In this document: positions 1 to 31,031 of the stretch, piece after piece | How the letters are laid out: each line of letters starts with the position of its first letter | How positions within the stretch are numbered: the first letter of the stretch is position 1 | Virus record (IMG/VR): IMGVR_UViG_3300028595_000046 | Coordinates: 1-31,031 of that record | From: a virus | Reading direction: 5' to 3' (one strand) | Length of the DNA: 31,031 nucleotides | Program-made: the position numbers and the translations under genes | Notes under the pieces: model-generated | Told to the model about the DNA's origin: nothing | The model's input: the letters and a program-made list of their open reading frames with translations, nothing else | Database searches by the model: none

Positions 1-71
1 ACGCCGAACTTCGGTTCGTCCTTTGCCGGCGCCTTGGTTTCTTCCTTATTTGCGGTTGCTTTCCGTGCCAT
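1..71 (-). CDS. Start of an unknown gene, cut by the window edge
   Basis: Only the first 23 codons are visible (MARKATANKEETKAPAKDE...). They are rich in Lys, Ala, Glu and Pro, so this is a disordered, charged N-terminus. The start is chosen because a purine-rich AAAGGAATAAGGA sequence sits just upstream of the ATG. It lies inside the reading frame of the SNF2 helicase, which stays open to the window edge, so the two genes overlap by at least 71 bases. Several other genes here also begin Met-Ala-Arg-Arg/Lys and overlap the gene before them. No function can be assigned. Confidence 0.5.
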   Translation of the reverse strand, partial: MARKATANKEETKAPAKDEPKFG

Positions 72-1540
72 TTCCTTATTCCTTTCTTCAGGTGTTTAAG
101 TGTCCGTTCTGTGTTGAACTTTTTAACTATTACGAGATCGAATAGCTCCTCGTCAATAGTATTCTTTGAGCATAGAACATAAAACTCTGATGGCCGCTTT
201 TTCCCTTTAGCCGACAATCGAGCCTTCATCTGGTCCCAGTCACGGTAGGAATGTGTCATGCTATATACGATTGCATGGGACGACTTCCACAGATCGACAC
301 CCGTGCCGCCCGTCCGGACCTGGACTACAGCGACATCATACTGAGCGCGTTGGAAGTCACGCCAGATCTGCGGACGCAGCTTCTTCTTGGTCGAGCCGTT
401 GACCTGCACAACGTCATAACCTTCCTCGACCAGTGCCTCATACACCAAGTCATTGTCGGGCCGAAACGCCGTGAACACCACAATGGGCTTGGGCAGTTTA
501 TCGACCAGCTCAATCGTCTTGCGAAGCTTGTAGTCGCCGAGGTCGTGCAAGCGTTCATCATCGTCATAAACGAAGCCAGTAGCGAGCTGCCTGCGTTTCG
601 CTATGTTTGTTATAACGAGCTCGGCTAGCACACGCCTGCGCTTCGCTGAGCGTCCCTTGCGCGGGAGATAAGTGAATGACTGCTCGAGCATTTCATTGTA
701 GCAGCGTTCCTGCTCGCGTGACATAGCGACATCGACCTTGTGGACAATGGCCTGCTTGATGCCCACGTCTTCCTGCGTCAATCGGATACAATATGGCTTT
801 AGCTTGTCAATGAACTCCTGACGCCGCTCCTCGCGGAACGTGGCCTTATTCTTGAGTATGCGTTGCTGCAAGATCTTCTTTTGCCACAGTGCTGATCCCG
901 GCGGAGCATGCTCGAAGTCGACCTCTGGCCACTCCATGTAGCGCTTCTCGAACTTCGCCCAGTTCGTGCCGAAGACGTCAGGATCGAGGAAACGGAAGAT
1001 GCCGAAGTAGTCGGTCTCACCGCCATTGCCGATCTCCTGCTTTTTCTTGTTACCGCCTTTGCCCTCCTGTGGGGTACCGGTCAGCACCAGCTTACGCTCG
1101 ATCCAGTGAAGGCGCGCCATCGCGCGGGATGCGCCATTGCTGCGGCTAGCAATACGCTGGGCCTCGTCAACGGCAGCCCAGTTGAGCTTCTTATACTTAA
1201 CCAGCTTCTTTATGAGCTTCGGCAACATCTCATAGTGGATGAGCAGGATACGGGGTGCCGGCAGCTTCTTGAACTCCTCCCAATCGCTGGTCACGTTGAC
1301 ATGAGGTAGGAACTTGTGCAGTGCATCGAGCCAAGTGCTGTCCCGGTTTGTTAGCAGCGTAATGAGCAAGCCACAGAACTCAATCCCACGGGCCGTATCC
1401 CACTCGACGTTGTGTTCCACGTTCTTCAGCGTGACGTATGTCTTTCCGGTCCGCTGTTCGCAGAATAGTGCGGTTGCGGGGCGTTCTACGGTGAACTGAA
1501 AGACGTCTTGCTGCTCGGGCCAGAGTTGCAAGGACGACAT
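1..1540 (-). CDS. SNF2/DEAD-type DNA helicase (3' end beyond window)
   Basis: Superfamily 2 helicase/translocase, the type many phages encode beside a VRR-NUC nuclease for replication, recombination or fork remodelling. The helicase motifs appear in order: Walker A EQRTGKT (about residues 28-34), DEAQ-type motif II in AAVDEAQRI, motif III LTGTPQ, then a C-terminal RecA lobe with VVFTAFRPDN, motif V TGGTGVDLWKSS and a motif VI-like DWDQMKARLSAKGK. The start at 1540 (MSSLQLWPEQQ) is chosen because it lies just before the Q-motif-like LWPEQQ and the Walker A. It therefore overlaps the VRR-NUC frame by 161 bases with only a purine-rich weak ribosome site, which suggests translational coupling. 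The frame is open at the left edge, so the C-terminus is not seen. Confidence 0.88.
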   Translation of the reverse strand, partial: MSSLQLWPEQQDVFQFTVERPATALFCEQRTGKTYVTLKNVEHNVEWDTARGIEFCGLLITLLTNRDSTWLDALHKFLPHVNVTSDWEEFKKLPAPRILLIHYEMLPKLIKKLVKYKKLNWAAVDEAQRIASRSNGASRAMARLHWIERKLVLTGTPQEGKGGNKKKQEIGNGGETDYFGIFRFLDPDVFGTNWAKFEKRYMEWPEVDFEHAPPGSALWQKKILQQRILKNKATFREERRQEFIDKLKPYCIRLTQEDVGIKQAIVHKVDVAMSREQERCYNEMLEQSFTYLPRKGRSAKRRRVLAELVITNIAKRRQLATGFVYDDDERLHDLGDYKLRKTIELVDKLPKPIVVFTAFRPDNDLVYEALVEEGYDVVQVNGSTKKKLRPQIWRDFQRAQYDVAVVQVRTGGTGVDLWKSSHAIVYSMTHSYRDWDQMKARLSAKGKKRPSEFYVLCSKNTIDEELFDLVIVKKFNTERTLKHLKKGIRKWHGKQPQIRKKPRRRQRTNRSSA

Positions 1541-1817
1541 CTTCGGCTTCTTCTTTGCTGCGGACGACTGTGGCACACCCGCCTCCTTTCATGACTATGT
1601 CTCGAATGGTCTCGAGCTGAATGGCTGATGGTTTGGATGATTTCGTTGGGAGCTTGACCTCGAGGGCGAAGAACAGCCCGTCTACACAACCGATGAGGTC
1701 TGGGATACCAGCGGGCGTGAAGGGTCCTCCCCACACTTTGAACCACCAACCGCCGACAGTTGCGCGAAGATGGTCCTGGATGGCTTTCTGCAGTCGTGAC
1801 TCAGGTTGCTTTGACAT
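1380..1817 (-). CDS. VRR-NUC domain nuclease
   Basis: Small stand-alone VRR-NUC protein of the PD-(D/E)XK superfamily, a putative structure-specific or Holliday-junction-type nuclease. The core is residues 1 to about 100: ESRLQKAIQDHL, then GIPDLIG (catalytic Asp), then FALEVKLPTK (Glu-X-Lys), then a helix KPSAIQLETIRDI and GGGCATVVRSKEEA. Stand-alone phage members usually end soon after this point. Here 45 Arg-rich residues follow, entirely overlapping the start of the helicase in another frame. The ATG has a good AGGTGGGG site. The tail could be a genuine overlap or the trace of a frameshift near 1540. It lies immediately downstream of an intrinsic terminator, so expression may be attenuated. 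Confidence 0.85.
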   Translation of the reverse strand: MSKQPESRLQKAIQDHLRATVGGWWFKVWGGPFTPAGIPDLIGCVDGLFFALEVKLPTKSSKPSAIQLETIRDIVMKGGGCATVVRSKEEAEDVVLATLARAARRLSVHRRTPRNRTILRTADRKDIRHAEERGTQRRVGYGPWD

Positions 1818-1833
1818 AGTACCCCACCTGTGG

Positions 1834-1863
1834 ATAAAAAAGAGGCGAGGCCAAAGCCCCGCC
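1834..1863 (-). terminator. Intrinsic terminator (leftward) before the VRR-NUC gene
   Basis: Read on the minus strand, an 8-bp stem with one mismatch (GGCGGGGC, loop TTTG, GCCTCGCC) is followed by TCTTTTTTAT. It lies between the DUF669-like gene and the VRR-NUC start, inside a same-direction gene run, so it probably lowers rather than ends expression of the nuclease and helicase. Confidence 0.7.
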
Positions 1864-1883
1864 TAAGTTAGGGAGAAACCCTA

Positions 1884-1937
1884 GAAAGGGATCGGGTGTC
1901 CATACCTGTTATAGTAGGCAGGACACTCGCCCTTTCA
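1884..1937 (-). repeat. Large imperfect stem-loop after the DUF669-like gene
   Basis: Outer arms GAAAGGG/CCCTTTC and inner arms GTGTCC/GGACAC, joined by a CG pair with a small bulge, form one long stem around a 19-nt loop. The outer arm reaches the stop codon at 1935-1937. It precedes the terminator at 1834-1863. It could be an RNA processing or stability element, or a binding site at DNA level. Confidence 0.5.
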
Positions 1938-2915
1938 GTCCTCAGCGAGGATGCCGGCTTCCTCCGCCGCGTCGACCACCGCGGTACGCTTCTTACGCAG
2001 CGTCTTGTGATCGTCCAGGTCCACGTCGAGCTCGTGCTCTTCGATGAGCTCCTCGAGCTCGTCCTGGTTCATGCCGTTGATGTCGTCGGCGGTCACTTCG
2101 CCTTCGCCGCCTTCGCCGCCATCGCCTTCACCGAGACCGGCTTCCTCGACAGCTTCGGCCAGCTCGTCCTCGTCGAGCTCAGCCAGTTTCTTGCGCAGCG
2201 TGTTGACACGCGACTTCGCCGTGACACGGATGCCAGCGGCTTCGGCGACGGCCTTGATGTCGTCATCGCTGGCCTCGTCAAAGTCGAACTCATCGCCCTC
2301 GTCATCGCCGCCTTCATCGCCTTCGCCCTCGTCCTCGATCAGGCCGAGTTCCTGCATGGCCTCGAGCAGCTCATCCTCGTCGGCCTCTTCGAGTTCCTTG
2401 CGGATCGTCGAGGCGCGCTTGGACTTGATGCCTATGGCCTTGCCGAGCTTCTTGATGTCGGCATCGTCGATGTCGTCCAGATCGACTTCATCGTCACCGC
2501 CTTCATCACCATCGGCTTCATGACCTTCGGCCGGCCAGAAGTCTTCGGGTTTGATGCGCGACTGCCCGTTGTAGGTGTCCTTGAACGTCGAGCACATAGC
2601 GACCTTGCCGACGAACTCGGCGGCGTATTCGTCCACGTCGAAGTCGTCCTCGGGCACATCACCCAAGAAGGCTTCGAAGACCTCGCGAGTACGCCACAGG
2701 GCGGAAGGGGAGAGCGATGCGTTGTGATACATCAGTGAGCCCTCGAACTCGCCCGTGCCTTCGAGCTTCATGCTGTAGTAGAGGCCGTTGTCGCCTTCCT
2801 CCACCTCGCATTCCTTGACCTTGACCAGGTACTCCTGTTCAGCGGCGAAGCCCTTGCCGACACCGGCGAAGGATGCTGTGCGTTTCGTCTTGCTGCGCGT
2901 GTTGCGTCGTGCCAT
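1935..2915 (-). CDS. DUF669-like ssDNA-binding-type protein with three C-terminal repeats
   Basis: 326 residues. The N-terminal ~125 residues (basic start MARRNTRSKTKR, then a beta-rich segment with YLVKVKECEVEEGDNGLYYSMKL split by FEGSLMYHNASLS) resemble the DUF669 phage family, usually found beside RecA-like ATPases and Cas4-like nucleases and presumed to bind single-stranded DNA. From about residue 145 come three related ~45-residue helical units separated by very acidic Asp/Glu/Gly linkers, each with the pattern D(D/E)-I/L...GI-R...TLRKKL...DELxEAxEEAGL. These look like SAP/HeH-type DNA-binding repeats. The start codon forms TGATG with the preceding ATPase stop and has an AAGGAG site. The family call is by resemblance; the repeats are seen directly. 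Confidence 0.7.
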   Translation of the reverse strand: MARRNTRSKTKRTASFAGVGKGFAAEQEYLVKVKECEVEEGDNGLYYSMKLEGTGEFEGSLMYHNASLSPSALWRTREVFEAFLGDVPEDDFDVDEYAAEFVGKVAMCSTFKDTYNGQSRIKPEDFWPAEGHEADGDEGGDDEVDLDDIDDADIKKLGKAIGIKSKRASTIRKELEEADEDELLEAMQELGLIEDEGEGDEGGDDEGDEFDFDEASDDDIKAVAEAAGIRVTAKSRVNTLRKKLAELDEDELAEAVEEAGLGEGDGGEGGEGEVTADDINGMNQDELEELIEEHELDVDLDDHKTLRKKRTAVVDAAEEAGILAED

Positions 2916-3757
2916 CAGTTATCTCCTTTGATGGTTTCGAGGATTTCCTCGTAGGTTGGGTCGGACAGGAAGTCAGGCAAAGCAATCGACCTCGGCTTCC
3001 TGAATTTCGTTATATACGAGGCGCTAGGCCCCAGTCGAACACAATACTCTTGTACTTCCTTCTCCCTTTTCTTTTTGCCGATGCCGACGGTCTTGGTAGT
3101 CGTGCGGATGAACGTGCATCCGATGACCTGGGCCGCCGCGCACAGGTGGTTCATGACTGAGGGCGAAAGGCTCGGGCCCACCTCGGGATCGAGTTCGCCT
3201 TCATTCTCCCCGTCCTCGCCGACGTTGAACGTCCGCTGCTGGGCGGTAAACACCACTTCCATCGGTAGGTCGCGGAAGTTGGTAATCCAGGTCTTCATGT
3301 AGCCGGCGACTTCGCCCCACTGCTGCTTGGTCATCACGCCCCAGTCAGTAGGTTGCTTGCCGAGCTTGGTCGCCTTCTCGCCAACAATGTCAAGCACCTT
3401 CATAAACTGCCACATAGTCACCGTGTCAAGGATGACCGTCTGGTACTTACCCGGGTTCTGCTTAAGCCACCAGTAGGCGTCCTCGATTTCCTCAATAGAA
3501 GACACTGGCAGGACGTCCAGGTCTTTGACGTCTAAGATGCTGTCGGTGCCTTCGTCGCGGATGTCGATCAGCAGCTTCTTCCCGGGAAATGTGCTGGCAA
3601 GCGTCGTCTTACCGGAGGCGCTGCGCCCGTAGAAAACCCAGGTCCGGTGCTTCTGAAGGTCAGTCGCCTTCTTGACGGGCAACGACTTCGGCGTGGTCGA
3701 TCCTGTGGATGACCGGTTTCTTGTCGCTGTCCGTGTCTTTCTTGTTCTTCGTGCCAT
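2915..3757 (-). CDS. RecA/Sak4-like P-loop ATPase
   Basis: 280-residue ATPase of the RecA-like fold used by phages as a recombinase (Sak4 type). Walker A is GRSASGKT at residues 44-51; the Walker B strand is YQTVILDTVT; a sensor-like region VVFTAQQ follows. The start at 3757 (MARRTRKTRTATRNRSS) is preferred to the longer frame from 3853 because AAGGAAAGGA lies just upstream. With this start the gene still overlaps the Cas4-like nuclease by 98 bases. The first 30 residues are basic and likely disordered, like those of its neighbour. It forms a cassette with the nuclease upstream and the DUF669-like protein downstream, consistent with single-strand annealing or strand-exchange work. Confidence 0.85.
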   Translation of the reverse strand: MARRTRKTRTATRNRSSTGSTTPKSLPVKKATDLQKHRTWVFYGRSASGKTTLASTFPGKKLLIDIRDEGTDSILDVKDLDVLPVSSIEEIEDAYWWLKQNPGKYQTVILDTVTMWQFMKVLDIVGEKATKLGKQPTDWGVMTKQQWGEVAGYMKTWITNFRDLPMEVVFTAQQRTFNVGEDGENEGELDPEVGPSLSPSVMNHLCAAAQVIGCTFIRTTTKTVGIGKKKREKEVQEYCVRLGPSASYITKFRKPRSIALPDFLSDPTYEEILETIKGDN

Positions 3758-4709
3758 CGGTGTAATTCCTTTCCTTGACGAAGTCGACATCCAGGCCTTG
3801 CAGTCGCGCACGGCACAGAGATTCATAATCGCACCACGAGCAGTGCTTGTCAATGTTCATATCGGACACGCAACCATGGTTGTCGACCATTTCTCTGATA
3901 GTTGCTTCGAAGTCCGAGAACACCATGTCTGCCACGTCACGCTGGGCAGGCGTATGGATGCGCTGGAAGTACTCAGGGCGGTTCTTCTCAGCCATGACGC
4001 GCAGCGCGTCGACTTTGCCCAACTTATCCTGGTCGTGCTCAGCGATGGTGCGCTCAACTGTGGACGGCAGGGTGTCGATCTTCTTGGTGCTCAGCGTCCC
4101 GTCTTTGAGCACCCCCGGGATTGCCGGCGGCTTGGATTTAATATAGTCCCACACGCAGCCATCGAGTGGTTGCCAGCCGAGGATGTCGTTTGCGCGGAAG
4201 TAGGTAACTGACTGAAGGTTGCGCCAGCGGTCATCGTCATTAGGCTTGCGGGAATATGTCTTGTGCTCGACCAGCCACCGCAACTTGTTAGGCGTCTTAG
4301 CGATGGCATCAATCTTGCCGTTCCAGATGACGCCGGGGAATAACTCAATCTCGAAGGTGTGCTCGGCACCACGACGAGCCTTCCGGACAGGACGCAGATT
4401 ATCGCTGTCCCAATACTCGAGGTAGTCGGTGATAATGTCCTGGGTGTCCTCGAGGATGTCGCCATACTCATCGCGTTCTTGTGCAAACAACTTCATAGCT
4501 GCCACATCATTGCGCAGCTCATCAAAGTACTCCATTGGGTCATCACCGTTAAAGTGACGCTCGAGGGCTTCGTGGATCATTGTGCCAAACTGCAGCGGAC
4601 GGGACTTACCCTTCTTACGTAGCTTCTCGACATAACGATAGTGGTATGCTTGGTGGCAGCGACGGAACGTCTTAACCTTCGACTGCGAGACCATGAATTT
4701 GTCACTCAT
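3660..4709 (-). CDS. Cas4/RecB-like PD-(D/E)XK exonuclease with Fe-S cysteines
   Basis: 349-residue nuclease. Motifs: a first cysteine in FRRCHQAYHYRY (residue 18), FGTMIHEALERHF (His46, the RecB GxxxH motif), a core with IWNGKIDAIAKT (Asp) then LVEHKTYSRK (Glu-X-Lys), and a C-terminal CSWCDYESLC. The one-plus-three cysteine arrangement is that of the iron-sulfur cluster in Cas4, AddB and related phage exonucleases. It probably resects DNA ends for the RecA-like partner. The start MSDKFMV is chosen for its AAGGAA site and its ATGA overlap with the polymerase stop. The last ~33 residues overlap the ATPase start and are charged and non-conserved in appearance. No CRISPR array or other cas gene is present. 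Confidence 0.88.
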   Translation of the reverse strand: MSDKFMVSQSKVKTFRRCHQAYHYRYVEKLRKKGKSRPLQFGTMIHEALERHFNGDDPMEYFDELRNDVAAMKLFAQERDEYGDILEDTQDIITDYLEYWDSDNLRPVRKARRGAEHTFEIELFPGVIWNGKIDAIAKTPNKLRWLVEHKTYSRKPNDDDRWRNLQSVTYFRANDILGWQPLDGCVWDYIKSKPPAIPGVLKDGTLSTKKIDTLPSTVERTIAEHDQDKLGKVDALRVMAEKNRPEYFQRIHTPAQRDVADMVFSDFEATIREMVDNHGCVSDMNIDKHCSWCDYESLCRARLQGLDVDFVKERNYTDGTKNKKDTDSDKKPVIHRIDHAEVVARQEGD

Positions 4710-7288
4710 GCTGTTTCCTTCCATTGTGTTGCGATGTCAGCCACTGAGAACTTGTTGAGCAAGTCACCCACAGACAGCTGATGGATGTCGGCGACCTTGC
4801 GCGCTTTATCGAGGCTGATTGATTTGCCCCAAGGACCGAGGTCGCCGTCGGCTTCGATGGGAACAACCATCTCGATGTCAAACTCGTCCATCAAGTCGGG
4901 CCATTGCATGATCTCTAGCATCCGGGTGTAGACTTCCTCAACCATGTCATTGCGGACACGGAACAGTACGGCGTCATGCACAGTGCCGCATATCTTGACA
5001 ACATCTCGACCATACTCCTTACGGAGCTGTATCGCAGCCATGAGGTTCACTTCGTTTGCGAACGATTGCACAGGCGAGTTGATAGCCTGGCGCTCTGCTG
5101 CTCGGCGCTCAGGCGTGTCGTCAGTGTGTTTTGCCTCGGGCAGTCGACGCTTTCGACCTGACAGCGACTTGACATAGCCGTGGCGACGGGCATACTTCTT
5201 CTGTCGCTTGTGCCATGCGGGCAGCGCGGCGTAGTTGTCGAAGAACGTAGTGCGCGATGCTTCGGCTTCCTCGTCGGTCACGTTTACGCCGTAATTGTCG
5301 CGAGCGTATATCTTAAACTTCTTCCACCACATGCCATAAAGGTAGCCAAAGTTCACCGCCTTCGCTTTCTTACGATACTCCTTCCACTCCTTCTCAACCT
5401 CTGTGGCAACCTCATGACCGACCTCGAGCAACACTCTGATGGCGTCGGCATAGCTCATGTCATTGACACCCTTAATACGACACGCGGTGCCGATCACCAG
5501 GTCCTTCAAGCCGCCGCCGCGTTCGATCTCACGAATGGCAGTCAGCCAGTGAACGTCAATGCCATGAGTAAAGGCGTGGATCATTGCCGGTTCACGAGCA
5601 AGCTCAGCGGCGATCCTCAGCTCCGCCTGAGACAGGTCACACTGAATGAGCGTCCAACCCTTCTCAGCAGATATGAGGGAGCGGATGCGTGGGTCGCGTG
5701 GTACTTGCTGCAAGTTCGGGTGCTCGCAAGATAGACGCCCAGTGACTGTCCCGTGTAGCTTGAATGAGGGGTGCAGATAGTAACCCCTTGACTGTTTGTG
5801 AAGGAACGGCTTCCAACCGTCGATAAAGAACGAGAGTTGCTGCTTAGCCGCCCTAAAACGGAGAAGAGCCTCTGTGCAAGGGTGGTCAAGGCGTTTGATA
5901 ACTGACTCAGATGTAGAATAGCCGCCCGCATCGGTCTTATCAAGCGGCTTAATCCCGAGATGGTCGAAGAGCAACCACCTGAGCTGATCAGTGGAACCCC
6001 AGTTAAATCGGGTGGGGTCGTTTTTGCGACGGGCATCCTTGAAGTAGTAAACATCGCCATTCTTCTTGACATAGTGATCGGGCTCCCATTCCTCCAGCTC
6101 AGCGAGGGCTGCGTCATACTGCTCGCGCAGCACCTCCTCAGCTTCCTCGAATTGGTCCATGTCGATAAAGACACCATCATACTCGATCTCGACGAACAAG
6201 TTGGCACATGGCATCATAATCTTGTCAAAGACCCGCTTGACCTCCCAGTCGTCTTTTAGCATCTTGCCGAACACGTACCGAAGCTTGCGGGTGTAGAACA
6301 AGTCGTGGGCGAGGTATTTACAGTGCTTCTTCAACGGAACATTCATGCCCTGCTTTTCTGTCAGGTCGATCTCCCAGTCAGGCGCACCGCAATACACCTG
6401 AGCGAGATACTTCAAGCCATGACGCATGTTCTCGTCCAGCAGGAAGTGCGCCAGCATCGTATCGAAGTCAAGCTCCCATTTAACACCAAGATGAACCCAT
6501 GTCCACAGGAGGTCAAATTTGCCGTTGTGGGCTATAAGCATGAAGTCGTCACGTTTGTCTGTGACACGATCCATCATGTCTTCTACTTCGGCTTGAGACC
6601 AAGGGGACTGTGGGTGATTGACGGGCACACACCATTGATTGCGCGCTGTGCCGAAGCCAAGGCTGACGATCTTAGGCTCCGGGTCCAACTCCCATTCGCC
6701 AGTTCGATCATTCAGCTTCTGGGTTCGCCAGGGGTAAAGCTGTGTTGTCTCGATGTCATAAGACACGGCGCCATGGAGGTCCTCGAGCATCTCTTCCACG
6801 TCATCGTCGGACATGACGATCCGAAAGTGCAGGTCCTTGGCTTCGGGTATGCCGCCGAACCGAACCATGTCATCGAGAAACCTAAGGTCGGCGTTTAGCA
6901 ACGTCTCCTGCTTGTCGTCATGTCGGATGATGCCGGGGTTGTTCATCGGTAGGAAGATGAAGCCATCCTGCTTGATGGGACGTCCGCGCATCTTGCTAAT
7001 ACCGGCTTTGCCCGTGATCGCTTGAAGCGGCGTGTTCCCGACGAGCACCACATACTTGAAGCCAGCAATGCGCTTCCACAGAGCATCGCGGTTATGCTTG
7101 ATCTCAGTCTTGGTCGCAGCCTTGCCATTTTTTGGGTCACCATCAAGCAAGGAGAAGCGAGCCACTTGATAGCGCTCCTTTAGTGGCTCCATGATATATT
7201 CGACTGCGTCCCATGTCCTCGGGCAGTCATCTGGACTCTCTGTGATGACTGCAATCTTTTCAAGTTGTTTGCGGGTTCTATGTTTCAA
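4706..7288 (-). CDS. Family A DNA polymerase with 3'-5' exonuclease and UDG-like N-terminus
   Basis: 860-residue replicative polymerase. Exonuclease motifs: YDIETT (~177-182), IAHNGKFD (~252-259), YLAHD (~325-329). Polymerase motif A CDLSQAELRIAAELA (Asp ~551), motif B RKKAKAVNFGYLYG (~639-652), motif C VHDAVLF (~770-776). All catalytic acidic residues are present. Residues 1-150 are not part of a usual PolA: VVLVGNTPLQAITGK, ISKMRGRP and LPMNNPGIIRHD followed by LNADLRFLDDM resemble family 4/5 uracil-DNA glycosylase motifs, but a clear GEAPG-type catalytic loop is missing. The start is a TTG at 7286-7288, preceded by AAGGAG and overlapping the deaminase stop by 11 bases; the first in-frame ATG would delete about 30 residues of the extra domain. 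Confidence 0.93.
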   Translation of the reverse strand: MKHRTRKQLEKIAVITESPDDCPRTWDAVEYIMEPLKERYQVARFSLLDGDPKNGKAATKTEIKHNRDALWKRIAGFKYVVLVGNTPLQAITGKAGISKMRGRPIKQDGFIFLPMNNPGIIRHDDKQETLLNADLRFLDDMVRFGGIPEAKDLHFRIVMSDDDVEEMLEDLHGAVSYDIETTQLYPWRTQKLNDRTGEWELDPEPKIVSLGFGTARNQWCVPVNHPQSPWSQAEVEDMMDRVTDKRDDFMLIAHNGKFDLLWTWVHLGVKWELDFDTMLAHFLLDENMRHGLKYLAQVYCGAPDWEIDLTEKQGMNVPLKKHCKYLAHDLFYTRKLRYVFGKMLKDDWEVKRVFDKIMMPCANLFVEIEYDGVFIDMDQFEEAEEVLREQYDAALAELEEWEPDHYVKKNGDVYYFKDARRKNDPTRFNWGSTDQLRWLLFDHLGIKPLDKTDAGGYSTSESVIKRLDHPCTEALLRFRAAKQQLSFFIDGWKPFLHKQSRGYYLHPSFKLHGTVTGRLSCEHPNLQQVPRDPRIRSLISAEKGWTLIQCDLSQAELRIAAELAREPAMIHAFTHGIDVHWLTAIREIERGGGLKDLVIGTACRIKGVNDMSYADAIRVLLEVGHEVATEVEKEWKEYRKKAKAVNFGYLYGMWWKKFKIYARDNYGVNVTDEEAEASRTTFFDNYAALPAWHKRQKKYARRHGYVKSLSGRKRRLPEAKHTDDTPERRAAERQAINSPVQSFANEVNLMAAIQLRKEYGRDVVKICGTVHDAVLFRVRNDMVEEVYTRMLEIMQWPDLMDEFDIEMVVPIEADGDLGPWGKSISLDKARKVADIHQLSVGDLLNKFSVADIATQWKETA

Positions 7289-7745
7289 TGTCTACCAGCT
7301 CCTTCGTATTCCAGTCAACAGTATAACCCGCTGGCGTCACTCTGTAAATACCGATCCTCTCATCGACCAGATGGTCATTGATACGGTAAGGGGTGCCGAA
7401 GAAAATACGATCAACACCCCCATGCTCCTTGATCTTGTGGAAGCAGGAGGCACAGGGACTGTCGGTCACATAAAGGTCAAGCCCAGTCCATCTTACCGGG
7501 TTCGGGTGAAAGGGCAAGTGACGGAGCGCATTGTCCTCGGCATGGATCGTTTCGTGGCAGTGGTACTTGCCTGGGCACTCATTGCCCGCACAATGGGGAG
7601 CGCCTGCGGGTGCCCCGTTGTAGCCGATGCTGACAATCCTACGGTCCTGCACGATCACGGCGCCGACGTTGAGCCTCATGCACGTTGACCTCTTAGCCAC
7701 GACATGCGCGATTTCCATGAACATCTGCGGACGACTAGGTCTCAT
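7278..7745 (-). CDS. dCMP deaminase
   Basis: 155-residue zinc-dependent deaminase converting dCMP to dUMP. The zinc site is HAE at residues 68-70 (HAEDNAL) and PCASC at 97-101. Extra Cys/His residues in GAPHCAGNECPGKYHCHE match the second-zinc insertion seen in ComEB/T4 Cd-type dCMP deaminases rather than cytidine deaminases. The ATG has GGGAG 9-10 bases upstream and overlaps the preceding gene by 11 bases. It sits with two thymidylate-synthase-fold genes, a MazG-like hydrolase and a P-loop kinase, so it supplies or balances pyrimidine deoxynucleotides. Confidence 0.93.
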   Translation of the reverse strand: MRPSRPQMFMEIAHVVAKRSTCMRLNVGAVIVQDRRIVSIGYNGAPAGAPHCAGNECPGKYHCHETIHAEDNALRHLPFHPNPVRWTGLDLYVTDSPCASCFHKIKEHGGVDRIFFGTPYRINDHLVDERIGIYRVTPAGYTVDWNTKELVDIET

Positions 7746-8022
7746 AGGTCTCAGCTCCCATCTTCAGTAGGGTGTTCACCAAGTGGATGAAGCGCTTGAG
7801 GTCGTGCTTGCTCATCCATCGCTTACCCGCCAGATGGCAGCACCAGTGGAGAAGCTTGAGCGGGTCGTCAATCCTCGACCTGTCTATCGAGTAGGGCTCA
7901 ACGTGTGGGCCATAGGCATAGATGTCGAAGGTGCGAGTTTTCCGGTCATATCTCATGACCAGGTCATTCTGGTTCGAGCCCATCCCGCCCAGCTCCCGAG
8001 CAGTAATTGTTTTCAGACCCAT
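7735..8022 (-). CDS. Unknown 95-residue protein
   Basis: MGLKTITARELGGMGSNQND followed by a short beta-like stretch (DLVMRYDRKTRTFDIYAYG) and a helical C-terminal half with LLHWCCHLAGKRWMSKHDLKRF. I do not recognise a family. The start at 8022 is preferred to an upstream in-frame ATG because it forms TAATG with the stop of the gene before and has CGGAG nine bases upstream. Co-transcribed with the nucleotide-metabolism genes on both sides. Confidence 0.75.
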   Translation of the reverse strand: MGLKTITARELGGMGSNQNDLVMRYDRKTRTFDIYAYGPHVEPYSIDRSRIDDPLKLLHWCCHLAGKRWMSKHDLKRFIHLVNTLLKMGAETYET

Positions 8023-8360
8023 TAGAAAGACTCCGAAAAGTAAAGTATAGCAATGGTGGTTATAGCCATCAGAGAAGCTAAGGTGACCAACACCAGCCAT
8101 AACGGCACAGTTTTACGTTCACCCGGCTCGAAGGGGTAAGACGTCTCAAGGGTCATAGGCGGGTGGGTATTGCCCCAGCAGTGGAACCAGATATGACCAT
8201 TCCACAGACAGGACCAGCGTTCTCGCCACGTCATTTCCCACTTGCTTATTACCATACCCCCCTCTGGGTGACGCCAAATCGGCAAGGCATATACCTCGTC
8301 CTCATGGCCCTCGGGAGGTAGGAGTTTCATGTTGGCTTCCGGGAATTGTGCGCCTTTCAT
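8022..8360 (-). CDS. Conserved-type phage protein with C-terminal membrane segment
   Basis: 112 residues. The central part, GGMVISKWEMTWRERWSCL then NGHIWFHCWGNTHPPMTLET, follows a pattern I associate with a widespread small phage protein of unknown function (GG.(I/V)xS+WxxSWRER...G.(I/V)Wxx(V/C).G.TxPPxxL). The C-terminus adds a hydrophobic helix of about 24 residues (VPLWLVLVTLASLMAITTIA...) after a basic ERK stretch, so the protein probably sits in the inner membrane with most of it cytoplasmic. ATG overlaps the upstream stop (ATGA) and has a GGGGGG ribosome site. Function unknown. Confidence 0.75.
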   Translation of the reverse strand: MKGAQFPEANMKLLPPEGHEDEVYALPIWRHPEGGMVISKWEMTWRERWSCLWNGHIWFHCWGNTHPPMTLETSYPFEPGERKTVPLWLVLVTLASLMAITTIAILYFSESF

Positions 8361-9250
8361 TTCGGGCCCCCCTTTTGCATCTGGATAAAGTCATTGGCGA
8401 AGACGTGCAGGCTGGTGCAGTGCATCGTCAAGGTGCCGGGCGTGATGTCATCCCATGGGTTGGTTACATCGGGATATTCTGAGAAATACCTGCATTGGTC
8501 TAGCACCCATAGCATGAGCCGGATCGTCAGGTAAATGTCATCCTGCATGTGGTGCATGAAGTCGCACGAGCGCAGCGGGTAGTAGCAGTGCAGCTGGTTG
8601 TTGCGCACCCAGAACTGGTAGCCGAGCGAACACGGCTTGCGACCCCCGACGACTTCCCCTACGTCTTCCGGATGGAAGATTGGGAACCACTCCTGACGCG
8701 ACAACGGGTTGGCAGCAAGCGACCGGACAAGGTCGTCAAGGTCGCCGTATTCATTGCGGATGCCTCTGTTGGTGTGACGCTCGGCAGTGTAGCCATTCTT
8801 CCTTTGCCAGTCGTCGGCATCCTTCGAGGGGAGGCACTTAGACCGGGCATGTTTCGGCCAGTACCGCTCCATGTAGTTATGGTTGAACATACCGTTCTCA
8901 TCGCGGTGACCATCGGCGCTTGAGCCCCAAGGCCAGTTCGCCCACTCAACGCCGGGATTGATCGGCGCACCGCAGACGCGCTCCTCGAAGTGGTCATCAG
9001 CCCAAGGAAGGTTCGGCTTGATGTCATCGCGGTAGTGCTGCAGGTCTTCGACACCGTGCAGGCTGTGGGTAAAGGTGTAGTTCATCAGCTCACGGCTGGC
9101 GAACTCGGGCTTGCCAGGACGACCCTGCCAAGGGGCCGGCGGCACCTCGTGGGACTGATGTAGGAACAGGTTCCACGTGTGCTGTCGGATGCGTGTAAAA
9201 GTGTCCCGCCCACTAAGGTAGTTGAAAGGCATGATACGTTCATGCTCCAT
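8357..9250 (-). CDS. Thymidylate-synthase-family protein, likely dCMP-type hydroxymethylase
   Basis: 297 residues, full TS fold. Recognisable blocks: SRELMNYTFTHSLHG (Glu54, matching E. coli Glu58), NPLSRQEWFPIFHPEDVG (the dimer-contact SRR motif, here SRQ), KPCSLGYQFWV (catalytic Cys207), RSCDFMHHMQDD (Arg227, Asp230) and SLHVFAND (His282). Cys-to-Arg spacing is 20, as in E. coli TS. Eleven residues after Arg227, where TS has Asn177, this protein has Asp238; T4 dCMP hydroxymethylase has Asp at this place. The expected product is therefore 5-hydroxymethyl-dCMP rather than dTMP; this is inference. The start at 9250 is set by GGGAGG and an 11-base overlap with the gene upstream. Confidence 0.82.
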   Translation of the reverse strand: MEHERIMPFNYLSGRDTFTRIRQHTWNLFLHQSHEVPPAPWQGRPGKPEFASRELMNYTFTHSLHGVEDLQHYRDDIKPNLPWADDHFEERVCGAPINPGVEWANWPWGSSADGHRDENGMFNHNYMERYWPKHARSKCLPSKDADDWQRKNGYTAERHTNRGIRNEYGDLDDLVRSLAANPLSRQEWFPIFHPEDVGEVVGGRKPCSLGYQFWVRNNQLHCYYPLRSCDFMHHMQDDIYLTIRLMLWVLDQCRYFSEYPDVTNPWDDITPGTLTMHCTSLHVFANDFIQMQKGGPK

Positions 9251-9551
9251 CGTCAGTGCCTCCCATGTCGACTTCCTTGGTGCCACGGAGCTCAGCACGG
9301 ATGCTGTCGGCAACGCGGCGCAGTTCGTTTCGGCCGATGGTCCCAACGTACTCGTTGTTCTCGGCCTTGAGCAGGCGGCGCAGCTGCGCGTCCTTCTCGG
9401 CGAACGCGGTCAGCATGTCGTCCTGCTGCTCGTCGTCCTGGTCATCCTCGTCGGGATCACCGTCCTCGATTTCCTTGGCCGGGATGTCCCGCGCCTCGGC
9501 ATCGTCTTCGGTGAAAGGCTCCTTGTTCTGCGGGGAGCGGCGTCGTGCCAT
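9240..9551 (-). CDS. Small acidic protein with basic N-terminus, unknown
   Basis: 103 residues: MARRRSPQNKEP, then a very acidic stretch (EIEDGDPDEDDQDDEQQDD), then a helical, probably coiled-coil half (MLTAFAEKDAQLRRLLKAE...RNELRRVADSIRAELRG). Two tandem ATGs (9554 and 9551) both lie behind AAGGAG; the second gives better spacing and the recurrent MARR start, and both overlap the stop of the preceding gene. Lying between the two TS-fold genes, it might be a partner or scaffold for them, but nothing in the sequence proves it. Confidence 0.65.
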   Translation of the reverse strand: MARRRSPQNKEPFTEDDAEARDIPAKEIEDGDPDEDDQDDEQQDDMLTAFAEKDAQLRRLLKAENNEYVGTIGRNELRRVADSIRAELRGTKEVDMGGTDDGA

Positions 9552-10369
9552 CATTCGTCTCCTTCTTCGTCCGGATCGACATAGTCGTCTTTCATTCCGG
9601 GATGGTTGTCGCCCACATACTCAGTCAGTTCCTCGAGCACGTCGGGGTCCATGAGTTTGTGGAGCATGGTGTGGACACGCATGCCTTGGGCATATTTCTG
9701 GATGCCACGATGGTACTCCTCGATGGTATAGCGCGCTGTCCACTTGACGCACCAGGTCCAGAAATGGGGGTCGACCTTCTCGATTGCCTCGAGTGCCGCA
9801 ATTGGGTCCTCGAGGTTCGGTGCCAGTGTCGCGAAGTACATCGGATTCACCGTGACGTTGGCAAAGAAGAAGGTCAGTTTGGTAAGGGGAGCAGGATCGA
9901 AGTCGAACGGCGGCAGCAGGACGTCTCGGATGAATACCAGGTCCGCCGAGAACTTCTTGAAGACCTCGGTCGTGCGGTAGTACGCATGAGCTTCGGTCGT
10001 GTGGTTCCCATGGTATGTCAGAGACATCGACTGGATGCACGGCGTGAGCACGGAGGCTCGCTTGCTCCCCTTGTTCGGATCGGACTTCGTCGTGTGACCA
10101 TGTGTCGTGAACGAGACACTGCCGTACTTGCGCTGCTTGAGGCGCTTATCCCACAGGGGCACGACAGCGAGCTGCGACTCCTCGACGAGGTAGTGGCGTC
10201 TCAGCATGGACATCTTCGACTTGGTATAACCCGCATCCTCCATCACCAGGTCATCGCTGATGTCTGTGAAGGTGCGGGTCACGTTGCTGACGATCTTGCG
10301 AAAACCCGACACTTCGTCGGCAGGTGTCGCCATCATGTCGAGGCAGAATTTTATCCACTCATTCTTCAT
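9551..10369 (-). CDS. Diverged thymidylate-synthase-fold protein
   Basis: 272 residues. Not an obvious TS, but the core geometry matches: VLTPCIQSMSLTYHG (Cys111) followed 21 residues later by YYRTTEVFKKFSADL, in which Arg132 and Asp143 are 11 residues apart, as Arg166 and Asn177 are in E. coli TS, again with Asp in place of Asn. A preceding KYGSVSF and a following TFFFANVTVNPMY could be the remaining core strands. The TS Asp169 position is Glu. The last ~80 residues are helical with an acidic tail. Together with the neighbouring TS-family gene this makes a diverged paralogous pair. It could act on a different nucleotide or be a non-catalytic subunit. An unrelated fold is possible. Confidence 0.5.
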   Translation of the reverse strand: MKNEWIKFCLDMMATPADEVSGFRKIVSNVTRTFTDISDDLVMEDAGYTKSKMSMLRRHYLVEESQLAVVPLWDKRLKQRKYGSVSFTTHGHTTKSDPNKGSKRASVLTPCIQSMSLTYHGNHTTEAHAYYRTTEVFKKFSADLVFIRDVLLPPFDFDPAPLTKLTFFFANVTVNPMYFATLAPNLEDPIAALEAIEKVDPHFWTWCVKWTARYTIEEYHRGIQKYAQGMRVHTMLHKLMDPDVLEELTEYVGDNHPGMKDDYVDPDEEGDE

Positions 10370-10643
10370 CGGGAACCCCCAACTGCTTCCGGATGTCCTC
10401 GAGGTGTGCAGTGAACTCGGCAGCGGCGCGGAACAGTTGCTTCTTCTGCTCCCACTGCGGGTCCTTCTGCATCTCGATGAACATCTGGGGGTTGAGCACC
10501 GATCCTGCCCCCTCGAACAGGTTGATGGTGTCGGCGAGGTGTTGCCAGTCGAACGTGCTGAGCAACTCCATGGCGGAACGCACCGCGCTCATCGCCATGT
10601 GAAAGTCCTCAGAGCTTTCAATCTGTTTCTTGTCTGTGTCCAT
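10359..10643 (-). CDS. Unknown small helical protein
   Basis: 94 residues, MDTDKKQIESSEDFHMAMSAV..., predicted mostly helical, with no motif that I recognise. The start at 10643 has a perfect AGGAGG seven bases upstream. It overlaps the next gene by 11 bases, and a promoter-like sequence (10,663-10,691) lies just before it. Confidence 0.65.
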   Translation of the reverse strand: MDTDKKQIESSEDFHMAMSAVRSAMELLSTFDWQHLADTINLFEGAGSVLNPQMFIEMQKDPQWEQKKQLFRAAAEFTAHLEDIRKQLGVPDEE

Positions 10644-10662
10644 GATGAACCTCCTGAGCAGC

Positions 10663-10691
10663 ATTGTACTCGATCACGCGACCGAGCACAA
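10663..10691 (-). promoter_or_regulatory. Possible internal leftward promoter
   Basis: Minus strand TTGTGC, 17-bp spacer, TACAAT. The -10 box matches consensus at five of six positions and the spacing is ideal. The start point would fall close to the AGGAGG of the 94-residue gene, leaving a very short leader. Confidence 0.4.
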
Positions 10692-10702
10692 CGCCATTTG
10701 TC

Positions 10703-11380
10703 TCACGCTCGATCTGCGTGGGATTGGTGGATGTCATTGCACTCGACCAGGTCGGTGTGCGTGGGCTTCTCCCAGCCGGCGGGTTTCACCACGTCCAGCG
10801 TCGAGCCGCGCTTGCTGTCGCTGTCGAGTTCCGCACGGACCTTCTGCATGTTCGCCGCGTGAACCCGGCGCCAGGCCTCGGCAAAGATCGGGGCGAAGCC
10901 ATGAAGGTAGACGGTACCGAACAGGACATAGGCCAGGTCGACCAATCCATCGAGTGCCTCTTCGAGGTGATGGGTGTAGTTTGCTTCATCACGATCCAGC
11001 AGCTGGCGGGTCGTCTCGTAGTAGGCCTCGGTCTGGTGCTTGTACCACTCAGCCAGTTCTTCTTGAAGAAGCTTCATCCGAAAGTCCATGGTCTCACTGT
11101 CAAGCGCCCCCATCGGGTGCAATGCTTCAAGATCGAACTTGGTGTGGAATTCCTCGATGTCGGCTAGGGGGTTGAACTCTACCCCTTCCCGCGCAGGACC
11201 CATGGGCTCGAAGCGGCCATCGAAGAACTCAGCCTTTGACCTTGCCACAATAGGGCTGTTGGGGTCACCATGATGGACATAGACCACAGCGTCTTCCCAA
11301 GTGGCTTCAAGTTTGGCATTGTCCGACAATACTTCGTAGACACGGCCGGTCTTGACGTGACGATAGAGCTTATTTGGCAT
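10703..11380 (-). CDS. MazG-like NTP pyrophosphohydrolase with DUF1653-like N-terminus
   Basis: 225 residues. The first ~60 (KLYRHVKTGRVYEVL...AVVYVHHGD...EFFDGRFEPM) look like the DUF1653 beta domain. The rest is an all-alpha NTP pyrophosphatase: FRMKLLQEELAEW (the EExxE metal helix), HHLEEALDGLVDLAYVLFG (second metal helix, E...D) and WRRVHAANMQKV, the typical MazG-like C-terminal helix. Members hydrolyse (d)NTPs to NMPs; T4 dCTPase/dUTPase gp56 is in this superfamily. In this operon it could remove dCTP to supply dCMP. The start at 11380 is the one that overlaps the kinase stop by 11 bases; the ribosome site (AAGAAAG) is weak. Confidence 0.78.
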   Translation of the reverse strand: MPNKLYRHVKTGRVYEVLSDNAKLEATWEDAVVYVHHGDPNSPIVARSKAEFFDGRFEPMGPAREGVEFNPLADIEEFHTKFDLEALHPMGALDSETMDFRMKLLQEELAEWYKHQTEAYYETTRQLLDRDEANYTHHLEEALDGLVDLAYVLFGTVYLHGFAPIFAEAWRRVHAANMQKVRAELDSDSKRGSTLDVVKPAGWEKPTHTDLVECNDIHQSHADRA

Positions 11381-11879
11381 GGGATAGTTCTTTCTTGATG
11401 GAGTCAATGATAGCCTCTGTGGTAGTACCGAGGTGGGGGTCCTCGATGGAGTACCAGCAAAAGACGGGAACGTGGGTGGAACCCCACTCGTGGTAGGCAT
11501 CGCGGATACTGTTGTCATGTTCCTCGATCATCGCCAGATGCTCGAGCGTGTCGGCATGACTGTTATCGGCGATATGGGGTCCTCGACCGTAGCAGTAGAT
11601 AAAAAACGGCTTCGACGCATAGAAACGGTCAACGAGGTGTTGCGGCACACCTTCACCGTTCGTCCGGAACCGGTCATAGATCAGTTGGGACACGCAGGGA
11701 TGCCGGTCGAAGAGGCAGTTGTTCAAGCGCAGGTAGCGCTCGACACGTTCGGGCATCTCGCCCGGGTATTTGGGAGGACCTTCCCCAGGCGTATATGCTA
11801 ACGCGGGAACGTGTTGCAATATAACGCGAGCGAGCGTTGACTTGCCCGATCCATCGGGTCCTTCGAGTACAATGTTCAT
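11370..11879 (-). CDS. P-loop kinase (thymidylate/deoxynucleotide-kinase-like)
   Basis: 169 residues. MNIVLEGPDGSGKSTLARV carries Walker A (residues ~8-15) in the form typical of thymidylate kinases; CLFDRHPCVSQLIYDRFR carries the DR(H/Y) motif that precedes the lid. It is shorter than a standard Tmk (about 210). Candidate roles are phosphorylation of (modified) dNMP, like T4 gp1, or a 5-hydroxymethyl-uracil DNA kinase as in phages with hypermodified thymine. It is the first gene of the leftward early operon, 29 bases after the predicted transcription start, with an AAAGG site. The start at 11879 is preferred because the longer frame begins upstream of the promoter -10 box. Confidence 0.8.
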   Translation of the reverse strand: MNIVLEGPDGSGKSTLARVILQHVPALAYTPGEGPPKYPGEMPERVERYLRLNNCLFDRHPCVSQLIYDRFRTNGEGVPQHLVDRFYASKPFFIYCYGRGPHIADNSHADTLEHLAMIEEHDNSIRDAYHEWGSTHVPVFCWYSIEDPHLGTTTEAIIDSIKKELSHAK

Positions 11880-11895
11880 TGGAAGCCTTTCACAG

Positions 11896-11924
11896 TTGAC
11901 GAGATCGCTTGACCAGTTTAATGT
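11896..11924 (+). promoter_or_regulatory. Rightward sigma70-like promoter for the HTH and PrimPol genes
   Basis: TTGACG, 17-bp spacer, TAATGT. The start point would be near 11,931, about 29 bases before the HTH start codon. The same -10 hexamer occurs in the promoter at 20,414-20,442. Confidence 0.55.
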
Positions 11925-11943
11925 CAAGTCACATTGAAGTCAA
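11915..11943 (-). promoter_or_regulatory. Leftward sigma70-like promoter for the nucleotide/replication operon
   Basis: Minus strand TTGACT, 17-bp spacer, TAAACT; start point near 11,908. It overlaps the rightward promoter, and its -35 coincides with one half-site of the inverted repeat. Confidence 0.6.
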
Positions 11944-11959
11944 CCGGGGAAAACCTGCC

Positions 11960-12187
11960 ATGAATGATGGCTTTATTACAGAGGAGCAAGCCCGCGCTCG
12001 TTTGAGGGAACTGTGTGATGAAGCCGGCGGCGTCGGTGAACTCGCCCGCAAGATCGGTATTACGATCAGTGCGGTATCGCATCAACTCAATGGACATCGG
12101 CCAATACACGGACGAGTCGCGGAACACATGGGTCTCCAAATTCAACGAGAGACCACAATATCGTATCGGGAGGCCGACCAACAATGA
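11960..12187 (+). CDS. Cro/XRE-like HTH regulator
   Basis: 75 residues. The helix-turn-helix runs through GGVGELARKIGITISAVSHQLNGHRPI (roughly 24-50) and looks like the YdaS/Cro type of small phage repressor. The start MNDGFITEEQ is chosen as the first Met that excludes the operator; the ribosome site (GGGGA) is weak, and an ATG at 11921 would add 13 residues reading through the inverted repeat. The stop overlaps the PrimPol start (ATGA). Probably autoregulates and controls the leftward operon through the repeats at 11,895-11,944. Confidence 0.8.
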   Translation: MNDGFITEEQARARLRELCDEAGGVGELARKIGITISAVSHQLNGHRPIHGRVAEHMGLQIQRETTISYREADQQ

Positions 12188-14118
12188 CACGTAGGGGCGA
12201 TATGCAATCTATCAAACTAATTTGGGACCAAGACGAAGGGGACTATTTCTGTATCTCGACCTCGACGAAGAACACCAAGGTTCAAGGCAAGTGGAAGGAC
12301 ACGTTCTTCCATCGCCGCGACATACGCAAGGCTATCGCCTTCGCCGCGGAGAAGTCGAAGGATCACGATGTCTATATGTCCGCACATGGTTTTTCTCGCA
12401 AGCGTAGACACAAGGATTACTCGATAGACCCACACTGGGTGTATGCCGACCTTGACGAATGTGATCCGAACACCCTCTCCCTAAAACCCACCATCGCTAT
12501 TGAGTCTTCTCCCGGACGCTATGTTGGTTGGTGGCTGTGTGATGGCCCTGTGAGTGAGAAGCTCAACAGGCGTGTGGCATATTTCATCGGTGCTGACACG
12601 TCAGGATGGGATCGGACCCAGGTGCTGCGTGTGCCGGGAACGCAGAACCATAAATACAAGGAGAAGCCGTGGGTCAAGATACTTTGGAAGGATGGCCCAC
12701 GCTACCAACTCAAACGCCTTGAGAAGATAGTGCCCGAGGTCGAGACTGAAGACGGTCGACAGCAGGGCGGTGATGCCGCCGAGATCTATAACGACTATGA
12801 AGACGACCTACCCCGCTGGGTCCGTCGTGAGCTGACTAACCCCCAAGTAGAACGCGGCAAACGATCAGAGGTCCTGTGGAAACTCGTCAACGAGCTGATG
12901 GAAGTCGGCATGTCGAAGGACGAGATATTCACGGTGCTCTGGGACAACGCATGGAACAAGCATGCTGAACGTCGAGATGGTGAGCGTCAACTGGAGCGCG
13001 AGATCGACAAAGCAATGGACAACCATGTAGGAGGTTCTAAGAAGCTAGCCAAAAAGCAGCCCACGAATGTCAGGGCAAACAGGGGTAGTGACGACCCCAA
13101 AAAGAAACGCTTCGAGTTTAAGACCATGGCTGAGATCGAGCAGGAAAACATCCCGTGGATAATCGAAGGAATGATGGCTCCCCAACAAACAACAATGTGG
13201 GAAGGTGACCCCGGTGTGGGCAAGTCCTATTGGTTGATGTGGATCTGCATTGCATTATGTGACGGTAAGCCTCTACCCTGGGAAGACCCAAAGAAACACA
13301 CTCGCAAGCCGATGCGTGTTCTATATTGCGATATGGAGAACTCAGCAGGGGCAGTCACTAAGAACAGACTCGTAGACAACGGGCTTAAGAACCTACACAA
13401 CTACGTCCAACTTGAACAACCTTTCAGTGTGAGTGATCCCGAAAGTATTGATGCCTTGGCAGATGACGTGCTTGAAGTATTCAAGCCTCATGTGGTTGTT
13501 ATCGACCCAGTGAATATCTATGTGGGTAATGCTGACACCTACAAAGCTTCCGAGACTCAGCAGGCCCTACAGGTGTTCAAAGACCTGTCTGTCGAGTTTA
13601 ACTTCTCCCTTAACCTGGTTCGTCACCTTAATAAATCCCACAGTGGTAAGGCACTCTATGCGGGCGGTGGCTCTATCGCCTTTGCTGGTGTTGCCCGTGT
13701 AATTGCGACAGTAGGCTGGCACCCAGAGGAGCCTGATATGCGGGTTGTGGCATGCACAAAGAACAACCTCAGCGCACCCTTCGGCTCTATTGGATATACC
13801 ATACAGGGGCTGCCAGAGACGATGGGAAGGAAGAACCGCTCAAAGCTGGAGTATGTGGGTCATGTGGACTACACCTCAGACGATATTATAAACACGTCTA
13901 ACCAGAAAGATGACTCTTCCAAGAATATCGCGGCAGACCTAATCCGCGAGATGATGGGAGAGGGTAATGAGGTTAACTACCACAGCTTGTTGAAACAGGC
14001 TGATACCCGATCAATCAGTGAGCTATCAGTCCGTAAAGCCGCGGCTGAGTTGAACCTTCGCAAGGTATCTCGCGGCAAAGGAAAACAGCGCAAGACATTC
14101 CTTGAAAAGAAAGCCTGA
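12184..14118 (+). CDS. PrimPol-helicase fusion (replicative primase/RepA-type helicase)
   Basis: 644 residues. The N-terminal half is an archaeo-eukaryotic-type primase: WVYADLDECD (DxD, about residues 88-90), TIAIESSPGRYVGWWLC, then TQVLRVPGTQNHKYK. A linker region (GKRSEVLWKLVNELMEVG...DEIFTVLW) resembles a PriCT-type helical domain. The C-terminal half is a RecA-fold RepA/AAA_25 helicase: GDPGVGKS Walker A (~340-348), VLYCDMEN, HVVVIDPVNIY Walker B, then a motif like LVRHLNKS. It would make primers and unwind DNA for the family A polymerase encoded on the other side of the divergent promoter. No other primase or DnaB gene is visible. An alternative start lies six codons downstream. Confidence 0.85.
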   Translation: MTRRGDMQSIKLIWDQDEGDYFCISTSTKNTKVQGKWKDTFFHRRDIRKAIAFAAEKSKDHDVYMSAHGFSRKRRHKDYSIDPHWVYADLDECDPNTLSLKPTIAIESSPGRYVGWWLCDGPVSEKLNRRVAYFIGADTSGWDRTQVLRVPGTQNHKYKEKPWVKILWKDGPRYQLKRLEKIVPEVETEDGRQQGGDAAEIYNDYEDDLPRWVRRELTNPQVERGKRSEVLWKLVNELMEVGMSKDEIFTVLWDNAWNKHAERRDGERQLEREIDKAMDNHVGGSKKLAKKQPTNVRANRGSDDPKKKRFEFKTMAEIEQENIPWIIEGMMAPQQTTMWEGDPGVGKSYWLMWICIALCDGKPLPWEDPKKHTRKPMRVLYCDMENSAGAVTKNRLVDNGLKNLHNYVQLEQPFSVSDPESIDALADDVLEVFKPHVVVIDPVNIYVGNADTYKASETQQALQVFKDLSVEFNFSLNLVRHLNKSHSGKALYAGGGSIAFAGVARVIATVGWHPEEPDMRVVACTKNNLSAPFGSIGYTIQGLPETMGRKNRSKLEYVGHVDYTSDDIINTSNQKDDSSKNIAADLIREMMGEGNEVNYHSLLKQADTRSISELSVRKAAAELNLRKVSRGKGKQRKTFLEKKA

Positions 14119-14143
14119 GGAACGTCCTAGCGCGTCCTCAGGC
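14102..14143 (-). terminator. Intrinsic terminator between convergent operons
   Basis: Perfect 9-bp stem GCCTGAGGA / TCCTCAGGC with a 13-nt loop. Read leftward it is followed by TTTCTTTTC, so it should stop the leftward operon that ends with the dimer glycosylase. The stem contains the TGA stop of the PrimPol gene, so rightward transcripts also end in this hairpin. Confidence 0.65.
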
Positions 14144-14174
14144 AGGTCATGTCATCGAATGCAGCGAAGGACAG

Positions 14175-14576
14175 TCAGACGCTCGCTGTGCGTCGCTGTG
14201 CTGCTTCGTCAAGGCGTGTCGCAATGCGCTCGCGATTGATGCACAGTGCTTCGCGTGTAGGCGTGTAGTCACGCTGCAGGCAGGAAGGCACGTTGCCCAT
14301 GAGTTGCTTGCGATTGGGCTTGAGCGTGACGTTGAACCCGCGGCGACGACACTCGGCATAGAGGTCGCGCTGACGCAGGTAGCAGAACTGCAACCGGCAA
14401 TAGAAGAACTTTACGTGACCGGTGCCGAGGCGATATGTGTCCGGCAGGTCATCGACGTTACCCCCTTTGCGATGCCATTTCTGTGCAGCACGGAAGACGC
14501 GAGGAAGTTCGCGGTACTCGGCGAGCAGGTGCTTGTCAGTCAGTTCGGTGACAGGCACGACATTGATACGTGTCAT
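14175..14576 (-). CDS. denV: Pyrimidine-dimer DNA glycosylase/AP lyase (T4 DenV type)
   Basis: 133 residues, close in length to T4 endonuclease V (138). The N-terminus MTRINVVPVTELTDKHLLAE and following YRELPRVF keep every known active-site residue: Thr2 (nucleophile once Met is removed), Arg3, Arg22, Glu23 and Arg26. Further blocks GTGHVKFFYCRLQF and RDLYAECRRRGFNV are also family-typical. The enzyme excises UV-induced cyclobutane dimers and cleaves the abasic strand. The ATG at 14576 is required to place Thr at position 2; an upstream TTG in frame would destroy the mechanism. ATG overlaps the stop of the previous gene (ATGA). Confidence 0.93.
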   Translation of the reverse strand: MTRINVVPVTELTDKHLLAEYRELPRVFRAAQKWHRKGGNVDDLPDTYRLGTGHVKFFYCRLQFCYLRQRDLYAECRRRGFNVTLKPNRKQLMGNVPSCLQRDYTPTREALCINRERIATRLDEAAQRRTASV

Positions 14577-14779
14577 TTCCAAAGCCTTTCGCCGAAGGGC
14601 AACTCGTCAGGAGACGTGGGTTGCTGATTGATGAAGACAGCCGTCGGCATGTTCATGCGGTTGTACCAGTCACGAACCTCGCGACTTTCGCGAGCGCTTT
14701 TTACGGGATCGACGTTTCGGCGCCGGGTTTTCTGGTTCGGTTTCGGGATCGTATAGAAGTGGTAGTACCGGGCTGTCAT
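14573..14779 (-). CDS. Unknown 68-residue basic protein
   Basis: MTARYYHFYTIPKPNQKTRRR..., basic and Tyr/Arg-rich at the start, with REVRDWYNRMNMPTAVFINQ towards the end. No family recognised. The AAGGAGG site six bases before the ATG is among the best in the window, which supports reality even though the first 37 codons overlap the preceding gene in another frame. Confidence 0.6.
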   Translation of the reverse strand: MTARYYHFYTIPKPNQKTRRRNVDPVKSARESREVRDWYNRMNMPTAVFINQQPTSPDELPFGERLWK

Positions 14780-14963
14780 GGCAGGCCTCCTTAGTTGTGT
14801 ATATGTCCCAAACGATGCGAGCGTCTCGGGATCGTTTGATTATATCAGACGCCTCTATCAAGGTAAATACTGTGGCATCTTCCGGGTTCTTGCAAAGCCC
14901 TACATCCTTACGATAGCGGACTTTGCCATTGGGCCATGTATATTTGATGCGGTATTTTAGCAT
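14670..14963 (-). CDS. Unknown 97-residue protein with basic tail
   Basis: MLKYRIKYTWPNGKVRYRKDVG begins a small beta-rich domain with VFTLIEASDIIKRSRDARIVWDIY; the C-terminal 30 residues are Pro/Glu then Arg/Lys/Ser rich (PAPKRRSRKKRSRKSRG) and overlap the next gene by 110 bases. The start has GAGGAG and overlaps the SprT-like stop by seven bases. No function recognised; the tail could bind nucleic acid. Confidence 0.6.
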   Translation of the reverse strand: MLKYRIKYTWPNGKVRYRKDVGLCKNPEDATVFTLIEASDIIKRSRDARIVWDIYTTKEACHDSPVLPLLYDPETEPENPAPKRRSRKKRSRKSRGS

Positions 14964-15586
14964 ACCATCTCCTCGTGGCACTCACCGCATACTATAGAGA
15001 TATCTGCTTTGGCATAGGCGTTAAGCCCACACGTTGGGCACGAGTACTTGGTGCGCTTGCTACCCTTTTTAACACGCTCGATAGGGGCGCCGCGCCATTC
15101 GATCCTCCCCTTAAACTTCGCCTCAGCTTTGTCGAAGTCGCCGCCGTCGATGATGTAGTGCGACACGCGGCGACCAGTGCGCTTGCCGCCAGGTGCGCCT
15201 GTGGAGGATGGCATCAAACCTATCTCTTCCATCTTGTCGGCCCATTCCTTGTCATGCGCAGTCTTCTTGTTATCGACTCCGAAGTGGTGCTGCCACAGGT
15301 GTACCATCTCGTGGACAAGCGTCGAGTAGATCTCCCGGTCTGTCCGGCCCGCGAAGGTGAACGGATTAAGGGAAATTTCGTCGGCTGATGCGTCCTTGTG
15401 CTTCGTGCCCTTGAACGGATGGTTCCGGTAATAGCCATAAGCATTCCGGAGTTCATTGCTCAGGGTGATGAGACAGTGTGGCAGTAGGTCGTCGAAGATC
15501 TCAGCGTTGAAGTGATCGTAGGCCTGCTGGAGCACTGGATATGTGTCAGTCGTAGGCTTGTAGGCTGGTTTCTTCTTGCGGGTCAT
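14957..15586 (-). CDS. SprT-like zinc metalloprotease-fold protein
   Basis: 209 residues. YPVLQQAYDHFNAEIFDDLLP is the usual SprT opening; TLVHEMVHLWQHHFG carries HExxH at residues 92-96; a later H in SHYIIDGGDF or TAHDKEW may complete the zinc site. The C-terminus is a four-Cys zinc ribbon (CPTCG ... CGECHEEMVC). SprT/Spartan relatives cut DNA-protein crosslinks in eukaryotes; the bacterial and phage versions are poorly characterised. The start at 15586 has GGGAGAG and skips 14 unlikely upstream residues. Encoded two genes from the dimer glycosylase, consistent with a DNA-damage or genome-protection role. Confidence 0.85.
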   Translation of the reverse strand: MTRKKKPAYKPTTDTYPVLQQAYDHFNAEIFDDLLPHCLITLSNELRNAYGYYRNHPFKGTKHKDASADEISLNPFTFAGRTDREIYSTLVHEMVHLWQHHFGVDNKKTAHDKEWADKMEEIGLMPSSTGAPGGKRTGRRVSHYIIDGGDFDKAEAKFKGRIEWRGAPIERVKKGSKRTKYSCPTCGLNAYAKADISIVCGECHEEMVC

Positions 15587-15587
15587 A

Positions 15588-15815
15588 TCAGCTCTCCCAT
15601 GCTTCGCCGGGGGCGTAGGGGTTTTCATTGTAAGGGACGGAGGAGCCTGCTGCTAGCCACAGGAACTCCTGTTCATCGCAGTCCTCGGCTATTGTCACGT
15701 TGGACAGTGGCGCTCGAAGTGGCCACGAAGGTTGGTAGGCGACACGGACTTCGGGGTCACTGTCAGTCTGCTCCGCCAGTTCGGTCAGACGGAAGATAAG
15801 TTCGGAAAGGGTCAT
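15588..15815 (-). CDS. Small conserved-type phage protein, unknown
   Basis: 75 residues, MTLSELIFRLTELAEQTDSDPEVRVAYQPSWPLR..., an N-terminal helix followed by beta strands (NVTIAEDC, FLWLAAGSS). The pattern (helix, DPEVRVAxQPxWP) is like a small phage protein family of unknown function. ATG with AAGGAG; its ATGA overlaps the upstream gene. Confidence 0.7.
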   Translation of the reverse strand: MTLSELIFRLTELAEQTDSDPEVRVAYQPSWPLRAPLSNVTIAEDCDEQEFLWLAAGSSVPYNENPYAPGEAWES

Positions 15816-16030
15816 TGGATTGCTCCTTCGATGAATTTCGAGAATTCAAACTGGAGCCCCTCATGAAGAGCTAGCACGGTCATTACCATGGTGACGTAGG
15901 CGGTGCGTTCTCGGGGGACCTGAGATAACATGGCATGGGCTGTCACCTTATTGCCATTGATCCACGCATTGTAGATGGCAGCTGCTTGGTTGCGCAGCTC
16001 AGCAGTCATTGTGGGGTTGGGTGCGTTCAT
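15812..16030 (-). CDS. Unknown 72-residue helical protein
   Basis: MNAPNPTMTAELRNQAAAIYNAW..., largely helical with RTAYVTMVMTVLALHEGLQFEF. No family recognised. The start at 16030 lies behind AGGAG, part of which is paired in the leader hairpin at 16,040-16,057. First gene after the promoter at 16,062-16,090. Confidence 0.7.
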   Translation of the reverse strand: MNAPNPTMTAELRNQAAAIYNAWINGNKVTAHAMLSQVPRERTAYVTMVMTVLALHEGLQFEFSKFIEGAIQ

Positions 16031-16039
16031 GTTCAGTCT

Positions 16040-16057
16040 CCTATCAGTGTTGATAGG
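16040..16057 (-). promoter_or_regulatory. Leader hairpin overlapping the ribosome site
   Basis: CCTATCA, four-base loop, TGATAGG: a perfect 7-bp stem whose 3' arm supplies the AGG of the AGGAG site for the 72-residue gene. The predicted transcript would begin inside or just before the 5' arm, so it may protect the 5' end or limit translation. Confidence 0.45.
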
Positions 16058-16061
16058 TAGG

Positions 16062-16090
16062 ACTGTATCCGGAAGCAGTACTTGCGTCAA
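16062..16090 (-). promoter_or_regulatory. Leftward sigma70-like promoter
   Basis: Minus strand TTGACG, 17-bp spacer, TACAGT. Start point near 16,055. It drives the unknown gene at 15,812-16,030 and onward through the SprT-like and glycosylase genes. Confidence 0.5.
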
Positions 16091-16108
16091 TAGCAACCTG
16101 CTTCCGGA
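16068..16108. repeat. 11-bp perfect inverted repeat over a promoter
   Basis: TCCGGAAGCAG and CTGCTTCCGGA separated by 19 bases. One arm is in the spacer of the leftward promoter, next to its -10 box, and the other is upstream of the -35. No T-run follows in either direction, so it looks more like an operator than a terminator. Confidence 0.55.
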
Positions 16109-16114
16109 ACTAGA

Positions 16115-16357
16115 TTAAATCTTGTTGTCGAGCGTGGTAAAGAAGTACTTAAACCGACTCATATCCTCGGGGGTCTTGAACCTCCACTCCCTCTCTTTAC
16201 CCAAAGGAGCTGTGACAAAGTAGTTGTTACGGAGTCTTGCCCCCACTATTCTCGGGTCGGGGTAGTTACCCTTAGTTCGGCAGCTAAAAGGGTAGTCTTT
16301 GGCACGATCCTCCAGCCACTTCACATTGTATCGGTATTGCTCAACGCTCAGGGTCAT
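16115..16357 (-). CDS. Unknown 80-residue protein
   Basis: MTLSVEQYRYNVKWLEDRAKDYPF..., with a likely helix then a beta-rich part (NNYFVTAPLGKEREWRFKTPEDMSRFKYFF). No family recognised. AAGGTG precedes the ATG, and the gene overlaps the end of the capsid-fold gene by 17 bases, so the two are probably translated together. Confidence 0.65.
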   Translation of the reverse strand: MTLSVEQYRYNVKWLEDRAKDYPFSCRTKGNYPDPRIVGARLRNNYFVTAPLGKEREWRFKTPEDMSRFKYFFTTLDNKI

Positions 16358-17057
16358 ATCGAAACACCTTCAGGGCCTCGGAGACTCTGGGGGCGCCATT
16401 GACAGCACGGCGGGCATGGAACAGAACCATTGGCTTCTTGCTGAAGGGGTCTCTGGTAATGACCGTATCAGGTGCCGATGCGATCTGGTAGGCCTCGCTG
16501 AAGTCACCAAAAGCAAGGCTCTGGTGTTGGGCTTCGACATCCTCCCACAGTGGCCAACCTAACAGACTTCCTGGCACACCATGACAGGGGGGCTGTTGGT
16601 AGATAAAGCGACCGTCGCCATCAGTCATGCGTTTGAGGATGTGCAACGTGTCGGGATGAGTCATCCAAGAGGCCTTGATACGATAACGAACGCTCAGCTT
16701 ATACACAAACGAGATGAGCGCTTCACTGCTCAGCTGTTCTGTCACGCGCTGATAGCTCGTGCTCGTGAACACTCCTTGAGGCTCGTCGCTTCGTGTGCCC
16801 GTCGCGAAGGCCTTGTCCTCCTCGCGCCTGAGCAGCATGTGGAGCTCCTCATTGATCGACGCAGTTACCACCTCGATGGGAGTGTCGTCAAGCCAATTCT
16901 GCGGACGCTCCACAATCGCGTTTACCTCGGCTATTGGGTCGTGCTCGGTGATTACCGTGGTTGCCAGTTGACGCATAGTCGATGGCATATAGGGCGATGC
17001 GACGGATACCCTGCACTCCCCACTACCACCATCACGGTAGAAGTTGTATTCAGACAT
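16341..17057 (-). CDS. Protein with HK97-type major capsid domain, shortened
   Basis: 238 residues. From about residue 60 it reads like a HK97-family capsid protein: INEELHMLLRREEDKAFATG then EPQGVF (the E..F..G.G...P.G signature), ALISFVYKLSVRYRIKASWM, TLHILKRMTDGDGRFIY, GSLLGWPLWEDV, LAFGDFSEAYQI, TRDPFSKKPMVLFHARRAVNG and SEALKVFRY at the end. The P and A domains are thus covered; the N-terminal arm, E-loop and delta/scaffold region are mostly missing (usual length 300-400). It sits among regulatory genes transcribed opposite to terminase and portal, directly behind an intrinsic terminator. The start at 17057 has CGGAG. It may be the real capsid protein in an odd place, a second minor capsid protein, or a capsid-derived regulator or decoy. 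Confidence 0.75.
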   Translation of the reverse strand: MSEYNFYRDGGSGECRVSVASPYMPSTMRQLATTVITEHDPIAEVNAIVERPQNWLDDTPIEVVTASINEELHMLLRREEDKAFATGTRSDEPQGVFTSTSYQRVTEQLSSEALISFVYKLSVRYRIKASWMTHPDTLHILKRMTDGDGRFIYQQPPCHGVPGSLLGWPLWEDVEAQHQSLAFGDFSEAYQIASAPDTVITRDPFSKKPMVLFHARRAVNGAPRVSEALKVFRYDPER

Positions 17058-17070
17058 GGTTTTCTCCGGA

Positions 17071-17099
17071 ATAAAAAGAGGCGGGATTTCACTCCCGCC
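17071..17099 (-). terminator. Intrinsic terminator directly upstream of the capsid-fold gene
   Basis: Read leftward: perfect 7-bp stem GGCGGGA / TCCCGCC, loop GTGAAA, then TCTTTTTAT. It ends the transcript of the 231-residue gene and lies only about 14 bases before the capsid-fold start codon; no other promoter is evident in between, so the downstream gene depends on read-through. Confidence 0.8.
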
Positions 17100-17115
17100 C
17101 ACTGTCGTTAAAGTA

Positions 17116-17811
17116 TCAGTCGCTGTAGACCCACCCTTGTTCATCATGGTGGGTTGCAAGGTGCTTGGGATCCAGGTGGTCCAGCATGTCATCCATCAGA
17201 AGGACGTGTTGGATCGCCCCATTGACCATAAACACCGAGATGCCTTCGCCGTGGATGCCCGGGTGATAGGACGCCGCGTCTGTCTGATAGTAGGTGGGAT
17301 CGAAGATTATGTCCGGCAGATACTCGCGCAGCTCATCAAACGCCCGGGCCCAGAGCACATGGGGGTCGATGTTGCCCTCGTTGTCGTAGAGCGGCCGCTC
17401 CATCAGCTCCTCGAAGGGGTCACGACGGGGCTTCGATAGCTCAGCAATGGCCCTCAAAAAGTCATAGGCGCTTGAGCCTTCCTCCCCGAGGCTGATGGGC
17501 TCAACATGGAAGCCCAGGACTTCCTCGATGCTGTCTGCATGCTCTGGGGCCACCGACTTCGCCAGCAAGGTTGCCAAATCCATGGCAGCTTTCGGGTCCG
17601 TACAGAGCCCATATGCGATACGGTCACTGAGGGGCGATCGCTCGTTGTCAGACCGGTTGTCACGGCGATAGAGGTTGAAAATGAACTCAGAGAGCTGTTC
17701 TTCGGTTGTCTTGGTCATGTTGATTTCCTTGGATTTGGTGGACATACGTCCAGTGGTTGTGCCAAAATGGCGGAGACGGTGGGCAACCATACGGGGGATG
17801 AAATTGCTCAT
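17116..17811 (-). CDS. Unknown 231-residue protein
   Basis: No family recognised. Features: a Thr/Lys-rich start, helical TEEQLSEFIFNLYRRDNRSDNER, a helical middle (AAMDLATLLAKSVAPEHADSIEEVLG), and an acidic, His-containing C-terminus with HVLLMDDMLDHLDPKHLATHHDEQGW. Two starts are plausible: 17811, which forms ATGA with the upstream stop and has GGGGGTGG, or 17718 (MTKTTEEQ), which has a better-spaced AAGGAA and would give 200 residues. The sequence between them has coding-like third positions, so the longer form is given. Confidence 0.65.
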   Translation of the reverse strand: MSNFIPRMVAHRLRHFGTTTGRMSTKSKEINMTKTTEEQLSEFIFNLYRRDNRSDNERSPLSDRIAYGLCTDPKAAMDLATLLAKSVAPEHADSIEEVLGFHVEPISLGEEGSSAYDFLRAIAELSKPRRDPFEELMERPLYDNEGNIDPHVLWARAFDELREYLPDIIFDPTYYQTDAASYHPGIHGEGISVFMVNGAIQHVLLMDDMLDHLDPKHLATHHDEQGWVYSD

Positions 17812-17993
17812 TTTGCCACCCCCCGAACAGTGACTTCCAGGAACGGCGGCCATTCCTTGCTGGAGTCGAATACATCCTTGCGGACATACAGCGTCGGTAT
17901 GGGGCTGATGTTTTTCTCATCATCGCCGACCTGGTACTGGAGCATGTTCTTTGTCTCCTTATTGAGGGGCAGTTTAAGAGTGGTGGTTGCCAT
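17808..17993 (-). CDS. Unknown 61-residue protein
   Basis: MATTTLKLPLNKETKNMLQYQVGD..., then PIPTLYVRKDVF and FLEVTVRG, so a small beta-type protein. No family recognised. It has a textbook AAGGAGATATACC leader and overlaps the next gene by ATGA, both strong signs of a real gene. Confidence 0.7.
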   Translation of the reverse strand: MATTTLKLPLNKETKNMLQYQVGDDEKNISPIPTLYVRKDVFDSSKEWPPFLEVTVRGVAK

Positions 17994-18004
17994 GGTATAT
18001 CTCC

Positions 18005-18364
18005 TTAGGCCTGGGGTGTTTTAATGATGTCCACGACCGTCATGGTCATCAACTTCAAGTCGTCCATGCTCAGTTCATGTACTGTCTTGCCGCGGTAGTA
18101 GTCGCGAAGCGTTGCTCGGGGGTTCTTCGGTGCCGGAGGCTCTTCCAGGTCTTTTCCAGACGTCTTCCTATCGACCAAGCCTTGAGCGGCAAGCTCGATA
18201 ACCTTAGAGCAGATGTCTTTCTTCAAAGCGGTAGACACCGTGCTGCTAGTCAAGCCCAGCTCACGTGCTGCGCTGGCCATGTTGCCGTCATGGCAATCAA
18301 CAAGCATACGCAGGTAGTGAGGTTGGCACTTGATCTTGGATTTCTTGTAGGCGGGGGTAGTCAT
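18005..18364 (-). CDS. HTH DNA-binding protein
   Basis: 119 residues. A basic N-terminus (TTPAYKKSKIKCQPHYLRML) leads into a helix-turn-helix: DGNMASAARELGLTSSTVSTALKKD (about 24-48), the arrangement of small-terminase and transposase-type HTHs as well as regulators. The rest is helical with a conserved-looking ATLRDYYRGKTVHELSMDDL. Position behind its own promoter, far from terL, favours a regulator. The start at 18364 has AAGGAG. Confidence 0.7.
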   Translation of the reverse strand: MTTPAYKKSKIKCQPHYLRMLVDCHDGNMASAARELGLTSSTVSTALKKDICSKVIELAAQGLVDRKTSGKDLEEPPAPKNPRATLRDYYRGKTVHELSMDDLKLMTMTVVDIIKTPQA

Positions 18365-18399
18365 GTGATGTTCTCCTTCTGTTATCATCATGCAAGGTC

Positions 18400-18429
18400 A
18401 ATATAGGATAGGACTGTATACCAGATCAA
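18400..18429 (-). promoter_or_regulatory. Leftward sigma70-like promoter with shared motif
   Basis: Minus strand TTGATC, 18-bp spacer, TATATT. The spacer carries TAGGACTGTATACC (plus strand 18,409-18,422), nearly the same as TAGGACTGTATCC at the promoter near 16.06 kb. Confidence 0.5.
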
Positions 18430-18434
18430 TACCC

Positions 18435-19049
18435 TTAGTCTGCGTCCTTCATTGTTCGGAATACCATCTTCTTAGACTTCGGGTTATGGTATACTCCGGG
18501 CTTCTTCTCCACCCAGCCGCGGGCTAGCGCATGGTGGTGTATCTGGTAGCCCAGCCGAGTTCGGTTCTCAGCACGGTAGTCAGATACTCGGACGATCCCA
18601 GTCCGGCGCATATCACGGTTAAGCTGCAAGGCCAGTTTTTTGCTCGGTGGGTAGTCCCGGGATTTACCATGAACCCGCCATTGGCTGTCATTCTCCATGG
18701 CCTCGTCATAGAGCTCCTCATCCACAGGGTCGATGCTGTTGAGGACGGTCATCAGTTTGTCACGATGCCGCGCGGGGATTTGGGTAAGACTGACCCAGCG
18801 ATAAAACGTCGGTGTGGTAATGTCGAACTCCTCCATCATGCGCTTACGGGACCATCCCTCGATGTAATGCAGATACATGGGAATAGTTATCTGTGGGTCT
18901 GTGGTGGGGTGAATATGATACCAGATCTCCTCGCGGAGGCTTGGGTGTTTCCAATAGTGTGCCAGTGCCTCACGATACTGGGACACCTCATTCTTACGCT
19001 GCTTGATCGAGCAGCCAAGCTCATGGCAAATACGGCTAAGTTCAGTCAT
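18435..19049 (-). CDS. Putative DNA-binding regulator with HTH
   Basis: 204 residues from MTELSRICHELGCS. An HTH-like segment is YIEGWSRKRMMEEFDITTPTFYRW. The C-terminal third (RTRLGYQIHHHALARGWVEKKPGVYHNP) looks like a second winged-helix-type unit. Start uncertain: 19049 has an upstream AGAGGA 12 bases away, while the frame stays open to ATGs at 19082 and 19091; these lie at the -10 box and inside the left inverted-repeat arm. Probably a control protein for the leftward operon or for the repeat region next to it. Confidence 0.65.
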   Translation of the reverse strand: MTELSRICHELGCSIKQRKNEVSQYREALAHYWKHPSLREEIWYHIHPTTDPQITIPMYLHYIEGWSRKRMMEEFDITTPTFYRWVSLTQIPARHRDKLMTVLNSIDPVDEELYDEAMENDSQWRVHGKSRDYPPSKKLALQLNRDMRRTGIVRVSDYRAENRTRLGYQIHHHALARGWVEKKPGVYHNPKSKKMVFRTMKDAD

Positions 19050-19064
19050 TTGTCTACGGGTCCT

Positions 19065-19302
19065 CTCTTTCAGTTTTAACATGATTACCATATTATAAAA
19101 ATGAATTTAAGTAAAATACCCTTTTAACTCTTTGTGCATAAAAATCAATGACTTAGGGGTAAAACACTAATTATTGGTCTTAGGGGTAATACCGTGGTTA
19201 GGAGAAAAAGGTGAACTCATTGAAAAACAACAATAAATTGAGTAATGGTATTTTATATACTGGTATTCAAACAATATGGTAATTAAGTTAAAACTGAAAG
19301 AG
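19065..19302. repeat. AT-rich region bounded by 56-bp inverted repeats (possible origin or control region)
   Basis: Left arm 19,065-19,120, right arm 19,247-19,302. Outer ~29 bases (AATATGGTAAT..., GTTAAAACTGAAAGAG) match at all but about two positions; the innermost nine (GGTATTTTA) match exactly; the stretch between diverges but keeps its length. The 126 bases between the arms are strongly AT-rich and non-coding. The left arm contains a TATAAT box (19,092-19,097, leftward) just upstream of the 204-residue gene. Reads as a duplicated 5' region facing itself, or as a replication origin with flanking inverted repeats. Confidence 0.6.
19152..19189 (+). repeat. Two CTTAGGGGTAA direct repeats
   Basis: 11-base repeats at 19,152-19,162 and 19,179-19,189, spaced 27 bases, inside the AT-rich region. 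Possible iterons or regulator sites. Confidence 0.5.
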
Positions 19303-19356
19303 CTATTTACGGTATTGCGTAAGGACCCCCTTGCGGGGGACCAAATCATGCTTTGA
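19276..19356 (+). CDS. Possible 26-codon ORF in the right repeat arm
   Basis: MVIKLKLKELFTVLRKDPLA... starts at the ATG in the right arm and shares MVI(K/M)LKLKE with the alternative start of the 204-residue gene in the left arm. No ribosome site is visible. It may be a decayed copy of that gene's start rather than a gene. Confidence 0.2.
   Translation: MVIKLKLKELFTVLRKDPLAGDQIML
19321..19342 (-). terminator. Possible weak terminator after the 198-residue gene
   Basis: GGTCCCCC-GCAA-GGGGGTCC on the minus strand forms a GC-rich stem with one A-A mismatch four bases after the stop codon. The following bases (TTACGC) are not a proper T-run, so efficiency is doubtful. Confidence 0.4.
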
Positions 19357-19942
19357 ACAGGTTGGTGATCGTCTCGACTATCGGGTCATCAGCCTTGAAC
19401 GTCCAGCCTCCAGCTGGTTTCTTGATGTTGTTCTTCCTGAGGATCTGCCGGGCTTTGTTTGCCGGTAGATTGTGCTGGGCTGCCAGGATGGCAACAGTGA
19501 TCGAGCCTTCTGGTGCTTCTTTTTGTGACTTGTGACGGTTTTGGGATTTCGGCTTAGGGGCGGGTGTAGGCTTAGGGGTGTATGTCGGTGCTGGCTTGTG
19601 CTGCCAGAAGCGGCAAAGTCGGTCGACCTGAGAGCTGTCTGGGTGATTTGGCGTCCATTGGCTCTCTTTCTGCGTAGGCGTGTATTCGATAAGGTCTTCG
19701 AGCTGCTCCCCCTTGATGGTAAGAGTGGTGTCTTCGTGTGTCAGGATGAGGGTCTTGTTGTCCTTCCATGACTGAGTCGTGCTGTCTGTGCAGGCGGTAA
19801 GGATGCTTGTAAGCCAGTAGTTCGCTGCGTAGGCGGTACGAAAGGCATGGGTGAGAAACCGTGTCTCGCTGGGTGTGTTGATGGTGAAATAGAGATGATA
19901 CCGCGGCTTGATCGACGGTGATGATACGTGCTCAATTTCCAT
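19346..19942 (-). CDS. Unknown protein with C-terminal DNA-binding-like domain
   Basis: 198 residues. N-terminal ~100 residues form an unrecognised alpha/beta domain (KPRYHLYFTINTPSETRFLT ... LILTHEDTTLTIKGEQLEDL). A Pro/Lys-rich linker (PAPTYTPKPTPAPKPKS) leads to a ~50-residue helical domain, SITVAILAAQHNLPANKARQ then KKPAGGWTFKADDPIVETI. That domain resembles the whole of the next gene's product and the C-terminus of the basic protein at 21,364. AAGGAG precedes the ATG. Confidence 0.7.
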   Translation of the reverse strand: MEIEHVSSPSIKPRYHLYFTINTPSETRFLTHAFRTAYAANYWLTSILTACTDSTTQSWKDNKTLILTHEDTTLTIKGEQLEDLIEYTPTQKESQWTPNHPDSSQVDRLCRFWQHKPAPTYTPKPTPAPKPKSQNRHKSQKEAPEGSITVAILAAQHNLPANKARQILRKNNIKKPAGGWTFKADDPIVETITNLFKA

Positions 19943-20123
19943 TCTTCTTCTCCTTCATCTGTGCAGCCAGTGATCTGGCCTCTTTAAGCTGGGGGTCGTC
20001 AGGAGACCAGGCCCAGCGTTGGTTCTTACGGTGTTTCAGGTGAGTCCTGAGAACTTGCCGTAGTGGGTATGCGTCAAGGTCGTACTCGCGGCATAGGTGT
20101 TTGAGGGTGATTAGGTCAGACAT
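19932..20123 (-). CDS. Small stand-alone DNA-binding-like domain
   Basis: 63 residues: MSDLITLKHLCREYDLDAYP, LRQVLRTHLKHRKNQRWAWS, then DDPQLKEARSLAAQMK. This is the same pattern (T-hydrophobic-A/C-short helix-LR..LR-basic-W.(W/F)..DDP) as the C-terminal domain of the 198-residue protein, so the two are probably paralogues. Likely a small winged-helix-type DNA-binding protein. The start MSDLIT overlaps the previous gene by 13 bases; the ribosome site is weak, suggesting coupling. Confidence 0.65.
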   Translation of the reverse strand: MSDLITLKHLCREYDLDAYPLRQVLRTHLKHRKNQRWAWSPDDPQLKEARSLAAQMKEKKNGN

Positions 20124-20314
20124 TGGAACCATTCACTCTCTGCGGTGGTGATTTCGCCAGTCGGAACGTAGTGGATCTGTGTAGGCAGATGCTCTACGCA
20201 GGGGAACCAGTACTCAGGCGGTGACATCTGAGGACCGTCGAAAGTGATACGCCAGTCGGAGTAGGTGCCTTCGGGCATCTTCTGGGCCTCAATCGGTGTA
20301 AAGGGGGGTTTCAT
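20111..20314 (-). CDS. Unknown 67-residue protein
   Basis: MKPPFTPIEAQKMPEGTYSD, then WRITFDGPQMSPPEYWFPCV and a Tyr/Thr-rich end. No family recognised. Longer starts (20368, 20458) lie in or upstream of the predicted promoter, whereas 20314 has a good AAGGAA eight bases before it, so the short form is chosen. Confidence 0.65.
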   Translation of the reverse strand: MKPPFTPIEAQKMPEGTYSDWRITFDGPQMSPPEYWFPCVEHLPTQIHYVPTGEITTAESEWFQCLT

Positions 20315-20345
20315 CAAGTTGTTCCTTATGTTGTCAACAAAGAGT

Positions 20346-20374
20346 ACTATAAAGACTTTGTTTGCCATTGTAAA
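20346..20374 (-). promoter_or_regulatory. Leftward sigma70-like promoter
   Basis: Minus strand TTTACA, 17-bp spacer, TATAGT; start point near 20,339, giving a leader of about 25 bases before the 67-residue gene. Divergent from the rightward promoter 40 bases away. Confidence 0.6.
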
Positions 20375-20413
20375 CCTGCGGAAATGAAAATCTTGCTTGC
20401 GGTGGGATTTCTG

Positions 20414-20442
20414 TTGAAATGGGTTATTATAGTCTGTAATGT
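20414..20442 (+). promoter_or_regulatory. Rightward sigma70-like promoter
   Basis: TTGAAA, 17-bp spacer, TAATGT; start point near 20,449, about 30 bases before the first rightward gene of the right half. Confidence 0.55.
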
Positions 20443-20479
20443 GTATGTATCGAAACACTCACAACGTAGGAGCAATGTG

Positions 20480-20656
20480 ATGGACTTTTGGGAGGCAACA
20501 AGGCAGCAGGTCGTGGATGACATCCGAGCTATGAAGGAAGAGCATGGTAGGCCCGAGGTCTGTGACTGGACGATTGCGTGTCAGGCGGTAGCGATGGCAC
20601 GTGGGATTGATGAGCGGGAATTGCTCGAAGATATGGCTGAGGAGTTTGAAGGATGA
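20480..20656 (+). CDS. Unknown 58-residue protein
   Basis: MDFWEATRQQVVDDIRAMKE then VCDWTIACQAVAMARGIDER ending in an acidic tail; helical, no family recognised. The start at 20480 is set by TAGGAG eight bases upstream; the longer frame begins upstream of the promoter. Overlaps the next gene by ATGA. Confidence 0.7.
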   Translation: MDFWEATRQQVVDDIRAMKEEHGRPEVCDWTIACQAVAMARGIDERELLEDMAEEFEG

Positions 20657-21039
20657 AGTGGATCATTATCACGAAGGTGCCAGGGGCTGAGCAGGAATTT
20701 ACCGGCCCCTTTGAGTGCTACGACGAGGCTATGGAAGTGTTCAGCACTGTGATGGGACCGGCGTCGGCTTATCAGCATAAGTATATTCGGGAGGTTTTTA
20801 CCCCTGAGGAACGGCGCAGGATTTTGGCAGGTGAGGATGGCGAGGAAAAGCCGAAGTATGTCTACCGGGTCACGGTGATCGACAGAGCCGAGTTTGGCGA
20901 GAAAGTCTTCGAAGAGGTGTGGGATACCGAAGAAGCTGCTGAGAAGGCCGGTAAGGCTTGGATAGAGGCCGACGAGAACGGTGGGGAGTACTTGGCCATG
21001 GATGTAGAAGAAGAAACGCTCAATTCCTCCTGTGGGTAA
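20653..21039 (+). CDS. Unknown acidic 128-residue protein
   Basis: MKWIIITKVPGAEQEFTGPF then ECYDEAMEVFSTVMG; a second strand-helix unit YVYRVTVIDRAEFGEKVFEE with DTEEAAEKAGKAWIEADENG. The two halves look like weak repeats of a beta-beta-alpha unit. Acidic, cytoplasmic. No function recognised. As a small promoter-proximal phage protein it could target a host factor, but nothing in the sequence shows this. Confidence 0.7.
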   Translation: MKWIIITKVPGAEQEFTGPFECYDEAMEVFSTVMGPASAYQHKYIREVFTPEERRRILAGEDGEEKPKYVYRVTVIDRAEFGEKVFEEVWDTEEAAEKAGKAWIEADENGGEYLAMDVEEETLNSSCG

Positions 21040-21250
21040 GGGCTCTATCTAGCCGGTATGGCCGTCTAAGATACCCCTGAGTGCGGACTGTAATTAAGCC
21101 CCAGGGCATAGGGCCATACGCGGGCGCGGCCGTGTTGGGTTAGGGCTGTAGCTCTGCCTAGGAGGTATGGCCGCGTCGCCACGTAGCCGGTAGGGCCGCA
21201 GGCACAGATCGACGAGCTCCCGCGCCTACCATGATGCGGCCGCAATGTCA
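21040..21250 (+). ncRNA. GC-rich structured non-coding stretch, possible leader RNA
   Basis: Part of the ~320-base gap before the basic protein gene. It carries repeated AGCCGGTA(T/G)GGCCG units (21,051-21,064 and 21,185-21,198), GGTATGGCCG at 21,164-21,173, and the complementary GGCCATAC at 21,112-21,119, which can pair with either the first or the later GTATGGCC but not both. A further copy, TATGGCCGCG, lies at about 21,860, beyond the terminator. No long ORF and no tRNA cloverleaf. The end of the gap (21,250-21,363) is AT-rich and holds the next promoter. RNA status is inference. Confidence 0.35.
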
Positions 21251-21273
21251 ATGGCCAATAAAAATAAAATAAT

Positions 21274-21307
21274 CTGCAATCGGCTGTTGACAGCACCTGC
21301 AATCGGG
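21274..21307 (+). repeat. Two CTGCAATCGG direct repeats flanking a -35 box
   Basis: 10-base repeats at 21,274-21,283 and 21,297-21,306, 23 bases apart (about two helical turns), one on each side of TTGACA. Likely binding sites for a regulator of the strong promoter. Confidence 0.55.
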
Positions 21308-21315
21308 CTTATATT
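21287..21315 (+). promoter_or_regulatory. Strong sigma70 promoter
   Basis: TTGACA (perfect), 17-bp spacer, TATATT (five of six). Start point near 21,322; leader of about 40 bases before the basic protein gene. Confidence 0.75.
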
Positions 21316-21363
21316 CAAATCATGCTTTGACGCATTAACGCTGACAACAAAGGAACAGCAATC

Positions 21364-21780
21364 ATGACCAATCAAATCTCCACCTCCGAACGTGAAGCCA
21401 TCGACGCAGTAATCGCCGCTGGCAAAACGACGAAGTTTCCTGCCGGCAAAGCGCGGGGCGTCACGAAGAAGACAGCACCCATGACGACGACGAAGCCCAC
21501 GAAAGCGCAGCAGGGCAAAGCACCTGCGAAGCGCAAGCAGGGCACGACGACGAAGCGAAAGGCACCTGAGGGGCACAGCAGCACTCAGCGCCAGCGTCCT
21601 GCCAGCACGTTCACCACCGTTGATCTGGCGGCACAGGAAGGCATCAATGCGAAGACGCTTCGTGCCCGCATCCGCCGCAACATCGACAAGTGGGAGCCCC
21701 TGTTTAAGGACGGTGAGAAGCACGTCTTTGCCGACAACGCCACGACACGCAAGCGGGTGGCTGCGCTGCTTGACGCATAA
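21364..21780 (+). CDS. Basic nucleoid-type DNA-binding protein
   Basis: 138 residues. After a short N-terminal helix (STSEREAIDAVIAAGKTTKF) there is a Lys/Thr/Ala/Pro-rich, histone-H1-like linker (about residues 30-75), then a folded ~55-residue domain: STFTTVDLAAQEGINAKTLR followed by a basic helix and HVFADNATTRKRVAALL. That domain is related in pattern to those at 19,346 and 19,932. It has its own strong promoter and intrinsic terminator, so it is a highly expressed single-gene unit, fitting a DNA-packaging or silencing protein. ATG has AGGAA ten bases upstream. Confidence 0.8.
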   Translation: MTNQISTSEREAIDAVIAAGKTTKFPAGKARGVTKKTAPMTTTKPTKAQQGKAPAKRKQGTTTKRKAPEGHSSTQRQRPASTFTTVDLAAQEGINAKTLRARIRRNIDKWEPLFKDGEKHVFADNATTRKRVAALLDA

Positions 21781-21822
21781 TGACATGATGGGTGCCCCTA
21801 CAAGGGGGCGCTCATTGTTCCT

Positions 21823-21859
21823 GCGCTCTGCTCGATGCTCGGGCAGGGTGCTTTTTTTT
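21823..21859 (+). terminator. Intrinsic terminator after the basic protein gene
   Basis: GCGCTCTGC / GCAGGGTGC (9 pairs, two G-U) around an 11-base loop, followed by eight T. A smaller GCCCC-TACAA-GGGGC hairpin lies just upstream (about 21,794-21,808). Confidence 0.8.
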
Positions 21860-21947
21860 ATGGCCGCGGGCCTAGGTGGCGGACTGGCACCGTTCTCTAG
21901 CCCTAAGGTTTTGGTCCCCTAGCTTCTCTTTAACAAGAACATTGGTC

Positions 21948-21976
21948 CTGACAGACCTTTCGACTTCCGATAGAGT
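21948..21976 (+). promoter_or_regulatory. Possible rightward promoter for the GNAT gene
   Basis: CTGACA, 17-bp spacer, TAGAGT. The start point would fall at about 21,983, the GNAT start codon, implying a leaderless mRNA. Needed because the gene lies behind a terminator. Confidence 0.35.
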
Positions 21977-21982
21977 GTGTCT

Positions 21983-22273
21983 ATGAGAACCCAAGAGATA
22001 AACCTCCACTGTGCCTATATATCCTGGTGCTATCACCAGGAAGACCCGACTCGTGCTCACTTGTCGTGGCTTTGGGTCGATCCTGAGCACCGGGGGCAGG
22101 GCTACGGTAGGATACTTGTCGGTCAGGTGCAGCGTAGGCACCCGATCCTATCAGTTTGCGCAGTCGAACTAGATCCGAGTGTGGGTGATCCCACAGACTT
22201 CTACTTGCACCTGGGCTTTGAGCTGATGCCCGGTAGGAGGGGCTACCTCACTTTAGAAGGGCCAATAACATGA
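21983..22273 (+). CDS. GNAT-type acetyltransferase
   Basis: 96 residues, a short GNAT. WLWVDPEHRGQGYGRILVGQ carries the acetyl-CoA P-loop motif (R/Q)xxGxG; DFYLHLGFEL is the usual C-terminal strand (FYxxxGF). The N-terminal part of a full GNAT (beta1-alpha1-alpha2) is shortened. Substrate unknown; phage GNATs include DNA-modification (Mom-like) and protein-acetylating enzymes. The ATG at 21983 is preferred to a GTG two codons upstream; neither has a good ribosome site. Confidence 0.75.
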   Translation: MRTQEINLHCAYISWCYHQEDPTRAHLSWLWVDPEHRGQGYGRILVGQVQRRHPILSVCAVELDPSVGDPTDFYLHLGFELMPGRRGYLTLEGPIT

Positions 22274-22401
22274 GGAAGACTAGAGAAGCAATCATCAGGA
22301 AGTATTGGCGCTTCCCGTGGGTCTTTAGGGCAAACGGCCAGCTGATAATCGTCAAACCCGGCCGGACCATCGTATTTGAGGAGCATGAGTATATTGGCTA
22401 G
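22270..22401 (+). CDS. Small 43-residue protein
   Basis: MRKTREAIIRKYWRFPWVFR then ANGQLIIVKPGRTIVFEEHE. Basic, strand-rich. ATG overlaps the GNAT stop (ATGA) and has AAGGG nine bases upstream. It overlaps the following gene by 17 bases. No function recognised. Confidence 0.55.
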   Translation: MRKTREAIIRKYWRFPWVFRANGQLIIVKPGRTIVFEEHEYIG

Positions 22402-22708
22402 ACGTTGGGGTACCGGCTTCACCGGACTGACTGAGCAAATTCGTCGCCGTCGCATCAAGGTTAGCGTTGCCGCCTGGGCGTATGAGAATGGTCACAAGCC
22501 TATTATGACGGATGCGGCGTATGACAAGCTCTCGAAGGTGGTTTACCAAGAACGTAACATCGCTACGGGCAATAATCGCCTCGACAGGTTCTTTCGGCAG
22601 CACTTTGACCCAAGCACTGGCTTGTGGGTCTATAAACACCCAAACCCGCGCGCTTTAGAGACTATCTATGCGCGTTACTACCAAAAGCGGCGCCGGAAAC
22701 GCCGTTGA
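22385..22708 (+). CDS. Conserved-type phage protein, unknown
   Basis: 107 residues. The core (KVSVAAWAYENGHKPIMTDA, YDKLSKVVYQ, IATGNNRLDRFFRQHFDPST, GLWVYKHP) matches a pattern I know from small phage proteins of unknown function that resemble the start of NAD-dependent DNA-ligase adenylation domains. The C-terminus is strongly basic (YYQKRRRKRR). Start uncertain: the ATG at 22385 is only one base behind GAGGAG, while a TTG at 22394 would be better spaced. Confidence 0.65.
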   Translation: MSILARRWGTGFTGLTEQIRRRRIKVSVAAWAYENGHKPIMTDAAYDKLSKVVYQERNIATGNNRLDRFFRQHFDPSTGLWVYKHPNPRALETIYARYYQKRRRKRR

Positions 22709-22733
22709 CAAGCCACACAAAACTCGGCACAAT
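22705..22733 (+). promoter_or_regulatory. Rightward sigma70-like promoter for terminase genes
   Basis: TTGACA (perfect, containing the stop of the preceding gene), 17-bp spacer, CACAAT. Start point near 22,740, about 24 bases before the small terminase gene. Confidence 0.55.
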
Positions 22734-22763
22734 GGCCCCTGAAACACATTCGGGAGCCTTTCT

Positions 22764-23405
22764 ATGCCCAAACGCAAGAAACCACTCATAAATGACCCAC
22801 TTGCCCCGACGAAGCACAGGGTAAAGCTTCCCAGCGGCAAGAAACTCACTCTCAAGCGTAAGAAGGCCTATGACAAAGGCCGCTTTGATACCGAGATGCG
22901 CGAGCAATACCTGGCGCTGATCCGGGAGGGGGTGACAAACAAGGATGCTGCTGCAGCATGCGGCTGTGGGACCAAGTATTTCCAACGCCGCCGGAAAGAA
23001 GATCCTCAATTCGAGCAGGACTACCAGGATGCACGGGCTGACGGCGACGATGTGATCCGTGCCGAGGTCCACAGACGTGGTGTCGAAGGTGTGAAACGCG
23101 CTATCTACCATGATGGCAAAGTCGTCGGGCACAAGCAGGAGTACTCAGACCAGCTGCTAATGTTCTTGGCGAAGAGCCGTATGCCGGCTGAGTTCGGTGA
23201 CAAGCAGACTGTCGACCATGTCCACAAGTTCGAGGGCGCAGCAGAACAGCTGGTCGACAAGATCGGTAGTATCCTCGGCGTTAAAGCCCCGGCTAAGCCG
23301 CTCCAGAACCCTGACGTGATCGACGCCGACTATGAAGAGGTGGATATCTATCACCCGAGCAGGACTGATGCCGAGATAGAAGAACTTGAGGACCGTGAGA
23401 GATGA
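22764..23405 (+). CDS. terS: Terminase small subunit
   Basis: 213 residues. Basic N-terminus, then an HTH of terminase type (YLALIREGVTNKDAAAACGC and KYFQRRRKEDPQF, about 49-78), then a helical oligomerisation region (QDARADGDDVIRAEVHRRGV...) with YSDQLLMFLAKSRMPAEFGDK, typical of small terminases, and an acidic C-terminus that could contact the large subunit. It recognises the packaging site on the genome. The stop overlaps terL by ATGA. GGGAG precedes the ATG. Confidence 0.85.
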   Translation: MPKRKKPLINDPLAPTKHRVKLPSGKKLTLKRKKAYDKGRFDTEMREQYLALIREGVTNKDAAAACGCGTKYFQRRRKEDPQFEQDYQDARADGDDVIRAEVHRRGVEGVKRAIYHDGKVVGHKQEYSDQLLMFLAKSRMPAEFGDKQTVDHVHKFEGAAEQLVDKIGSILGVKAPAKPLQNPDVIDADYEEVDIYHPSRTDAEIEELEDRER

Positions 23406-24748
23406 GTCTTGCCAACTTTAGCCTCCATGAGCTCAAGAAGCAGTGCTCACCCGAGCAGCTTATTGAGTTGTTCCAAGCCCTCACCGATGAGGAAGCGACA
23501 CTGCTGCAGTATCAGTGGTCCTTCTGGGCCCGACCGCAGCAGATACCCCCAAGCCTGTCTTCCACCACTTCATGGCTTACCTGGCTGATCCTTGCTGGTC
23601 GTGGCTTCGGTAAGACACGGTCTGGAGCTGAGTGGGTTCGTGATCTGGTCGAGAACCACAACTACAGAAGGATTGCACTTGTAGCAGAAGACGCTGGTGA
23701 CGCCCGAGACGTCATGGTCGAAGGGGAAAGCGGTATCATCGCTATCAGCCCGCCCTGGAACCGTCCTAACTATGAGCCTTCCAAGAGACGCCTCACTTGG
23801 CCTAACGGAGCAAGAGCTACCATCTTCTCTGCCGATGATCCCGAAAGCCTTCGAGGACCCCAGCACGATGCGGCGTGGCTCGATGAGCTATGCAAATGGC
23901 GATACCAGCAAGAAGCCTGGGACCAGCTGCAATTTGGCCTACGCCTCGGAAAGCGACCAGTGCAGTGCATCACCACGACACCCAAACCCACAAAACTCCT
24001 AAAAGAGATTGTCAGTCGTCCAAGCACCCTTATCACCAAGGGCCACACCTATGACAACCTCGACAACTTGGCAGAGACGTTTCGTGAGGCCATCGTCTCA
24101 CGCTATGAGGGCACACGTCTCGGTAGGCAGGAGCTATCAGCTGAGATCCTGGACGATAACCCGAACGCTCTGTTCCACCAGCCTCTCATCGACGCAGCAC
24201 GTAAGCGCCTGTCAGATGTGCCAGAGGACTTGCACATGACTGTTGTGGCTGTAGACCCACCGACCACCGGCAACGCAGACTCAGATGAGTGTGGTATCAT
24301 TGCTGCAAGTCGTGACATACCAAACACTAACCACGCTCACTACTATGTCCATGCCGATCATACGGTGCAAGGCCGTAGTCCAGAAGGCTGGGCTGCTCAG
24401 GCAGTCAGCGCCTATTACAGACATGGGGCTAACGCCATCGTCTGCGAAGTGAACCAGGGGGGTGACATGGTTGAGAGCGTTATTCGAAGCGTTGATCCGA
24501 CAGTCAAGGTTATCATGGTCCGCGCATCGAAGGGCAAATGGATACGTGCCGAGCCCGTGGCCGGTCTGTATGAGCAGGGGCGTGTTCACCACGTTGGTAG
24601 CTTTAGCGACCTAGAAGACCAAATGTGTGACTTTGACCCGTCTGGGACTGTTGAAGGCAAGTCACCCGACAGGATGGACGCCCTGGTGTGGGCGTTGGCC
24701 GAGCTGTCCAATCGTAAGCAGCAGGAACCCCGCATTAGGACCGTGTGA
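23402..24748 (+). CDS. terL: Terminase large subunit
   Basis: 448 residues, ATPase plus nuclease that drives DNA into the prohead. ATPase: WLILAGRGFGKTRSGAEWV (Walker A variant, about 61-79), AAWLDELCKW (Walker B, about 157-166), and CITTTPKPTKLLKE (coupling motif). Nuclease: VVAVDPPTTGNADSDECGI (first Asp, about 282), IVCEVNQGGDMVE (Glu/Asp), and SPDRMDALVWAL (last Asp). All catalytic residues are present. Length and motifs fit the Terminase_6/17-like family used by siphoviruses. Confidence 0.95.
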   Translation: MSLANFSLHELKKQCSPEQLIELFQALTDEEATLLQYQWSFWARPQQIPPSLSSTTSWLTWLILAGRGFGKTRSGAEWVRDLVENHNYRRIALVAEDAGDARDVMVEGESGIIAISPPWNRPNYEPSKRRLTWPNGARATIFSADDPESLRGPQHDAAWLDELCKWRYQQEAWDQLQFGLRLGKRPVQCITTTPKPTKLLKEIVSRPSTLITKGHTYDNLDNLAETFREAIVSRYEGTRLGRQELSAEILDDNPNALFHQPLIDAARKRLSDVPEDLHMTVVAVDPPTTGNADSDECGIIAASRDIPNTNHAHYYVHADHTVQGRSPEGWAAQAVSAYYRHGANAIVCEVNQGGDMVESVIRSVDPTVKVIMVRASKGKWIRAEPVAGLYEQGRVHHVGSFSDLEDQMCDFDPSGTVEGKSPDRMDALVWALAELSNRKQQEPRIRTV

Positions 24749-24758
24749 TGAACGGGTA

Positions 24759-24787
24759 TTGACGGCCAAGACTTTCTGTGGTATACT
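24759..24787 (+). promoter_or_regulatory. Rightward sigma70 promoter for the host-recognition genes
   Basis: TTGACG, 17-bp spacer, TATACT; start point near 24,794. The -10 box is inside one arm of the inverted repeat at 24,781-24,828. Confidence 0.7.
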
Positions 24788-24828
24788 CCCGGCTGAATAT
24801 ATGTTCAATCTACAACATGGGAGTATAC
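24781..24828. repeat. 10-bp perfect inverted repeat over promoter and ribosome site
   Basis: GTATACTCCC ... GGGAGTATAC separated by 28 bases. The left arm includes the -10 box; the right arm supplies the GGGAG ribosome site of the next gene. Because only the right arm is transcribed, it would act as a DNA operator and not as an RNA hairpin. Confidence 0.6.
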
Positions 24829-24831
24829 CCT

Positions 24832-25092
24832 ATGCCCTCTTCCGCAGATCGCCGTCGTGGTCTTCAGACCTCCCCCGATATTTATGGGGCTGTGACTGAA
24901 GACACGGAATTCTCCCACGACGGAGCCACCTATGTTGCTCGGGGTCTTTGGTCAGACAGTGACGGCACGATCGGTGTCACCCTCGAAGATGGTTCCACAA
25001 TGGCCAACAAGATGGTCTTCAAAGGGACCAACATCTTCCGTTGCACAAAGGTCCAAGATGTCAACGGCCTGACTCTCGAGTGGTTTGCATGA
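24832..25092 (+). CDS. Small structural-type protein (possible spike-base protein)
   Basis: 86 residues, beta-rich: YGAVTEDTEFSHDGATYVAR, GTIGVTLEDGSTMANKMVFK, NIFRCTKVQDVNGLTLEW. The order of strands resembles a small 'spike base' family seen near fibre genes in phages (RALxVGxxGxVxVTxxDGxxVxFxxVxxGxxxPxxVxxV). The match is by pattern only. GGGAG in the right arm of the inverted repeat serves as ribosome site; the stop overlaps the next gene (ATGA). Confidence 0.55.
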   Translation: MPSSADRRRGLQTSPDIYGAVTEDTEFSHDGATYVARGLWSDSDGTIGVTLEDGSTMANKMVFKGTNIFRCTKVQDVNGLTLEWFA

Positions 25093-26156
25093 TAGGCGTC
25101 GGCACCACCCTCTGGTTACCCGCTCTGTCGGGGTTGGGCCCATCCGCCACCTCGATCATTGCAGAGAACAACGGCCTCCTATTCACTAGCAAAGCTGGTG
25201 TTTACACCTTCGAGCGGGAGGCTGTGGCCGGTGATCCCGTGCTTGCATGGAAAGATCAGATCACAGAGACGGGGCCGAATGTTGCAGTAACTCCTACAGT
25301 TGTTGATTCTTCCGTGTGGGCTGATTTAGGTGGCGGATCATATGCCTTTAATAGAGGTTCAGATAATGGGTATCTGCGCTTTGATATTTCTGGTGTGGAA
25401 GAAAGTGCCGTTTACCAACTCGATTTCGATCTGATCTTCGGAGAAGGGACCACTACCTCACCAAAACTTAGGTGCCAGTTTAACGGCTCTGCCTATGGCG
25501 CTGTGACAGAGGACGCAACCTATTCCTATTTCACCACGACAACTAATGACACGGTATTTGTTCAATTTCTTATCACGCAGGAAGGGTCTGTCGGGGTTAT
25601 ATCAAATATCCAATTGCGCAAAGTCGTGGCGAGTTTGCAAACGGATACGGCGTCGCAGCCAGAAATGACCGCAAGTGGGATTGGCTATGACGGGCTAGAC
25701 GACTATGCGCGGCTCACAAATGACGGACGTTTCAGCGCGTCGTCGTTTACAGTCGCTCTTCGGGGCGTTATCCGAGATTTTTCAACGCAAAGCGCCGCTA
25801 TAAACCTCGGAGAGACAGCCTACGAAGCAATCATGTGTAGTCAAAATAGTGGCACCCTGAACACTCGAATATCTGACGGAACGTATATCGACGTTGGCAC
25901 TCCGGTGGCAGGCGAGCCGTTCACGTTGGTTTGGCGGGGAACGTGGGGCGGGAACACATCTGTTAGTTTTAACGGGGTGTTTGGCGACACGTATACATCC
26001 ACCGCGAGTGGCGGCAATGACCTGATCTTAGCATCCCGTCGCTCCACGTTTTCCTTCCTGCCATGCCCGCTTGATGTTCACGCCATCGCCGCCGCGCCTG
26101 CGCTTCTGTCGGACGAAGAAGTTTCCGCTGTTTCAAAATATCTGGAGGGCCTGTGA
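25089..26156 (+). CDS. Tail/receptor-binding protein with lectin-like (LamG) domain
   Basis: 355 residues. MIGVGTTLWLPALSG opens a short N-terminal attachment segment; residues ~40-190 form one beta-sandwich-like region (YTFEREAVAGDPVLAWKDQI ... LRFDISGVEESAVYQLDFDL); residues ~200-355 read as a concanavalin/LamG fold (GIGYDGLDDYARLTNDGRFS, FTVALRGVI, FTLVWRGTWGGNTSVSFNG) ending with PALLSDEEVSAVSKYLEGL, the usual tail of such domains. Likely binds a host surface sugar or protein. Its base composition is less GC-rich than terL, as expected for exchanged receptor-binding genes. Confidence 0.65.
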   Translation: MIGVGTTLWLPALSGLGPSATSIIAENNGLLFTSKAGVYTFEREAVAGDPVLAWKDQITETGPNVAVTPTVVDSSVWADLGGGSYAFNRGSDNGYLRFDISGVEESAVYQLDFDLIFGEGTTTSPKLRCQFNGSAYGAVTEDATYSYFTTTTNDTVFVQFLITQEGSVGVISNIQLRKVVASLQTDTASQPEMTASGIGYDGLDDYARLTNDGRFSASSFTVALRGVIRDFSTQSAAINLGETAYEAIMCSQNSGTLNTRISDGTYIDVGTPVAGEPFTLVWRGTWGGNTSVSFNGVFGDTYTSTASGGNDLILASRRSTFSFLPCPLDVHAIAAAPALLSDEEVSAVSKYLEGL

Positions 26157-26578
26157 TGCAAGAACGCACTATCCGAACCGCAATGATCTGTCCTACCGAA
26201 GTGGTGAATTTGGCTCGCGGTCTCTCCGCCGCGCTTAACGAGGGTTATAGTTTTGCTATTCCCCTGTCCTCAACGGGTGAAAGCCCGGCGACCCACTACG
26301 GCCTATCCGCGCTGGTTAGCGACAAGTTTCTCGGCCTTATCCTGCAATACGCAACGCTCGCTCAGAGTGACGGTCTTGATGTGCAAGCCGATGGGGAGTT
26401 CAACGCCGAGGCGCTCGCCAAGGCAAAAGATAGAAACGTCAAGCCAGGACAGGTTACAGACGTGTTGAGCCAGTTCACAGTTATCGCTACCCGTAACATA
26501 GATACAGTGCGCCCGTTGGCCCAGTTCAACTCGCTGTTGGCTTCTATGGGCCTACAACGTATTCAGGAGGAAGTATAG
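26156..26578 (+). CDS. Unknown protein between two host-recognition genes
   Basis: 140 residues, MQERTIRTAMICPTEVVNLA..., mixed helix and strand: AFAIPLSST-like strand region YSFAIPLSSTGESPATHYGL, then LGLILQYATLAQSDG and a long helical C-terminus. No family recognised; likely a structural or chaperone protein for the fibre/spike pair. ATG at 26156 forms TGATG with the previous stop and has GGAGGG upstream. Confidence 0.6.
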   Translation: MQERTIRTAMICPTEVVNLARGLSAALNEGYSFAIPLSSTGESPATHYGLSALVSDKFLGLILQYATLAQSDGLDVQADGEFNAEALAKAKDRNVKPGQVTDVLSQFTVIATRNIDTVRPLAQFNSLLASMGLQRIQEEV

Positions 26579-28690
26579 ATGCCCTACACCACCATACAAG
26601 TTGAGGGGCTTGTCACCCTACCGACTGATGAACCAGCAAGCGGCTACCGCCTTAAGTTTGAGTTGAGGAAGGCTGACAAAGACGCTGCCTTGGTCCTCCC
26701 ACACGCCGAGTACTATACTGTTCCTGAAGACGGCAACATCAGTCTACCACTGTGGCCCAACGCTCGAGGCATTGCTGGCACTGTCTACTATGTTTATCTT
26801 ATCCCGCCTGGAGAACCCGACCCAAGCCAGCCCCTTGGTACCCTGTCTCTGCCGGATTTAGCTGGCCCTGTTAATCTCTATGACCACTTCAATGTGGCCC
26901 CACCCCCCACCTTGTCGGATGCACAGGCGGCAGAGCTCTCAGCCCAGGGCTATGCCGCAACAGCCTTGGGTCATGCCGAAGCAGCTGAAGAGGCTCTTTC
27001 CGATACCCTTGATGCAGCCTCCTACATATCCCAGGATAGAAACGCCCTGACTGCTACCGTGGCTGCTGGCCTAAGCGACGGATCCGTGGTAATGCTGGCG
27101 GGGCTACTGTATGAGGTTGATAGTTCCGCTACAGGTGCGGGGAGTGCCACCAATGACCTATCGGTGGACGGCCTTAGGCCCTTCGGTCGAGTCTTTATCG
27201 AACATTTTGGTGAGACGGGCACCGGTGATGATACCGACGTATTCAACGCAGCTGTGGCCTACCTCAATAACGATACTTCGTCTTGGGGGGCTCTGTTGAC
27301 CTGCCGGGGCGACTTCGTATTGCCAAACGGAGTCACTACTGCTATTGCTCGTAACGCCTTCTTCGTGGATCAAAGCGGCTCGACCTTTACCATCTCCTCG
27401 GGGGCGCTTTGGACCTTTGGTGATCGACTGGGGCAATACACCGCCGGAGGTCTGATGGGCGGTAAGGTTGTTGGCGACACCTCAGATAACACCACCTGTA
27501 TTGCCAAGGTTCAGGGTATATCGGGGACAACCTTCGAAAACATCGACACCGACCGGATTGCTTCCCTATTTAAGCTCGGGCATGACTTGACCTACAGAGC
27601 CTACGGTGTGACTATTAATCGACTAAGGGGCTCCACTCTGGATGCTGACGGGGCGATTGCTCTCGACTGCGCCTATGGGGGCGGCTTGATGGTTTCCCAA
27701 GTCAATGTCTCTTGCTTCACAGCAGCTGGCAGTGTCCCGGTGTGGCCAACAGATAGGACCACACTGAGTCCTCAGTCTAACACAATCGCAGTCAGGTTCG
27801 GGGTGTCCTCTTGGGATACCTTCGTATTCTCCGACTGTCTCTTCGGTCACTACAGATGGGGTCTGAGTATTGTGACCAATACCAATATCTTCGTCTCTAA
27901 CGGGAAGATGACGAATGTCTATTTCGACTATTGCGCAGATCATGGTCTACGTCTGTCTCCCAACGGCGGCGGTATCAACTACCTCTCCTTCAACAGTTGC
28001 TGGTTTGCCAGCACTGACAACCATGCAGTAACAATCCAGGGGAGCGGCGGTGGTGTTCGGGGCATACGCTTCAACTCCTGTGAAGCCCGACAGGCAGGTA
28101 AGCGGAATTGGTCATTCACCTGCACCGTTATGTCCAATGTAGAGCTTATCGGCTGTAAGGGGATGGGCGCTAACCGACTGTCCTCCAATACTGGAACTGA
28201 CCAGGATGACCTGGTTGTCTCGGCTGGGGGCGTCAAGCTCATCGGTGGACGCTTTGGAGAAGACGGCCAACCCTACACTGCGATTATCGGCAACCAAGGT
28301 CGCTACGGTGTTGTGGTCTCGCCCAACCTCCCCAACGTGTCTATGACAGGTGTGGATGCAGAAGGTTCCACAGCTGGTTGGCTGTTGAACGCTTATACGG
28401 TAGCCCAGTCGGGCGTCTGCGTTCAGGGTAATATGGAGTACAGTGGCACCCGTCCCGGCTATGCTACCCAGGGGTCACTGTCAGCCCCCACATCGGGGGT
28501 TCAGCAGACTTGGGCAGGGCCTTATGATCGTGTGGTCCACATTTTCGGTGGTACTGTGTCCCAGATACGTCACCGTGGTTTCATGGTATCTGATGGCTCA
28601 GGCCATACAAGCCTGCATCTATGTCCGGGTGATACTTGGCAGGTGAACTATACCGTAGCGCCGACGTTGGCCTACACCAATCTCAGATAG
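26579..28690 (+). CDS. Tailspike with right-handed beta-helix
   Basis: 703 residues. Residues 1-105 form a beta adaptor for the virion (MPYTTIQVEGLVTLPTDEPA ... YYVYLIPPGEPDPSQP). An Ala-rich helix (about 112-150, AAELSAQGYAATALGHAEAA) is likely a trimeric coiled coil. From about 200 on are short hydrophobic strands and Asn/Gly turns typical of a pectate-lyase-like beta-helix (IFVSNGKMTNVYFDYC, YLSFNSCWFASTDNHAVTIQ, GIRFNSCEARQAG, VELIGCKGMG, VKLIGGRFGE, VSMTGVDAEGS). Such proteins bind and often cut capsule or LPS polysaccharide. Strong AGGAGG site. Confidence 0.8.
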   Translation: MPYTTIQVEGLVTLPTDEPASGYRLKFELRKADKDAALVLPHAEYYTVPEDGNISLPLWPNARGIAGTVYYVYLIPPGEPDPSQPLGTLSLPDLAGPVNLYDHFNVAPPPTLSDAQAAELSAQGYAATALGHAEAAEEALSDTLDAASYISQDRNALTATVAAGLSDGSVVMLAGLLYEVDSSATGAGSATNDLSVDGLRPFGRVFIEHFGETGTGDDTDVFNAAVAYLNNDTSSWGALLTCRGDFVLPNGVTTAIARNAFFVDQSGSTFTISSGALWTFGDRLGQYTAGGLMGGKVVGDTSDNTTCIAKVQGISGTTFENIDTDRIASLFKLGHDLTYRAYGVTINRLRGSTLDADGAIALDCAYGGGLMVSQVNVSCFTAAGSVPVWPTDRTTLSPQSNTIAVRFGVSSWDTFVFSDCLFGHYRWGLSIVTNTNIFVSNGKMTNVYFDYCADHGLRLSPNGGGINYLSFNSCWFASTDNHAVTIQGSGGGVRGIRFNSCEARQAGKRNWSFTCTVMSNVELIGCKGMGANRLSSNTGTDQDDLVVSAGGVKLIGGRFGEDGQPYTAIIGNQGRYGVVVSPNLPNVSMTGVDAEGSTAGWLLNAYTVAQSGVCVQGNMEYSGTRPGYATQGSLSAPTSGVQQTWAGPYDRVVHIFGGTVSQIRHRGFMVSDGSGHTSLHLCPGDTWQVNYTVAPTLAYTNLR

Positions 28691-28700
28691 GATGGAGCCG

Positions 28701-29996
28701 ATGCAAGAAAGAATGACCTCAACTAAGGCTTCCAAAACAGGCCGAGCAATATACATGCAGACCATGGGACGGCCCACGTGGACACCCAGGGACTACGGTA
28801 AATTGGCCAAAGAGAGCTATGAGATGAACGCAGTGTCTTACCGCTGTGTCCGCCTTATTGCAGAAGCCGCGGCAGCAATGCCCTTCCTTGTTATCGAAAA
28901 TGGTATGGAGCTAGACACTCACCCTTTCCACGAGCTGATGAAGCGGCCAAACCCGTTCGAGTCCAAGTTTGAGTTGATGGTCCGTCTCTACTCATTCCTA
29001 CTACTCTCCGGTAACTCCTACCTGGAACCCAACATCTTGGATAACCAGATCAGGGAACTATTCGTACTTCGGCCTGACCGGATGTCCATCACCCCGGGCC
29101 CAAAGGGCTACCCGGTGAACTATACCTACACTGTGGGCCAGCAGAAGGTGGAATACCCGATCACGGGTGGGCCAAATTCTCAGTTACCGATCCTCCACAT
29201 CAAAGAGTTCCATCCGACAGATGACCAGTACGGCTTTTCGCCCGTTGAGGCGGCAGCGTATTCCATCGACGTTCACAACCAATCCAACGTCTTCAGCAAG
29301 GCTCTTTTGGATAATATGGCCAGACCTTCGGGGGCTCTTGTTTATTCTGGCGGTGAGTCCGGGACTGAGTCACTCAGCGAGGAGCAGTTCACCCGTCTCA
29401 AGACGGAATTGGAGGAGAAGTACCAGGGGGCAAAGAACGCTGGTCGTCCACTATTACTTGAGGGTGGCTTGGACTGGAAGGAGATGTCTCTTGCACCGAA
29501 AGACATGGAGTACACAGAAGCCAAAAACCAGTCGGCTCGTGACATCGCCCTGTCTTTCGGTGTTCCTCCCCAGCTCCTCGGCATCCCGGGAGACAACACC
29601 TATACCAACTATAGCCAGGCAGTTCGAGCCCTCTACCGACAGACCGTTATCCCTCTGGTGATGCACGTCTGTGAGGACTTGACTGCTTTCCTTCAGCCGA
29701 CCTACGGCAAGGACTTTAAGCTTATAACGGACCTTGACACTCTCGAGGCGCTCGCTGATGAACGGGAAGCCCTGTGGAAACGAGTTGAGTCCTCGACTGT
29801 TCTTACGCTTGATGAGAAGCGTCAGGCCATGGGCTATGACAAGGCGAAGGACAAGAAGGTAGGCGAGGCGATTTGGGCACCGATGAATGAGATGCCCCGC
29901 AACGCGGACAAACCCGATCCTGGCACGAGCAAGGAACCTGGTTCCGAAGACCCTTTCGAGGAGGATGACGACAACGCCGGAAACGGGGACGCCTAA
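28701..29996 (+). CDS. HK97-type portal protein
   Basis: 431 residues. Typical portal sequence: NAVSYRCVRLIAEAAAAMPF, LMKRPNPFESKFELMVRLYS, LLLSGNSYLEPN, QIRELFVLRPDRMSI, ILHIKEFHPTDDQYGFSPVE, KNQSARDIALSFGVPPQLLG, TYTNYSQAVRALYRQTVIPL. It forms the dodecameric ring through which DNA passes, contacting terminase and the head. The C-terminus is acidic (EDPFEEDDDNAGNG). The start at 28701 has AGGATGGAG upstream; an ATG at 28692 lacks a proper site. The stop overlaps the next start (TAATG). Confidence 0.93.
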   Translation: MQERMTSTKASKTGRAIYMQTMGRPTWTPRDYGKLAKESYEMNAVSYRCVRLIAEAAAAMPFLVIENGMELDTHPFHELMKRPNPFESKFELMVRLYSFLLLSGNSYLEPNILDNQIRELFVLRPDRMSITPGPKGYPVNYTYTVGQQKVEYPITGGPNSQLPILHIKEFHPTDDQYGFSPVEAAAYSIDVHNQSNVFSKALLDNMARPSGALVYSGGESGTESLSEEQFTRLKTELEEKYQGAKNAGRPLLLEGGLDWKEMSLAPKDMEYTEAKNQSARDIALSFGVPPQLLGIPGDNTYTNYSQAVRALYRQTVIPLVMHVCEDLTAFLQPTYGKDFKLITDLDTLEALADEREALWKRVESSTVLTLDEKRQAMGYDKAKDKKVGEAIWAPMNEMPRNADKPDPGTSKEPGSEDPFEEDDDNAGNGDA

Positions 29997-30712
29997 TGCT
30001 TCGCGAACAGCACGTTATATCGAGCCAGTTGCTGATGATGCACGAACAGCGCATGTATCAGCGCGTTTATGCGTTGAACTCAGCGCTGGCTCGTCATATC
30101 AACGCTCGCTGGACATCACAGATGAACTCATCAGCGCATATGATGATCTACCTCGCGCTTGACGTATGGCGAAGCGATCTTGAGGACCTCCTATTCCGTT
30201 TCCATGAAGACATCATGCGAGATGGGATGATGCACATAATCCGATTGGTAGGCCGTAAGAACGATCAACTTGAGTTTCTGCTCAACTTCATCCGCCCTGA
30301 ACTTCGTCAGTACTCGCAACAGCGGGCAGAGCTTATTGAAGCCTTCTTGCGTCAAAGAATTAGTGCCGAATTGGCATCTGGTGAAACGCCCATGCAAGTC
30401 AGGCAAAACATTGTCCGCATCCTTACAACTCAGAGCTATGCACTCCGGATTGCAAGATCGGAGGCCCACACAGCGCTTGAACGAGGAGCGTGGGAGGCCG
30501 CAAACAGCCTAGGGGTCCGTGTCACTAAGGACTGGGTATCTCGTGAAGACTCACTTGTCAGGCCCGCCCATGCTGCGGCCCATGGTCAGAGGCGGGAAAT
30601 AAACCAGGACTTTCTTGTAGGTGGTGAGCTCATGATGTATCCGGGAGACCCGAAGGCATCGGCAAAGAACAACGCCTTTTGCCGCTGTACTGCAAACTAT
30701 AGACTAAGGTAG
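29996..30712 (+). CDS. MuF-like head morphogenesis protein
   Basis: 238 residues. N-terminal two thirds helical (QLLMMHEQRMYQRVYALNSA; LEFLLNFIRPELRQYSQQRA). The C-terminus is the Phage_Mu_F domain: YALRIARSEAHTALERGAWE, VTKDWVSREDSLVRPAHAAA and the terminal NNAFCRCTANYRLR (the usual N.RC motif). Minor head protein normally bound to the portal inside the capsid. Shorter than many members, with no added toxin domain. Translationally coupled to portal. Confidence 0.88.
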   Translation: MLREQHVISSQLLMMHEQRMYQRVYALNSALARHINARWTSQMNSSAHMMIYLALDVWRSDLEDLLFRFHEDIMRDGMMHIIRLVGRKNDQLEFLLNFIRPELRQYSQQRAELIEAFLRQRISAELASGETPMQVRQNIVRILTTQSYALRIARSEAHTALERGAWEAANSLGVRVTKDWVSREDSLVRPAHAAAHGQRREINQDFLVGGELMMYPGDPKASAKNNAFCRCTANYRLR

Positions 30713-30718
30713 ACCGCT

Positions 30719-30982
30719 ATGAAATTCACACCTGAAGAAGAACTTAGACTTCGGAGTATAATCCAGGAAACCACGCATCAAGCGGTCAGGGAGACCTTCG
30801 AGGTCCTGGGTGTGGACCCCCATGACTTCGACCATGTCAGAGAGTTCAGGCAAAACCAAGTGTGGGTGAGCAAGTATCGAAGGACAGCGGAGAAAATAGG
30901 GTCAACCATTATTGTGGGGGTCACTACGATTATAACGGGCGGCCTCATCACCGCAATATGGGCTTACGTTACGAAGCGATAA
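30719..30982 (+). CDS. Small protein with C-terminal membrane segment
   Basis: 87 residues. N-terminal helix MKFTPEEELRLRSIIQETTH and DHVREFRQNQVWVSKYRRTA, then one hydrophobic helix (about 61-84, IGSTIIVGVTTIITGGLITA) and a short basic end. This is the layout of small membrane proteins often seen between portal/MuF and protease genes; it could be a holin-like or assembly protein. AAGG site upstream of the ATG. Confidence 0.65.
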   Translation: MKFTPEEELRLRSIIQETTHQAVRETFEVLGVDPHDFDHVREFRQNQVWVSKYRRTAEKIGSTIIVGVTTIITGGLITAIWAYVTKR

Positions 30983-30987
30983 AGGGG

Positions 30988-31016
30988 TTGCCAAACCCCA
31001 ATAAATGGGGTATTAT
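30988..31016 (+). promoter_or_regulatory. Strong rightward promoter at the right edge
   Basis: TTGCCA, 17-bp spacer, TATTAT (each five of six). Inverted pairs GGGGTT/AACCCC (30,984-30,999) and CCCC/GGGG (30,996-31,010) lie over the -35 and spacer. It would drive genes beyond the window, where protease and capsid are expected. Confidence 0.6.
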
Positions 31017-31031
31017 GCCGCAGAAAAAAGG

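Follow-up and report, generated by a model that had tools for sequence, protein, structure and literature searches.

Two linked thymidylate synthase relatives in a phage operon predicted to modify cytosine nucleotides

Why would a phage line up a nucleotide kinase, a MazG-like pyrophosphohydrolase, two relatives of thymidylate synthase (TS1 and TS2) and a dCMP deaminase in a single operon that runs into its DNA polymerase? The question is raised by a viral sequence of 31,031 nucleotides (IMG/VR record IMGVR_UViG_3300028595_000046), referred to here as the window. A preliminary description likened the locus to the hydroxymethylation route of phage T4. We find that the gene set very probably makes an altered cytosine before the DNA is copied, by way of the two linked thymidylate synthase (TS) relatives; the most likely product is the 5-hydroxymethyl form, with the 5-hydroxy or 5-methyl form as rivals.

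Results

On the minus strand, from position 11879 to 7278, overlapping genes encode the kinase, the MazG-like protein, TS2, TS1 and the dCMP deaminase, followed by a family-A DNA polymerase. Gene identities, gene order and intact catalytic motifs were computed directly, and all five proteins of the leftward operon proposed in the preliminary description are present, as is its continuation into a non-T4 polymerase. The P-loop (deoxy)nucleoside monophosphate kinase (11370..11879) resembles dTMP kinases, matching PHROG 761 (thymidylate kinase, 4e-10) and TIGR00041 (2e-4), and contains the Walker A motif GPDGSGKST and a DRH motif. Its stop codon is overlapped by the start (ATG 11380) of the MazG-like all-alpha NTP pyrophosphohydrolase (10703..11380), which matches PF01503 (1.7e-4) and PHROG 671 (2e-18), carries the motif EELAE...EEALDGLVD and has about 80 additional residues at its N terminus; both enzyme types had been named beforehand. 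TS2 (272 aa, 9551..10369) and TS1 (297 aa, 8357..9250, starting at ATG 9250) flank a hypothetical acidic ORF of 104 aa (9240..9554) found in close relatives only. The same restriction applies to a hypothetical 101-aa ORF upstream of TS2 (10359..10664), whose homologues in locus L001 and in the L003-L016 group are 60-97% identical. Between TS1 and the deaminase lie a hypothetical 112-aa ORF with a hydrophobic stretch at its C terminus (8022..8360) and a small hypothetical ORF (7735..8055; PHROG 12459, 1e-5). The dCMP deaminase (7278..7745; PF00383, 7e-21; PF14437, 3e-9; PHROG 174, 8e-44) has the zinc motifs HAE and SPCASC, and its gene overlaps that of the polymerase (4706..7288), which includes a 3'-5' exonuclease (PF00476, 1e-70; PF01612, 5e-13).

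The kinase and the MazG-like protein are assigned by family only, and neither gave an informative match in the PDB. Its family match and motif make the MazG-like protein a candidate dCTPase, a functional analogue of T4 gp56, while the kinase is a candidate for acting on modified dCMP, as an analogue of T4 gp1; the deaminase is the functional analogue of T4 Cd. The same genes could also be read as an ordinary thymidylate supply, with TS1 as the source of dTMP, a kinase acting on that dTMP, a MazG-like protein of the dUTPase type, a deaminase providing dUMP, and canonical DNA. All genes but TS2 have homologues in the ordinary dTMP pathway, and most records carrying the module are annotated in this way. 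We nevertheless consider this reading very unlikely: it leaves TS2 without explanation, and it conflicts with the active site of TS1 and with the presence of ThyX in some carriers, both described below.

TS1 belongs to the TS superfamily (PF00303, 3e-7; PHROG 160, 4e-28), and its Cys207, Ser208, Asp230, His234, Asp238, His282 and Phe284 correspond to ThyA residues 146, 147, 169, 173, 177, 207 and 209 (positions 146, 147, 169, 173, 177 and 209 are given in E. coli numbering throughout). Cys146 and Asp177 occur in 60 of 60 TS1 relatives, so the aspartate noted earlier at the base-recognition position is invariant. Position 147 is Thr in 42 and Ser in 18 of the 60 sequences. ThyA, by contrast, has His147 and Asn177, and the Asp in place of Asn177 in all 60 TS1 sequences tells against dTMP synthesis. 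According to literature cited in PMC8670742, the Asn-to-Asp exchange at position 177 shifts TS from dUMP to dCMP; positions 147 and 177 are also the best discriminators between TS sequences from cytosine-modified and unmodified phage contigs (PMC8670742).

These two positions also bear on whether the modified base might be a thymine derivative, made through 5-hydroxymethyl-dUMP as in SPO1 or M6. The enzymes of that route are of the same superfamily, and the conserved block includes a thymidylate-kinase-like protein. However, the dUMP hydroxymethylases, including those of SPO1 and M6, have Asn147 and Asn177 and form a separate clade, and no thymine-hypermodification family is listed by Pfam in the window, which makes a thymine derivative highly improbable. 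As the preliminary description had stated, no glucosyltransferase or hypermodification enzyme was recognised among the ORFs scanned in the window, neither in the full list of 20 Pfam families nor among the best 25 of 41 PHROG families. One ORF (1935-2915) has a weak HhH-GPD match; its product is acidic and conserved, belongs to the replication block and is SSB-like by inspection, so we rejected it as a hypermodification enzyme.

What, then, does TS1 most resemble? In the tree, TS1 sequences are monophyletic (bootstrap 100) on a long branch of their own, apart from T4 gp42, the 5-hydroxy-dCMP synthases, the dUMP hydroxymethylases and ThyA. T4 gp42 shares Cys146, Thr147 and Asp177 with the group, whereas in TS1 the Gly173 of gp42 is absent (His173 in 60/60) and Tyr209 is replaced by Phe in 58 of 60. 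Asp169, which TS1 keeps, is found in the folate-using references and is Asn in the 5-hydroxy-dCMP synthases; the short C-terminal tail is common to TS1 and the latter. The position equivalent to Glu58 differs among three alignments. Taken together, the signature reads as a mixture of T4-type features (Thr147, Asp169, Asp177) and features of the 5-hydroxy-dCMP synthases (loss of Gly173, Phe209, short C terminus). Because of this mixture, hydroxymethylation is only a candidate reaction for TS1, and TS1 a candidate dCMP 5-hydroxymethylase.

Asp177 raises a further alternative, namely that TS1 is a dCMP methylase producing genome-wide 5-methylcytosine as in Xanthomonas phage Xp12, whose DNA has been shown to contain 5mC. 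We used AXL1, a close relative, as a stand-in for Xp12. Its TS has Asp177 and adjoins a nucleotide pyrophosphohydrolase and a dCMP deaminase, and Asp177 by itself makes TS a dCMP methylase (PMC8670742). Yet the AXL1 enzyme has Pro147 and groups with E. coli ThyA rather than with TS1, and no TS2 was detected in the half of the AXL1 genome examined. Moreover, DHFR, which restores THF after the methylase step, is encoded by every Pamexvirus phage, whereas of the 38 module phages searched a single one gave a clear hit. A hydroxymethylase releases THF, so DHFR would be dispensable for it. We regard the methyl product as distinctly unlikely.

TS2 could be placed only by structure. It matches no Pfam or NCBIfam family and no TS there, profile-profile comparison with TS (hhalign) gave a probability of 4% or less, and it falls into PHROG 34294, a family widespread in phages and annotated as of unknown function. 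Its AF2 model (pLDDT 87.8) nevertheless matched, in Foldseek against the PDB, the flavin-dependent dCMP hydroxylase 9iqu best (2.5e-6), followed by TS and MilA; all 50 PDB matches listed are TS-superfamily entries, with E values down to 2.5e-6. The best viral match is an uncharacterised protein of PMBT14. By motif spacing, Cys111, Arg132, Glu135 and Asp143 line up with TS Cys146, Arg166, Asp169 and Asn177: the Arg132-Asp143 interval is +11, as between R166 and N177, and Cys111 is conserved in 63 of 63 and Arg132 and Asp143 in 65 of 65 loci. TS2 thus retains the catalytic Cys, the phosphate Arg and, at the base-recognition position, an Asp of the cytosine type. At the position of residue 169, TS2 has Glu, not the Asn of the AfhB/RB69 type. 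These observations support a TS fold for TS2, resolved by structure prediction alone, and thus the second TS-fold paralogue that had been suspected. The preliminary description had also named structure prediction as a check on whether the two proteins are ordinary dTMP synthases; TS2 came closest to a dCMP hydroxylase, and the TS1 model (pLDDT 83.8) matched MilA, TS, 9iqu and T4 gp42.

The fold matches bring up the alternative that TS1 and/or TS2 are flavin-dependent 5-hydroxy-dCMP synthases like RB69 ORF048c or AfhB (9iqu/9iqc), yielding 5-hydroxycytosine DNA that is perhaps decorated. Such synthases exist (PMC13390438). Their PDB entries 9iqu/9iqc are the best fold match of TS2 and the best profile match of TS1 (TS N229D and MilA are barely behind), and the TS1 group shares Cys146, Thr147, Asp177, Phe209, the loss of Gly173 and the short C terminus with them. 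On the other hand, TS1 has Asp169 and His173 where these enzymes have Asn169 and Val173, and it lies outside their clade; two TS proteins occur here, and no sugar-activation cluster was seen. Known 5-hydroxycytosine phages glycosylate the base, whereas a search for glycosyltransferase 2 domains gave hits in just 2 of the 38 module phages. Finally, the host of the nearest relative is the sulphate reducer Desulfofustis (PMC10370329), a setting to which an O2-dependent monooxygenase would seem poorly suited. We therefore hold 5-hydroxy-dC to be an unlikely product.

How conserved is the module? The exact order kinase-MazG-TS2-TS1-deaminase-PolA is kept in 42 of 65 non-redundant TS2 loci, and the remainder are mostly truncated or minor variants of it, so the gene set was not assembled by chance. 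TS1 accompanies TS2 in all 65 loci (in one, split over both contig ends). Some large phages carry TS1 without a recognisable TS2, so TS2 is not universally required. Of 42 records with the module, 7 also carry ThyX, which in MW202777 lies inside the same operon; in these phages TS1 and TS2 are not needed as dTMP synthases, which suggests that the two are not simply dTMP synthases. We rejected the idea that TS2 is a bacterial gene: among 84,980 genomes it occurred in only two MAG contigs, both probably viral.

Discussion

The signature of TS1, the co-occurrence of ThyX and a published domain association support a cytosine route. In that independent screen (MetaGPA), PF00303, PF01503, PF00383 and PF14437, the identical Pfam set, co-occur in cytosine-modified phage contigs (PMC8670742). 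The screen's contigs feature a 5hmC carbamoyltransferase, unlike the module phages, where Carbam_trans_C was found in 0 of 38. We think it probable that the operon encodes a nucleotide-level cytosine-modification pathway that is T4-like in its working, uses its own enzymes and likely places a hydroxymethyl group on C5 of dCMP. From the evidence above we infer its substrates, its product, the role of TS2 and the replacement of cytosine in virion DNA, as follows. The MazG-like protein would deplete the normal precursor, dCTP, by hydrolysing it to dCMP. Using the TS mechanism, with Cys207 attacking C6 and Asp238 selecting cytosine, TS1 would attach a one-carbon group, most likely hydroxymethyl, at C5 of dCMP; TS2 may be a partner subunit helping TS1 or may act on the same nucleotide in a second step. 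The kinase would phosphorylate the modified dCMP, the polymerase would build the modified dCTP in where dC would be, and the deaminase would turn excess dCMP into dUMP for dTMP synthesis. As for the product, we give 5-hydroxymethyl-dC about an even chance; something other than the hydroxymethyl, hydroxy or methyl form is less probable than even the methyl product.

The likeness to T4 that had been proposed thus stands in part. The nucleotide-level cytosine route is well supported, and the locus shares with T4 (gp56, gp42, gp1, Cd) a pyrophosphatase, a TS-family enzyme with Cys, Asp177 and Thr147, a monophosphate kinase and a dCMP deaminase. But TS1 has a mixed signature and is no member of the gp42 clade, the pyrophosphatase is of MazG type and the kinase of TMK type, TS2 is extra, the polymerase is of family A and no glucosyltransferase was recognised in the window.

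If the prediction is true, many phages now annotated with an ordinary thymidylate synthase and a hypothetical protein carry modified cytosine, and many restriction enzymes should fail to cut their DNAs, a point of relevance to how these phages meet host defences. PHROG 34294, a family without assigned function, gains a TS-fold identity. The literature on the carriers yielded no virion nucleoside data. The module also raises the biochemical question of why a TS of the dCMP type would need a second TS-fold partner. One tentative reading, which we consider possible though doubtful, is that TS1 and TS2 form an obligate two-protein system, as a heteromer or a two-step cascade on one nucleotide, making an undescribed cytosine modification across a widespread set of phages, the therapeutic mycobacteriophage Muddy among them. 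Modified cytosine is predicted for Muddy as well as for phages in culture from Serratia, Yersinia, Pseudomonas (PMBT14 and Lebethron) and Brevundimonas (Strzyga). The gene order is found in proteobacterial phages and recurs in Muddy gp44-gp49 as kinase, MazG-like protein, gp47, TS1 (gp46), gp45 and PolA. Muddy gp47 is strongly diverged from TS2 (12.5 bits) but has the Cys and the +11 Arg-to-Asp spacing; the MazG-like protein of Muddy is annotated as a dUTPase, and gp45 has deaminase motifs.

A conserved operon around two TS-fold proteins

The window spans the entire IMG/VR virus record (31,031 bases). Among named phages its closest relative is Desulfofustis phage LS06-2018-MD02 (OP947159, 46 kb, complete), whose sulphate-reducing host was assigned via CRISPR spacers (PMC10370329). 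A string of overlapping minus-strand ORFs stretches from 11879 down to 7278 and into the DNA polymerase gene; family searches recognised the kinase, the MazG-like pyrophosphohydrolase, TS1 (8357-9250, minus strand), the dCMP deaminase and PolA. Together with structure prediction for TS2 (9551-10369, minus strand), this bears out the five-gene leftward block at 7278-11879, continuing into the polymerase, of the preliminary description. Within the block lie four small minus-strand ORFs with no assigned function (10359-10664, 9240-9554, 8022-8360 and 7735-8055).

TS2 matched no Pfam or NCBIfam family, and its relatives, gathered like those of TS1 from IMG/VR and isolates, match PHROG 34294, a family of no assigned function. 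All 50 PDB matches listed for its AF2 model (pLDDT 87.8) are TS-superfamily enzymes, the best of them 9iqu, a dCMP hydroxylase from a phage (E 2.5e-6); among viral proteins, its structure is matched best by an uncharacterised PMBT14 protein. Cys111 (63/63) and Arg132, Glu135 and Asp143 (65/65) are spaced like Cys146, Arg166, Asp169 and Asn177 of TS. These fold matches and this conserved spacing suggest that TS2 is a TS-fold protein of cytosine type that is competent for catalysis, not an inactive scaffold. It may serve as a subunit partnering TS1 or act as an enzyme in its own right.

The complete gene order (kinase-MazG-TS2-TS1-deaminase-PolA) is preserved at 42 of the 65 non-redundant TS2 loci, and most of the others show a truncated or slightly different version of it. 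Cultured phages with the module include those of Serratia (Serbin, Tlacuache and Opt-155), Yersinia (P744), Brevundimonas (Strzyga) and Pseudomonas (PMBT14 and Lebethron); in the two Pseudomonas phages a hypothetical-protein gene sits in the TS2 position. Mycobacterium phage Muddy (KF024728, 34731-37942) keeps the order from gp49 to gp44; its TS2 candidate, gp47, is very diverged (12.5 bits) and retains the Cys and the Arg-to-Asp +11 spacing. Among bacterial and archaeal genomes (84,980 species), TS2 was found in two MAG contigs only.

The main new point is the obligate TS1-TS2 pair. At some TS1 loci no TS2 could be recognised. This apparent absence is partly a detection limit, since a Muddy-gp47-like neighbour is present at three such loci (L046, L048 and L050), strongly in two. 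Enzymes of the TS1 clade also turn up in phages of ~50-319 kb (loci L045 and L052-L060, and similar contigs) that lack the other module genes and any recognisable TS2. The closest IMG/VR relative, L010, shares 94% identity with the window in TS2 and 93% in PolA, but only 70% in TS1, while a further relative, L035, shares 44% in TS2 and 62-82% in most neighbours; the two proteins seem to be swapped or to evolve separately. In the L035 TS1 (3515-4699; IMGVR_UViG_3300048590_000532) the catalytic core is separated from the N-terminal region by an in-frame insert of ~100 residues that looks like a LAGLIDADG endonuclease (LAGIIDGEGSL), possibly an intein, intron or homing insertion.

TS1 and the case for cytosine modification

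TS1 relatives were collected from IMG/VR (62 loci) and from isolates (105 phage records). In E. coli numbering, 60 of 60 aligned relatives share Cys146, Asp177, Thr/Ser147, Asp169, His173 and His207, and 58 of 60 have Phe209; the window's TS1 has Asp177 and Ser147. T4 gp42 has the same Cys146, Asp177, Thr147 and Asp169 but differs in Gly173 and Tyr209, whereas the RB69 5-hydroxy-dCMP synthase agrees in Cys146, Asp177, Thr147 and Phe209 and differs in Asn169 and Val173. Unlike TS1, the SPO1 and M6 dUMP hydroxymethylases carry Asn147 and Asn177; AXL1, which is closely related to the 5-methylcytosine phage Xp12, encodes a TS with Asp177 but Pro147. In a phylogeny built on 113 core columns, whose deeper branching order is weakly supported, TS1 forms a monophyletic clade (100% support) apart from all of these enzymes. 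Its predicted structure (pLDDT 83.8) matches MilA, TS, 9iqu and T4 dCMP hydroxymethylase about equally. TS1 is thus a cytosine-type superfamily member, and the evidence on its chemistry points two ways. Asp169 is kept, DHFR is rare and the closest relative probably has an anaerobic host, all of which favours folate-dependent hydroxymethylation; the loss of Gly173, the presence of Phe209 and a short tail speak more for hydroxylation.

MetaGPA enriched phage DNA whose cytosines withstood enzymatic treatment; in its modified contigs PF00303, PF01503, PF00383 and PF14437 co-occur, and TS positions 177 and 147 are the strongest discriminators (PMC8670742). All four domains are present in the window. 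ThyX occurs in 7 of 42 module records, within the operon in MW202777, so TS1 is not needed for dTMP synthesis in those records. In the T4 scheme, a pyrophosphatase removes dCTP, a kinase acts on the product and a deaminase feeds dTMP synthesis. The remaining module genes fit this by analogy: the MazG-like enzyme would remove dCTP, the kinase would act on the modified product and the dCMP deaminase would feed dTMP synthesis. The T4-like pyrimidine modification proposed earlier thus appears right in kind, as nucleotide-level cytosine modification with T4-like logic and hydroxymethylation as a candidate product, on the strength of the TS1 signature, the domain set and ThyX; the tree, however, places TS1 outside the gp42 clade.

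We found no nucleoside data for any module carrier in the published literature. In most phages with the module, none of the glycosyltransferase and carbamoyltransferase families searched was found beside it; the base may therefore be left bare, or an enzyme that went unrecognised may decorate it. By analogy, the DNA of the therapeutic phage Muddy may be cytosine-modified. M. abscessus GD276A has a restriction system that limits phage BPs, yet Muddy forms plaques on it efficiently (PMC11604996); protected DNA would fit this indirect observation, as would other explanations.

Other genes in the window

Most module phages retain an acidic SSB-like protein (1935-2915 in the window, minus strand) together with the PolA-Cas4-Sak4 block; its Muddy counterpart is gp41, and the isolates' versions are annotated as hypothetical. 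A pyrimidine-dimer glycosylase of the T4 endonuclease V family (14175-14582, minus strand; PF03013, 3e-13) has annotated homologues in two relatives' loci, L001 and L071. An HK97-type capsid-domain protein (16341-17192, minus strand; PF05065, 2e-30) is encoded away from the structural module, close to a SprT-like protein (14957-15628).
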